From contig NC_088864.1 in NCBI RefSeq assembly GCF_032884065.1, forward strand, positions 24,257,486 to 24,321,485: a stretch of DNA of 64,000 bases, given 5' to 3'. Below the pieces are notes generated by a model. The model had not been told where the DNA came from. It was given only the letters and a program-made list of their open reading frames with translations, and did not search any database. How positions within the stretch are numbered: the stretch's first letter is position 1; every line of letters begins with the position of its first letter. The position numbers and the translations under genes were made by a program. This DNA is from Artemia franciscana. Lineage: Eukaryota; Arthropoda; Branchiopoda; Anostraca; Artemiidae. Shown in pieces: positions 1-64,000 of this stretch.

Positions 1-1502
1 AGCATGCAAATAAACTGCTAAAAGTCCATTTTTTAACAGCACAGATAAAAACTAAATATAGCTAGGAAATAGTGTCTGTCTTATTATAAGACAATATTTT
101 CTTGTAACATAGAAATTAGATACCAAAGAAATGAAACATGAATACCTCATAAAAAGCATTCAAATTAATTGTAATTTTCCTACACACTCATTTACATAAC
201 GAAACCTTAACTCCATCCATTCTTTTGCTGTTAGACATTTTGACTGTTTGGTTTATTATTCAATCTTATTTACAAATATGATAACCATTCCTGCCATTAT
301 TACACACAACTCCCCTCCACTTCCTAATGCTTGGATGTAGCCCTAGGTTAAACAACAAGAAAAAGTTGGGATATTCTGTGTGTTCATACTAAGTTCAGGT
401 AAAATTCTGCAAGAGGGTTGTTTGGGCTAACTCAGATTAAAGTGAACGAAATTAAAATTGGACTAAATTTAATTTGCTATTTTTATTCAAGTGATCAAAA
501 CTTTCAGGAATTTTGCCAGAGCCTAAACTAGGCACAGGGAAGGTCTAAAAGCATCTCAACCACTTTTATCTCTACAGATTATTGCCATCCAATAAACTTA
601 CAAAGTTTGTGTTATAATAGTATAGATTTCAGAAACATTTCTGCAGTAAACAAAAGGCTCAAAGAGAGTATTTTGAGTCTAATAGCTGTGCAAAATCTTT
701 ACTTAAAAGATTTAAAGAATGTGTAAAATGGGTCTTAAATTGAAAAAAAAAACAACCTTAATACAGTCCACAATCCTACAAAAGTATTCACAATTGCATA
801 TTTAAAACCTAGAATCAAGCAAAATAAGACCCAAAGAAAAACTGAAGAAAAATATGTTCTTTTTTGAAGATGAAGATGAGTTTAGACTATACAAGATAAG
901 AACTTGAGGAGATGCTCCTGAAGCATAAAATATCTTGGATCACCTTAAAGTTCATAATGCAGTCATAGAAGGATTGCTCCTTGCGGAATGACTACCACTG
1001 TTGACTTGAAAAGTTTGGCTGAGGACACTGTGAAATTCCAGAGTAGATGCCACTCTTTCTGCTCCCTTGGTCCTTGTCTAAACCTCACTTGAATGAATCA
1101 AGGGTTTGAGATAGGATGGTTTGATTTCTTAGGGTGTTCCAAGGCAGAATAATATGGTCAGGTTAAAAATGGCAATGTTCTCAGTAGTTATTGGTTTGTT
1201 GAGAAATTTTCCCATAGATTCTCTGGTTGGGTTTGATGGAGGAGAAGGCTTCACGTGGAATTGACTTGCAGGTGCTTGAATGTTATGATGACATGACTTT
1301 TTTTTCTATGGTAGGTAAGAGTCAAAATTTGTGATGCTACAAGCCTCTCATAGCAAGAGAGGGTTCTTAGGCTACATTGTATTTTGCTGGCATAAAATCT
1401 GGAAATGTGGAAGATGGATGGAATAATTTTAGAAAAAAATTTGTGAAGTTGCTGACAGTGTCTTAGGGGAGAAAATTAAGACTGGAGCAAGGAATATTAA
1501 AA
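1..1502. other. No gene recognised; AT-rich, apparently low-copy sequence
   Basis: No reading frame with coding character and no repeat shared with the rest of the window was seen. It ends where the first family A element begins. Confidence 0.5.
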
Positions 1503-3410
1503 CAAGAGCTAAGAGCTCATATAGCACTTGTGACAAGGTTAAAAGAGCCAAGGTCATATGGTATGTGCTCTAGCAAAATTCTAAGAATCAATAGATTGAT
1601 TTGAAAGGAAAATCAGAGGCCTAATGCTGGCTGGGATTTAAAATAAGTGCTCTGAGACACAAGGTTCTTCTAAATATCAAAATTCACTAAGATCTGATCA
1701 CCCACTCATAAGTTAAAAATACCTCATTTTCTTCCGTTTCAGCCCTCCAGATGGTCAAATAGAGGAAAACAACTTTATCAAGTCAATTTGTGCAGGTCTC
1801 TGACACACCTACCAATTTTCATCATCATAGAACATCCAAAAGCACCAAACTCACCAAAACAAAGGACCCCCCCCCCCCTAACTCCCCAAAAGAGAGTGGA
1901 TCCAGTCCGGTTACCTCAATCACGTATCTACGAAATTTACTTATTCTACCCACCAAGTTTCATCCTGATCTCTCCACTCTAAGCGTTTTTAAGATTTCCG
2001 GTTCTCCCCTCCAACTCCCCCCAATTTCACCAGATCTGGTTGGGATTTCAAAATGAGAGCTCTGAGACATGATTCCCTTCTAAATAACAAATTTCATTAA
2101 GATCCGGTCCCCCATTCTTAAGTTAAAAATCCCTTAATTTTTCTAGTTTTTTTCTGAATTAACACCCCACAACTCCCCCAAAGAGAGCAGGTCCGTTCCA
2201 ATTATGTCAATCACGTATCTAGAACTTGTGATTATTCTTAACAGCAAATTTCATCCCAATTTTTCCACTCTAAGCATTTCCAAGATTTCCAGTTTCCAAG
2301 ATTTCTGTTTCCCCCTCCAGTCCCCTTATGTCCCAGATCCGAATCGAATTGAAAATGGAGCATCTGAGGCATACGATCTTTCTATATATCAAGTTTCATT
2401 AAGACCCAATCACCCATTCATAAGATAAAGATACCTCAATTTTCACATTTTCCAAGATTTCCTGTTTCCCCCTCCAAATCCCCTCAATGCCACCAGATCT
2501 AGTCAAGAGTTAAAATGAGAGCTCTGAATCATCCTTATAAATATCAAACTGAATTAAGATCTGATCACCTGTTTGTAAGTTAAAAATACAACATATTTTC
2601 TAATTTTTCTCAACTACCCCCCCCCCCAACTCCCCCAAAGAGAGCAGATCCGGTCCGTTTATGTCAGCCATGTACCTTGGACTTGTGCTTATTCTTCCCA
2701 CCAAGTTTCATCCTGATCTCTCTGCTTTAAGTGTTTCCCAAGATTTCCAGTACCCCAGCTCCCCCCAATAACACTGGATTCGGTCGGGACTTAAAATGAG
2801 AGATCTAAGTCACGAGATCATTCTAGATATGAAATTTCATTAAGATCCAATCACTCCTTTGTAAGTTAAAAATACCTCATTTTTTCTTATTTTTTAGATT
2901 TCATCCCCTCCCCCTACTCCCCCAAAGAGAGCGGATCTGTTCCGGTTATATCAATCATGTATCTAACACTTTTGCTCATTTTCCCCCACCAAGTTTCATC
3001 CCAATCCCTCCACTCTAAGCGTTTTCCAAGATTTTGTGTTTCCCCCTCCAACTCCTCCTATTGTCACCAGACCCAACCGGGATTTAAAATAAGAGCTCTG
3101 AGACACAATATCCTACTAAATATCGAATTTCACTACGGCCCAATCACCTGTTTGAAAGTTAAAAATACCTCCTTTTTTGAATTTTTCTGAATTAACCGTC
3201 CCCCCATTCCCATCCCCCAGATGGTCGAATCAGGGAAACGAATAGTTCTAATTTAATCTGGTCTGGTCCCTAATACACCTGCCAAATTTCATCATCCTAG
3301 CTTATCTGGAAGTGCCTAAACTAGCAAAACCAGGACTGACAGACAGACCAACAGACCATCAGAATTTGCAATTGCTATATGTTGCTTGGTAAATACCAAG
3401 TGCCATAAAA
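1503..3410 (+). repeat. Family A element, copy 1: tandem units bounded by short inverted ends
   Basis: Non-coding repeat. The left end carries AAGAGCTAAGAGCTCATA followed by a GCACTTG box. The body holds at least four degenerate units of about 287 bp, each with a CCAAAGAGAGCGGATC-like box (near 1888, 2174, 2633, 2920), a poly-C tract, TTTCATCCTGATCTCTCCA and GAGCTCTGAGACAC. The right end (3383-3407) is a palindrome, CTTGGTA/TACCAAG, followed by TGCCATA. CAAGTGCCATA at the right end is the inverse of TATGGCACTTG at the left end of the other copies (TATAGCACTTG here). Inverted copy: 31373-33213. Shorter copy: 52761-53567. Fragment: 7440-7790. The small reading frames inside are translations of the repeat. 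A non-autonomous element of Helentron/HINE type is possible but inferred. Confidence 0.8.
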
Positions 3411-3631
3411 AAAGCTATATGTTTAATAGAGAGTAGAAGGGGTTTGTACAAGAGTTATCTGAGTGATTGATCATATGAAAACTGAATGAATGCAAAGAAA
3501 GTGGAGAAAGCAAGAAAATATGAACTAAGGAGTTGTGAAGTGGAGGCATAAATAAAATTGCTGAGGATCAGGAAGACACAGCTAGACAGCATAATAGTAA
3601 AATATTATACTGACATGTTAATCATACATTT
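3411..3631. other. Short spacer between repeats
   Basis: AT-rich sequence between families A and B; no feature seen. Confidence 0.5.
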
Positions 3632-5315
3632 TGTGGTAACAAACTGTAGTAAGGAGTGACCTCAATAGTAGCCAAAACTCTAAAAACCGGAATTTTGATA
3701 CCAATAGCTATATCAAAATAATCGCATTTTAATGCTGATTTTAAAAATATAAGTTTCATCAAGTTTAGTCTTACCCATCAAAAGTTACAAACCTGAGAAA
3801 ATATGCCTTATTTTAGAAAATAGAGGAAAATACCCCATAAAAGTCATAGAATCTTAACGAAAATCACACCATCACATTCAGCGTATCAGAGAACTCTACT
3901 GTAGACGTTCCAAGCTCCTATCTACAAAAAAGTGGAATTTTGTATTTTTTGCCAGAAGGCAGATCACGGATGCATGTTTATTTGTTTTTTTTTTCCAGTG
4001 GTGATCGTATCAACCCAGTTGTCCTAGAATGTTGCGAGAGGGCTCATTCTAACGGAAATGAAAAGGTCTAGTGCCCTTTTTAAGTGACAAAAAAAATTGG
4101 ATGGCACCTAGGCCCCCTCCCACACTAATTATTTTCTCAAAGTCAACGGATCAAAATTCTGACATAGCCATTTTATTCAACGTAGTCGAAAAACCTTATA
4201 ACCTTGTCTTTGGGGACGACTTACTCCCCTACAGTCCCTATGGGAGGGGCTACAAGTTACAAACTTTGACCAGGGCTTATATTTAGCAATGGTTATTGGG
4301 AAGTGTACAGGCGTTTTCAGGAGGATTTTTTGGTTGGGGGGAGGGGTTGAGAAGAGAGGGATATGCTGGGGGAACTTTCCATCGAGGAATTTGTCATGGG
4401 GGAAGAAAATTCCCATGAAGGGAGCACAGGATTTACTAGCATTATTTAAAAAAAAAAAAAAACAATGAAAAAATAAATATGAAAAAGTTTTTTCAGCTGG
4501 AAGCAAGGAGCAGCATTAAAACTTAAAACGAATAGAAATTATTACCCATATGAGGGGCTCATCTCCTAATACCTTGCTCTTTATGCTAAAGTATTTTTAG
4601 TAATTTCAACTATTTATTCTATGGCTTTTGTGATTCAGGGGTCATTCTTAATGAATTGGGAAAAAATTTAAGCTTTAGTGTAAAGAGCGAGGTACTGAGG
4701 AGGGGGCGAACCCCCTCATATATGCAAGAATAAAACACATGAGAATACAAAAGTTCTTTACGTAAGCTAATTTATAAGTTACATATACCTTTTACTAATA
4801 AAAAGATTTGTAAAAAATTAAAAGTTCTAGTTGCCTTTTTAATTAACCAAAAAATTGAAGGGCAACTAGGCTTCCTCCCTGCTCTTTTTTTCTCAAAATC
4901 ATTCGATCAAAACTATGAGAAAGCCATTTAGCAAAAAAAAGATATGCAAATTTCGTTTTAATTATTCTTCTGCAGAGAGCCAAAATCAAAACATGATTCA
5001 AAAACGCTCAGAAATTAAATACAAAAAAACAAGTTTTTTTAACTGAAAGTAAGGAGCAACATTAAAACTTAAAACGAACAGAAATTACTTCATATATGAA
5101 AGGGGCTACTTCCTCATCAACGCCCCGCTCTTTACGCTAAAGTTTGTACTGTTTTAAAAAGAAGAGTTGAGAGAAAGAGTCAAACTTCAGCGTAAAGAGC
5201 GGGGCGTTGATGAGGAAGCAGCCCCTTTCATATAGGAATTAATTTCTGTTCGTTTTAAGTTTTAATGTTGCTCCTTACTTTCAGTTAAAAAAACTTGTTT
5301 TTTTTAATAAATTTA
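3632..5315 (+). repeat. Family B foldback element, copy 1
   Basis: It starts with a decayed hairpin (GTGGTAACAAACTGTAGTAAGGAG), where copy 4 has an intact one (51490-51511). It continues through a segment shared with 51060-51510 in reverse. Three or so degenerate modules follow, each opening AAGTAAGGAGCAACATTAAA and including the box GGCAACTAGGC. It ends in the long hairpin at 5020-5305. No transposase frame is visible, so this is non-autonomous. Other copies: 9860-11470, 17184-17880 and 49757-51520. Confidence 0.8.
5020..5305. repeat. Long inverted repeat (hairpin) at the end of family B copy 1
   Basis: The left arm (about 5020-5145) and right arm (about 5182-5305) are near-perfect reverse complements of about 125 bp around a spacer of about 36 bp. 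The outer ends read ACAAGTTTTTTTAACTGAAA and its complement. The matching hairpins at 17184-17457 and 49758-50050 have different arm sequences in places, yet each is self-complementary. Confidence 0.9.
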
Positions 5316-7035
5316 AAGGGAGTATTCAATCCAGACTTGTCCCAGTTAAAGATAGAAATGGAGTCACAAGGATAGAGTTAAAGAGAGATGGGTGGAACAT
5401 TTTGAGAATGCACTAAACCAAGATGCATTTGCAGGATGGGATATAGATGAAAATAAAAAAGTTTGTGATACCTTGGATATGAAGGAATATTTGTTTTGTG
5501 AGGAGGAATTAGCAACAATACTAAAAGGATTAAAAAATAATAAGGCTCCAGGTGCTGATAGTGTGATAAATGAGTTTCTTAAATATAGTGGCTCTGAGGT
5601 TAGGAATAAGCTACTGAAGATTATGAATATGATTTTTGAAAAAGGTGAAGTACCTAATGATTTTAGGAACACCTTAATTAAACCGCTGTATAAGAAAGGT
5701 GACAAGAGTGAGTGTCGTAATTATAGAGGCAATAGTCTGGTGTCTGTAGGTATAAAATTACTTGATACTTTTTAGACTGAGACATGCTGTAGACAAAGTT
5801 TTAAGGGAAGAACAATGCGGTTTTAGAAAAGGTAGAGGATGTGTTGACCAAATTTCACTCTTAGGTTAATAATTGAGAAGTGCCTTTGTTGTCAAACACC
5901 TTTGGTTCTCAAATTTACAGGTTATGAGCAAGCATTCAATTATGTTGATAGAAGAGCTTTAGCAAAGGTTGTATCCTTATATGGCAAACCAGAAAAATAC
6001 ATTAAAGTGACTTGTGCTATGTATGAGAATAATACTGCTGCAGTTATGGTGGGAAATGAGATTAGCAGCTGGTTTTGTATTAAATCAGGAGTTAGCATGG
6101 TTGTGTTCTATCCCCCTTTATATGGATCACTTTGATGGACTTTGTCTTAAGGAGCATAGGAATGGCAATTGGGACCACAGAGTCAAATGGGGAGGAAAAA
6201 CTCACCTGGACTTATATTATGCTGATCATTTAAGCATGTTAGATGAAAGTTTGGGCAAAACGAATGAACTTTTAGAGGTTTTGCAAGTTCAGGGTGCTAA
6301 AATAGGTTTGAAAATTAATGTTAAGAAGACTAAGTCACTGAGGCTAGGAATAAGTGAAGACAAAAAGGTGATGTTAGGTAACAAAAAGATTGATCAGGTT
6401 GGCAGTTTCACTTACCTTGGTAGCATTATTGGTAAAGCTGGTGGGAGTGGTGAAGATGTTAAAAGTAGAATAGCCAAGGGTCAGGGTGTTTTTCACATTT
6501 AAGAAAAGCTTGAAAGAATAGGAAGTTAAGTCCACAAACCAAGATTAGAATAATGGAAGCTACAGTGAGGATGGTGGTCAACTATGATTCTGAAGCATGA
6601 ATGCTCCAAAATGCACACGGAAATTTTTCTAGATATTATCCAGAGAAATTGCCTAGATTGTTCTGGGTACCTGGCTGACTGACCATATTTCAAACAGTAG
6701 GTTGTATGAAAATGTGGTTCAATCCTGCTTTCTAGAGCTATAGTAAAAGAAAAGTTGAGATGGCAAGGCCACATTCTGTAGATGAAGGATGACAGATTGC
6801 CAAAGATTGACGTTTTTGGCCACCTGTCTAGGCCTAAATGGAAAGCAGGTCATCCTTGTCTGGGGTGGAAGGATGTCATAAATAAAAATTTAAAGGAAAT
6901 GGGAACTTCCTTGGAGTGTGTAAAGAGGAAGGCCTTGAATAGATTTGGTTGGAGGAGGAGTGTGCAAAGCTGTGTTGGCCTCAAACATCTTAGTGCAGTG
7001 GTGAGTTATTAGTAGTAGTAGTAGTAGTAGTAACT
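5316..7035 (+). mobile_element. 5'-truncated, inactive non-LTR retrotransposon (LINE), RT portion
   Basis: Reverse-transcriptase homology runs through broken frames: 5392-5774 and 5902-6135 in one frame, then 6137-6502 and 6782-7012 in another. Recognisable parts are NNKAPGAD, FRNTLIKPLYKKGDKSECRN (fingers), NYRG..LVSVG, ENNTAAVMVGNE..SWFCIKSGV, the catalytic box at 6218-6229, INVKKTKSLRLG, GSFTYLGSII and the C-terminal GWRRSVQSCVGL. Known for the family: an endonuclease precedes the RT; none is present here, so the copy is 5' truncated. The catalytic YADD reads YADH, and there are several frameshifts and stops, so it cannot be active. The last codons run straight into a TAG repeat. Clade not assigned. 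Confidence 0.92.
7010..7032 (+). repeat. (TAG)n 3' tail of the LINE
   Basis: TAG is repeated about seven times. The first TAG (7010-7012) is the in-frame stop of the LINE reading frame (...VVSY, stop), so the tail is a row of in-frame stops. Simple-repeat 3' tails are known in several LINE clades. Confidence 0.85.
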
Positions 7036-7439
7036 GGGGATTTTCAAGAAATTGCTATCTCCCTTGAATTGTGGGGAGGTCAGTGTCATACCAATCTTAA
7101 GTGCAGAATGCAACATGGAGTTGTAAAACTTCTTTTTACATTTGGGTTGCAGCTGACAAATGTTCTTTTGATGGTACCAAGACTTCTCCCTATGCAACAG
7201 ACTAGAGGGTTGGATAGAACCTCAGCTGATTGTCTACCCTGACTCCAAGGTTATTCACCTCTCTTGGTGTCAACCTATTGTGGCTGCAATATCTTAATAA
7301 TAAGAGAGGAAAGAATCTTCAGAAATTGAGAAACAAGAAAACAAGTACACAAATGTCAAATAAGTATTTTATTGTGAATATTGTAAGTTCATTGAGCTAC
7401 AAATGGTTATTTTTATGTTGTTTTTTTTTTATAGCACTT

Positions 7440-7790
7440 TGTATTTGCCAAGGATATTGGTATTTATCATCTGGGGGGAGTGGGGGGATGGTTAATTCTG
7501 AAAAATTAGAAAAAATAAGGTATTTTAGAAAAATCAGATCTTAATGAAATTTGATATTTAGAAGGATATTGTGTCTCAGAGCTCTTATTTTAAATCCTGA
7601 CTGGATCCAGTGACATTAGGGGGAATTGGAGGGAGCCTAAAATCTTGGAAAACACTTGAAGTGGAGGGGTTGGGATGAAATTTGGTGGAAAAAAATGAGC
7701 ACAAGTGTTAGATATGTGATTGACGTAACTGGAACAGATCTGCTCTCTTTGGGGGAGTAGGGGAGGGGAATTTTGTTAGAACCATTAGAA
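7440..7790 (-). repeat. Family A fragment, inverted
   Basis: The reverse complement carries the family A boxes: CCCCCAAAGAGAGCAGATC, CACAAGTGTTAGATATGTG-like sequence, TTTCATCCC and GAGCTCTGAGACACAATAT. It is about one unit long and lies just downstream of the LINE. Confidence 0.75.
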
Positions 7791-7854
7791 GCCAAATCAA
7801 TTTCTAAAATTCAGTTTGTAAGTCCATAAGGATAATTCCCAAAAATCAGAACAT

Positions 7855-8160
7855 ACCAAAAATCAGAAAAAAAAAACAGAACTTAATTTGCACTTTACTG
7901 AAAACAAAGTATATTTAAAATGTTTCACTTTTTTAGTTTAATTAATAAAAATTATAAAACTTTAAGAAATAAACATCAGTATATGGATATTAAACTGACA
8001 ATCCATGTTTTTTTTTTATTAAAGTACAAAATAAGTCCTGGTCTTAAGAAGGCATGGGGGATGTCAGCCCTACTTATGTTAATTTTATTTGTTTAGATTT
8101 TGACTTGGCTATTTATTGTAATTTGTGTTAGTTTTATCCTTGGGAGGTTATTTGGGGTAA
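7855..8160. repeat. Dispersed repeat shared with 39860-40235
   Basis: GAAGGCATGGGGGATGTCAG and its surroundings match 40015-40040 directly. The neighbouring CAGTATATGGATATTAAACT stretch matches 39880-39910 in the opposite orientation, so the two copies differ by an inversion or have composite structure. Confidence 0.55.
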
Positions 8161-8542
8161 GGTTTATATTAATAGAACATTCAGATAGTTAAGAATTAAA
8201 CATACATCTATAGTCAGGATTGCACCCTGAATCCAAATTTAACATTCATTTGTGTCAGAAATAATCTTCAACCCCTATCCCTTACATGCCAACTCATGGT
8301 ATATATTTGCACATTAGGGAGGTGGTGGTAAAGTTAATTTCTGATGCAAATGAATTGTAGATTTGGTTTCAGGATGGAACTGTGACTACAGAGGTAAGGT
8401 TATGTCTTAATTACCTGATCAGTCTGCTAATATAAACTTTACCTGTTATTTGACCTTATTTCTGTTAATTTTTGCTTACTGGAGCTCTTTACTTTTCTTT
8501 GAAAAACTTGTTTGCATAAAAACATTTGGTGATTGTATACAT

Positions 8543-9133
8543 AAATTTGCAGCATAGTTTCCATACTATAGCACTTAAAAATGCTAATTCTAGAAGCATA
8601 TTCATTTCTGGTTGATCCTCCTCCTCCATGGGACAAACTAAAAATGTGTAAAGTGGGCTTGCTTACAGGTAACATTACCTATAGAGCAAATTGTATTAGT
8701 CCATGAGCCTTGCAGGCAGTGGGGCAAGGTCTGTATTCTTTATTTATTTTATAAATATAAAATGCAGACTTCACCCCACTACCCACAAGGCTCATGGAAA
8801 AACATGCTTTGCTCTATAGGTAATGTTACCTGTAAAAACAGCTGGCTAGCTTATCTTGGATATTAACATTAATGGATACATGAATATTTCAATTATCTTT
8901 CAACTTCCTACTATTCAGAAATTACCAGTGATAGCTAGAATTAGCACTTAAAATATAAGTTCATTCATATTGTACAATCCCAGATTATCCCTCTACTTCA
9001 AAATCCTGCCTGTTATATGCATTTTTAGTTTGTCCCATGGAGAAGGAGAGTCAACCAGAAATGGATGAGCTTCTAAAATTAGTATTTCTAAATACTATAG
9101 TATGAAAACTATGCTGCTTTGCAGCATAGTTTT
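8543..9133. repeat. Nested foldback (hairpin) repeat
   Basis: Outer arms: GCAGCATAGTTT... through TTGATCCTCC and CATGGGACAAACTAAAAATG (8543-8655) match 9015-9125 in reverse. Inside, 8667-8836 is a second hairpin whose ends are TTACAGGTAACATTACCTAT and its complement. The right outer edge is a perfect 13-bp palindrome, AAAACTATGCTGC/GCAGCATAGTTTT, at 9105-9133. Non-coding; MITE-like. Confidence 0.75.
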
Positions 9134-9490
9134 CTATTTTAAAGCTTGGAATGAACCAAAATTTTCTAAATTAACAGCCTAAAAAGACATCAAGTAGCAG
9201 ATTAACCTTGTCACTATGTAAGGCAGTAGAATTGTCCCCAAATCTACTATAGCCTACTGTCTATGCTCATATGGAGTCAATTTTATTCAAAACATACAAT
9301 CAAGATTGAGCACTGTCTGAGTAGGCTAGGCTACTGGGGCTATTGTTGTACTTTGGCCTAATTGGGTAGTCTTTAGTTATCATATTCCAGAGTTTAATCC
9401 AGAAGAGGCCCAGCCCAGCATCAGACTATTACTGAGAATAAAGCCATTATGAGGTTAGGCTTAGTCTTCCCACAAATAATGGTAACTTAC
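9134..9490. other. Unassigned sequence
   Basis: No coding or repeat signal seen. If the exon at 9491-9604 is real, this is its downstream intron. Confidence 0.4.
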
Positions 9491-9604
9491 CCAGAGTCAA
9501 TGCTAACAAAAAGAGACCAAGAAGAAAAATAAGTATTAAGCTTTTAACACCAGGTCGTCTTCTTCTGGGCACTCTTTTGAAGACATTACCAAAGCCTGAA
9601 GGGA
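9491..9604 (-). CDS. Candidate exon: basic patch plus one membrane helix; product unknown
   Basis: Read on the minus strand, this stretch encodes about 37 residues with a basic cluster (FKRVPRRRRPGVKS) directly followed by a hydrophobic helix (LILIFLLGLFLLALTLG), the charge pattern of a type II signal anchor. It ends at a strong donor, G/GTAAGT (complement of 9485-9490), in phase 1. On the 5' side, TTTCAG at 9605 or TTCAG at 9596 could serve as acceptor. No start codon lies in the open stretch except a TTG, so it would be an internal exon. I recognise no family and found no partner exons. It could be a chance open stretch. Confidence 0.35.
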
Positions 9605-9859
9605 CTGAAATTTTGTATGAATATGAGGCTTTCAATACAAATGATTAATGCCTCTTCTTGTGAGCTCAGTATCATGTGCGAATTATTTCAAATTTTTGCC
9701 AAAAAATATACAAACTGTCCCTTTTCTGCCGTCCATGTTAGGATTTGGATTTTCATCTGATTCGGATTTTTCAAAGGGGAGGGTTGGCAAAATGAATTCG
9801 AATTTGATTAATTATTTCCCTTGATATTTTTGAAAAGTTTATCTCAAAGCTTTTGGCCT

Positions 9860-11470
9860 TTTCCGAAGCTCCTGGGTGAGTGGGCTACGTGGGAGAATCT
9901 TTCCAAAGGAATTCGTCACGATGGAAGAGAATTTCCATTTACGGACCGCAGGATTTTCTAGCATTATTAAAAAAACAGTGAGAAGATAAATAAAAAGTTT
10001 TTTCAATTAGAAGTAAGGAGCAGCATTAAAACTTAAAACAAACAAAAATTATTCTGCATATAAGGGGGTTCGCCTCCTCCTCAACAGCTCGCTCTTCACG
10101 CTAAAGTATTGTTAATAATTACAACTATTTAACTATTTTACTATTGAAAACGTTCGAAAAAAATGAAAAGTTATAGTTGCCTTTTTAAGTAGCCAAAAAT
10201 TCAAAAGTAACTAGGCCCCTTTTCTCATCTTTCTTTATCAAAATAGTCCGATCAAAACTACGAAAAAGTTCTTTAGCCAAAAAAAAATAATATACAAATT
10301 TCGTTTTAATTATTCATGTGCGGTGAGCCAAAACAAAAAAAAAATGCATTAATTCGAAAACATTCATACATTAAACTAAAAATTTGAGTTTTTGTCTAAC
10401 TGCAAATAGGGAGCGACATTAAAACCTAAAACGAACAGAAATTATTACGCATATGAGATAGTCCCCGAAGCCGCGCCGAAAATAACTCAACGGGCCGCCA
10501 CCGAAAATATGACGGCGGCTGGCGCGCCGCCGTGAGGTTCGGCGGCGGCGGTCCACCGATGAATAACTGTTGCCGATTTTTATTTAGTCCTATATAGTTT
10601 ATCCAAGTGAGTACAGCTGTAACTACGAACATTCTATTGTCTGTGCCATCTCTGGGCGATTTTCAGCGATTTTACGTTGAATTTAGCGATTAGTCACTAC
10701 CAAACGTTCGAGCCATTCGAGGTTAGCTCCACATCGCGTGAACAAGCTCATTTTTATACGTGATAATTACAAGATAGTCAAAGCTTTCAAAGGAATAATT
10801 TGAGCTTTTGCACTCAGCAACAATCGATCTTTTTTTCTTTTCTTTGTTATTATTATATACATTCAGTGTTAAAGGGTATTTGGTATTTGAACACAGATTC
10901 CAAACTCTCAATCTTATGAATAGTCCTACACTCATATTTTCTAGTCTACCGCTTGCTGAGTTAAGCGTAAATCTCACGATCTAGAAACCTCCACTAGTTT
11001 TTGCAAAGTCATGTCGTAAGGCGAATATTGCAGATCTAAGTAGCCAATGTATGAACACTGCCCAAACACTCGGACAAGATATTATATAACTAGGTAACGA
11101 TGAAAGAAGGATAATTCAGGGCTTATAGATATTGTGAAAAACGCTAACAATTTCTAAAAAGACAGTATTAAAAATTCCAAAAAAAATTAAAAAAGTTACT
11201 GAAAAATGCCTTAAAAATTGCGAAAACACCGAAAAATAGGTGGCGTGCCGCCGCCGACATAAATTCTCTATGCCACCGCCGAGTTTTTATTCGGCGCGGC
11301 TTCGGGGACTAATATGAGAAGGGTTGCCCCTTGATCAACACCTCGATCCTTAGGCCACAGTTTTTGGCACTTAAAAAAAGCTACTTATTATTCTCATTAA
11401 ATAAATCTTGGGTTTCAGGAGTCTCTTTTAAAGAATTGAGACAAAATTTATCCTTTAGTAAAATAGCTTA
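9860..11470 (+). repeat. Family B foldback element, copy 2, split by a DNA transposon
   Basis: 9860-10458 follows copy 1 closely (GAATTTCCAT, AAGTAAGGAGCAGCATTAAA, CTCGCTCTTCACGCTAAAGT, GTTGCCTTTTTAAGTAGCC). The element resumes after 11311 with GGGTTGCCCCTTGATCAACA and runs to about 11470. The interruption is the 853-bp insertion at 10459-11311. Other copies supply the uninterrupted site, e.g. near 4552. Confidence 0.75.
10459..11311. mobile_element. Complete non-autonomous DNA transposon, probably hAT superfamily (853 bp)
   Basis: The ends are perfect 22-bp terminal inverted repeats starting TAGTCCCCGAAGCCGCGCCG (10459-10480 and 11290-11311); similarity continues imperfectly to AACTC. The insertion is flanked by an exact 8-bp duplication ATATGAGA (10451-10458 and 11312-11319). 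The host is a family B repeat whose other copies show a single, uninterrupted version of that site. Both ends are strongly GC-rich (about 110 bp on the left, 70 bp on the right) while the interior is AT-rich. The frames inside show no transposase motif, so it would depend on a transposase made elsewhere. An 8-bp duplication is typical of hAT and also of P and some Merlin elements; the TIR is not a classic CAGGG hAT end, so the superfamily is an inference. Confidence 0.9.
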
Positions 11471-13516
11471 GGAGCAATTTTAGTTGGAAAACTAGTATAA
11501 TTTTTCTTAGAATGTCGATAGCGTTGCACAATAACGTACGCACCATTCCCCCTTCACGCAAGAAATAGATCCATTCTAGAATTTTGTCTGAAGTTTCAAA
11601 AGAGAGGGTGTTCCAGGTGAAAAATCAAGTAACTTTAAAGTAACTAGAGAAGTTACTTGAATTTTACATTCACCAGGAACGGCTTTTGAAGTAACTAAGG
11701 TCTTATTCAGATAGAAAAAATACTACGACCAAGATTTTGATAAAACATTTGTTTTAGACTCATTTAGTCTGAATTTAGAATAACTTCCTGTGCACAAGTC
11801 CTTGTAAATATTGTAGCTAAGGCCACCGACCAGTAGAGGAAACTCTTAGAATATTTTGGAACTGATCTTGAAATAAAAAAAATTAGATAGCCTACACTCT
11901 AGGGGTGTATGAATAGGATATTCTAGGCTAGTTGCATGTTTAAACTTGTTTGTCTTGGGTATAGTTTGAATAACGTAACCTCTTGCCAAGATAGCAAACA
12001 GTAGCTAAACTAGAATTTTACCACAATTATTTTTTCTGCATTGTTTCCTGATTGATTAAGCTAGCCTAACCTATATTTTAAATTTAACCCACTGTATAAA
12101 ATTGACCTACATTGTTCACAAAAAGAAAAGCAGAATGCTGCATAAATAACTTAATGCCAAATTCATTATGGAAAGGTATTAATTTTGCAATAAATCTGTG
12201 GGCATTAACCTAGATTTGGTTTAAATATCCTGTTTCTATATTAATTTCAGTGCATTAGTGTCTGAGATAGCATACAGTAGTGTTGATTATTGAAACTATT
12301 TGGCTTAGGCCTATCACTTTCTTACATTCAGTTGAACTGTTAAGGTTAGAATTTTAAACTAGGCTAGTTAAAATTTCCAAATGATGGCCTTTTCACTAGG
12401 CTATCTTGAAAAGTATTTGAGCTTACTAAATGATTTTTTAATAATGGATCTGCATCAAATGAGAAGGAGTTCCCATAGATTTGGCAAAATACTTTGGGAA
12501 TTTTCATTGAAATATATATATTTTGGTACATCCATCAAGGAACCCCCCTCCTCAGATTTTCAAAATACATTGCCTTCCCCCTCCCATTTACAGTTTTGTA
12601 AATTAGTGCCATTTGTGAATTAGCATAGCAGAAAGACTTTGGTTTTGTCCTAGATTTTGTTTTGTTTTATACTTGACTGATTTCAGCTTATTCATAGAAA
12701 ATTGTAAGGGTTTCATGTCTTCATTTTCATGGAATTTGTTTTTTTATTTATTTGCATAATTTTATAGTATTTGCTTATGAATAGGTTAAACTTGTATCAG
12801 ATCAAAGGTATAAGCTATATAAAAAATGCCAATTTTTCATGATAATTAAAAATGTTTTCTTGGGCATTAACTTGTGAACATGGAACATTTTGTTGTTAGG
12901 GCAATACGATTTTCAGAAACTTGTTTAATAACCAAATCAGGCCCATGACCTAAACTTAACAAGAGAAAGAAACAGAAACTTGCAGGTAGGATTTAATTTA
13001 GAGTAAAGTGGATGACATATATTTGAAATATTCAGTTCACCAAGTTTAACCTTTATAAAGCAGAGTAGTCACAACACAGTTTTCAGTTTACTGTATTTGC
13101 TTCTAATTAAATTTAGGCTTTCTTTGAGACCACAGTCCAAGATAAAAATGGTTTATTCAAAGCCCAATAAAGGAACAAAATTTTACAGCCTCCATCAAAT
13201 ATTCCAAAATTTGTGAAAAATATAGCATAGAGATAGGTGCATAAAAATTCAAAGGCTGATTTAGGATTTTTCTGTGAAGGGAAATTTCTCTCTTCTGATG
13301 GCTGTTCAAAAACTGTTGTCTTTTGATAGGTAGAAAACAAAAATAACTGAACCTATAGACTTTGTATGCATTCCTTTCATCTCAAATACTTGATACTCTT
13401 CAAAACACTCACTATTATTGAAACAGATATCTTACAAAATCCTAAATATCAAATAACTTCAAAAATTCAATAGATTATCTCAGCTAGAAACAATTTTAGA
13501 TTTTACAATTTTACAG
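11471..13516. other. No gene recognised; small inverted repeat near 11.6 kb
   Basis: Around 11610-11690, CAAGTAACTTTAAAGTAACT, AGAAGTTACTTG and flanking TTCCAGGTG/CACCAGGAA form a short imperfect hairpin resembling 19640-19780. The rest is AT-rich with many TAGGCCTA-like words and no coding signal. Confidence 0.45.
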
Positions 13517-13653
13517 CTTTTTTCAAATCTTCATACAATGAACTCTGCCAGTGGTACATCAGAAATGGCACAACATTATTTAGTTCTACAGTTGCTTATT
13601 GATGAAATAATGGATACTGATGTAGGATCAGATGAAAATGAAGAAAAATGGTG
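13517..13653 (+). CDS. Candidate exon, acidic N-terminal segment; product unknown
   Basis: An acceptor (TTTTACAATTTTACAG) precedes an open stretch with an ATG at 13538 (MNSASGTSEMAQHYLVLQLL...). It ends in an acidic run and EEKWW at a strong donor, GTAAGT at 13654, in phase 2. An acidic stretch running into WW is reminiscent of the N-termini of PIF/Harbinger nuclease-like (HARBI1) proteins, but 39 residues are too few to claim that. No downstream partner exon was found. It cannot splice in frame to the exon at 28296, because an early stop results. It may be spurious. Confidence 0.3.
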
Positions 13654-16308
13654 GTAAGTTGTAATGTAATATTCAATTTAATCTTGCAAGTTATTATTTT
13701 TCTAGACACAATCTTGTATATTCAGGCATGGACAAAGTTCCAAAGCTGCCAATAGCACAATTAAATAGAATTCCAAAAGCTGCTAACACTTTAGCAGCAA
13801 CTGCCAAATAGCATTACTACTTACCTACCCCATTTTCTCTATTGTTGGGTATATGTATAAACGAATGTTGGAGTGGAGACAAGTATTATGTTGACTATTA
13901 ATTTGTAATTTTTTTTCATTACATAGAAACAGTTTTTTAGGACCGAGAAAAAAGGATTCTGATTTTATTTAAAAATACATTATTTTGTTTTGCTACAAAG
14001 TCATTTATTGTTGTAACCTGCGATTATGATGTTATTCATCATCTTGTATAAAAAGATGTTATCTTGTATACAATCATTGTGAGTCTTTATTTTGATGTGC
14101 ATATTTGAAGAAAAAGTTTACCATATGTATAGACCAACTAACCCAATAGGAACATTTTGACTAAATACCTGACAGCCTGTACAACCAACAAGTCTCTTTT
14201 TGCTTCCTGGCTTTTGGCTATGGTCTGTTTTATGCTTTCTATTTAGCTAATTTTGTTTTGCTGGTTAAATAGCAGAAATATTCTTTATCTGACTATGTTT
14301 TTGAGTTTAGGCTATTTTATGGTTTTCATTTAGTTATTTTCTTTTTTCCCAAGAAAGAATGTTGGTTAAATAGCAGAAATAATCATATAGGCTACATCAC
14401 CTATCACTGTCTTTGTAGAATAAACTTCTAATTTCTTGGAATTAATTTTTTCAGGTTTGGCATTTATAAATTTACTCATAGATAACATTGGCCTCCAAAA
14501 TTACAGTTTTGAAAATTCCATAAAGTATTTTGCCAAGTTTCATGCTATTTGATATGTTAATTCCAAAAATGGTTCCCATCATTCCCATAATGTCAGGATT
14601 TTCTTGAAAAATACATATTATTTTAAACAAAACCCAATTTGGAAAAGAATGATGTTACCCAATTTCTTGTGTACTATCTGGTAACATTAGTTTCACCCAA
14701 AGCCAATAATTTGTTATTTCTTTATATTACATAGAAATAGTTTTTTAGGACTTAAAAGTTTCTGATTTTATTCAAATGGCCCTTGTGTTTCAAGAGTTAC
14801 AGAATTAAGACAAAAGGTCAAACTGTAGCATAAAGAGCAGAGTATTGTGGAGGGGAAATCAAATTACATAACTTTCCCTAGCAAGAATTTCCTCTTTGTG
14901 AAGAATTTTTCCTGCAGAAAATTGTCCCATCAAATATTTATTTTCCTCAGAAATGCATTGATAAGCATCTTATCATTTTGGTTATGGATGCAGCTGTTGG
15001 CTTGTTGCAAAATTACAAATTTCTGATGGAATGTAAACATTAACTTGCTTTTCTGAATTTAAAATAAATTAGTGCAAACATAAATACTTAATTTGGTGGT
15101 GTCCATTGTAATTCTGAGTAACTTGCAATGTCAAGGATAATAACATCTTTGTTTTATTATACTTGACATCTAAAGTTTGTGTTTCCAAGATTTGTCAGGG
15201 ACTAATAGCTACAGTAAATTCTTAAATGATTCATAAATGAGGGTAGCTTCCTTCTCCTTAATAACTCATTTTTCACCCTGAAGTTTTTAATATCTTATAA
15301 AAGTTTCTTAGGGGCCATTTTCACAAGGATTCAAGTTCAACTAAAATCCTTGTGAAACCAACAAAAGATGGATAAAATTCATCTTTTGTTCAACTTAGAG
15401 ATGGGCTTCATAATCCAGTTAAAAATGCGGCAAAAAACATAATCCATCTCAGTGATACCTTAACTCATATAGCAAATTTTAAGTAGAACTAACTTAGCCT
15501 ACTAGCAGTTGTCTTTCATTTTGGAGAGGCCAGGCCACCCAAGCAAAGGGTGTATTGTCATTACAAATGATTTTTCTGAAATGAGCTGGTGGAAAACTAT
15601 TAGAAAATGTAAGGAATCTAGTTTACTGTTTAGAGATTAGGATATCACAAAATTAAGCATTCAATATGCTTGTTTGTAAATCTTAAGTATATACAAACCC
15701 TGTTGGAATTTTGTTGATATCCATCTCACAATTAGTGTGTCTAAAGAAAGTTTCCAAAGAGCATTCAGTTTTCAGCATGCATTTTATCTTTATTGAAGGT
15801 TAAAGAAAGCAATAGATATACCTGCTGTAGTTGATTAGTAATAAATAACTTGCTGCCTTTCTGCATAAAAATGTGCATTTTTATGTATAATGTATAGCTT
15901 TTAAAGTCATTAATTCCTGAGAAGCCCCTTCTCCAGTTATGCCAGCTTTATGGGTAGTAAAGCCTTTTTAAAATAATCTGAAATAATTCTTTGGGGGTCC
16001 TTACCAGTGGCTTTCCTTTCTACTGCAATTAGCAATAGGTGAAATATATTGCAGTCACTAAAAATTTACAATCTTACCTATTTTACCACTATTAAGTTGC
16101 AAAAAGGGTGAACTAAATATTTACCATTGAATTTGCCACAAAAGAAATTTCGAGCTTCAAGAAATTCAATCATGCCTTTAGAACAAGGGATCCTAAGTTA
16201 GGTCAAAGTCTTGAAAATGTGCTTCTAGTATAAGTAATTTGTAAATAAAAATTTGTATCTTTCTAAAAATGAGACAAAAAAAATCCTGCAGAAAAGAAAC
16301 AAGACAGA
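13654..16308. other. No gene recognised; decayed family B traces
   Basis: Traces of family B are seen near 14730-14870 (GTAGCATAAAGAGCAGAGTA, TTGTGGAGGGG) and 15230-15310. Two short hairpins lie at 15313-15394 (CACAAGGATT/AATCCTTGTG and ACAAAAGATG/CATCTTTTGT). No coding signal. Confidence 0.45.
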
Positions 16309-16945
16309 TTAATAAAGGAAGAAATACCATGGATGCCCATGAAATGTAAGATAGAAATGAACAAAACTTCAAGTATGCATCTGTTTTCTTTAAACAGACA
16401 GGAGGAATAAACCTCCAAGCTTTGACAAATTCAATCTCACTTTTGGAACCAGGTATAAGACTAATTTCCAGGGAATGAAAACAGTAAATCCCTGGCTTTT
16501 CTATTGACACAGGCAGTGAAGGGAATATAAAAACACATTTATTGTTCTGCTTATTTGTTCAACTTCTCTGTCTGTTCTACAAATTCTGTATTATATTTAT
16601 TTGAAAAAAAGAAGAAATACCATAATTAATAAAGGAAGAAATACCATGAATGCCCATGAAATGTAAGATAGAAATGAACAAAACTTCAAGTATGCATCTG
16701 TTTTCTTTTAACAGACAGGAGGAATAAACCTCCAAGCTTTGACAAATTCAATCTCACTTTTGGAACCAGGTATAAGACTAATTTCCAGGGAATGAAAACA
16801 GTAAATCCCTGGCTTTTCTATTGACACAGGCAGTGAAGGGAATAAAAACACATTTATTGTTCAAAAACACATTTATTGTTCTGCTTATTTGTTCAACTTC
16901 TCTGTCTGTTCTACAAATTCTGTATTATATTTATTTGAAAAAAAA
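16309..16945. repeat. Near-identical tandem duplication, period about 317 bp
   Basis: 16309-16625 is repeated at 16626-16945. Differences are a few substitutions (ATGGATGCCC versus ATGAATGCCC, TTTAAACAG versus TTTTAACAG) and a small extra duplication of AACACATTTATTGTTC in the second unit. The low divergence implies a recent event. A minus-strand frame in the first unit is not supported as coding. Confidence 0.9.
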
Positions 16946-17183
16946 GGCAAAATGTCATAGATAAGATTTATTTGCAAAAAAGCCTGCAGGCCATAGCAAA
17001 CAAATGCAACTTTATACAAGCACCTAATTCCAAACAACTTAAAAAAGCAAACAAACTTGCAAACAACTTAAACAAGCAAACAAACTTTCAAACACTTTAT
17101 GAATTCAAAAACACCCATAAATAAACTCTTACCAAGCTAACTCCTCAAACATGATTCCCTATGCTTAATCCCTAAACAAAGAT
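16946..17183. other. Spacer with AAACAAGC/AACTT low-complexity sequence
   Basis: Short repeats of AACAACTTAAACAAGCAAAC; nothing else seen. Confidence 0.5.
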
Positions 17184-17880
17184 AAAAAAAAACTAGTTTT
17201 TTAAACTGAAAATAAGGAGCAATATTAAAACTTAAAATGAACAGAAATTCCTCTGTATACGAAATGGGTTGTCCCCTCTGCAATCCCTAAATCTCTACAC
17301 TAAAGTTTTTAATTGTTTTAAAAAGTAGAATTGTGCTCTTAACATAAAGAGCAAGGAATTTCAGAGGGGACAACCCATTTCATATACAGAGTAATTTCTG
17401 TCTGTTTTAAGTTTTAATATTGCTCCTTACTTTAAGTTTAAAAAACTATTTTTTTTTATTTAATTTCTGAACATTTTTGAATTAATGCATTTTTGATTCT
17501 GGCTCTCTGCACATAAATTATTAAAATGAAATTTGCATATTAATTTTTTTAATCAATATAGTTTTGATCAGACAATTTTGAGAAATAAGGGGTGGGGAAG
17601 GAGGCCTAGTTGCCCTCCAACTTTTTGGTTACTTAAAAAGGCAACTAGAAATTTTAATTTTTAACAAACGTTTTTATTAGTAAAAAATATACATAACTTA
17701 AGATTTAACTTACATAACAAACTTTTATACTCTTATATTTTTTTATTATGTATATGAGGGGGTTTGTCCCCTTGTTAATACCTTGCCTTTTATACTAAAT
17801 CTTAAGTTTTGTCCCAATTCTTTAAGAATGACCCCTGAATCAGAAAGGCTGTGGAATAAATAGTTGAAATTACCACCACT
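17184..17880 (-). repeat. Family B foldback element, copy 3, with 274-bp hairpin
   Basis: A hairpin occupies 17184-17457 (arms about 17184-17300 and 17335-17457, outer words AAACTGAAAATAAGGAGC and its complement). The usual family B body follows in reverse order: TTTGATTCTGGCTCTCTGCA, a GGCCTAGTTGCCCTCC box, GGCAACTAGAA, and ATGACCCCTGAATCAGAAAG at the end. It abuts the RT fragment at 17880. Confidence 0.85.
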
Positions 17881-18370
17881 ACTACTATATCATCTACAAA
17901 TAATATACATGATAGCCTGAACCAATCCAAAGATACAAATGGGGCTCCATTATTTTTTCATAAAACTGTCTAAATCATTAACAAACAAGGAGAAAAGCTT
18001 TGGGGATAAAGTATATCCTTGTTTCACACCCAAATGAGACATAACTAGTCTAGAAAATTTCCCCATCACCTTTACAACAAACTTCACCCTCCTATACATA
18101 GCTGCTATTATTGCTAAAAACAAGACGGCAAGCCTATTTCTAACAGGCTTTCAATTAACAACCTCCTATTTACTGAATCAAAAGCACTTCTCAGGTCTAA
18201 AAAGATACAAATAGCCAACCATTTTTCCATCTCAATATTTCCAAAGTAAAAATATGGTCAATAGTGCTGAATGTCAATCTGAATCCCACTTGTACTGGAC
18301 TCAGTATTTTCTCTTTATCTAACCAATCTCTTAGCCTAAATTCCAAAACCTTATTTGCACAATAGGGGAA
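17880..18370 (-). mobile_element. LINE reverse-transcriptase fragment (inactive)
   Basis: The minus-strand translation gives successive RT blocks in shifting frames: FRLRDWLDKEKILSPVQVGF (start of the palm), a decayed AFDS block, RVKFVVKVMGKFS, then MSHLGVKQGYTLSPKLFSLF followed by VNDLDSFMKK, and finally LFVDDIVVV, where FVDD (17889-17900) is the catalytic YADD position. Stops and frameshifts break it. It is a different lineage from the LINE at 5.3 kb. It is truncated where it meets family B copy 3. Confidence 0.85.
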
Positions 18371-20080
18371 GGGGGGGGGGGGTGCATTATATCAAATACC
18401 TAACCTAACCACCTCTATGTATAAATATTAATTTAAATGTAATTGCATCATAGTTTGTTTCACAAAAGAACCTAACTTTACTTATTGAGTGTGTTCTGAA
18501 TAATACACAAGTACCTAACAACCATATTGATGCATAGCTTAGATTTTTTGTTATGCATTGATGTATACAATTCTTCTCAATTCCTATTTTGATAGCAATA
18601 CATGAGGGTTTGAGTTTTGCATTATTTTGCATAATTGTAAAGCCTACTAGTTTTGACCCTATTTTCTAATGTAGCAAGAAGTTAGGCCTACTTAAAAAAG
18701 GAAAAAAATGGTATGCTGACCAATTGTCAGTATTGCACGGCAAGTGATATCCTGATTCAATGTCTGTAGCTGGGAGTGTTACAAAACATTGATTCTTCAT
18801 TTGAGTGCAAAAACATTTGATTCTTCTTTAGTTTTTTTTCTAAATTTCTCCAGGTAGGCTAATCATTATAGCTAGATGTACTGTGGCTAAGCTTACAGAG
18901 TCACACCATTGACCCTAATCCCAACCAAAATAACAGCAACACCAGGCCTTAAACTCCTAAGCTTAGGTTTTCAAGCCAGGAGTAGCCTACAAGAAACTTT
19001 GCTAGGAGGGCTCAAATGTATCTAAAAATTAATATTAAAAAGTTGTTACAGGCTACCAATAAACTGAAAAGTTTTTTGAAGAACTTCAATGAATTACAGG
19101 ATTCAATCTAGCCAAGGCTAGCTTAAGTAATTATCATTGAATGTTTTAAATCAGCTTCCAGAGTAACACAGTGTTTCTTTCTGTCAAGTGGGATTGAACT
19201 ATATACATTTTTTTCTGGACAATTAGACCTCTTACTCACTCTAGGCTATGCCATCTCTACAAAACAATTTACCACTGACTTTGGATAGGCTAGCAACTGT
19301 ACAAGGATTACAGGAATTTAATTAGAAGCTTCCTAAAGCAAGACCTGAAGACTTCATCCCCAACAAACTATTCAACCAAGCTTCTCTAGATATGCCCAGC
19401 AGATCACATTAATGCTTGAACTTTACCAATGAATTTTTTATTAAAAATCATTTTAAGGTCAAAATAAGATTGTTTACCATCACTGGTTCTTTGAACAATT
19501 GCAGTTCCATTCTCTTCACTGCATAAAGGCTCATAGTCTTCAAACTTTTGTTTGTTAGCCATCATAAAAGTTTTATATTATTGTAGTGATGATAATGATG
19601 TTAAGTTACTTAACTAAAGATGCTCGTTAACTATCTTTAGCAAAAGTTACTGAAAAAGTTACTTTGAAGTAACTTTTCTGTCGTTCCAGCTGCTAAATAG
19701 CCTCAGCTGGAACGGAAAAAGTTACTTTTAGTAACTTTTCCGTAACTTTTAGTTACTTTTTGTCTCAGCTGGAACACGCTCAGAGCCTATTTGTTAAACT
19801 TCCTTGTGATTCAGAGGCCATTCTTACAGAATTGGAACCAAATTCGAATTTCCTAGAATTTTGTTAGTTATGAATTTTAGATTCATATTTGGTGGAAGAT
19901 AGGCTTATTTATGAGTTGATTGCAATATCTGTGAAAAAAGGTAGGCTATTGGGTAAGTGGCCACTCATTAATAAAAAATAAACCGGCCTAATTTTTATAA
20001 TGAATGGGTAACTCAAATTTAGATTTAGGGAAGTAGATTAGGCTATTTTAGGCCTCTAGTTTGCACTATTTGTTGTATAG
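18371..20080. other. No gene recognised; AGTTACTTTT-rich hairpin at 19.6-19.8 kb
   Basis: Between 19600 and 19790, AGTTACTTTT and its complement recur several times, and TCCAGCTG...CAGCTGGAACG pair as inverted repeats. Elsewhere AT-rich with frequent TAGGCCTA-like words; no coding signal. Confidence 0.45.
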
Positions 20081-21132
20081 GTGTATAAGTAGTCCACCAT
20101 ATAAGGATATGTGTTAAGAAAACAATTCTTACTTCATAATATGCATATTAATCCTAGTTAATATATGTTATTTTTAGACAGAGAACCTTAGTCTTCACTT
20201 CTTTCTTTATATTTCCCTTTGTCTAAGAAATTACTGAATTTGTAAGAACCTGTGTAGGCTATTAACAGAATATATACCCTCATCCCCCTAATATGCAAAT
20301 ATATTCCCAAAATTGCATTCTAAATATAAATATAACCTTCATTTGTATATTACATCAACTTTATCCCACCCCTAAATAGGCCTATATCCAATCTGGGTAT
20401 ATATTTGCACATCATGGGGGTAAGGGTGAAGTTCATGTAAATATGTCATTGTTCATACTATTGACTTGCCTTTAAAGTGAACATACCACTTTATGCCTTT
20501 TTTGTATGCTCTTTATGAATATAATAATTGCTTCTATTAAAAATTCAAATTCAAGCACTTTTTCACCTAACCTAACTATAAATAATTTTGGCATTGAGAA
20601 AATGTTGTATAATTTTGTCAAAAACAACCAAGAAAGCAGGACTGAGAAACTATAGGCTAGTATTATTTTATCAAAAACAAATGATAACTCATAGCCTACT
20701 TTAATTAAAAATTTTGTGATTTTAATATCTAAAAAGAAATCTTAAATTTGAATTTGCAATAGAAGTAATTATTATATTCATCAAAATCATCAAAAAGGCA
20801 TTGAATGGTATGTTCACTTTATTGGTAAGTCAATAACATGAACAGTGATATATGTACCAAAGTTCTTCTGTGATGCAAACAGAGGTTACCATATATTTAG
20901 ATTCAGAATGCAACTCCCACTTTGCATATTGGGGGGTGGTGTAGCCTATACTCTATTAATATAGCCTATAGCCTAAACTTCAAGTAACTCATGAATTTCT
21001 TAGGAAAACAAGGAAGGAAGTAAAGATATAGGTTCTCTCACTGCAAAATTAAGTAGGCTAGGATTATTGTGCATATTATAAAGTAAGAATTGTTTTCTTA
21101 ACATGTATCCTTACATGGTGGACTGCTCATAC
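20081..21132. repeat. Large imperfect inverted repeat (foldback), about 1.05 kb
   Basis: The left arm (20081-20560) matches the right arm (about 20735-21132) in reverse. Outer ends: GTCCACCATATAAGGATATG against CATGTATCCTTACATGGTGGAC. Inner pairs: AAGAAAACAATTCTTACTT/AAGTAAGAATTGTTTTCTT, AAAGTGAACATACCA/TGGTATGTTCACTTT, and ATAATAATTGCTTCTATT against AATAGAAGTAATTATTAT. The loop is about 170 bp. No frame is present; MITE or foldback type. Confidence 0.8.
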
Positions 21133-23049
21133 ATCTATACCCTATTTGTTCATTAGGCTGAAGCTAGCCTAACTTAAAACAACAAAGTAGCAGAATTTTA
21201 CATGAATGGTTTTGGGTAAGCTATCTTCAAAGTAATTCAGTGTGTTGAAAATAACTTTTAGGAATAGGCTAATCTAGACATAAAATATAAGTTATACCCT
21301 TTGAAGATATCTCCATGGTCTTGTCTCTAGAGTATAACTAACTTTCCAGCCATATCTTATTCATAATTTCCTTAAAAGATGTCATCTAGATCCTATCTCT
21401 TAAGGTTGAGTAAGACACCTAGTGCTTGGACAGCACCTAATCTTGGGCAAATGTTTGGTCTAGAATAGCAGTTTTCAAGAAAAAGACATGCTAGAACAAA
21501 AAAAGGATATTTTTAGATTCCCAATGTTTTTTAATTTATATGGTTTTCTTTGTTTTATTGACAATTCATCCCTCCCCTGATAATGGTCTCATTCAGCTCT
21601 AGGCTATATAAAACTTAAAGACTAGAAATGGTGAAATTCTAACTTTATAGTATGTAGCAAGTTTCAATTAATCACATCAATGCCATTTTTTCACTCATGT
21701 ATCTAAACCATTTTTGATAACATAATTTTATTTGATTTTATCTAAAACATAGCTATCAGATTTGAAAAAAATGATGCTATTTGATGAACAGATTTGCAAT
21801 GTGTATTTGCAAGTATTTCAGAAATTGGGTTTTCTGTGAACTGGCAAAACATTTGTAGATTTATAATATTTCTCAGTCATAGCAATATTGCTGGGTTAAT
21901 AGTGTCATTTTTGACATCTGAAAGCCAAGATAATGTTTATAAAAAAAAGAATTAGGCATATCACTAGCCTGGCTAAATTTAGGCCCATATTTTGGAGATA
22001 AAACAAGAAACAGAATAAGATAAAAAAGGTTTAAAATCACACTTTTTAACTGTTTTTACTTGTTGAAAATTTTGACAAGGTTGCTACAAGTTGTTTTCAA
22101 AAGAAATAAATCCCTTGGTAGAAGCCAATATCTATGTTCAAATTCAGCTGAAGGAACATTTTTAGTTGGCCTGTTATTCCACTAAACCAGACAAGAATGT
22201 GTGACACTTGGAGCATAGTTTTGTCAATACATAATTAGCTGTCATTTTAATTTGCTTTTATCAAGAAAAGGCCAGTATTGCTTTATTTTAGAGAAGATCA
22301 GTTGTATTTTGATGTATTGGTGCTGATCCCAGTGTTTTTACAAAAAATAACCAAGTAGTAACAGTTTTAACATTACATAACTAAAAAAATTGTTGGAGCT
22401 CATTTTGTGTTGAAAACAAAAAACTGATTGAATTGAATATTCTCTATTTATCTGGATATGTCCATGTCTTGTGTTGTCACAACATAATGACAACTTCAAG
22501 AGATGGTGTTCCAAGTCATAACTAAGTAGATTTATCCTATTTTAAAGGAAAGTTTTCACAGTGATTCCAAAATTGCTCTGTCAAATCATCAGTGTTTTTA
22601 ACCTATACAGGCCATGACATGTCAAAACAATAAAAATAAATAAAACTTGTAAATTTAAAATGGTAATTGAAAGCATAAAAAGAGGAAAAAAAACATACAC
22701 AAATTACAAGCAGCAGATTAGTATTTTTTGTTTATTATTATTATTGATTCTGTAATATAAAGAACAAAAGTTCTTTCATATCTTAAAGTTGAGCAACAAA
22801 TTGACAACCATAGATAAGATATTTATTGCAAAAAAAATACTATCACAAGCCCCAAAGTGCCAAATTGTATTTTGGAATCAATAAATAAAAACACAAGAGA
22901 CAAAAAATCATAAATAGTCAGTGATTAGTGAGACAAAAATTAGTCAGTAATTAAATTTGAAAATGTCAGAGCAAGTTAAAAAGATAAAAACTAGTTAAAA
23001 ATCAATTAAAAAATAATAATTAGTAAACTAAAAAAAAAGTTGAGTAAAA
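21133..23049. other. No gene recognised; AT-rich
   Basis: No conserved frame, repeat or RNA gene seen in about 1.9 kb. Long A-rich and T-rich tracts occur near 22640-23040. Confidence 0.5.
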
Positions 23050-26000
23050 TAGAAGAGGAAAAATAAGTAAGGAAATATAGAACATGTGCAGCACCATTGC
23101 CAAATAATAAAAGAGGGAAACTGGCTGGACACTTTGCTTATTTTATCTATAATGAAGAGGACAATGGTTTTCTCAGATCTGGAGGTAAAGCAGCAAATGT
23201 GGCATGAGATGGGAGCAGGTTAAGAAACAACCTGATGGATTTGGAATCTGGACAAGGAGTGTCTTTTGGGAGGAGTGTTGATGTGAGGGTTTTCTATTGC
23301 TTCTTTTGCAAAATGCAAAATTTAGTTTGTTTTGGAAGAAGAGAATATAGAACCTTACCTTCTTTGAAAATTATTTGTCAGGCTCTTTTTAGATTGATAT
23401 ATTTTTTTATTCTTGCCGTGAAATGCCAGGGTGCTAAACTGTAGGCCTACTCATGTGTTTCCAATTTAGCTCTTTTTTTGGAAGAAGGGAGTATAGAACC
23501 TTACCTTCTTTGAAAATTATTTGTCTGGCTCTTTTTTGGATGGATTTATTTTGTTTTTGATTCTTCCTTGGCATTGCCAGTGTTTTTTTTTTTCTGAAGA
23601 AGAAGTCAAAGAGGTGAAAGGACTTGTTGTTAGTCCATATACCTCCCTACAATTTTTGGAACTGGAACTGGTGTGCCAGACTGGACAATTATATCTAAAA
23701 TGGGGATGGACAAAGAAGGCATAAATACTTTAAGAGCAGGAGGGGGGATGCTAAATTTATTCAGGAGCTAAGGAGGAGATAAACACATGGATATCTTAAT
23801 TCAAATTAGAAGAAATTGTGTTATACTGAGTAATTTAAAATTGTTTACAGAAATTTCAGGAATGATATAGTTAGGAAAATGGGACAGGGGCTTGAGGAAA
23901 TAGTGGTATTGTCATGAACTTAGAGAGATTTATTCTCACATCTTAGTCCAGGGCATCATCTGCAATGCCATTGAGGATGCTCATAGGGCTGCTTGTTAAA
24001 TTTCTGTAGTAGCTTTCAACATTCATTAGCTCATGACAAATTTCTATCTGTCAGGAATTTTCTTAGTGAGGCTATTGATCATAACTGATAAAAGAGGGGA
24101 CCTAGGAGAGTACATTGGGTTATTCCATTCTGGACTGGGCTGACAAAGTCAAATTGTTTTTGAAGGTCAATGGGAATTAAATTTAGCCAAGAATTATACT
24201 TTTTGGGAATTTTACCAATGGAGTTGATAAGAGAAACATGGGAGGTAGAACCTGAACTGGGATTTCCAAGTTTCCTCAGGTCAGTAAGAGGTAGGATTTT
24301 TTTTTCCTTTAGCCATTCTGCAAGGAATCTTTTGTACAGTTTCAAGAAGATGGAAGTGAGAAAAATAAGAGGAACACCTTGAAAACTGGCCTTTCCAGCT
24401 TCCTTTTTTAATAGGGTTATGAAACCCTGTTTCCATTTCTGTGCAAATTGCTCAGACTTAGTAATCTTGTTGAAATGGACAGACAAGGGCTTTGAAATGA
24501 AGTCACTGAAAGCACTAATAAGAGGAAATGAGATATCCAAAGGGCAAACACTTGTTTTTCTTAGTTTCCCTGTTCTTCTTTTGATCTCAGACAGAGAAAT
24601 AGAGGGGAAAGAACAGAAAAAATCATCTGTTGGTAATTGATAATGCAATCTTACTGTATATTCTTACTGTATTTCTCACATTAGAATGATAATAGAATAA
24701 GGTTAAATACTTGTGTTACTCTATTTATTTTCGAACCCATAGTCAGATTGAATGCAATGGCTAAATAGGCCAAAGGTTGAACATAGGCTGGTCAAAGTTG
24801 AACTAGTCAAGATTTCTATTGCACAACATGTCAGCCTCAGAATACAAAATTGTTTGGTTTATTAGTAAACAGTTCTTTGACCTTATTTAGGGAGTAAGAT
24901 CTAGCAGAGTAACAAATTGTTGTTTGATTTAGTTTTTAGTGGTTTTCTTTGTTTATTAGCCTTGTCTAATTTACCATTTATGAAAAGATTAGTTTTTTCA
25001 ACTTACTGGAGTGTTTTTATAGGTTGATTAATAAATTGTTTATCACTGGAGGATTTAAAAAATTTGTCATAAATGAAAGATATATTTCATTTAGCCAAAT
25101 TGCAGCAGACTAGTCTTTTGTATTCAGCCACATACCAAAAGAAAGAAGGTTAAAATTTTGAAGAGGGTTGTAAGAGCCATAAGTGTAAAGCCCATTTGGG
25201 CTTTCGTGCAGTTGAAGGTAGTGTGTGATTTATAGTAATTATGTTTAATAAATTATCTGAACTTGAAAAAAAACTTGAACACTTTGAAGAGAGGGTCAAA
25301 AGCAGGGAATGCTAATAACTGCCACCTAATTGGGAAATAGAATGACATAAAAAGAGGTGTTTCCCCTAGTAGTTGGTATTTTAATTGTTTGTTTTACTTT
25401 ACAAGAGGGGAAATTGAATCCATCTTGAGGTCATTGGCATCACCAACTAAGAAAAGTCCAGCATTTTTATACTTAGAAAGAACAAAGTCAGCACTTACCC
25501 ATAATTGATGGATAAATTTTGTTTAGCATCAATATTTTGGTTTGGTAAGTAGTAGAAGGTGGCTAATTCAATAATATTAAAGAAATGGAAAGAAATTTTA
25601 ACTTGATAATTATCCAAATAATTTGATCATACTGAGATAAACTAGAACTAGGGACAGGAATAATTTTGGAACAAAACTCTTAGTAAAAAAAAAAACAAAA
25701 ACAAGGTTCCACCACCTATGAATAGTTATTTCACCTATTTGGCTCATGCAACAGTTGAACAGTTTGAGTAGTTCTTGGGCAGGGTTTTAATTTAGTGTTA
25801 TGGAACCTTGGAAAGGCAGGGTAAGGGGCAACCTATGTAGGGTGCTGTGAGGTGCTGAAAAGGACAAGGATGTAGATGAAGCATGATGAGAAAGGTGAAA
25901 CTGGTTTCCAGTTGATAGCAGGGGAGAACAGTTAGGATTTATTACAGGATAATTTTCTCATGCAAGAACTGTCAAACCTAACAAGAAGTAAAATAGGTAT

Positions 26001-26380
26001 GATTCTTGATATTGGGGAAAAAGGGGGGATGGGAAGGCAAGATGGTGCTGGGAAAGGGAAGTAGGGTTGAGACTGTCATGAGGAGAGGGATAGTGTTATT
26101 CTGACTAATGGTGGATGGAGTGCTGAACCAGTTGGCAACTCCTTGTATGCATGTGGAGGATCAGAATTGCAAGGGGGCTTGTGTCTGGGAGAAATATGAA
26201 TAAAAGGGGGTTTGGGGAGGGTATGAGTGGAGTAAGGTCATCTGCAAGGATGATTTGGAGAGATATGAGCAAATTTCTGGAGTGGAGGGACATTTCAAGG
26301 GCAGATCCCTGGAGTATGCTGCTTAGTATCAGGTAAAGGGAGGCAGAATATAGGGTATTTAATAAAGGAGGACTTTATTA
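23050..26380 (-). mobile_element. Decayed LINE, endonuclease to C-terminus (minus strand)
   Basis: The longest remnant (24648 to 24079) carries RT blocks: KPLSVHFNKITKSEQFAQKW, KQGFITLLKKE, a FQGV.LIFLTSIFLKLYKRF block, WLKEKKILPLTDLRKLGNP, SWLNLIPIDLQKQFD (the LQKAFD block) and NGITQCTLLGPLF (the PQGTLLGPLLF block). Upstream (about 25420-25560) NQNIDAKQNL and GLFL-like fragments suggest the endonuclease. Downstream (23620-23740) CPVWHTSSSSKNC fits a LINE C-terminal region. A segment of about 110 bp is duplicated (23331-23440 and 23473-23585). Stops throughout; no active copy is possible. The outer limits are approximate. Confidence 0.8.
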
Positions 26381-27389
26381 TTTGTTTGTTAGATATTTGA
26401 TTTTAATTCTTTTAATTTTTGGTCTTTTATTCAATTTTATTTAATTCTTTGGCGTTTTTTTTTCATTGGTTTTGTTGTACTTTCTGCGCTTGTTTTTTGG
26501 TTTTGTTTTTTCCTTGATCAGATTATTTTGTTCACGCTGAACAAGAGAGGTGGTTATTCTCTCAAAATATTCGCTTTCCTTGTTTTCTTCAGTATTTTCA
26601 TGTGGCCTTTAAAAACCCCATTTTTGATCGTTTCGTTTCCTTATGTTATGTATATATTGTTTCCAAGAGTCAATATTCTTAAAGTTTTGGTTACTATTGG
26701 CACAAAGGGGTATAGCTCCATCATTTTAATTGGGAGCCAAATGGGGTCCATGTCCGAATAGTCAAGGGGCATGGACTATATCACATTTTCCCCTCCAAAT
26801 TATTGGGGGTGGGGCAGTTGTCCACCGTCAAAACGACGCTTCTGTTGGTACATTTTTTAGTTACTTACAGTTTATTACTATGAATTGTTTGATAATCCCA
26901 CCTTGGGTGGAATTTCATTCTAACACAAGCTCAATGACTTTACTGCAACTAAAACAGGTTTTACTACAGCATAAGTAAAAATTATGTAACAACATTTCAG
27001 ACGATGATGCATTGGGCTGTATCCAGGAGGGAGGGACTGGCTGGTTCAAGACCTCTCCCGTGCCCCCTCAAAAAAAAAGTTTCACACTAAGTTGTTTATA
27101 AAAATGCTGGTAAAAATTCTCATAAAAATGTAAAATGTCTGTCTGACTTGTAAATTTGTCTTGAATGCAGGTAAAAAACCTTATTTGAGACCATTAGACA
27201 AAGTCTACAGGATTTATCATCTCTTCTTCATTGTTGTGGCACCCTGCTCCCCACCCACCAACATTTCTTTGACAACACAATAGCAGTGCCTAAGTAAAGA
27301 GTGGTGTGGCTTCAGTGTAGAATTTATTTATTTTTTCCCAGGCCACTTTCTATGGGAGACATTGTTGCTGAAACTTAGGAAGGTGCTTA
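26381..27389. other. No gene recognised; isolated family B end near 26.87 kb
   Basis: TTACAGTTTATTACTATGAA followed by TTGTTTGATAAT (about 26866-26896) resembles the family B terminal hairpin at 51490-51520. Nothing coding is convincing. Confidence 0.45.
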
Positions 27390-28150
27390 TCTGATTGGAA
27401 ACTGAAAGCTTTAGTGCCCTGTTTAAGCGTCATAAGTGATTGAAGGGCAACCAGCCTTCCCTTGTACTATCTAGCTGCCCTAAGATATTTGATCAAAGTT
27501 TTGAGATAGCCCTTTTGTTCAAGATGTTTGAACAATCCAGTAACAGTGCGTCCTGACTTGGCATGACCCCCCACAGCACCAGGTACAATGGCTGTAATTT
27601 CAAAAAATTACCCATTGTCTAAATATAGTGTTATTATTGAGAAGGAGGGTATGGTTGATCTTGGATGCCCAAAAAGGTTAAGGCCATTATAATGGTGCTT
27701 ACAATAACTGTTAAGAGCGATGTTGAACTAAATTAAAAGACACTATGTATATGCAAGTTGTTAAAAGGGAGTATATGCAGTATTTCAAACGTAATTATAA
27801 ATATCAAGTTGAAACTTTCAAGGGAGGTTGAGTGGAATGTAAAATTGAATGAAAAACACTATGTTCGTCCATGTTGCTAAAACGGTATATTTGAAATATC
27901 TCAGCAACGGCTAGGTGTATTAAGTGGAAATTTTTAGGGAATTTTGAGGAGGCGGACGGACTTATCTGAAACATACTATGTGCATCCAGGTTGACGAAAG
28001 GGCATATCTGCAATATATCAGGAATGGCTAAGTGTATTTAGCTGAAACTTACAGACCTCATCTGCATACTAGTTGCCAAGAGGACATATCTGCAGTATAT
28101 TAGTTATAGCCAAGGATATTACAATGAAAATCTCAGACACTACTGGCATC
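27390..28150 (+). repeat. Units of the 9-kb foldback family (40.3-49.4 kb)
   Basis: 27390-27600 has the GGCAACCAGCC/GATCAAAGTTTTGAGATAGC unit. 27700-28150 has several copies of the unit with GATGTTGAACTAAAT, GACACTATGT, ATATCTCAGCAACGGCTA and AGTTGAAACTTTCA, like 47600-48900. No triplet tract survives here. Non-coding. Confidence 0.7.
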
Positions 28151-28295
28151 TAGGCTGTCAAAAAATATTTGGGCATTTGTTGGAATTGGGGCATCTTTTT
28201 AACACCAAAATCTGTTGATTGCTCAACATTTTTTTAAATTTTACTTAATGTTTTGGCCCTAAAATAGAATTTATATTTCAGTTGATTTTTTTCAG

Positions 28296-28541
28296 GTACT
28301 TATGAACTTGGAAGAATTCAAAACCATCCTGAATAAGCATTTAGAGTCATTTTCATATATTGGTGGACACATACCTTGTGAAGAAGATTTAATTTTATCC
28401 AGTCAGTTGAAGGATTTAGTTTTTCCTAACCCATCTCATGTAAATAGGTGGCTTCAACATATTTTTAATCGTTATCCAAGCTGCAGAACCTCAAAAAATA
28501 GCCTTTCGTTCGAAACTATTCAAAACAAAGTTTTATCAAAG
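28296..28541 (+). CDS. Candidate exon: GST-C-like domain, likely 5' coding exon of the TyrRS gene
   Basis: Eighty residues from the ATG at 28302. They contain ILNKHLESFSYIGGHIPCEE and, later, HVNRWLQHIFNRYP. This pattern (hLN.hL...SYi.G...s..D followed by a RW..HI box) is that of the GST C-terminal-like domains in eEF1B subunits, AIMP3/eEF1E1 and the N-termini of CysRS and MetRS, which tether translation factors into complexes. The acceptor is TTTTTTTCAG before 28296; the donor is AAG/GTAAAT after 28541, phase 0. The next recognisable exon (30994) also begins in phase 0, so the two would splice in frame. ATG 28302 may be the start, or reading may enter from an upstream exon (V-L-M). Alternative: an exon of a separate gene. 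The domain call is by eye. Confidence 0.65.
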
Positions 28542-30993
28542 GTAAATGCCACTGCTATTTTAATACGTGTCGGTTCTATGTTTCTTGTAGTTAATAAATA
28601 GATTACCGATGTTTATACTTAACATGGATGCAATAACATCTGAGTCTTAGGGGTAATGAAGTTGGGCATCAGGGCATTTTTTATGTGAGGGGGGGGGGTT
28701 TGCTGCATGAAAACATGAAATAATTGAAGTGAATTTTTTTGTTATTCTTGGCAGAAGTACTTTGGATAAATCTTGGCCCCCCTCTATGTGTAGGTATAGC
28801 TGTAAAACCATATGGAATTCAGACTATTCAGATAAATTTTTAACATTCTAATTCAAATATGGTTTTTGTTTTGGTTTTGTTATTTGTAAAAGGTTTGACT
28901 AAGAAACGGAATTGACCTTAAAGCAATTCATTCATTAAAGAGATTCCATTTTTATCTTTTAACTTCACCACAGATGTTGATCAGGTACAAAAAAAAGGAA
29001 TCAAACTGCTCATGCTTATAAAATTTATGTTTAATGTTTATAAATAAACAGGGGTGCACTGAAATCTGGGAAGGGTAGGCTATTAAAGAATTTTTATACC
29101 AGGTGGAGAGGCAAAAAAGTTGCACTTCTAAGAACCGTTTTAAGTTTTCTTTTTCTAGAAGAAGTTGTTATGGGGGAGGGAAATTTGTATACATCTATAG
29201 TTCTAAAGCTCTATAGCACTCAAAATATTTGAATAAATGCCAAAAATTCAAATGTCAATATTTTTCCTTTTGTTTTTGTGATTTTTGAGATATTTCACTT
29301 TGGGAGAAAATAGAACTTGCAATCGCTTGCTTTTCATTGGGAAATATTTAGCAAATAGCTGAAATAAAATGATTCTTGAAATAGGAAACAAAACCTCAAT
29401 CCCTTCATTTCAAATTTCTTCTTTTTTTTAAATCTTATTTTATCACTAATATTGATCAGGAAGAAGTTGTTTGAAAAAATCTTGAGCACAGGTGTGTGTG
29501 TGTGTATGTGGAGGAGGGGGGGGGGGGTACTCTGTTTGTAGTCAAATAATCTATTTATTTAAAATTTTACATACGGCCTATGTTAAACCAATAAAAATTA
29601 AACGCAGGCCAAGATCTGTTTAACAATACTGCATTGATAAGTTGAATTAATCTTTTTTTGTTAGTTTAGCTAAAGCTTGGTGCCTTTTTCTACAATATCT
29701 TTAATTTTGACCTTTATTTATAAGTTTCAAATTTATTAGAAGCCGATTATGTGGAATGTCATCATTTAAAGTAGTCCAGGTCTTACCTGCCTTTCATAGT
29801 TAAACTATTGCAAATATGGTTCAGTCTATTTCCCCCTCCGTCTCTAGTTATACAAAATCCCTGTAGATAAGCGTTTTGATTTATGTTATTTCCCTAAAAC
29901 TTTGTAACAGGCCAAAACAAATGCCAATTATTTTTGTTTGATCAATTAGTATGTTATGGTGTGTAAAATCAAACGAATGCAACTGCAGACTGTTGAGTCG
30001 AAAGTTTTGCTCGTTTGTTACCATTTAAGTATAAATCTATTACAGTTTTATGCTGTTATTTTCTGCAGGAGTAGGGCTACCAATTTCTTTAGCCTTTTAA
30101 GGCCAGAGCTGTCATTTGTTCATTACTGAAAATAGTTCAGATTTCAAACAGTGTGTTTTGTTAATTGTAATATCAACTACGACTCTGATAAAAAAAAGTT
30201 GATATTGTAAATCCTCATTTTTAGACACAAACAACATAAAATTGCAATGTAACTTTTTTATTTAATGTGTAAATGGAGTGTTGAATGGAGTTTTCCTAAG
30301 CAAACAGATTCCACCTAGGAACAAAATCGAACTTGAAATCCTTTTTTATTGGTAAATGATTTTGAATAGAAGGTTTTAAAAATTAGAGTGAGACAGTACT
30401 TGCTAAATAAGAAATGAAAAATAAATTATTGGCCGAAACAATATCTCTATCATTGGCAATATTCTGAAACTTTGCTAATACGTAAATAAATAAAAAAATT
30501 ATAATGCCCGGCATATACAGTGACTTAAAACTTCAGCCTATTCAAGATATAAAAATGATTTACAAATATGACATACATATAACCAAGAAGTACCATTGGA
30601 TTTTTTTTGGAAGGAAGGGGGTTAATCTTTTTTTAGTTGGGGCTACCAGTGGAAAGCATATATTTTAGCCGTTAGATAATATAAATGGATATTCTTGTGC
30701 AATTATTAATATTTATTTAAGGCTCAGAGGGGGTGGAGGTGTGTTTAGCCCTTCCCCCCTGAGGATGGATTTCCATACAGTTGAGAAGACCAAATTATAG
30801 ATAGTGTTTTAAGAATATAGGAAGTCTTTGAATTGTTCTTAATGCCTTGAGATTTCGGGCTGTACAAACTTTCTTGCGCACTTTAGTATGCACTATTTTA
30901 AGGTTTATTTGACTAGTTTTAACCTGAATCTAACTAAAAAGCTTAATGCATGTTAAGCTGTGAAATTAAGTTTTTTGTGTAATTTTCTTTTAG
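28542..30993 (+). other. Probable intron between the GST-like exon and TyrRS exon
   Basis: GT...AG bounded, about 2.45 kb, AT-rich. It contains a (GT)n/poly-G tract at 29491-29527. No exon or repeat family recognised. If the GST-like exon belongs elsewhere, the TyrRS promoter would lie here. Confidence 0.5.
29491..29527 (+). repeat. (GT)n plus poly-G simple repeat
   Basis: GTGTGTGTGTGTGTATGTG followed by GAGGAGG and a run of G. Confidence 0.9.
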
Positions 30994-31209
30994 ATGATTT
31001 TGGAGAATGGGTCTTCGTTAACAATTAAAGATAAGAAGGACCTCATAACAAGAAATCTGCAGGAAGTGCTTGGTGAAGATAAGTTAGATGAGGTATTGAA
31101 AAAAAGAGACTTGAAGATTTATTGGGGAACTGCAACAACAGGGAAGCCACATGTTGCTTACTTTTTGCCAATGTCCAAAATTGCTGACTTTTTGAAGGCT
31201 GGATGCGAG
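30994..31209 (+). CDS. YARS1: Tyrosyl-tRNA synthetase, cytosolic: exon with the HIGH motif
   Basis: Class I aminoacyl-tRNA synthetase that charges tRNA-Tyr in the cytosol. These 72 residues align without gaps to the animal enzyme: [33 protein letters not shown] and [14 protein letters not shown]. The ATP-binding HIGH signature reads HVAY (residues 53-56 from the ATG), and the tyrosine-pocket Tyr is residue 43. The exon starts exactly at ATG after a good acceptor (AATTTTCTTTTAG) and ends GAG/GTAAAT, phase 0. Two readings fit: the ATG is the initiator with an upstream 5'-UTR exon, or the exon is internal and continues the GST-like exon at 28296. The first 14 residues ([14 protein letters not shown]) are not conserved, as expected for the TyrRS N-terminus. 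Confidence 0.97.
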
Positions 31210-31372
31210 GTAAATTTTAGTTTATTCTAAAAACTGAGATGCGGGTTAAAGCCAAGGCCATTCCAGGAGGAGGGAGGTTGATCCCTCCCCCCCAAACACC
31301 CTCCCTCCCTCAAATGGTGGTGTGACCCATAAAAGCGAATTAAAAGTGAATATAGACAAAAAAATTTCGTTT

Positions 31373-33213
31373 TTATGGCACTTGGTATTTACCAAGTGAC
31401 GCATAGCGATCGCAAATTCTGCCAGTGTGTCTGTCGGTCCTGGTTTTGCTAGTTTAGACACTTCCAGATAAGTTAAGACGATGAAATTTGGCAGGTGTAT
31501 CAGGGATCAGACTAGATTAAATTAGAAATAGTCGTTTCATCGATTCAACCATCTGGGGGGGGGGGAGTGTGAGGACAGTTAATTCGGAATAATTAGAAAA
31601 AATTAAGTATTTTTGACTTACGAAGGGGTGATCGGATATTAATGAAATTTGATATTTAGAAGGATATCGTATCTCAGAGCTCTTGTTTTAAATCCCAACC
31701 GGATCCGGTGACATTAGGGGGAGTTGGAGGGGAAACCTAAAATCTTGGAAAACGCTTAGAGTGGAGGGATCGAGATGAAACTTGGTTGGAAAAATGTCCT
31801 AGATACATGATTGACATAACTGGAACGGATCTGCTCTCTTTGGGGGAGGGAGTTGGGGGGGGGGGGTAATTCTGAAAAGTTAGAAACAATGAGATATTTC
31901 TAACTTACGAAGGAGTGATCGGATCTTAATGAAATTTCATATTTAGAAGGACCTCGTAACTGAGATCTCTAGTTTTAAATCCTGTCTGGATCCAGTGTCA
32001 TTTGGGGGAGTTGGAGGGGGGATCGGAAATCTTGGAAAAAGCGTAGAGTGGAGAGATCAGGATGAAACTTGGTGCAAAGATTAAGCACAAGTCTGAGATA
32101 CATGACTGACATAACCGGATCGGATATGCTCTCTTTGGGTGGGGGGGCGTTGGGCAATTCGGAAAATCGGAAAAAATGATGTATTTGTAACTAAAGAATA
32201 GGTCGTCAGATCTTAATGAAAGTTTATAATTAGAATGATCTTGTGCTTCAGAGCTCTTGTTTTAAATTCCAACCAGATCCGGTGACATGGGGGGGATTCG
32301 GGTATCTTTATCTTTTGAATGGGTGATGGGATATTAATGAAACTTGATATATAGAAAGATCTTTTGTCTCTGATGCTTCATTTTCAGTTTGAATCGGATG
32401 TGGGGAGATAGGGGGTCGGAGGGGGGAAACGAAATCTGGGAAAACGCGTAGACTGGAGAGATCGGGTGAAACTGGATGGGAAGAATAAGCACAAGTTCTA
32501 AATGCGTGATTGACATAATTGGAACGGATCCACTCTCTTTGGGGGGGGGGGGTGTTAATTCGGAAAAATGAGAAAAATTGAGGTATTTTGACTTAAGAAC
32601 GAGTGACTGGATCTTAATGAAATTGAATGTTTAGAAGGAACTCGTGTCTCAGAGCTTTTATTTCAAATCCCGATCATATCTGTTGACATTGGGGGGAGTT
32701 GGAGGGGGAAACCGGAAATCTTGGAAAACGCTTAGAGTGGAGAGATCGGGATGAAACTTGGTGGGTAGAATAAGCAAATGTCGTAGATACGTGATTGACG
32801 TAACCGGACTCGATCTGCTCTCTTTGGGGGAGTCTATTGCTTTGGCGAGTTTGGTGCTTCTGGACATGCTAGGACGATGAAAATTGGTAGGCGTGTCAGG
32901 GACCTGCACAAATTGACTTGATAAAGTCTTTTTCCCCGATTCGACCATCTGGAGGGCTGAAGGGAGAGGAAAAACTAGAAAAAAATGAGGTATTCTTAAT
33001 TTACAAGTGGATGATCGGATCCTAATGAATTTTGATATTTAGAAGGACTTCGTGTCTCACAGCTCTTATTTTAGATCCCGACCGGCATTAAACCTCTGAT
33101 TTTCCTTTTCAAATCAATCTATTGATTCTTAGAATTTTTGCTAGAGCTCATGCCATATGAGCTCTTGGCTCTTCCGACCTTGTCACAAGTGCCATATGAG
33201 CTCTTAGCTCTTT
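31373..33213 (-). repeat. Family A element, copy 2 (inverted)
   Basis: In reverse complement it begins AAGAGCTAAGAGCTCATATG then GCACTTGTGAC, runs through about four units (GCTCTCTTTGG boxes at about 31831, 32129, 32535 and 32817 on the plus strand) and ends with the perfect palindrome CACTTGGTA-AA-TACCAAGTG plus CCATA (31374-31399). Its layout matches copy 1, and the A-rich flank AAAAAACTAAAAAAG is shared with the copy at 52.8 kb. Confidence 0.85.
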
Positions 33214-35299
33214 TTTAGTTTTTTGTTTAATTTTCCTTGCACCCCTGAAAAATACCCCTTCTGAACAACAATTCTGGATATGGCCCTGGTATTGGAACTT
33301 TTCACAGAATACTAGTTTTATTTAAAATTGACGCCGAGTTTCAAAAGATTCATAGAGTGATCGATTATTTTTTTAAATTTGATGTAAACATGTATAAGAA
33401 AAACACAGTCGATGCTTGTATTTAAGGCTAATTACCACTGCTTTATGAAACTCATTCAAATCAGTGGTTCTCAAACTTTTTCTTGTTTTCGTATGGTGGG
33501 ACCACGGAAAACTGCTGAAAAGCTTGTGGACTTTTCTATCCTAAGTTAAAAACAAACATGATTTAGTAAAGATTGAGGATGCCAAGTGTTTTTCCCAAAG
33601 GTGCCACATACTGTAGCTATATATAGTCTACTCTAATTATAACGTTTTTTCACAAACAATTATTTATTAAAAAAATACGCATTTATCTTTGTTAGGTTTA
33701 AATGCTAATGAGATGGATTCATCTGATTGACATGATTTTTTTATGTTTGATTGGGTTTTCACTCGCTTAACTCTTCTGTAGCTTGTTTAAAAGTTAGTTT
33801 TGAATATAATTTTAGGGGGTAAGCTGTTTTACGCTTGTACGTAGTTGCAAATGAGACCAACAATATTAAATCCTTCCTTGAAATATCAGGAATGGACTTT
33901 GCCACAGTAATAAGTAAGTAATAAGAATATATGACAATTTGTACGGTACTATCGTATCGAATTCGTAGTCCCCTACAGGCAGTCTACCACAGGCTGAGAA
34001 TCGCTGATTTATAAGAAAAATATTTTTCTCTGTCTTTAATAGGATATTTATTCAAATTTCTACTTGTCAGTTAATTAAAAAGTAGTATTGCGCCTATTGA
34101 ATTCAGAATAATTTATTTTTCATTCTAAGTAAAAGATGTGAATTTTGAGAAAAGATTTTTAATATAGTTTTGGATTTTGGGATGTCCGAAATTTTTTCTT
34201 TTCTTATTATCACATATTAGTTCTAAAAATGATTTCAAGAAAAAGAGTTTTTGAAAACAACAAAAGGTGATATTAAAGCCTAAAGTAAATAGAAATGTCA
34301 TATAACGTATTTCAAATTTACTTTTGAGTCGTGGAATGTCCAAAAGTATTTTGTTTTCTCTTTTTGTCTATTTTTTGGAGGGAATAGAAGCGGTTATTTA
34401 AACTTGCCTTTTTATAGTGGGCTGACAATATAAACATGGCTCAACCAGCCTTGTAAATTTTTCATTTATATGATTTATCTAAAGAACTGTCTCGGTGACT
34501 GATTAAAGTCTTGCCTCGGTTTCTTAGAAAACAATCATAATGCCCCGTTTATTTCTGCTCCACAAACCAAAGATGTACAACAGCTTAAAAGCGTATGGTT
34601 TAGAACCTTAAACAGGCAACTGTGCTTTCGAATGATTCAGTTCGATCGTTTTTCGTTAAAAAAGGAAAAATCCCCGGGAAGCATATTGTTTATTAAGGCA
34701 AAATTAAGAAGATAAACAATTTTACTTTATTTAATTTTTCTCAGTTGAAGTCTTTTTGTTCAATTCTTCTGAAACAAGTTAGTTTTATGAAGCAATATCA
34801 GTTTTTTCCTTCTTCTTGCTGTATAACTCAACTACTGTTTTAATCAAGAGGAAAAATTAGACTAGTGTAGCATTTGAATATGTAATATTGTTTACCTTTA
34901 TATTGTCGTAGGTTTGGCATCGATTATGGGGGAGATATTTCCCCTACCAAACTTTCCCTTTCAATCGTGGAATTAGCATAATTTGTGATAAACTGATACT
35001 AAATGTAGTATATTTCTGCTCATATAACTTTTCACTATGTTCCAATTTATGCGCCAGATAATTTGTAGTATGGTAGGCCTTTACATCCTTCCTCTTCGAG
35101 GCTGTAAATGTCAGTTGTATTTTTTTTAAGGTGTCAACAGAGACATTCTCAGCGAAAGTTTCCCCAGGAAGGTCATTACAAGCTGGATACCGAATGAAGT
35201 GGTTCCTCAGATAGTCGACTCTTGGGCTAACCCTTCCTTTTTAGGAAAAGGAAGGGTTAGCCAAAGGAAAACCCTAAAAGGGTTTTCCTTTTAGGGGGA

Positions 35300-35815
35300 T
35301 TTGCCTATTTTGGCTTTTTCAGATGGTCGAAGAGCGTTTCAGGGGTATCAGTATACAATAGGCATCCATATTTGGCGATATGTCTGATACAAGTCCTGTA
35401 AAGAAGGTAGTTTGTTGGGCGGGAGAAGATTTTTGAGGCCAAAAGTAACCCCATCTTCCTTGTCCAGGATTTTCTCATCTGATCGATGTGGGTGTTCCAA
35501 GACAGGTTTGTGGGAAGCTAATTCCCAGGAGATGGAGCTCTGTCTACATCCTGCATAATTTCTGCATAAAATAAGTGCGTGGCACCTGATATGCCTTGCT
35601 TCATTAATTGGCGATATGTGACAATTATGTCCAAGTCCTTTAGCCAGCGTAAAGAGGTGAAAAAACCTGATTTGGTGTTCATGGACCTCCCGCTTTGTGA
35701 AATGACGAAAGAACAATGTACACTAAAGAGCCCAAAATCAGCATTATAGTGGTCTTGAGAACAACCACAGGTTTGGTGATGGCCTAAGCTACTGACAGTA
35801 GTGAGTGGTATCATG
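35300..35815 (-). mobile_element. LINE reverse-transcriptase C-terminal fragment
   Basis: Minus-strand translation of about 35345-35530 gives LPTNLSWNTHIDQMRK, then KMGLLLASKIFSRPTNYLLY and RTCIRHIAKYGCLLY, the post-catalytic thumb region typical of LINE RTs (hydrophobic W..HI, then Y.tCI...aKYG). The frame shifts upstream; open stretches 35518-35814 and 35348-35716 are parts of it in wrong or changed frames. No catalytic block remains. It sits antisense inside a TyrRS intron. Confidence 0.75.
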
Positions 35816-37526
35816 AGAGATGTCAGGCTCTTTATGCGAGGCCAAAGGCCCTAGCGATGTGAGCCAGGAGAAAAAATTCTATAAAGGTAACTCTTTGTTG
35901 GCTACAGAACTTTAAACCTGGCTGTCTGCTTGTCTGTTAATAATTATAAAATTAATAATAGTAAAAAACAGATGTGTCTATAGGTGTAACTTTTCCTCTG
36001 TTCTTAACAGTGAGCTGAACTCATCAAACTAGAAGTAGAAAAAGTAACACATGCTAATTCTGGAACCCCGAGAGTCTAAATATGCTAGAAATATCCAAGA
36101 ATTATAAACAAAAACAGATTAGAAAAAAGACAAAAAAACTGGGAATGTAACATCATCGTAACAAGTGTGCGATGGCTGAAGGCTTGAGATGCCAACTGTA
36201 GGGTAAGAGGAGGTACGTGACGTCAGGGAATATTTTCGAAGGCCGAAAGCCACATTGATTAGAGGGAGGTGGTTTTTGATATTATATTTAACCATAAAAA
36301 TACAATACGTGTGTTTTGTTTTTCGAACTATAAAATAAACCGACCTAATCAAGCTAGAAACGTGAAAATTTATGCAGAATCATCTTGGAATGATGAAGAT
36401 CTGAAAAAAAAAACTCGAACTAATAAACCTGAACAGAGTAGGGTGAAGGAGTACCGTTATTAGACCTTTGGAATGCAGGTAGCTTGTGTTGCGATGAGTT
36501 GCCGTAGGTAATAACACATTTATAATCTGGAGTACACATCATAATATTATAACTTAAAAATAAATAATTATCCATCCCCTTCCTAAAAGTCAAAACACTG
36601 CAACTAAAGAAAACGCAAGCCTAAATAACGTTTTTTATTTTCTGCTTCACTAATATATTTACAAACCTGAAAGATCGCCCTTTTTAGAGTTATCTGCAGG
36701 ATCACTGGGAACTTAAGGATTTCACCCTAAAAAATTACTCCTAAAGTAGTTGTAGTCGTGATAGTTAGTCTACGCAGTTGTGAAAACTTGTGCTGACTTT
36801 TGAAACAGTTTCGTATAATATAAAAATATGGATTTTCTCTTATTCAGAAGTCTTCAGATGGGGATTGAAGAATTGGCCTAGGAAGGCTCTTGCATCCCGC
36901 TGACAAATGGGACAGCCAAGTCTTTTTTCGCTTATGTCATTGAAACGATGTTGTAATTTCCAGTTCTACGTCTTATAATATTTTTAGGAAAAGAATTCTC
37001 TACCAAAAGTGTTGATTTGTTTAGCTCAGATTGTAAAAAGGTTTCCAGGTTGTGGCTTATGACTTCACTACTCTTCTTCTTCATCTTAATTACACATTTT
37101 TGTGCGTATTGTTTTCACAAATTGTCAATATTGTTGCTCTTTAATCACGACCAGAGGGCATGTCTAAGAACATGAACTGTGCATTACCAAGTTTAAGAGC
37201 TGCGCTACAGCTATGTAACTGTTAGCCAAATTCGCCTTATTTTTTAAGAAATGGTACAGTAGAACAGAAATACAAACTCACAAAAATATTGGATAGGTGG
37301 GTTAGGATTTTTAATTTCTTATTTTTTTAAATGAAGACACGGAAAATACATTTTTTTTTAAATCAAGGGAGAGGGGTAATTTAGTGCTTTCTGTGAAAAT
37401 CTGAAAAAACACCTTTCAAAATCTAGAGCCCTCCTCCCTACTTAATACCCATGATCCAGAAAGGAAAACAAAACAGAAGTTGATTATTTTAATTTTGCGT
37501 TCAGTCTGTTCAAATTTTGATTTTAG

Positions 37527-37824
37527 GTTACGATTTTATTTGCTGATCTGCACGCTTATCTTGATAACATGAAAGCGCCATGGGAATTGCTACAACTGCG
37601 GACTAAATACTATGAGGCTGTCATAAAATCCATGCTGAAAGCCCTTGGTGTCTCCCTTGAAAAACTGAAGTTTGTTCAAGGTACGGAGTATCAATTGTCG
37701 AGAGAATACACTTTAGATGTCTATAAATTGGCTAGTCTGGTGACCGAACATGATGCTAAAAAAGCTGGTGCTGAAGTTGTCAAGCAAGTTCATCACCCTT
37801 TATTGTCTGGCCTTCTTTATCCTG
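37527..37824 (+). CDS. YARS1: Tyrosyl-tRNA synthetase, cytosolic: central catalytic exon
   Basis: Ninety-nine codons plus one base, directly continuing the previous exon: [20 protein letters not shown], then [47 protein letters not shown] and [10 protein letters not shown]. It forms the rest of the first half of the Rossmann fold and the start of the dimer-side insertion. Acceptor GATTTTAG/GTTACG, donor CCTG/GTAATG (phase 1), with the split Gly completed by the exon at 51838. At the position of the vertebrate and fly ELR tripeptide (the cryptic cytokine motif of human TyrRS) this protein reads QLR. Reading past the donor gives only hydrophobic intron translation. Confidence 0.97.
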
Positions 37825-40261
37825 GTAATGTTTCTTTTTTCTACCTTTGTTTTTATTTACTTTTCTTTCTCTTCTTCTTCTTCTCTTTTTACATTGCATA
37901 TATTGTCTGAAACTTTACTCTGCAAATTCGATCTGGTTTCCTCTTTTTTTTTATTTATTTTTCACCTATTCCTGTAAATCAACAAAGAGCTAGGTGAAAA
38001 ATAAATAAAGAAAAGAAAATACTAGGTCAAAGGTTAATAAAGAGCTCAAACGAAGTACAAAGTCAAGCTTATGATTCAGTTTTTACTGTATTAGGTAATT
38101 TTACCTATAAATAAACCTTGATCCCAAAACTGGAAGCCAACGGGTTATAAAATAGAAATACATTCCGACCTATACCGAGACATTACCTGTCAAAGCTGAT
38201 TCCCAAAATTTCACCATCCGTAGTGAATTGTAAAATTTCTTGAAATGCTTTGCTACTGCCTGTGGGTTTTGGACTTCAGATTGGTTCAAAGATCGAATGC
38301 TCAAGAGTTCGTATCTTTCTCTACTAAAATAGCAACTGAAGGAACTGGCCCTAGAGCAAGAGAATCAGTTAAATAGTGTAATAATATGTGTCATTGCTAT
38401 CTAACAACTGCCAAGTTGGTGTTAGTGTTTGCGAATTTTGTGAAGTTTGTGTCATTGGTAGCTGCCAAGTCATGTCAGATGGAGGGTATCTTAAAATTTT
38501 AGCCTCTTTGCTTTTGATCTAAGTTTTAGAGGAATTGGTGAAGAACTTCTAGCACGAGAGTGGCCTTCTAGGAAAGAAGTTAGTTACGCTGCCTTTGAAG
38601 CTACTCTAGCTCAATATCAAAACACAAAAGCTTGTCGTTTAAAGATGTGACGTGAACTAACTTGGGTGAGATAAGGAAAATCATACGTAACACAGTTGAA
38701 GACTGGATGATTTGGTATCCAAATTTCGGAATCTTAGTGATACTTGCAAAATTTTATATGGGAAAGCCAAATTACGAATTTGTGGGTATGATCAGTTTCC
38801 GTCTGATAAAGGCTCAGACTTTTTTGTGTGCCTGGTAGTTTTTTCCTACCGGATTGTGCCTGTTATCGTTTTTTCAAGTATTATTTAACAAAGGAATTCT
38901 GCAGCATACCGCAGTTGTTTTCTTGCTTTTTACCAGTGAAGATCCAAGAAAGTTTTAGATTTTAACTTGGTAAATTGTTGCGGAATTGATTTAGTTTCAA
39001 CCAGTACCTTTTTTGTTCTTTACTTTTGACTAATTGATTCATGTTTGTGATAACAAAATTGACCGACTAAGGACTGTTATGTGATTTGACTTGAATTTAT
39101 TGAGAATTCTTGTATGGTACAATGACACTGGCATGAAATACAGTTCCCTATTTCTACTGCCCTGTCTTTAATTTTGTGCAAAAGGTACTAAATTAGGCTA
39201 TTTACGATGATTTAATGACAAATATGGAATCAAAGTTTTCCATTTCAGCGATATAGCTTATTCCAGACAACTTATGTAATTAAATTGCTTTCCTAATGAG
39301 ATGTTAAGGAAATGGTATTGTGCGAACGCGTCCTTAAATAGTATCTGGGACATTGCTTCACCTCTAAAAAATACAATAGTGAGGGCATTTGCATCCCAGA
39401 TTCGTCATGCGTCAGCCGTAAGAATTTTCCATTATTCATGCCAGTGCTTTCTTTAGGCTAAATAAATCTGTCAACAATTGCGTGCTTGAGATTAACTCCT
39501 TCATTGAATGTGTTTTATGCCCAGCCCTGTGTCCCAGCCTGATCGTATCCGGATTACTAGTTTCGTTCCATAACTACTCGTGTGCCGTCATTCTTAAAAT
39601 ACCTCTTTGGATTTAAATAATTTAAAAAACATTCCACTAAACAAGTTTTTCAATGAAAGTAAAGAGCTCCATTAAGCCAAATACGAGCAGAATCTTCCAA
39701 GCGTAAAACTACCAAAAATCATCGTCAATAAATAAATTAAACCCAAAATGAACAGAAATTACAATAAATAACAGTCAAACTCAAAACGAGGAAAAATTAA
39801 CATGCGTAGTGCTAACAACCCCCATGCGTTCTCAAGACTAGGACATAATTTGCAATTTATTGAAAAAAAAAATTACCGTGGATTGTCAGTTTAGCATACA
39901 TATGCTGATATTTATAAAAAAAAGTTTTAATAACTTTTTATTTAAAAAAAAATGAGAAAACATTTAAACTGTAGTTTGTTTTCAGTAAAGCGCAAATTAT
40001 GTCCTGATCTTCAGAAGGCATGGGGGCTGTCAGCCGTACTCTTGCTAATTTTTGCTTGTTCTGTGTTTGATTCCATTGTAATTTCTGTACGATTTGAGTT
40101 TTGTTTATTTATTGTTTTTGATTTGTTGTAGTTTTGCGCTCACAAAATTGTTTGACTTTATCTTTGCAACATTTGGCTTAATGAAGCTCTTTACTTTCTT
40201 TGAAAAACATGTTTTGTGGAAAAGCTTTTTTTGAATTAATTTCTATACATTAGTTGTATAT
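37825..40261 (+). other. First part of the 14-kb TyrRS intron
   Basis: T-rich after the donor, no exon or clear repeat until about 39620. There, short family B scraps (AACAAGTTTTTCAATGAAAG) appear, then the dispersed repeat at 39860-40235. Confidence 0.6.
39860..40235. repeat. Dispersed repeat shared with 7855-8160
   Basis: AGAAGGCATGGGGGCTGTCA and TTTACTTTCTTTGAAAAACA also occur near 8045 and 8488. Adjacent GATTGTCAGTTTAGCATACA appears there inverted. Confidence 0.5.
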
Positions 40262-41076
40262 GATGTTGATCATATGCCCTTTTTGAAAACCTGCATACAT
40301 ATATTTTTTTTTTTATTGAAACTCCCCCTAAACGGTCCCTAAAAGTTGCCACCTTAATACCCGTATCGTCATGAGCCATACTAATTGTAGCGGTAGTATT
40401 AATAGTATGCGTGTAGTGCATTCTGGCTAGTTCGAGATCCGCCACAACTTACCCTTAAAGGTCTAACTTAACATATGTAAGCCGTTCTTAAGTTATTGCT
40501 TTCTCCCCTTTTTGAACATCTACATGCTCATAGTATGTTTTGATTTGGATTGTGTAGTAGCGATAGTAGCAGCATGTGCATAATACTTTTGGTTTTTTCA
40601 ACATCCCCTTCAACAGACGCTGAATTTTTTCACTTAATACCATCAACCGTTCCTGAAGCATTTCAGATGCGTCCTCTTGACAAACTGTATGGACATAGTG
40701 TTTTTCGATTAGTTCCGTACAGTTGCAATATATTCCAAATTTTTGCCTTAATATCCCTAATTTCAATAGCAGCAATAGTAGTAGTAGCATCAGAATTAAT
40801 AGTAGTAGCCTTAGCTTTAGTGGCAGTAGTAATAGTAGAAGTAGTAATAATAGTAGCAGCAGTAGTGGTATGAGTATAAGCAGTAGCGTTTGGATGCAAA
40901 TATTTCCCTTTGGTTAGATCCCCCCCCCCACAAAAACCTCTGTTAGTTTAACTTTCGCACATTAAAATACTCCTAAGGTATTGCTGTTACGTTTTTATGC
41001 CAACCTATATACAGTTATAAATAAGTCCCCCCCCCAAAAAAAAACCTTGAAAATTTCACCTTCGTACCCTTAGTAA

Positions 41077-43270
<2,194 letters not shown>

Positions 43271-43689
43271 CGTGAACATTCGGCCTTTTTGACCATGTAC
43301 GCTCTTTTGACACTGTAAATGTACATAGCACCTTTTTATTCAGTTCAGATTTCCCCTAAATATCTGAAATGGAGCAGTGTCTTTGCAGTAGTGGTGGTGG
43401 TTATAGGTCTAGTGGTATGATTTTCTGAAAGTTCGAAATTAATATGCCCAGTCATTTTTGGGTTACGCCCTCTTGAAAATCCGCAGACAAGTAATGTGTT
43501 TTGATTTAGGTGAATAATGCGCTTAATATTCTCTGAAAGGCTCACCTGAAAGCCCTTCATCTTTTTGGAAAGTATAATTCAAAATAGACACCTTTCTCAT
43601 TAACATATACTAAATGTAAACAATGAACAAATTGCCCCGAAGACTGTGGGGATGTTGATATCCCCTAAGACATAATTAATACATCTTTA

Positions 43690-44590
43690 AACAATACTGA
43701 AGAAAATAGCTTTCTTAAAATCTTGATCAGATGTGTTCTGGCGAGTGATAGATTTGGAGGGGATGACTGCCCTCTGTTTACTTTTAACTCTTAAAAAGGG
43801 CTCTAGAACTTCCGATTTCCAATCAAATAAGCCCCATCTGTTCCGCAATTTATACAACCACCCATTCCATAAAAACCTTATATGCCCCGGGGCGTAACTT
43901 GCCACCCTTGTCCCTGGTCTTTGGGGGGGGGGTTGTGAACACCTTGAAGACAATGTTATATGTTCTATGGACTATTGCTGCCCTCCATTACTTTTGACTC
44001 TTAAAAATGACCTAGAACTGTAAATTTCCAATTAAATGAGCCTCCTCTAAAGTTCAAACAACCACTCGTTCTATAAAAAAAACTTTTATGAACCCGGGGC
44101 ATAACTAACACACATTGCTTCCAGACTCTTTGGGGTTGTCTCAACTCCAAAAGCCTTGTTATGGGATCTTTGAACGGTATCTGAAAATTTGTATCAGATG
44201 CATTTCGGGAAAATACGACGTATGTGTGTGTGTTTGTGTGTGTGTGTGTGGGGGGGGGGGTTTCTGCCCTTCGGTCACTTTAACTTTCAAAAAGAGCTCT
44301 AGAACTTCTGATTACCAATCCAATGAGCTCCCCTCCCAAGTTTATATGACCAATATTTCTATAAAATCCTTATATGTCTCTCAGGGTATCACTTACAACC
44401 CTTGCCCTGAATGCTTTGGGTGTGGGGGGGGGCTCCATCCTCTAAGACTAATTTCCGGACCTTTCAACTACGCTGAACAAAATGGCTACCTCAAAATTGT
44501 CATTGGATGTTTCTGGGGAAATGATGGGCATGGGAGGAGGGTTGGTTGCCCTCTAATCACTTTTGACTATTAAAAAGGGCCCTAACCCTA
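43690..44590 (-). repeat. Three degenerate units, left arm of the foldback
   Basis: Units near 43690-43960, 43970-44170 and 44270-44590, each with ACTTTTGACTCTTAAAAA, a CCAATCAAATGAGC-like box and CTTATATGCCC. A (TG)n/poly-G tract is at 44221-44260. Confidence 0.75.
44221..44260 (+). repeat. (TG)n plus poly-G simple repeat
   Basis: TATGTGTGTGTGTTTGTGTG followed by further TG and ten G. Confidence 0.9.
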
Positions 44591-44599
44591 TCAGTGCCC

Positions 44600-45460
44600 T
44601 GGTCTAATCAAAAAAATAAATTGATAATACATTGTGCCCACATCGCTTTTCACTTAGGCAGCGACATTGCGCTGCCTTTGACATGACCCTGTTCTCCAGT
44701 AAGCTAAACTTGATAGTTTTGAAGGTCTCTTTAAAGCAAAATCTTGCTAGATGTCATTGGGTTGTAAAAACCTACAGGTTCAGCCTCTAATCTTGTTAAG
44801 CTTGTTTTTGAAAGTCTTCCAAATTTATCAACTAAGTCAATTGACAATACACTTTGTTTGAGATATCCCAGATACCGATATCTCACCTGATCCTGAATAT
44901 CTAACATCGGACCTTGAAAGTGCTGTAAAAACAGTAAATTCAAGAAGCTTCAAACTTGAGTTGGATTGAGCCTCCATGGTTTGTGATTTTTCTCTTGGTC
45001 TTTCCTTTGGGTCTGAATTTTTTGCAATTAAGTAGTATCAGCCTCAGTTTCTGCTGTCAATCTCACGACTACTCGAGTCCTTCTTGCCCACTTCTTTCAA
45101 CATTAAGTAAGTGTTCTCGAAGTTCTGGTTCACACCAGAACTAATGATTAATGAGTAATCCTAATGATTAATATGCATTGACTGTATTCCCAAAATGGGC
45201 CAATTGTGCCGACAATTATTTTTAATAAAAATTTCTTTAGATGTGAATTTACCAAGGCCCCACGTCCAATAATCACAAATGGACAAATGTCCAATAAAGT
45301 TTACTTGTCTAAGACTCAATGGCGCTAACGATTTATTAAAATACTTTGGGAAAATAATATTTCCGTAATGATAAGATGATAACCTAATCGTAGACAGCGC
45401 TATTTAGACCTGGGCACTTCATATCGAAGGATTTGTCGTAGATGCTTAGAAAAGGGCGCA
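44600..45460. other. Spacer (loop) between the two arms of the foldback
   Basis: Not shared with the units. Contains a small perfect hairpin, AGGCAGCG/CGCTGCCT, at 44656-44677. No coding signal. Confidence 0.5.
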
Positions 45461-45479
45461 TTCAATTGTAATTTGAAAC

Positions 45480-47340
45480 GGCTAGTGCCATTTTTAATAG
45501 TCAAAAGTGATTGGATGGCAACTAACCTCTCTCCCACGTCCTCTATTCTCCCACACATACGATCAAAATTTTGAGATAGTCATTTTATTAAACGTAGTTG
45601 AAGGTCCGGAAATTTTGTCTTTGAAAATGACACCCCCCCCCCACTTCCCACACACAGCCCTCGGGGCAAGGGTTGTAAGTCATGCCCTGAGGGCATACAA
45701 GGTTTACATAGAGTGATCATATAAACTTTGGAGGGAATTTATTAGATTGGTAATTGGAAGTTTTAGTCCCTATTTTAAGATTCAGATAATCGGAGGATAG
45801 ATACCCTCCCCCCACACCTCGTATTTTCCTGAAATTCATCTGATAAAAATTTTGAGATGGCCGTTTGTTGTAGTAGAAACTTCGAAAAAGACTCATTCGT
45901 TTGGAAATTGAAGGGACTTGTGCCCCTTTTAATAGCCGAAAGTGATTGGAGGGCAACTAACCCTCCTTTCATGCCCGCCATTTCACCAAACACATCAAAT
46001 CAAAATTTTGAGATAGCAATATTGTTCAGTGATGGTATAAGGTCTGGAAATTATGTCTTTGTGGATAACAACCCCCCTCTACAGCCCCCATGGCAAGGGT
46101 TGTAAGTTACACCCTGGAGGCATATAAGGTTTCTTATAGAAATGTTGTTCGAATAAACTTTGAAAGGGGCTCATTGGACTGTAATCAGGTTTCGCTAATG
46201 CCCTTTTTAATATTCAAAGTGTTCCTCCCCCCATACACACACCTTGTGTTTTCTCGAATGAGATGACCATTTGTTGTCGTAGAAACTTCAAAAAATGCTC
46301 GTTTGGTTGGAAATTGAAAGGACCTTGTTTTAATAATCAAAAGCGATTGAAGGGCAACAAGCCCCCCCCCATCAATTCCCAAAACATATCTAATCAAAAT
46401 TTGAGGTAGCGATTTTGTTCAGCCTAGTTAAAAGGTCTGGGAATTATATCTTTGAGAATGACAGCCCCCCTCCCCCACAACCCTCAGCGCAAGAGTTGTA
46501 AGTTATACCCCGAGGACATATAAGGCTTTCGTGGAAAGGTTGGTCGTATAAACTCTAGAGAGGGTTCTTTGGATTGGAAATCAGATGTTCTATTTCCTTT
46601 TTTAAGAGTCAAAGTGATCAGGGGCTGCCCCCTCCTACGTCATATTTTCTATAAATGCATCCGATTGAAATCTTGAGATAGCGATTCGTTCAAAAATCGT
46701 CCAAAGATCATATAATAAAGCCTTTGGGGTGGGCAGAATCCACCAGAATCTGGGCGTAAGGGTTGTAAGTTATGCCTCAGGGCATATAGGTTTTTATGAA
46801 AGGGGTGGCAAAGTGAACTTTAGAAGAGGCTCATTTAATTTGAAATGTATAGTTTTAGTTCTCTTTTAAGAGTCAGACAGGACGGAGAGCAACTAGCGCC
46901 CCTCCCTGACATCTTATTTTCTCAAAACACATTCAGTTGAAATTGTGAGATAGCCATTTTTTGCCAATAGTCCAAAAATCATATAGTAATGTCTTTTGGG
47001 TGGGCACAATCCCCAAGAACCCACGGGCAAGGGTTGTAAATTATGCCTCGGGGCATATAAGGTTTTTCCGGAACGGGTGGTCGTATTAGCTTTGGATCGG
47101 ATGGAGCTCATTTTATTGGAAGTCCGAAATTTTAGTGCCCTTTTTAAGAGTAAGAAATTGTGGAGGGCGATCAGCCCAACCCCCACCCCCCCAAGACTAT
47201 TATTCCCCAAAATATATCCGATCGAAATTTTAACAAACCTATGTTGTTCAGTCTTTTTGAAAGGTCCAGTAATTATGTCTTTGGGATGTCAACCTCCCCA
47301 CAGTCCTCAGGACAAGGCTAGGCAATCTGTTCATTGTTTA
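45480..47340 (+). repeat. Tandem degenerate units, right arm of the foldback
   Basis: Six or seven units of roughly 270 bp. Each reads through CCCTTTTTAAGAGTCAAA, GGCAACTAGCCC, GATCAAAATTTTGAGATAGC, GTCTTTGGG, AAGGGTTGTAAGTTATGCC and GGCATATAAGGTTT. One more unit lies at 48990-49210, and similar boxes occur in family B (4070-4270, 50830-51060). Confidence 0.8.
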
Positions 47341-47559
47341 CACACAGTAGACGTTATTGAGAAAGGTATGTATGTTTGAACTTTACTTTCCAAGAAGATG
47401 AAAAGCATTCAGGTGAGCATTTGCGAGAATGTTTTGAACTAAAAACACGTTATATGTAAAAGGATCTTCAAAGGGGTGTAACGCTGGAATAACTGAGTAT
47501 ATTAATTAGGAAATTTCAGGAAATGATTAGGGAGATGATCAAAAAGGCAATATTTGCAT

Positions 47560-48830
47560 GCTACCAATACTACTACAACTACAACCACTACTACTACCAG
47601 ACCAGTCTATGTACAGTATTGAAGGGAAATTCGAGCTAAATCAAAAGACGATATGTGCATGCAAATTGTCAAAATAACGTATATCAAGAATTGATATGGG
47701 TATTAAGTTAGAAGTCTCGGAGAATGCTTAAAGGGAAAGATCATCTCTCCAAAAGGCAACATGCGCACGCTCTGTTAATAATACTATTACTACTTCACTA
47801 GTACTGTATTTACTACTACTATTACTTTCTATCGATACTACTTGTAAGGCTAAAAGCACTGAGAGGAAAATATGATAACATACAGGCTATCAAAATGACA
47901 TCAGCTATGTCATAGCAACGGCTAAGTGTGTTTAGTTCCAACCTCTAAAACTTATGAGAAGAATATTCTACTGATCAAAAGGCAATATGCTAATACTGTT
48001 ACTAGTAATGTTAATACTACTACTATGACTGCTTCTACGACTATGCCTAGGGGTATGAAGGTGAAATTGTTAATGAATTTTGAGGGGGGATGTGAACTGA
48101 ATCACAGCACGCCGTCTGTGTGCTGGTCGTCAAAAGGGTGTAACAGGAATATGTTGTTAACAATTTTGTGTGTGAAGTTAAAACTAACACGGCTTGTTGT
48201 GAGGGATGTTGAACTAACCAAAAGAAAATATTTTCATCCTAATACTACTGCTTCTACTCATACTACTACTACTATTACTATTATTACTACTTCTATTACT
48301 ATTATTACTACTTCTATTACTACTACTGCCACTAAAACTGAGGCTACTACAATTAAGTCTACTGCTAATACTACTAATAATAAGATATTAAGGTGAAACA
48401 TTTTGTATGTGCAGTAACTAAACGGAACTAAATCGAAACACACTATGCACACACAGGTTATCAAGCGGACGCATCAGAAATGCTTCAAGAACGTTTGATG
48501 GTAGCTGAAACTTTCAGCGTGCGTTGAAGGGGATGTTGAAGAAACCAAAGATGCTATACACATACTGCCACAAATGCTGCTACAACTATTGCTACTGTAC
48601 AATCTAAGGGTTTTAAGGTGAAGCTTTCAAGGAATATTTAGGCGGATGTTGAACTAAATCAAAACAAACTATGGGCATGTGGACTTTCAAAAAGGTGACG
48701 CAGGTATCTGAAGAAAAATTATATTATTAAGTTAGACCTGTAAGGGTAAGTTTTGGGGGGCTTTGAACTAGCCAGAAGGCACTATATATACTTTTACTAC
48801 TACCACTTCAATTACTGTAACTAATGGCAC
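47560..48830 (+). repeat. Units with internal (ACT)n tracts, mirror of the AGT array
   Basis: Repeating text of about 300 bp with GAACTAAATCAAAAGACA, GGCAACATGCGCACGC-like boxes and ATTAAGGTGAAA, each with a short imperfect ACT tract (47573, 47810, 48010, 48240-48380, 48560, 48795). The frame at 47926-48396, rich in Thr, is this repeat read through. Confidence 0.75.
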
Positions 48831-49400
48831 TATGGGTATTAAGGCGAAATCTTTAGGGAAAATTAAGGAGAAGTTTCAATTAGACGAAGAAACTGTGCAT
48901 GTAGATTTTCAAAAGGGCATATAAACAGTATCATAGACTACACCAGTCTATAATTGCTAGAAATATTGTTGAAAATTTTAAAGGAGCTAATGCGATTCAA
49001 AATTAAAAGTTCTGGTGCCCTTTTTGAGAGTAAAAAGAGATTGGAGGGCAAACAGCCTTTCTCTTAAGCCCATTCATTTTCCAAACGCATCCAGTAAACA
49101 TTTTGAGACAGTTATTTTGTTCAGCATAGTAGAACGGTCCAGGAATTATGTCTTTAGGAATATTGGGTATGCCAACTCCCCCACAATCGTGCAATTGGCC
49201 CATTATGCTTTACACCTAAATGCTGCTTTAAACTAAATCAAAAGACATTGTGGTTATGGTTATGGTAAGAAGACGCCTCAGCAATATATCGAGAACCACT
49301 GCCAGTATTAAGTTTAAACTTTTGGGGCTAATACTATTACTACTTCTGCTCTTACAAATAAATAAGGAGAGTGTTAGTGTATACAGGTTGTCATAGTGCA

Positions 49401-49756
49401 TAGCTAGGACCTTTTGGGAATGATATTGTTTTATTTTTCAGGTCAACTTCGGGGGTTTTAAATTGGGTTAAAAGATACTGAAATTCTTGAAAGATACTTG
49501 AAGATATTGAAAATTCTTGAAAAAGTTTCTCCAAGATATAAATAGCAACCCAAGCTACGGATTCTTACAGAATAAACTTAAAAGATACAAAATATTGTTT
49601 TTTTCCCATGAAAATGACTATGTCAATAAAAAACGAACAGAAATTAATTTATAAAACTTCCACAAAACAAGTTCCACTGAGAATGAACGTAGACAATAGA
49701 AATCCCAAAAATGATCACTGAGACTCCTCAGTCTATTGTTCCATGCTTTGTTCGAT
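49401..49756. other. Intron sequence with family B scraps
   Basis: Repeats of ATACTTGAAGATATTGAAA near 49480-49530 and ACGAACAGAAATTAATT at 49634. No gene. Confidence 0.45.
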
Positions 49757-51520
49757 TAAATAAAAAAAAACTAATTTTTTTAGCTGAAAGTAAGGAGCGA
49801 CATTAAAACTTAAAACGAACAGAAATTACTGCGTATATGAAATGAGTTGTCCCCTCCGCAATCCCTCGGTCTTTACGCTAAAGCTTTAAATTGTTTTAAA
49901 AAGTAGAATTGTGGCAGAGTCAAACTTTAGCGTAAAGAGCGAGGGATTGCGGAGGGGACAACTCATTTCATATACGGAGTAATTTCTGTTCGTTTTAAGT
50001 TTTAATGTCACTCCTTACTTTCAGCTAAAAAAATTAGTTTTTTTTTATTTAATTTCTGAACGTTTTTGAATTAATGCATGTTTGGTTTTGGCTCTCCGCA
50101 CATAAATTATTAAAATGAAATTTGTATATTAATTCCTTTTTTTGGCTAAATGGCTTTCCCTTAGTTTTGATCAGACAATTTTGAGAAATAAGGGGTGGAG
50201 AAGGAGGCCTAGTTGCCCTCTAATTTTTCGGTTACTTAAAAAGGCAACTAGAACTTTTAATTTTTAACGAATGTTTTTATTAGTAAAAAATATACGTAAC
50301 TTAATAATTAACTTACGTAACAAACTTTCATAACCTTATATTTTTATTATGTATACGAGGGGGTATGTACCCTCGTTAATACCTCGCTCTTTACACTAAA
50401 TCGTAAGTTTTGTCCCAATTCTTTAAGAATGACCCCTGAATCAGAAAGGCCGTAGAATAGATAGTTGAAATTACTAAAAATACTTTAGCATAAAGAGCAA
50501 GGTATTTATCTCCTCCTAAATACCTCGCTCTTTATGCTAAAGTATTTTTAGAACCCCTCATATGCGTAATAATCTCTGTTCATTTTAAGTTTCAATGCTA
50601 CTTCTTCCTTTCATTTGAAAAAAACGTTTTCATGTTTATTTTTCATTGTTTTCTTATAGTAATGCTAGAGAATCCTGCGCCCTTGTCATTGAATTTTTCT
50701 TCCCCCATGACAGATTCCTCCAAGGAAAGATCCTCCAACATAGCCCCCTCTCCTCAGCCCCACCCCAAACAAAATAAAATCCCCCTGAAAACGTCTGTAC
50801 ACTTCCCAATAACCATTACTATATGTAAACAATGGTCAAAGTTTTTAACTTGCAGCCCCTCCCCCAGGGATTGTGGGGGAGTAAGTCATCCCCAAAGACA
50901 TAGTTATTATGATTTTCGACTATGCTGAACAAAATGGCTATATCTAAATTTTGATCCGTTGACTTTGGGAAAAAAATGAGCGTGGGAGGGGGCCTAGATG
51001 CCCTCCAATTTTTTTGGTCACTTAAAAAGGGCACTAGAACTTTTAATTTCCGTTAGAATGAGCCCTTTTGCGGCATTATAGGACAACTTGGTCGATACGA
51101 TGACCCCTGGGAAAAAAAAAAAAAAAAAAAAAAAACAAACAAACAAATAAACACGCACCCGTGATTTGTCTTCTGGCAAAAAATACAAAATTCCACATTT
51201 TTGTAGATAGGAGCTTGAAACTTCTACAGTATAGTTCTCTGATACGCTGAATCTGATGGTGTCATTTTCGTTAAGATCCTACGACTTTTAGGGGGTGTTT
51301 CCCCCTATTTTCCTAAATAAGGCAAATTTTCTCAGGCTCGTAACTTTTGATGGGTAAGACTAAACTTGATGAAACTTATATATTTAAAATCAGCATTAAA
51401 ATGCGATTCTTTTGATGTAGCTATTGATATCAAAATTCAATTTTTTTGAGTTTTGGTTACTGTTGAGCCGGGTCGCTCCTTACTACAGTTCGTTACCACG
51501 AACTGTTTGATAATAATTTA
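49757..51520 (-). repeat. Family B foldback element, copy 4 (most complete)
   Basis: Opens with a hairpin (arms 49758-49887 and 49921-50050). It continues through the reversed modules (GGCCTAGTTGCCCTC at 50207, ATGACCCCTGAATCAGAAAG), a smaller hairpin at 50487-50542 and a poly-A tract near 51112. It ends TCGCTCCTTACTACAGTTCG. The last 22 bases (51490-51511) form a perfect 8-bp stem ACAGTTCG/CGAACTGT with loop TTACCA, followed by TTGATAAT. Copy 1 shows the same order in the other orientation. Confidence 0.85.
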
Positions 51521-51837
51521 TCATTGTTCGATAGTAAATTCGAATTTATATAAACACAATAAATAAGAATTTATTGCTCAATAATAAATACGGTAGACTA
51601 ATGAGATACCAACCTTTTTTCATAACAAATAAAGTCTAATTTAGAAAAATATATTGTGGAATAATATTTTTGAACCATACTCAAGGTTCATCTAAGCTTG
51701 AGAGAACTTTAGCCCTCTTTACATAATCTATTGTGGAAATACCCTAAGTAGCTTTGCGATTTTTACTTTGCTACTATTTTTCAGAAATTATTGCGAGACT
51801 TGTTTAATTTATTTAACTGCTGTTTTTCATCTTCAAG

Positions 51838-51993
51838 GTCTACAAGCCTTAGACGAAGAATATTTGAAGGTTGACGCTCAGTTTGGAGGAGTTGACCAGA
51901 GAAAGATTTTCACGTTTTCAGAGAAGTATTTGCCTGCCCTTGGATATGCTAAAAGAATTCATCTGATGAACCCAATGATTCCAGGACTGACAG
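51838..51993 (+). CDS. YARS1: Tyrosyl-tRNA synthetase, cytosolic: exon before the KMSSS loop
   Basis: Two bases complete the split Gly of the previous exon, then 51 codons: [50 protein letters not shown]. This carries the conserved block that contacts tyrosine and tRNA-Tyr ([11 protein letters not shown]). Acceptor CATCTTCAAG, donor ACAG/GTGAGG, phase 1. The next coding exon should start with the KMSSS loop. I found no such sequence before 64000, so the intron is at least 12 kb and the rest of the catalytic domain, the anticodon domain and any EMAPII-like tail lie outside. An open stretch extends past the donor but is intron. Confidence 0.97.
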
Positions 51994-52496
51994 GTGAGGA
52001 ACTGTTTAGATTATTTGGGTTCGCGTATTTGCTTGAAAATGTTAGAGTGGTACTGATGAATCTTCTCTCAAAGATATACTTCTGTTCATTTGTTAGTTTC
52101 TAAATATGCATTTCAAGGGAAGTTGACATCATTGACCCTCCCAGGCATAATCTATATGTAGATAGAACAAATAAATTTTATAACAAAGATTTTTACGGGA
52201 AAAACATATTTCCTTGTTTTAATGGTTTCATTAGAAAATATCGTTTGTATTCCATCAAGAACGAGAAAGCAAGATAAGTTAGTTCCTGTTAAAGCAAGAA
52301 CAAACCGATATGGTTATTCTTTCGTCCTGGTTTTTGTCGATATGTACAATAACAGTTAATGTTTATAGTTGGATTTATATTTACAAGTGTAGTTTGATTT
52401 TGAATATGTTGTAAAGAAACGCAAATCAGCGATAGCTGCCAAGTTTTTGCAATTAAATCTGTCTACGACTACAACTACTTAATATTTTAATGTTTA
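51994..52496 (+). other. Start of the last visible TyrRS intron
   Basis: AT-rich, no feature seen before the Helitron-like element. Confidence 0.6.
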
Positions 52497-53956
52497 TCTT
52501 CTAAATATATAAAAAGATAGTGTCTGTTTGTCTGTCCGTGTGTTACACTATCTTCTATAAAAAAGGGGATAAAAACTGAAAAAAAGAAAAAAACTAAAAA
52601 AAACTAAAAAAACTAAAAAAATGTAATAAAAACTAAAAAGAAAAAAAGAAGAAAACTAAAAAAAACTTAAAAAGGAAAAAACTAAAAAAAAAAAACAACA
52701 ACAAAATAAAAAAAAGAAAAACTAAAAAACAGAAAAAGACTAAAAAAACTAAAAAAGAACAAGAACTAAGAGCCCATATGGCACTTGTGACGAGGTCGGA
52801 AGAGCCAAGAGCTCATATGGTATGAGCTCTAGCAAAATTCTAAGAATCATTAGATTGCTTTAAAAGGAAAATCAGAGGCTTGATGCCCTTCGGGATTTAA
52901 AATAAGAGCTCTTGAGTCACAAGGTCATTCTAAATATCAAAATTCATTAAGATCCGATCACCCTCTGGTAAGTTAAAAATACCTCAATTTTTCTAATTTT
53001 TCTCCTCCCTTCAGCCTCTCAGATGGTCGAATCGGGGAAAACTACTTTATCAAGTCAATTTGCACAGCTCCCTGACACGCCTAACAATTTTCATCGTCCT
53101 AGCACGTCCAGAAGCACCAAACTTGCCAAATCACTGGACCCCACCTACTAACTCCTCCGAAGAGAGCGGATCTAGTCCAGTTATGTCAATCACGTTTCTA
53201 CGACATTTATAAGCGTTTTCCAAGATTTCCGGTCCCTCCTACTCCCCCCAATGTCACCAGATCCGGTCGGGATTTAAAATAAGAGCTCTGAGACACGATA
53301 TCCTTCCAAACGTCAAATTTCATTAGGATCCGATCACCCGTTCAGAAGTTAAAAATGCCTAATTTTTTCTAGTTTTTTCGATTTAACCATTCCCCCCCCC
53401 CCAGATGCTCGAATCGGCGAAACGACAACTTATAATTTAATGTGGTCTGGTTCCTGATATGCCTGCCAAATTTCACCATCCTAGCTTACCTGCAAGTGAC
53501 TAAAGTAGCAAAACCGGGACAGACAGACCGAAAGAATTTGCGATCGCTGTATGTCATTTGGCTATTAAAAAAAGAGAAAACTTAAAAAAAAGAAAGAAAA
53601 ACTAAAAAAGAAAAAAAACTAAAAGAAGAAAAAAACTAAAAAACAAAAAACTTAAAAAGAAAAATTAAAATAAAAAAAACTAAAAATAAAAAAAACCTAA
53701 AAAAAAACTAAAAAAATAAAAAAACTAAAAAAAAACTAAGAAAGAAAAAAAGTAAAAAAAAGGAAGAAAAAAAAATAAATAAAAAACAAAACGTAACAAA
53801 ACAACAGTTAGAACAGAATGTCAGAACAGTTAGAATAAGACACAAGCGACAATGAAGATCCATAATAGAAGCCTGGCGTGTGGGCGTGCCTAGCTGACCC
53901 TACACGTGCTGCTATGGCGCGCAGCGCTACAGCAACGCGTGGCAGGTGTCAGCTAG
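52497..53956 (+). mobile_element. Non-autonomous Helitron-like element with a family A core
   Basis: The left end is TCTTCTAAATATATAAAAAG, preceded by A, then an inverted pair AGATAGTGT/ACACTATCT around a TGTCTG/TGTCCG run. The right end is GTCAGCTAG followed by T, and about 10-15 bases inside is an imperfect stem GCTGCTATGGCGC/GCGCTACAGCAAC (about 53911-53939). A TC start, CTAG end, subterminal 3' hairpin and insertion between A and T are the defining Helitron features; no target duplication is expected. No Rep/helicase is encoded. Long (A)nCT tracts flank the family A core on both sides. End points are by eye. Confidence 0.6.
52761..53567 (+). repeat. Family A element, copy 3 (shortened) inside the Helitron-like element
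   Basis: Begins AAGAACTAAGAGCCCATATG then GCACTTGTGACGAGGTCG, followed by about one and a half units. It ends GCGATCGCTGTATGTCATTT with the terminal palindrome decayed. Confidence 0.8.
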
Positions 53957-56900
53957 TTGATCATAGTTACGTAAAAAGTAACACCTATATTGTGATATTA
54001 GCTATGATAACCATTAGGATATAAATAAGTGTTAGATTACAACGTAATAATAAAGAACAAATTCTAGCCCATAGTAACTTAAATATTACATTAAACAAAC
54101 TACACCTCATAGTAATCAAAAGTTAAAAAATCCAGCCCTTTATAAATGAAATATTAAAACAAATCATCTGTAAGATTATGCAACACGTTTATCTTTTAAC
54201 AAGATATTATAAAGCAGGTATCTTTTGAAAAGTTGCTTCTATGGGGTCATTGTTGAAGTTCTAGCTGCTACCTAGTAAATGGCGAACTAGTAAAAGTAAA
54301 CTGCATCCCATAGTTAGCAAAAAGTTTTGGAAAAAATAACTTTATAATTAGAGATGAACACGTCGTAGCAACAAAAACAATAGCCTGAATCCCCTTAAAA
54401 ATAGTGTCCGATGAGCTGAAATTTTAAGTTAAATTTGAAAATAAATTATTGTACACATGATGATGCGACACACACTTATGTTTTGAAAAGATAATAGAAC
54501 GCAAATATTTTTTTTTTTATCATATTTGCATCTGTAGCTACAACCAATTAAAAGGGTAAGCCCATTGTAACCAAAGTTAAAAACGTGTTTTGAAAAAAAA
54601 ACACTTTCAAATGAGAAAAAATGACCATATGACACTGATTCAGGAATGGTAAATTTTTAATTTTAAAGTATTTAATCCGTTAATCTTAAAAATAAAAGGT
54701 GATTTCAAGACAAATCTTGAAACTCCTCGAAAATGGCGACAGATCGCAATAAAAAACACACCATGGAATCAGCATGGGCGAAAACCTTTTTTTAGAAGAA
54801 TTAGTTTTCCAATCTGAACAACAAAGAAAATTGTGTTTAAGCATATGAAGCACTGATTTGTCTCTTTTTTTCACTAGGGCTAGCTGGCTATGAACATCAT
54901 AGAGTTGTTTGATGGCTCATTTTGAAAGAAATTGCTATATCTACTCGCTTTTGTCTGTAAGGAAAAACAATTTGTAAAATAAAACTGCATTTCTCCATAC
55001 AATATTGTGCTTGCAGCGATAACTACAACCTATTAAAAGATGAACGCGGCCAATTCTTGTCGTTTAATTATCGTTGAAAATGTTAGAGATGTTTCATGGC
55101 CCATTTAAAAGGAAATTGCTACCATGTAATGCCTTCTATAATCAATAAAAGAAATGTTTTTAATCAGGGTTGCAGCAGTAGCGGCAGCCTAGTAAAAGGT
55201 TGTAAATCCTAAAAATGGTTTTTGATTGAACTACAAAGTACACCTTTATAATCGCCTTGTCCGAAACCCTTTTAAATCAGACTTACTGCCCCTTGGCTTG
55301 AACAACAATCTTGAAAAATAAGAAAAGTGGCTGCAACCACGGTATTTCGCATCGACAGCATCTTTCGTTTATTATTATTGAAGGACAAACTTTGCCCACA
55401 GTAGCTGAATTTTTGAATTCTCATTTCTGTTGGCATGATCCCTCTTTATTTACCGTTTGTTATTATGAACTGTTCCGTTCAAGGCTCTCATAAACATTCT
55501 CAAGATAGAGGACCGTTATTCTCATAAATATGGTGTTTGGCTATGGGTATTCCAACGGAGCAGTTTGTATTTTCATCTGACACCATTTTTTGAGGTTTCA
55601 CGTTATTTTCATATCCATAAATTTGTATTTGCAGCGGGTTTTCAGCATTAGTATTAATTTAAATATAGTTATCTTTCTTAGAATCAGCTTCAAATTGCGA
55701 CTGTTCCTCATTTTACAGTTTTTTTTTGTTCAAATCGCGTTTTTAAATTTTTGTTTGCCTTATACCTTTCCTTCTTTTTTTTAAACTATAACGTCATAAC
55801 TGTTAATACTGCTCATATTTCCAGGAGTTTTTTTTTTCAATATCCTTTTGCTTTTAGCATTTAATTTTCTTCTTTTTTTGTCTAATATGTATTGTATATT
55901 TATCAGCAGTTTTTTCCTTTTATATTCATTTTTTTGAAAATTACAGAAAATTAATTGACAAAAATAAACTTGAAATTATAGTTTTTTTTTTAGTTTTCAG
56001 TAAATCACAAAGTTCGTCTCCCTTAGAGAGATCTATGGGGCAGTAACACTGCACCTAGTTGTTTCAAAGTTTCCCGGAGTAAGATAAAAAAAGTACGCCA
56101 TTGGAATAGCTATGGTCGAATGCCCTAAAGCCGAAAACCCTAACAAAAGCACTGGCGTGTCCTCTCTTTTTTTCTGCTGCTAGAAGGGTACTGGAACATC
56201 ATAGAGAGCTGTTTAATGGCTTCTTTTAAAGGAAATTACTACGTCTACTCGCTTTCGTGTAAAAAAAAATACACAAAAAAATTTTTGACAAAAAGCTGCA
56301 TCCTCGCATGCGAGATAATAATTGACGTCATAATCATAGGTTACAAGAGGACAATATTTTTTATATATGAAATTAAGAGCAACTCTGTCACACTGAGGAA
56401 AGAGGGGTCATATTGAATAAACGAGCTGACCTGTTCAGCAGCTACTACTATTATTAACAATTCACTGCATGGCCAACAAGGACGTAGATGGTGTGCCAAG
56501 AAGGATGATCTTTGGCAATCCGTCATCCTTCGTCTGCAGGGCATGTTCTAACCGCCTCAACGTCCAGTCAGTAACTCAACTCTATAATGTTAATGCCTGA
56601 GCTTTGAATGTCAGTCTGTGTTGCAAGTAACAAAAATAAAAATATCTTAAGTAATGCAAACCTTAAGTTTGACACCAATGATTTGTATTTTTTTAGCCTC
56701 CTATTTTATTTTGAAAGACCTCTATACAGAAGCATCGTATTTTTCTTGAGGTGTTGCAGGGTCGTATAGAAGGGTGCATTAGCATTAATGTTACCTAATA
56801 ACCCTATAATCTTAAGTAATTGGCTAAATCATAATAAACCTTAAATGAAACCAATATGAACTCAAGGAGGCTACCCATTACAAGAAAAAGAGCTGAATTC

Positions 56901-58785
56901 GTAATTAAAGATGAATGACTAAGCTTGTTATTACGTAGAACTAACGGATAAAGATAAGTGAAACAAGTGGTTTTACGATTGGTGACACACCTAGTCGTTT
57001 CTCAGTTCAGTATCGCCACATGAACATTTTGACATTAATTCTCTCCTCTCTAGCTGTTTTCGTCCAAGCCAAGGATCTGTTTTTCCTTATAGGTTTGAGT
57101 TTATTTTTCGAAATTCGCATAACTTGGTTTTCAAAATAGCATTTTTCTATTATGACTAATAGATATAAAAGTTGCCCTTCGTTAATCAGCTACAAAAAAA
57201 CAATTTTTTTCCTCTAGACAGATTTTTTAAACACATTTTAATTTTTGTGTAATTCAAAAGATAACTGTAAACCCGGAAAATGTTGAAAATGGTGCAGAAA
57301 GGAAAACTGCACCATTATTATTGCCATTGTCGAAAATCGTATGCAGGAAAGTTACATCTCTCCACCTTGAATAAAAAGAAAAGTCACTTTTTCATTTTTT
57401 ATACTATGAGATAAAATGAAAAAAAAAACATGTGGGTTAAATTTAGACATTTTATAAGGTCAAACATGGTAGTTCATCTTTAATCACGAGTCACTACAGT
57501 ACAGCGAATTTCAAGTTGTAGAAACGACTGGTCTATTTTTGTTTTCACAGTATTTTCTTTCTGTTTAGCTTTTTTACTTTTCTTTGTCTTCTTCAGTGCT
57601 TCACTATAGGCATTGTTTTTCCTTTTACTATTGGTCTTTCTGCGTGTTATTGCATGACTAGGATCTTCGTCCCTGATGATTTTTCAACAGGGGATGTATA
57701 CTTTCACAGTTGTTATTACTTCCACCATTATTTTTCCTTTCGTAAAGCTTTTATGAAATAAACTTTTTGGTGAATGCTTCATTTCTTGAATTTGGCTAGA
57801 TTAACATCTTGACTTTTTTAAAAATATATCTCTGCTTTCTCTTGCTTTCTTACTTTCTGCTTTCTGCATTCTCTTGAGTGATTGTTATTAAACAATATTA
57901 TAATTTTGAAAATTTTGAAATCAGTATACAGTGGTGGGATAAACCTACGCTCTGTTACTGCACATTTCTTCAATGTTGACCAAAGGACGTGAAATTTGGC
58001 ACCTATGGAGGTTTTCTCAAGAGAACTATGATGATTTAGATTGCGACGTGTTATTGTGATGGTTTAGACGTATTATTAACTTCTAAAGAAGGATCATGAT
58101 TATACAAGCGTAAAAGTTGGATAGAGTCAGCTTTGGGGCCTCTACAGGGATGAATAACTAAAATGCGAGGTTTAACTGCAAGGGTAGCCTGTTTCTCAAG
58201 AGTTTTGCTTTAAAGAGCAGCTTTGGTAATAGTAAAAATGACCTATAGAATTTTCACCCTCCCCCCGCCTAAGAAAAAAAGGATAGAGAATGAGTCCTGT
58301 AAAGGATTGTGGGTTAAAATCCAAATTTTTCTTAACTTTACGATGCTACTTAAAAAATATGTTCCATGTCCTATCGAATTCTCTAGAGAGTGAATAGTTA
58401 CTTCAATAAAAAACACAGTTGACCTTTTTATAACGTTTTTTTTTTCTCTTCATACTTTCTTGTCGTTTACGGTTTAGGTATTGTTTTATTTGTTTGTTTT
58501 TTTTTCGCTGAGGGGAAGAAATGTTTGTTGTTTTCTGATCCTGTAAATGTTTCTTTTGTATTCCGATTTGGATTTGAAATTGGTGCATACCAAGACTTTA
58601 TGGAATCAAGGGCGTCAATTACTTGAAATTGGGGGACGGGGTGGGGTTGGGTTTAAAAATGCATTTTTCAAAATTTAGAGAGGCTGGTAATTTTTATTTT
58701 TACTTTAAAGAAAATGTAAAAACAACAACATATTTTTAAATTATAGGGGGAGGAGAAAGTACCCTCCCCCTAGGTGGAATACGTT
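53957..58785. other. Long intron or intergenic stretch with one dispersed repeat family
   Basis: 54350-55500 holds inverted copies of a repeat also found at 60240-60800 and 63180-63650. 55452-55475 resembles the family B end (GTTTGTTATTATGAACTGTT). The remainder is AT-rich with no convincing coding sequence. Confidence 0.5.
54350..55500 (-). repeat. Dispersed repeat with GATGCTGTCGATGC box, inverted
   Basis: The reverse complement shows CGACAGCATC/GATGCTGTCGATGCGAAATA near 55350, TTGCTGCAACCC-like words near 55170, and a CATCGGACACTATTTTTAAG stretch near 54405, in common with the plus-strand copies at 60.3 and 63.2 kb. Confidence 0.55.
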
Positions 58786-59796
58786 TTATGTTTGGTGAGA
58801 GTGTCCATCGGTGTCCAATGCATTATACATATCACCGTATCTTGCACGCTCTGTTTCCATTTCTTTTACTACATTCATGGTTTTTAAACATTCTAGAAAG
58901 TAACTTACTATATCATGGTGTTTATAGTCAAAAGCCATTCGTAATGGCGACCACTTTTCATCATCAAAAACATCTAATTTTGCTCCATATGAAAGTAGAA
59001 GTTGACAAACGTCAATTCTGCCTTTCTGTGCTGCGTAATGTAGAGGAGTCCTTTCCCTTCTGTCCCTAGTATTTTGATTTGCTCCTCTTTCTAGAAGACA
59101 TCTAATGGAAGATAATTCAGCTAGGTACAGTATGGCTAATTGCAAGGGTGTTTGATTATAGCTATCTAATGGATCTATTTCCGCACCATGTTTAATAAGT
59201 GTGCTGTAAATATCAACGATTCTATTTTTTTCAGCGGCATTATGTAAAGGAGTCCTATACATCCCGTCTCTAGCATTCGGGTTTGCACCCTCTACTAGGA
59301 GGCATTTAACTGTTTGAAAACGATTTTTTTCCGTTTCCACATGTGGTGGTGACCTGTTTGGTCTGAAATTAAAGATTCGAGTCCTAGTGGTTGAAGCTGA
59401 ACCGGTTTTCACAAAATTTTTAAATAAAACGCAATTCTCGTATTCTGTAGTTAGTAAAATTGAACAATGTAAAGGTGTCTCGTGTAAAAAATTTAAAGCG
59501 TCAATTTTGGCACCAGATGAGATGAGTTGCTTACAAATCATACTGTTTCCCTGTTCGGCAGCGTAATGTAAAGGGCTCATTTCAAAGTTGTCCTTAGCAT
59601 TTGGATTTGCTCCCATCTCGAGGAGATACTTCGTGACTTGAATATGGTTGTTGCATACAGCTCTGTGTAAAGGGGTTTTATTTTCACTGTCACTAGCGTC
59701 TACTTGTACACCGGATTCGATTAGCTCTCTACATTTTGAAAGATTTCCTCGGGAGGCGTAGTCACACAGAAACTTTTGTTTAGTACTTGAAACCAT
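58786..59796 (-). CDS. Intronless ankyrin-repeat protein, 336 residues
   Basis: A single intact frame from ATG (59796) to stop. About eight ankyrin repeats fill almost the whole protein. Repeat signatures are TPLH at 41-44, SPLH 74-77, TPLH 107-110, TPLH 182-185, TPLQ 216-219, TPLH 250-253 and SPLR 283-286, each followed by an LL..GA..... turn (e.g. LLEMGANPNAKD, LLERGANQNTRD, LLSYGAKLDVFD). Repeat 4 is disrupted by an insert rich in Ser, Arg and Asn (about 118-158). The tail (305-336) is polar. There is no signal peptide, membrane segment or enzymatic domain, so a protein-binding role is the most one can say. The frame has no intron while the TyrRS gene has several, which suits a retrocopy or a mobile ankyrin gene. 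It probably lies antisense inside a TyrRS intron. Confidence 0.85.
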   Translation of the reverse strand: MVSSTKQKFLCDYASRGNLSKCRELIESGVQVDASDSENKTPLHRAVCNNHIQVTKYLLEMGANPNAKDNFEMSPLHYAAEQGNSMICKQLISSGAKIDALNFLHETPLHCSILLTTEYENCVLFKNFVKTGSASTTRTRIFNFRPNRSPPHVETEKNRFQTVKCLLVEGANPNARDGMYRTPLHNAAEKNRIVDIYSTLIKHGAEIDPLDSYNQTPLQLAILYLAELSSIRCLLERGANQNTRDRRERTPLHYAAQKGRIDVCQLLLSYGAKLDVFDDEKWSPLRMAFDYKHHDIVSYFLECLKTMNVVKEMETERARYGDMYNALDTDGHSHQT

Positions 59797-61352
59797 TGAT
59801 TCTATCTAATTACTTAATAATAATTATAGCACTTACTGAATACATTGAATAATGTAACGAGTTCTTTGAATCGAAAGGAAAATAAAACGTAATTAAAATT
59901 TTCAGGTATTTCTCTAGTTTCACCTTAAAAATTAGATTTTTGCTCAGGCACCAAAAATAGTTATGCGGTTTTGGTAATAACTATAGCAATTCGAAACTGA
60001 AAACTAAAATAAAATTTATTTTGAATTTTTTCTAGTTTCACGTCACAAATCAAATTTTTGTTAAAACTCTAAAAAAGTTACTGCACTTTATATGACCATA
60101 TCTACATGCTTTGTATAATGTTAAAAATACTATTTTGATTTTTGTGTGCAAGAATATGTTGATAACATTTGCTACTACAGTGTTATAGAAAAATGCAGTT
60201 TTTCGTAAAAAAATTGATACAATTTTAAAAACTATTTTTTTTTTTAATTATAAAAGGCGATTTCCTTTCAAATGAGTCAATAGACCGACTGGAATGATAT
60301 TCCAGTGCTCAGCTATCTTGGGAGAACATGAAAAAAAGATGCTGTCGATACAGAATACCGTAGTTCAAGCAACTTATATTGTTTTTCAAGCCAATAGATT
60401 TTCCTTGTTATCAAGCCAAGGTACGGTAAGTTTCCTGTATAGGGGTTTCGGACAAAGTGGTTCTAATAGTGCACTTCTTGTTTTGATCTGACACTATTAT
60501 TAGGGGTTAGGGGCTATTACATTTCTTAATATTGAACGTTATCGTCTCTTACTAGGTTGCTAGCTACCGCTGCAACCCAGATGTTCTCTACTAGGTTTTA
60601 GCTATATCTGTTGAAACTTGCATAGTCCCCATTTATGCTGAACCATATCGATCTTTTATGTAAATAAATAAAAAAACAAGTTTCTTTTAACTGAAAATAA
60701 AACTTAAAACGAAAAGAAATCATTCCGTATATTTTTTGAAATTATGAACTATTCCATTTCTTAGTATTGGACGTGATCTTCTCTTACTAGGTTGCTTAGG
60801 GTGGTGCTTATATGGTGAAAAAAAATGTTTTTGTTGTTGTTCTAGGTCTTATCCCCCCCCCCCACAATTTTTCCTTTCCATTTAAAAACACTACTGGGTA
60901 AGTATGAACCTTTTTAAATAATATTTAAAGGTAGCTCAATGGCCTAAAAGATTACAATACAGATACCGTAATCTAAAATGGATCATATTTAATGTAGAAG
61001 TCCATTTACTTAAAACAATTTAATTAATGCAGATAAAAATTATTCAGTAGTATAGAAGTAATTGTCTACAACTTTATTTGCATCATAATAATGATATTAT
61101 TTTTCTTTAATTTCACATCTAATTTAATTAATTATCTGTTGTAATATCGAAAATAGTGACTCGAATAATATAAATATTGTCACACTTTTTATCAATACTA
61201 TAGGCCTAATAAAATAACAGTAATAATGAGGGTAATACTGTAGAAATGTAGTTTAATACTGTGAAAATATAAGTTAGTCAGTATAGTTAGTAGTCACAAA
61301 TTAATTACAGTGTATTGCATATTGCACAATTATCAGATGCAGAACGAAGAAG
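59797..61352. other. Upstream of the ankyrin gene; dispersed repeat, no other gene
   Basis: AT-rich. Contains the repeat at 60240-60800 with a family B scrap (60664-60740, AACAAGTTTCTTTTAACTGA). No promoter element could be assigned with confidence. Confidence 0.5.
60240..60800 (+). repeat. Dispersed repeat with GATGCTGTCGATAC box
   Basis: AAAAAGATGCTGTCGATACA, CTTATATTGTTTTTCAAGCC, TTTTGATCTGACACTATTAT and GTTGCTAGCTACCGCTGCAA recur in the same order or as blocks at 63180-63650. Confidence 0.65.
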
Positions 61353-62589
61353 TCAGATGTCGATTTTCGACAGTGTTTCCTTTTTGCTGTCAGGGTATAA
61401 CTTTCGATAAGTTTGGACCACTTGTAGTAGAAACTACAACTGACTTTCGTCTTTGGTAATGTTTCCTATTAGTTCCTGAGCAAGAGCCACCCCCTTTTCG
61501 GCATGATCACTAACAACACTGATTGACGAAACTGTTTCTGCTGCATGGATGTAATCTTCTTGTTCCGCCCAATTGTCTGGGTCTATGTCAAGAAAATTAT
61601 GCAGCAGATCCATCGTGTGAAACAGGCCCATTGACTTTGCTGAAAAAAATGTTTCCAAGTTCTTTTCTTTGAATGTTTTGAAGTCCACGGGTATTTTCTT
61701 TGTATGTTCATTCACAGGCTGTTCTTCTTCAACGAGTTTTACTGCTTCCACCATTTGTTTCTTTGTGTTATAATCTATTACCTTGAAACTCGGCTTTCAA
61801 AGCGGCTGACTGTACGGACCGGTTTTTCATTCTCAATCGACGTATTGAGTTACGATTAAGAGCCAGATCAGTGATGTTATGTCCCAAACTTTTGGCAGTT
61901 TCACTAATGACGAAAATTGCTTTACGGTCAGACATTTTGGTTCTGTCTAATGTTGCTGCAAGTTGTGGAGTTATAACCACTTTTCAAACTCTCTGTCTTT
62001 TTTCTTGTGTTGGTCCTGCCTTGCAGCTCACAGTATCATCATCACAATTGTCTGTATCTTCTTCATCACTGCTAGATGACAATATCGTCTCCATTATTTT
62101 GCTGTCATTTTGTCCCTTTTCTCTTTCTTCACTGGTCTGTTATCTCACTAATGTCTTATTTAGCCTTTTTACAACTTGTTTCTCCTCTCCGGCTAATTTT
62201 TCATCCCCACCAACCATTGCTCCCTTTCTACCTTTTTCTCTTTGAGCCAGTAAAAACTGTTTATCTTCTGTTATTTTCATTATGTTCATGGCGTTTGCGT
62301 AAGCGATGTCAAAATGGTCGTCCAGCTTACAGAGAAACTCTGCTTCTCTTGATTGTTGTTTAACTGACTGCTTACCTTTATTCTTTTTCAATAAGTGCCA
62401 TTCTTCAAATAACTTCTCTAGTTTATTTCGACAATTCTGCACATCTCCAGTTGGAATCCTGGCTTTATACCAAGATGTAGCTATTTCTTTGATAGTTGAG
62501 GTCAAAGATTGTCGAATTGTTTCACCCTTTTCCTGGTGGTTATGTAGAAATAGACAGTGCCATACGTATGGATGGTAATTTACTTCCAT
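61353..62589 (-). pseudogene. Pseudogene of an uncharacterised conserved arthropod protein family
   Basis: Three blocks read in order. Block 1 (62589-62143; MEVNYHPYVWHC...) contains LFEEWHLLKKNK, DDHFDIAYANAMNIMKI and EDKQFLLAQREKGRKG. Block 2, same frame, has an acidic linker (ETILSSSSDEEDTDNCDDD), then TPQLAATLDRTKMSDRKAIF and LALNRNSIRRLRMKNR. Block 3 (61754-61353), another frame, has FFSAKSMGLFHTMDLLHNFL, VVSDHAEKGVALAQEL, ITKDESQL and, after a stop, FLLQVVQTYRKLYPDSKKET. I recognise this as a family with many copies in aphids and other arthropods, function unknown, perhaps transposon-linked. Premature stops: TAA (62140-62142), TGA (61984-61986), TAG (before FLLQVV). The central several hundred residues expected between blocks 2 and 3 are absent. 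A possible donor (CAAG/GTAATA) closes block 2, but only about 30 bases separate the blocks. Confidence 0.7.
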
Positions 62590-64000
62590 TTAGTTCAGTC
62601 ACAGTGCGGCCAAGAAGATAGACTCACGTCTGAGAACTACTTCTATAGTGGAACAATCATATTGGTAAACAGCATGTCAATGGCACATGAAAATATGTAA
62701 TTTAATATCAAAGATATCAATTGATTTTTTAAACACAGTTGAACTAGTCTTATATTATAAAATGAAAAGTATTCAACACATACCAGAATTCTGATGATAA
62801 GAGCTTTGTAAATACAGTATATAGATTAATAAAATGTAAAAACTGTTAATTAATTTTTGTAATTCAAAAAGCATGTATGCTATTGCAAAGAATATTAAAC
62901 TAATTTGAATTTCTTCAGTTAAATAAGTAAGACTGAACCAGGCTAATAATTATTGCTTATATTGGAAGATTAACATAAATTGTGTTTTTAAACAATATGC
63001 GATACCATTATATTTTGGTATTCAAAACATTAATGTCATTGAGCTACCCCTAAATATTCAAATATAAGGGTGAAATTTTGCATGGTGTTTTATTTCATGT
63101 ACCTGAACAGAATTAAGAGGTAAGAAGGGGATATTTTCAGACTTGAAAAATAAGCACCACCCTAAGGTTGCTAGCTACCGCTGTAGCCTGGATTTTAGAC
63201 AAGGCGAGTCTGATATTGTACGTCTTGTTTTAATCTGACACTATTTTTAGGAGTTATTGGCTATTGATTTCTTAGTATGGAACGTGATCGTCTCCAAGAA
63301 GCTCCTACTTTTAATTAATATTTCGGTTATTATGAGCTAGCGTTCATTCTTGATTATAAGTTAATTACAAAAGTTCGTAGATGTGACAAATTCCTGATCT
63401 TAATAACATATGCTACTACAGTGTTATAAAAAATGCAGAATTTTGTAGAAATTGATTAAATTAAAAAATAAAACATTGCAAAAGGCACTAAATGCGGCAA
63501 TTTCGTTTAAAATAAGCCATTGAACAGCTCTCTACGATGTTCAAGTGCCAAATTATCTGAAAAAAAAAAGATGCTGTCGATGCAGAATTACGTAGTTGAA
63601 GGAACTTATCTTGTTTTTCAATCCAATCGTTTAAGCCAAGGAACGATTAAGTACCAGGCAGGCAAATATTTTTTTATTAAGCAGCCTTTTTATGCATTAA
63701 CGCATTTAAGACAGTAACAAAAAATTTGGAATTTTAGCAATTGATTTACTTGGTTAATTTTTGCGTCATTTATTGGGAATCATAAGTAACAGCATAAGCA
63801 TCGTTCTGCAACTGCACATCGTTCACACTACCGCAAGGCAGCTGGAAATAGTAATTAAACGTTTTTCATATAATTTAGAATTTTTTCATGAGGAACAATA
63901 ATAAACAGAGTTGCTGCGCTTCTTCATATTCTATTCTTAGATTTATTTCAAGTCAAAACTGACTTGTTCAGTTAATGGAATTTCCCTTGCTCAGTCTAGG
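62590..64000. other. No further gene; dispersed repeat copy
   Basis: An in-frame TAA directly precedes the pseudogene ATG. A repeat copy lies at 63180-63650. The TyrRS KMSSS exon was looked for here and not found. Confidence 0.5.
63180..63650 (+). repeat. Dispersed repeat with GATGCTGTCGATGC box
   Basis: Has GCTAGCTACCGCTGTAGCCT, TTTTAATCTGACACTATTTT, AAAAAGATGCTGTCGATGCA and CTTATCTTGTTTTTCAATCC, as at 60240-60800 but with the blocks in a different order. Confidence 0.65.

Follow-up and report, generated by a model that had tools for sequence, protein, structure and literature searches.

GST-like domains act as the glue of multisynthetase and eEF1 complexes. The long isoform of human CysRS (CARS1) has an optional GST-C exon. 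To our knowledge, animal TyrRS, SerRS and AsnRS count as free enzymes. In the excerpts of PMC4394549 at hand, GST-like domains are described for MetRS, GluRS or GluProRS, vertebrate ValRS, p38 (AIMP2), p18 (AIMP3), Arc1p and protozoan relatives of p43. The only synthetases for which the excerpts of PMC11580382 name a GST domain are MetRS and GluRS-E. TyrRS is mentioned twice in the excerpts of PMC4394549, for complexes of Thermococcus and Toxoplasma. The eEF1 complex provides a second setting for such domains. The N-domain of eEF1B-alpha binds the N-domain of eEF1B-gamma, and Artemia was a source for early eEF1 models (both from the available part of PMC4250081). The structure 5DQS contains the eEF1B-gamma N-domain with the EF-1-beta subunit (PMC10452860, in part).

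The Artemia franciscana locus described here most closely resembles the N-domain of eEF1B-alpha (5dqs chain D). Both domains have about 75-80 residues, the boxes SYI.G..P...D and RW..HI, and no obvious thioredoxin half, and both would be N-terminal if the ATG at 28302 is the start of the Artemia protein. The attached parts differ, being a nucleotide-exchange domain in eEF1B-alpha and a tRNA synthetase in the Artemia protein. The long isoform of CARS1 likewise has an in-frame N-terminal GST-C exon on a synthetase outside the multisynthetase complex, though the enzyme is another one. Appended GST-like domains also keep synthetases in complexes in the case of MetRS, GluProRS and AIMP2/AIMP3, but the excerpts of PMC4394549 do not list TyrRS among the animal members of that complex. 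In the Toxoplasma MARS complex, TyrRS is kept in a multi-enzyme assembly through GST-like domains (PMC4394549, in part), yet it is the N-domain of Tg-p43 that keeps the complex together, and the excerpts of PMC3930741 and PMC4394549 report none on TyrRS itself. A search of the open-licence literature found no report of animal TyrRS, SerRS or AsnRS bearing a GST-C domain, which is weak evidence of absence. GST-C-tagged synthetases are familiar, but a tagged TyrRS, or an animal in which three "free" synthetases are tagged, is not known to us.

Results

The TyrRS gene and its leading exon

The analyzed window is a stretch of 64,000 nucleotides (C2:24257486-24321485) of the A. franciscana genome (1,270,528,402 bases), the one species analyzed. 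The first-pass annotation had proposed that an exon for a GST-C-like domain is fused here to cytosolic TyrRS. The exon lies at 28296-28541 on the plus strand, spans 246 nt or 82 codons, and is bounded by an AG acceptor and a GT donor. Read from 28296, its frame is open with phase 0 at both ends. The first ATG within the exon, at 28302, is the probable start codon of the fusion. A phase-0 intron of 2452 nt with GT..AG ends follows on the same strand (28542-30993). TyrRS exon A (30994-31209, plus strand) then begins in phase 0 directly after an AG acceptor, as the first-pass annotation had read it, and opens the catalytic domain with an ATG as its first codon, placed directly at the acceptor. 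The identity of exon A is unambiguous, with matches to TyrRS in the PDB down to E=1.9e-30. Exons B (37527-37824) and C (51838-51993) also match TyrRS on the plus strand. Exons D-H lie beyond the window at C2:24324215-24351895 and encode the KMSSS motif and an EMAPII-type C-domain. Intron phases keep a single frame across the gene model, and its 612 codons are open throughout. Exon-by-exon matching recovered the features of cytosolic TyrRS (YARS1), namely a catalytic domain with the GKPHVAY and KMSSS motifs and the EMAPII-type C-domain.

A genome search with TyrRS listed 20 matches among the best candidates scored. The window gene accounts for nine and a decayed copy on contig C3 for seven. The other four are on contig C19, match the EMAPII part only, and are probably AIMP1-like genes. 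As the listed matches are confined to the window gene and the C3 copy apart from these EMAPII parts, the window gene looks like the sole cytosolic TyrRS of Artemia. The region C19:10.66-10.76 Mb contains an EMAPII-domain gene in two copies, 70-75 kb apart, which is probably AIMP1-like. The window also contains reverse-transcriptase-like ORF fragments on the minus strand, recognized by eye at 24079-24663 and approximately 35305-35850.

Assignment of the leading exon to GST-C

Searches with single sequences gave weak support for a GST-C domain. The Pfam family Arc1p_N_like matched the exon at E=0.032, under its curated cut-off. EF-1-beta (5dqs_D) was the top of 16 PDB sequences at E=0.036, and human EEF1B2 found the exon by tblastn at E=0.004 in about 234 kb of Artemia DNA. 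Profile searches gave a strong assignment. The profile was built from seven GST-C domains with the window exon left out, four from reference proteins and three taken from the Artemia genome. In a search of 1064 stop-to-stop ORFs from the window, the exon scored E=2e-9 and the runner-up ORF 0.5. The score of the exon was 34 bits, and 5000 shuffles reached 10 at best. A chance ORF is ruled out by the profile match and the shuffles. With hhalign, the exon matched four eEF1B/CysRS-type rows with 95% probability (E=2e-8) over 48 columns at 29% identity, and Y21, D31, R51, W52 and H55 are invariant in a 7-row alignment. The 82-codon exon itself, looked at alone, has no thioredoxin-like half. An AlphaFold single-sequence model contained helices only and was poor (pLDDT 60), hence it is not taken as evidence of a GST-C fold. 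The GST-C-like domain predicted in the first-pass annotation is therefore borne out by the profile and hhalign, which do hit GST-C, while the Pfam match stayed below its threshold.

A retrocopy of the fused transcript

At E up to 0.001, the GST-C-like exon had a single further match in the genome, C3:53178205-53178354, which is 60% identical to the exon and contains two stops. The copy is intronless. Its similarity to the gene begins at nucleotide 97 of the GST-C exon, passes directly into exon A and continues in order through exons B to H, with the 2452-nt intron missing. At its 3' end, the copy has a 3' UTR, an AATAAA and a degenerate A-rich tail, and in the local numbering of the C3 stretch it spans 5212 to approximately 8800. 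Three stretches without similarity to the gene model interrupt it, two of which (local 6092-7099 and 7785-8359) resemble several to many sites within a 154-kb stretch of C2. Stops occur in 1 of the 48 compared GST codons and in 15 of 454 TyrRS codons. A target-site duplication was not evident in the flanks by eye.

At the junction between the GST exon and exon A, the gene has TTTTATCAAAG|ATGATTTTGG and the copy has TTTTGGCAAAG|ATACATTCGA, with 28 of 40 nucleotides matching without gaps. Seven of the eight exon junctions match the copy at 26-33 of 40 positions, and the best of 200 shuffles of the GST/A junction reached 25. The G/H junction matches at 22 of 40 owing to an indel, yet is spanned by the blastn alignment. 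Nucleotides 1-96 of the GST exon were not detected in the 5' part of the copy (20.5 versus a shuffle mean of 24.7, with 268 of 300 shuffles scoring at least as well), nor were they together with upstream sequence (30.0 versus 28.8, 113 of 300 shuffles scoring at least as well). Truncated within the GST exon, the copy is silent on the 5' end of the TyrRS mRNA.

The C3 locus is a decayed processed retrocopy, the fossil of a spliced fusion mRNA with the 28541/30994 junction. Retrotransposons like those that left the reverse-transcriptase fragments of the window could have made it. The junction that the first-pass annotation had proposed to seek in transcripts is hence present in a genomic fossil, the evidence being a retrocopy and not RNA, and the proposed fusion to cytosolic TyrRS is supported by it. 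Assignment of the exon to another gene was rejected because the retrocopy joins GST-C to TyrRS, and no splicing into another gene, which the first-pass annotation had considered, was found here. That the GST-C exon was spliced to TyrRS in the past is close to certain, and its inclusion in at least some present-day TyrRS mRNA is very likely.

The copy also provides a measure of constraint. Differences between gene and copy amount to 31/144 (0.215) in the GST part, a comparison limited to the exon's 3' 60%, and to 315/1414 (0.223) in the TyrRS part (Fisher P=0.92). Neutral drift of the parental GST exon would predict 41-50 differences (P=0.0003-0.03), a range obtained from a simple model in which TyrRS was assumed to evolve at a relative rate between 0.15 and 0.5. 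The differences in the GST part fall on codon positions as 8, 10 and 13, with a slight excess at third positions. Because both parts are equally diverged from the copy, the comparison suggests that the GST-C exon has been retained about as strictly as the enzyme.

Equivalent exons in AsnRS and SerRS

Further GST-C exons were sought in the genome with Drosophila eEF1B (8 matches) and with 62 residues of an exon found on contig C9 (6 matches); both sets are lower bounds. The C9 exon (C9:6407655-6407912, 86 codons, phase 0-0) is on the strand of a gene read as AsnRS, where it is preceded by the UNE-N exon and followed by a further AsnRS exon. The UNE-N exon aligns with human AsnRS residues 5-53 (E=5.6e-8) and ends in phase 0. 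The exon after the GST-C exon starts with KYAPVAKSALKK in phase 0 and matches residues 58-142 (E=2.8e-20). Recognized from these two exons, the host gene reads as cytosolic AsnRS. In a SerRS gene on contig C14, a GST-C exon of 82 codons (approximately 30940599-30940844, minus strand, phase 0-0) presumably falls within the N-terminal tRNA-binding arm of SerRS. It separates exon 2, which ends in phase 0 with ...SKEITERMK, from exon 3, which starts in phase 0 with KKEEAGDPV.... The SerRS exon matches follow in order on the minus strand from 30956491 down to 30909103, and exons 1-3 of this set (30.909-30.956 Mb) are intact. One SerRS match of this minus-strand set, at 30915228, was flagged with two stops, as were some true TyrRS exon matches. 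Placement of the AsnRS and SerRS exons is based on position, phase, strand and homology. In a partial SerRS duplicate at C14:30.77-30.79 Mb, exon 2 contains a TGA, and the GST-C exon is present as a second copy (30784772-30785017). More SerRS matches include plus-strand exons at 30.887-30.889 Mb, a second match to exon 1 at 31.058 Mb and further sites on C9 and C3. A fourth GST-C exon (C13:19444650-19444796) is apparently phase 0-0 with a weaker donor, GTCAGA, in a gene without assignment. The C9-exon query also gave a weak match at C13:42681130 (E=0.97, one stop).

Searched singly, all three synthetase exons have 5dqs_D (EF-1-beta) as their best PDB match, at E=6.8e-7 for AsnRS, 2e-6 for SerRS and, as given above, 0.036 for TyrRS. 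Scores on an eEF1B/CARS1 profile were 49 bits for SerRS, 48 for AsnRS, 38 for the C13 exon and 21 for TyrRS. The TyrRS exon is 33% identical to the AsnRS exon and 27% to the SerRS exon. The 62-residue C9 query found it only at E=0.29, which marks it as the most divergent of the set. Its partner may accordingly differ. As AsnRS and SerRS hold equivalent exons, TyrRS is probably one of three or more GST-C-tagged synthetases in Artemia, judging by gene structure and homology.

Exons of the eEF1B exchange subunit are found at C1:28.53-28.54 Mb and C8:7.61 Mb, and among the matches listed the GST-C part is present only at C1. CysRS-like sequence has been multiplied strongly in the genome; of 60 scored places, 48 are on C15 and others on C4, C18, C17, C204 and C1. 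With none of the scored places on C9 or C14, the GST-C exons there were rejected as CysRS exons. Intronless CysRS-like ORFs of 718 and 746 aa occur, the latter with a hydrophobic N-terminal stretch. The N termini of the translated intronless CysRS ORFs, viewed by eye, show no GST-C domain.

Discussion

The leading exon of Artemia TyrRS likely encodes a GST-C-like domain of the type found at the N terminus of eEF1B-alpha (EF-1-beta, EEF1B2), spliced in frame to exon A. The fusion protein would then consist of the GST-C domain, the TyrRS catalytic and anticodon domains and the EMAPII-like C-domain; a start of translation at 28302 would give it approximately 610 residues. The added domain might dock TyrRS in the manner of the eEF1B-alpha N-domain, by binding the GST-like N-domain of eEF1B-gamma. 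Such docking would place TyrRS, along with AsnRS and SerRS, beside eEF1A, so that charged tRNA could be handed over directly. Since EF-1-beta is the best PDB match of all three exons, a docking tag for eEF1B-gamma is the simplest inference. The first-pass annotation had suggested docking into either the multisynthetase or the eEF1 complex, and the sequence similarity favors eEF1B-gamma. We consider this explanation as a whole, the fusion together with a domain of the eEF1B-alpha type that docks to eEF1B-gamma, to be probable. The more specific proposal that eEF1B-gamma is the main partner of the TyrRS domain has about an even chance of being correct.

The main rival is a docking of TyrRS into the multisynthetase complex via AIMP2, AIMP3, MetRS or GluProRS, which we regard as unlikely. 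Assembly of that complex relies on GST-like domains (PMC4394549, in part), and in the PDB the GST-C profile picks up AIMP3 (E=8.6e-8) and GluProRS (E=4.3e-5) as well. The ranking of EF-1-beta by this profile is circular because the profile held EF-1-beta rows. The searches with single exons speak against such docking, as all three match EF-1-beta best and not AIMP3, and so may the 82-codon exon, which by itself is without the thioredoxin-like half. The GST-like domains could instead pair mutually and hold TyrRS, SerRS and AsnRS in a separate complex. Several synthetase genes of one genome do have the same type of domain, and GST-like folds dimerize (PMC10452860, in part), but the TyrRS exon shares just 33% identity with that of AsnRS and 27% with that of SerRS, and mutual pairing appears quite improbable.

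Other readings concern the gene rather than the partner. Most TyrRS might be made from the ATG of exon A, with the GST-C exon as an optional cassette and the tagged form minor or tissue-specific. The ATG at the exon A acceptor, the phase 0-0 GST-C exon and the similar optional exon of human CARS1 all point this way. The sole detected retrocopy contains the GST-C exon, though one copy is little guide to proportions. An optional cassette is compatible with the explanation preferred here and has a real, if less than even, chance of being correct. It is barely credible that the exon is outside TyrRS altogether, as a decayed exon or part of another gene. Single-sequence searches were weak or below curated cut-offs, and 2.45 kb separate the exon from exon A. 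The retrocopy, however, joins the exon to TyrRS seamlessly, unless its GST part is a chance chimaera, and the intact frame, the splice sites and the equivalent AsnRS and SerRS exons also argue for a TyrRS exon.

The gene structure suggests how the fusion to TyrRS might have arisen. An intron directly before a start codon would accept any open phase-0 exon, making capture harmless. With an ATG opening exon A at its acceptor, the GST-C exon could have been captured without harm and may still be skipped. More speculatively, an eEF1B-alpha-type exon might have been captured repeatedly into phase-0 introns of TyrRS, AsnRS, SerRS and perhaps the gene at C13:19.44 Mb. Such captures into genes of "free" synthetases would have built a second synthetase assembly, separate from the multisynthetase complex and seated on eEF1B-gamma, which would deliver Tyr-, Asn- and Ser-tRNA directly to eEF1A. 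This wider scenario is possible but doubtful. If true, three Artemia enzymes would have an eEF1B-alpha-like domain, and tRNA channelling to eEF1A would become testable by the gain or loss of one exon. The repeated capture of a phase-0 exon would also be a clear case of its kind, one of the fused mRNAs being preserved as a fossil in the genome.
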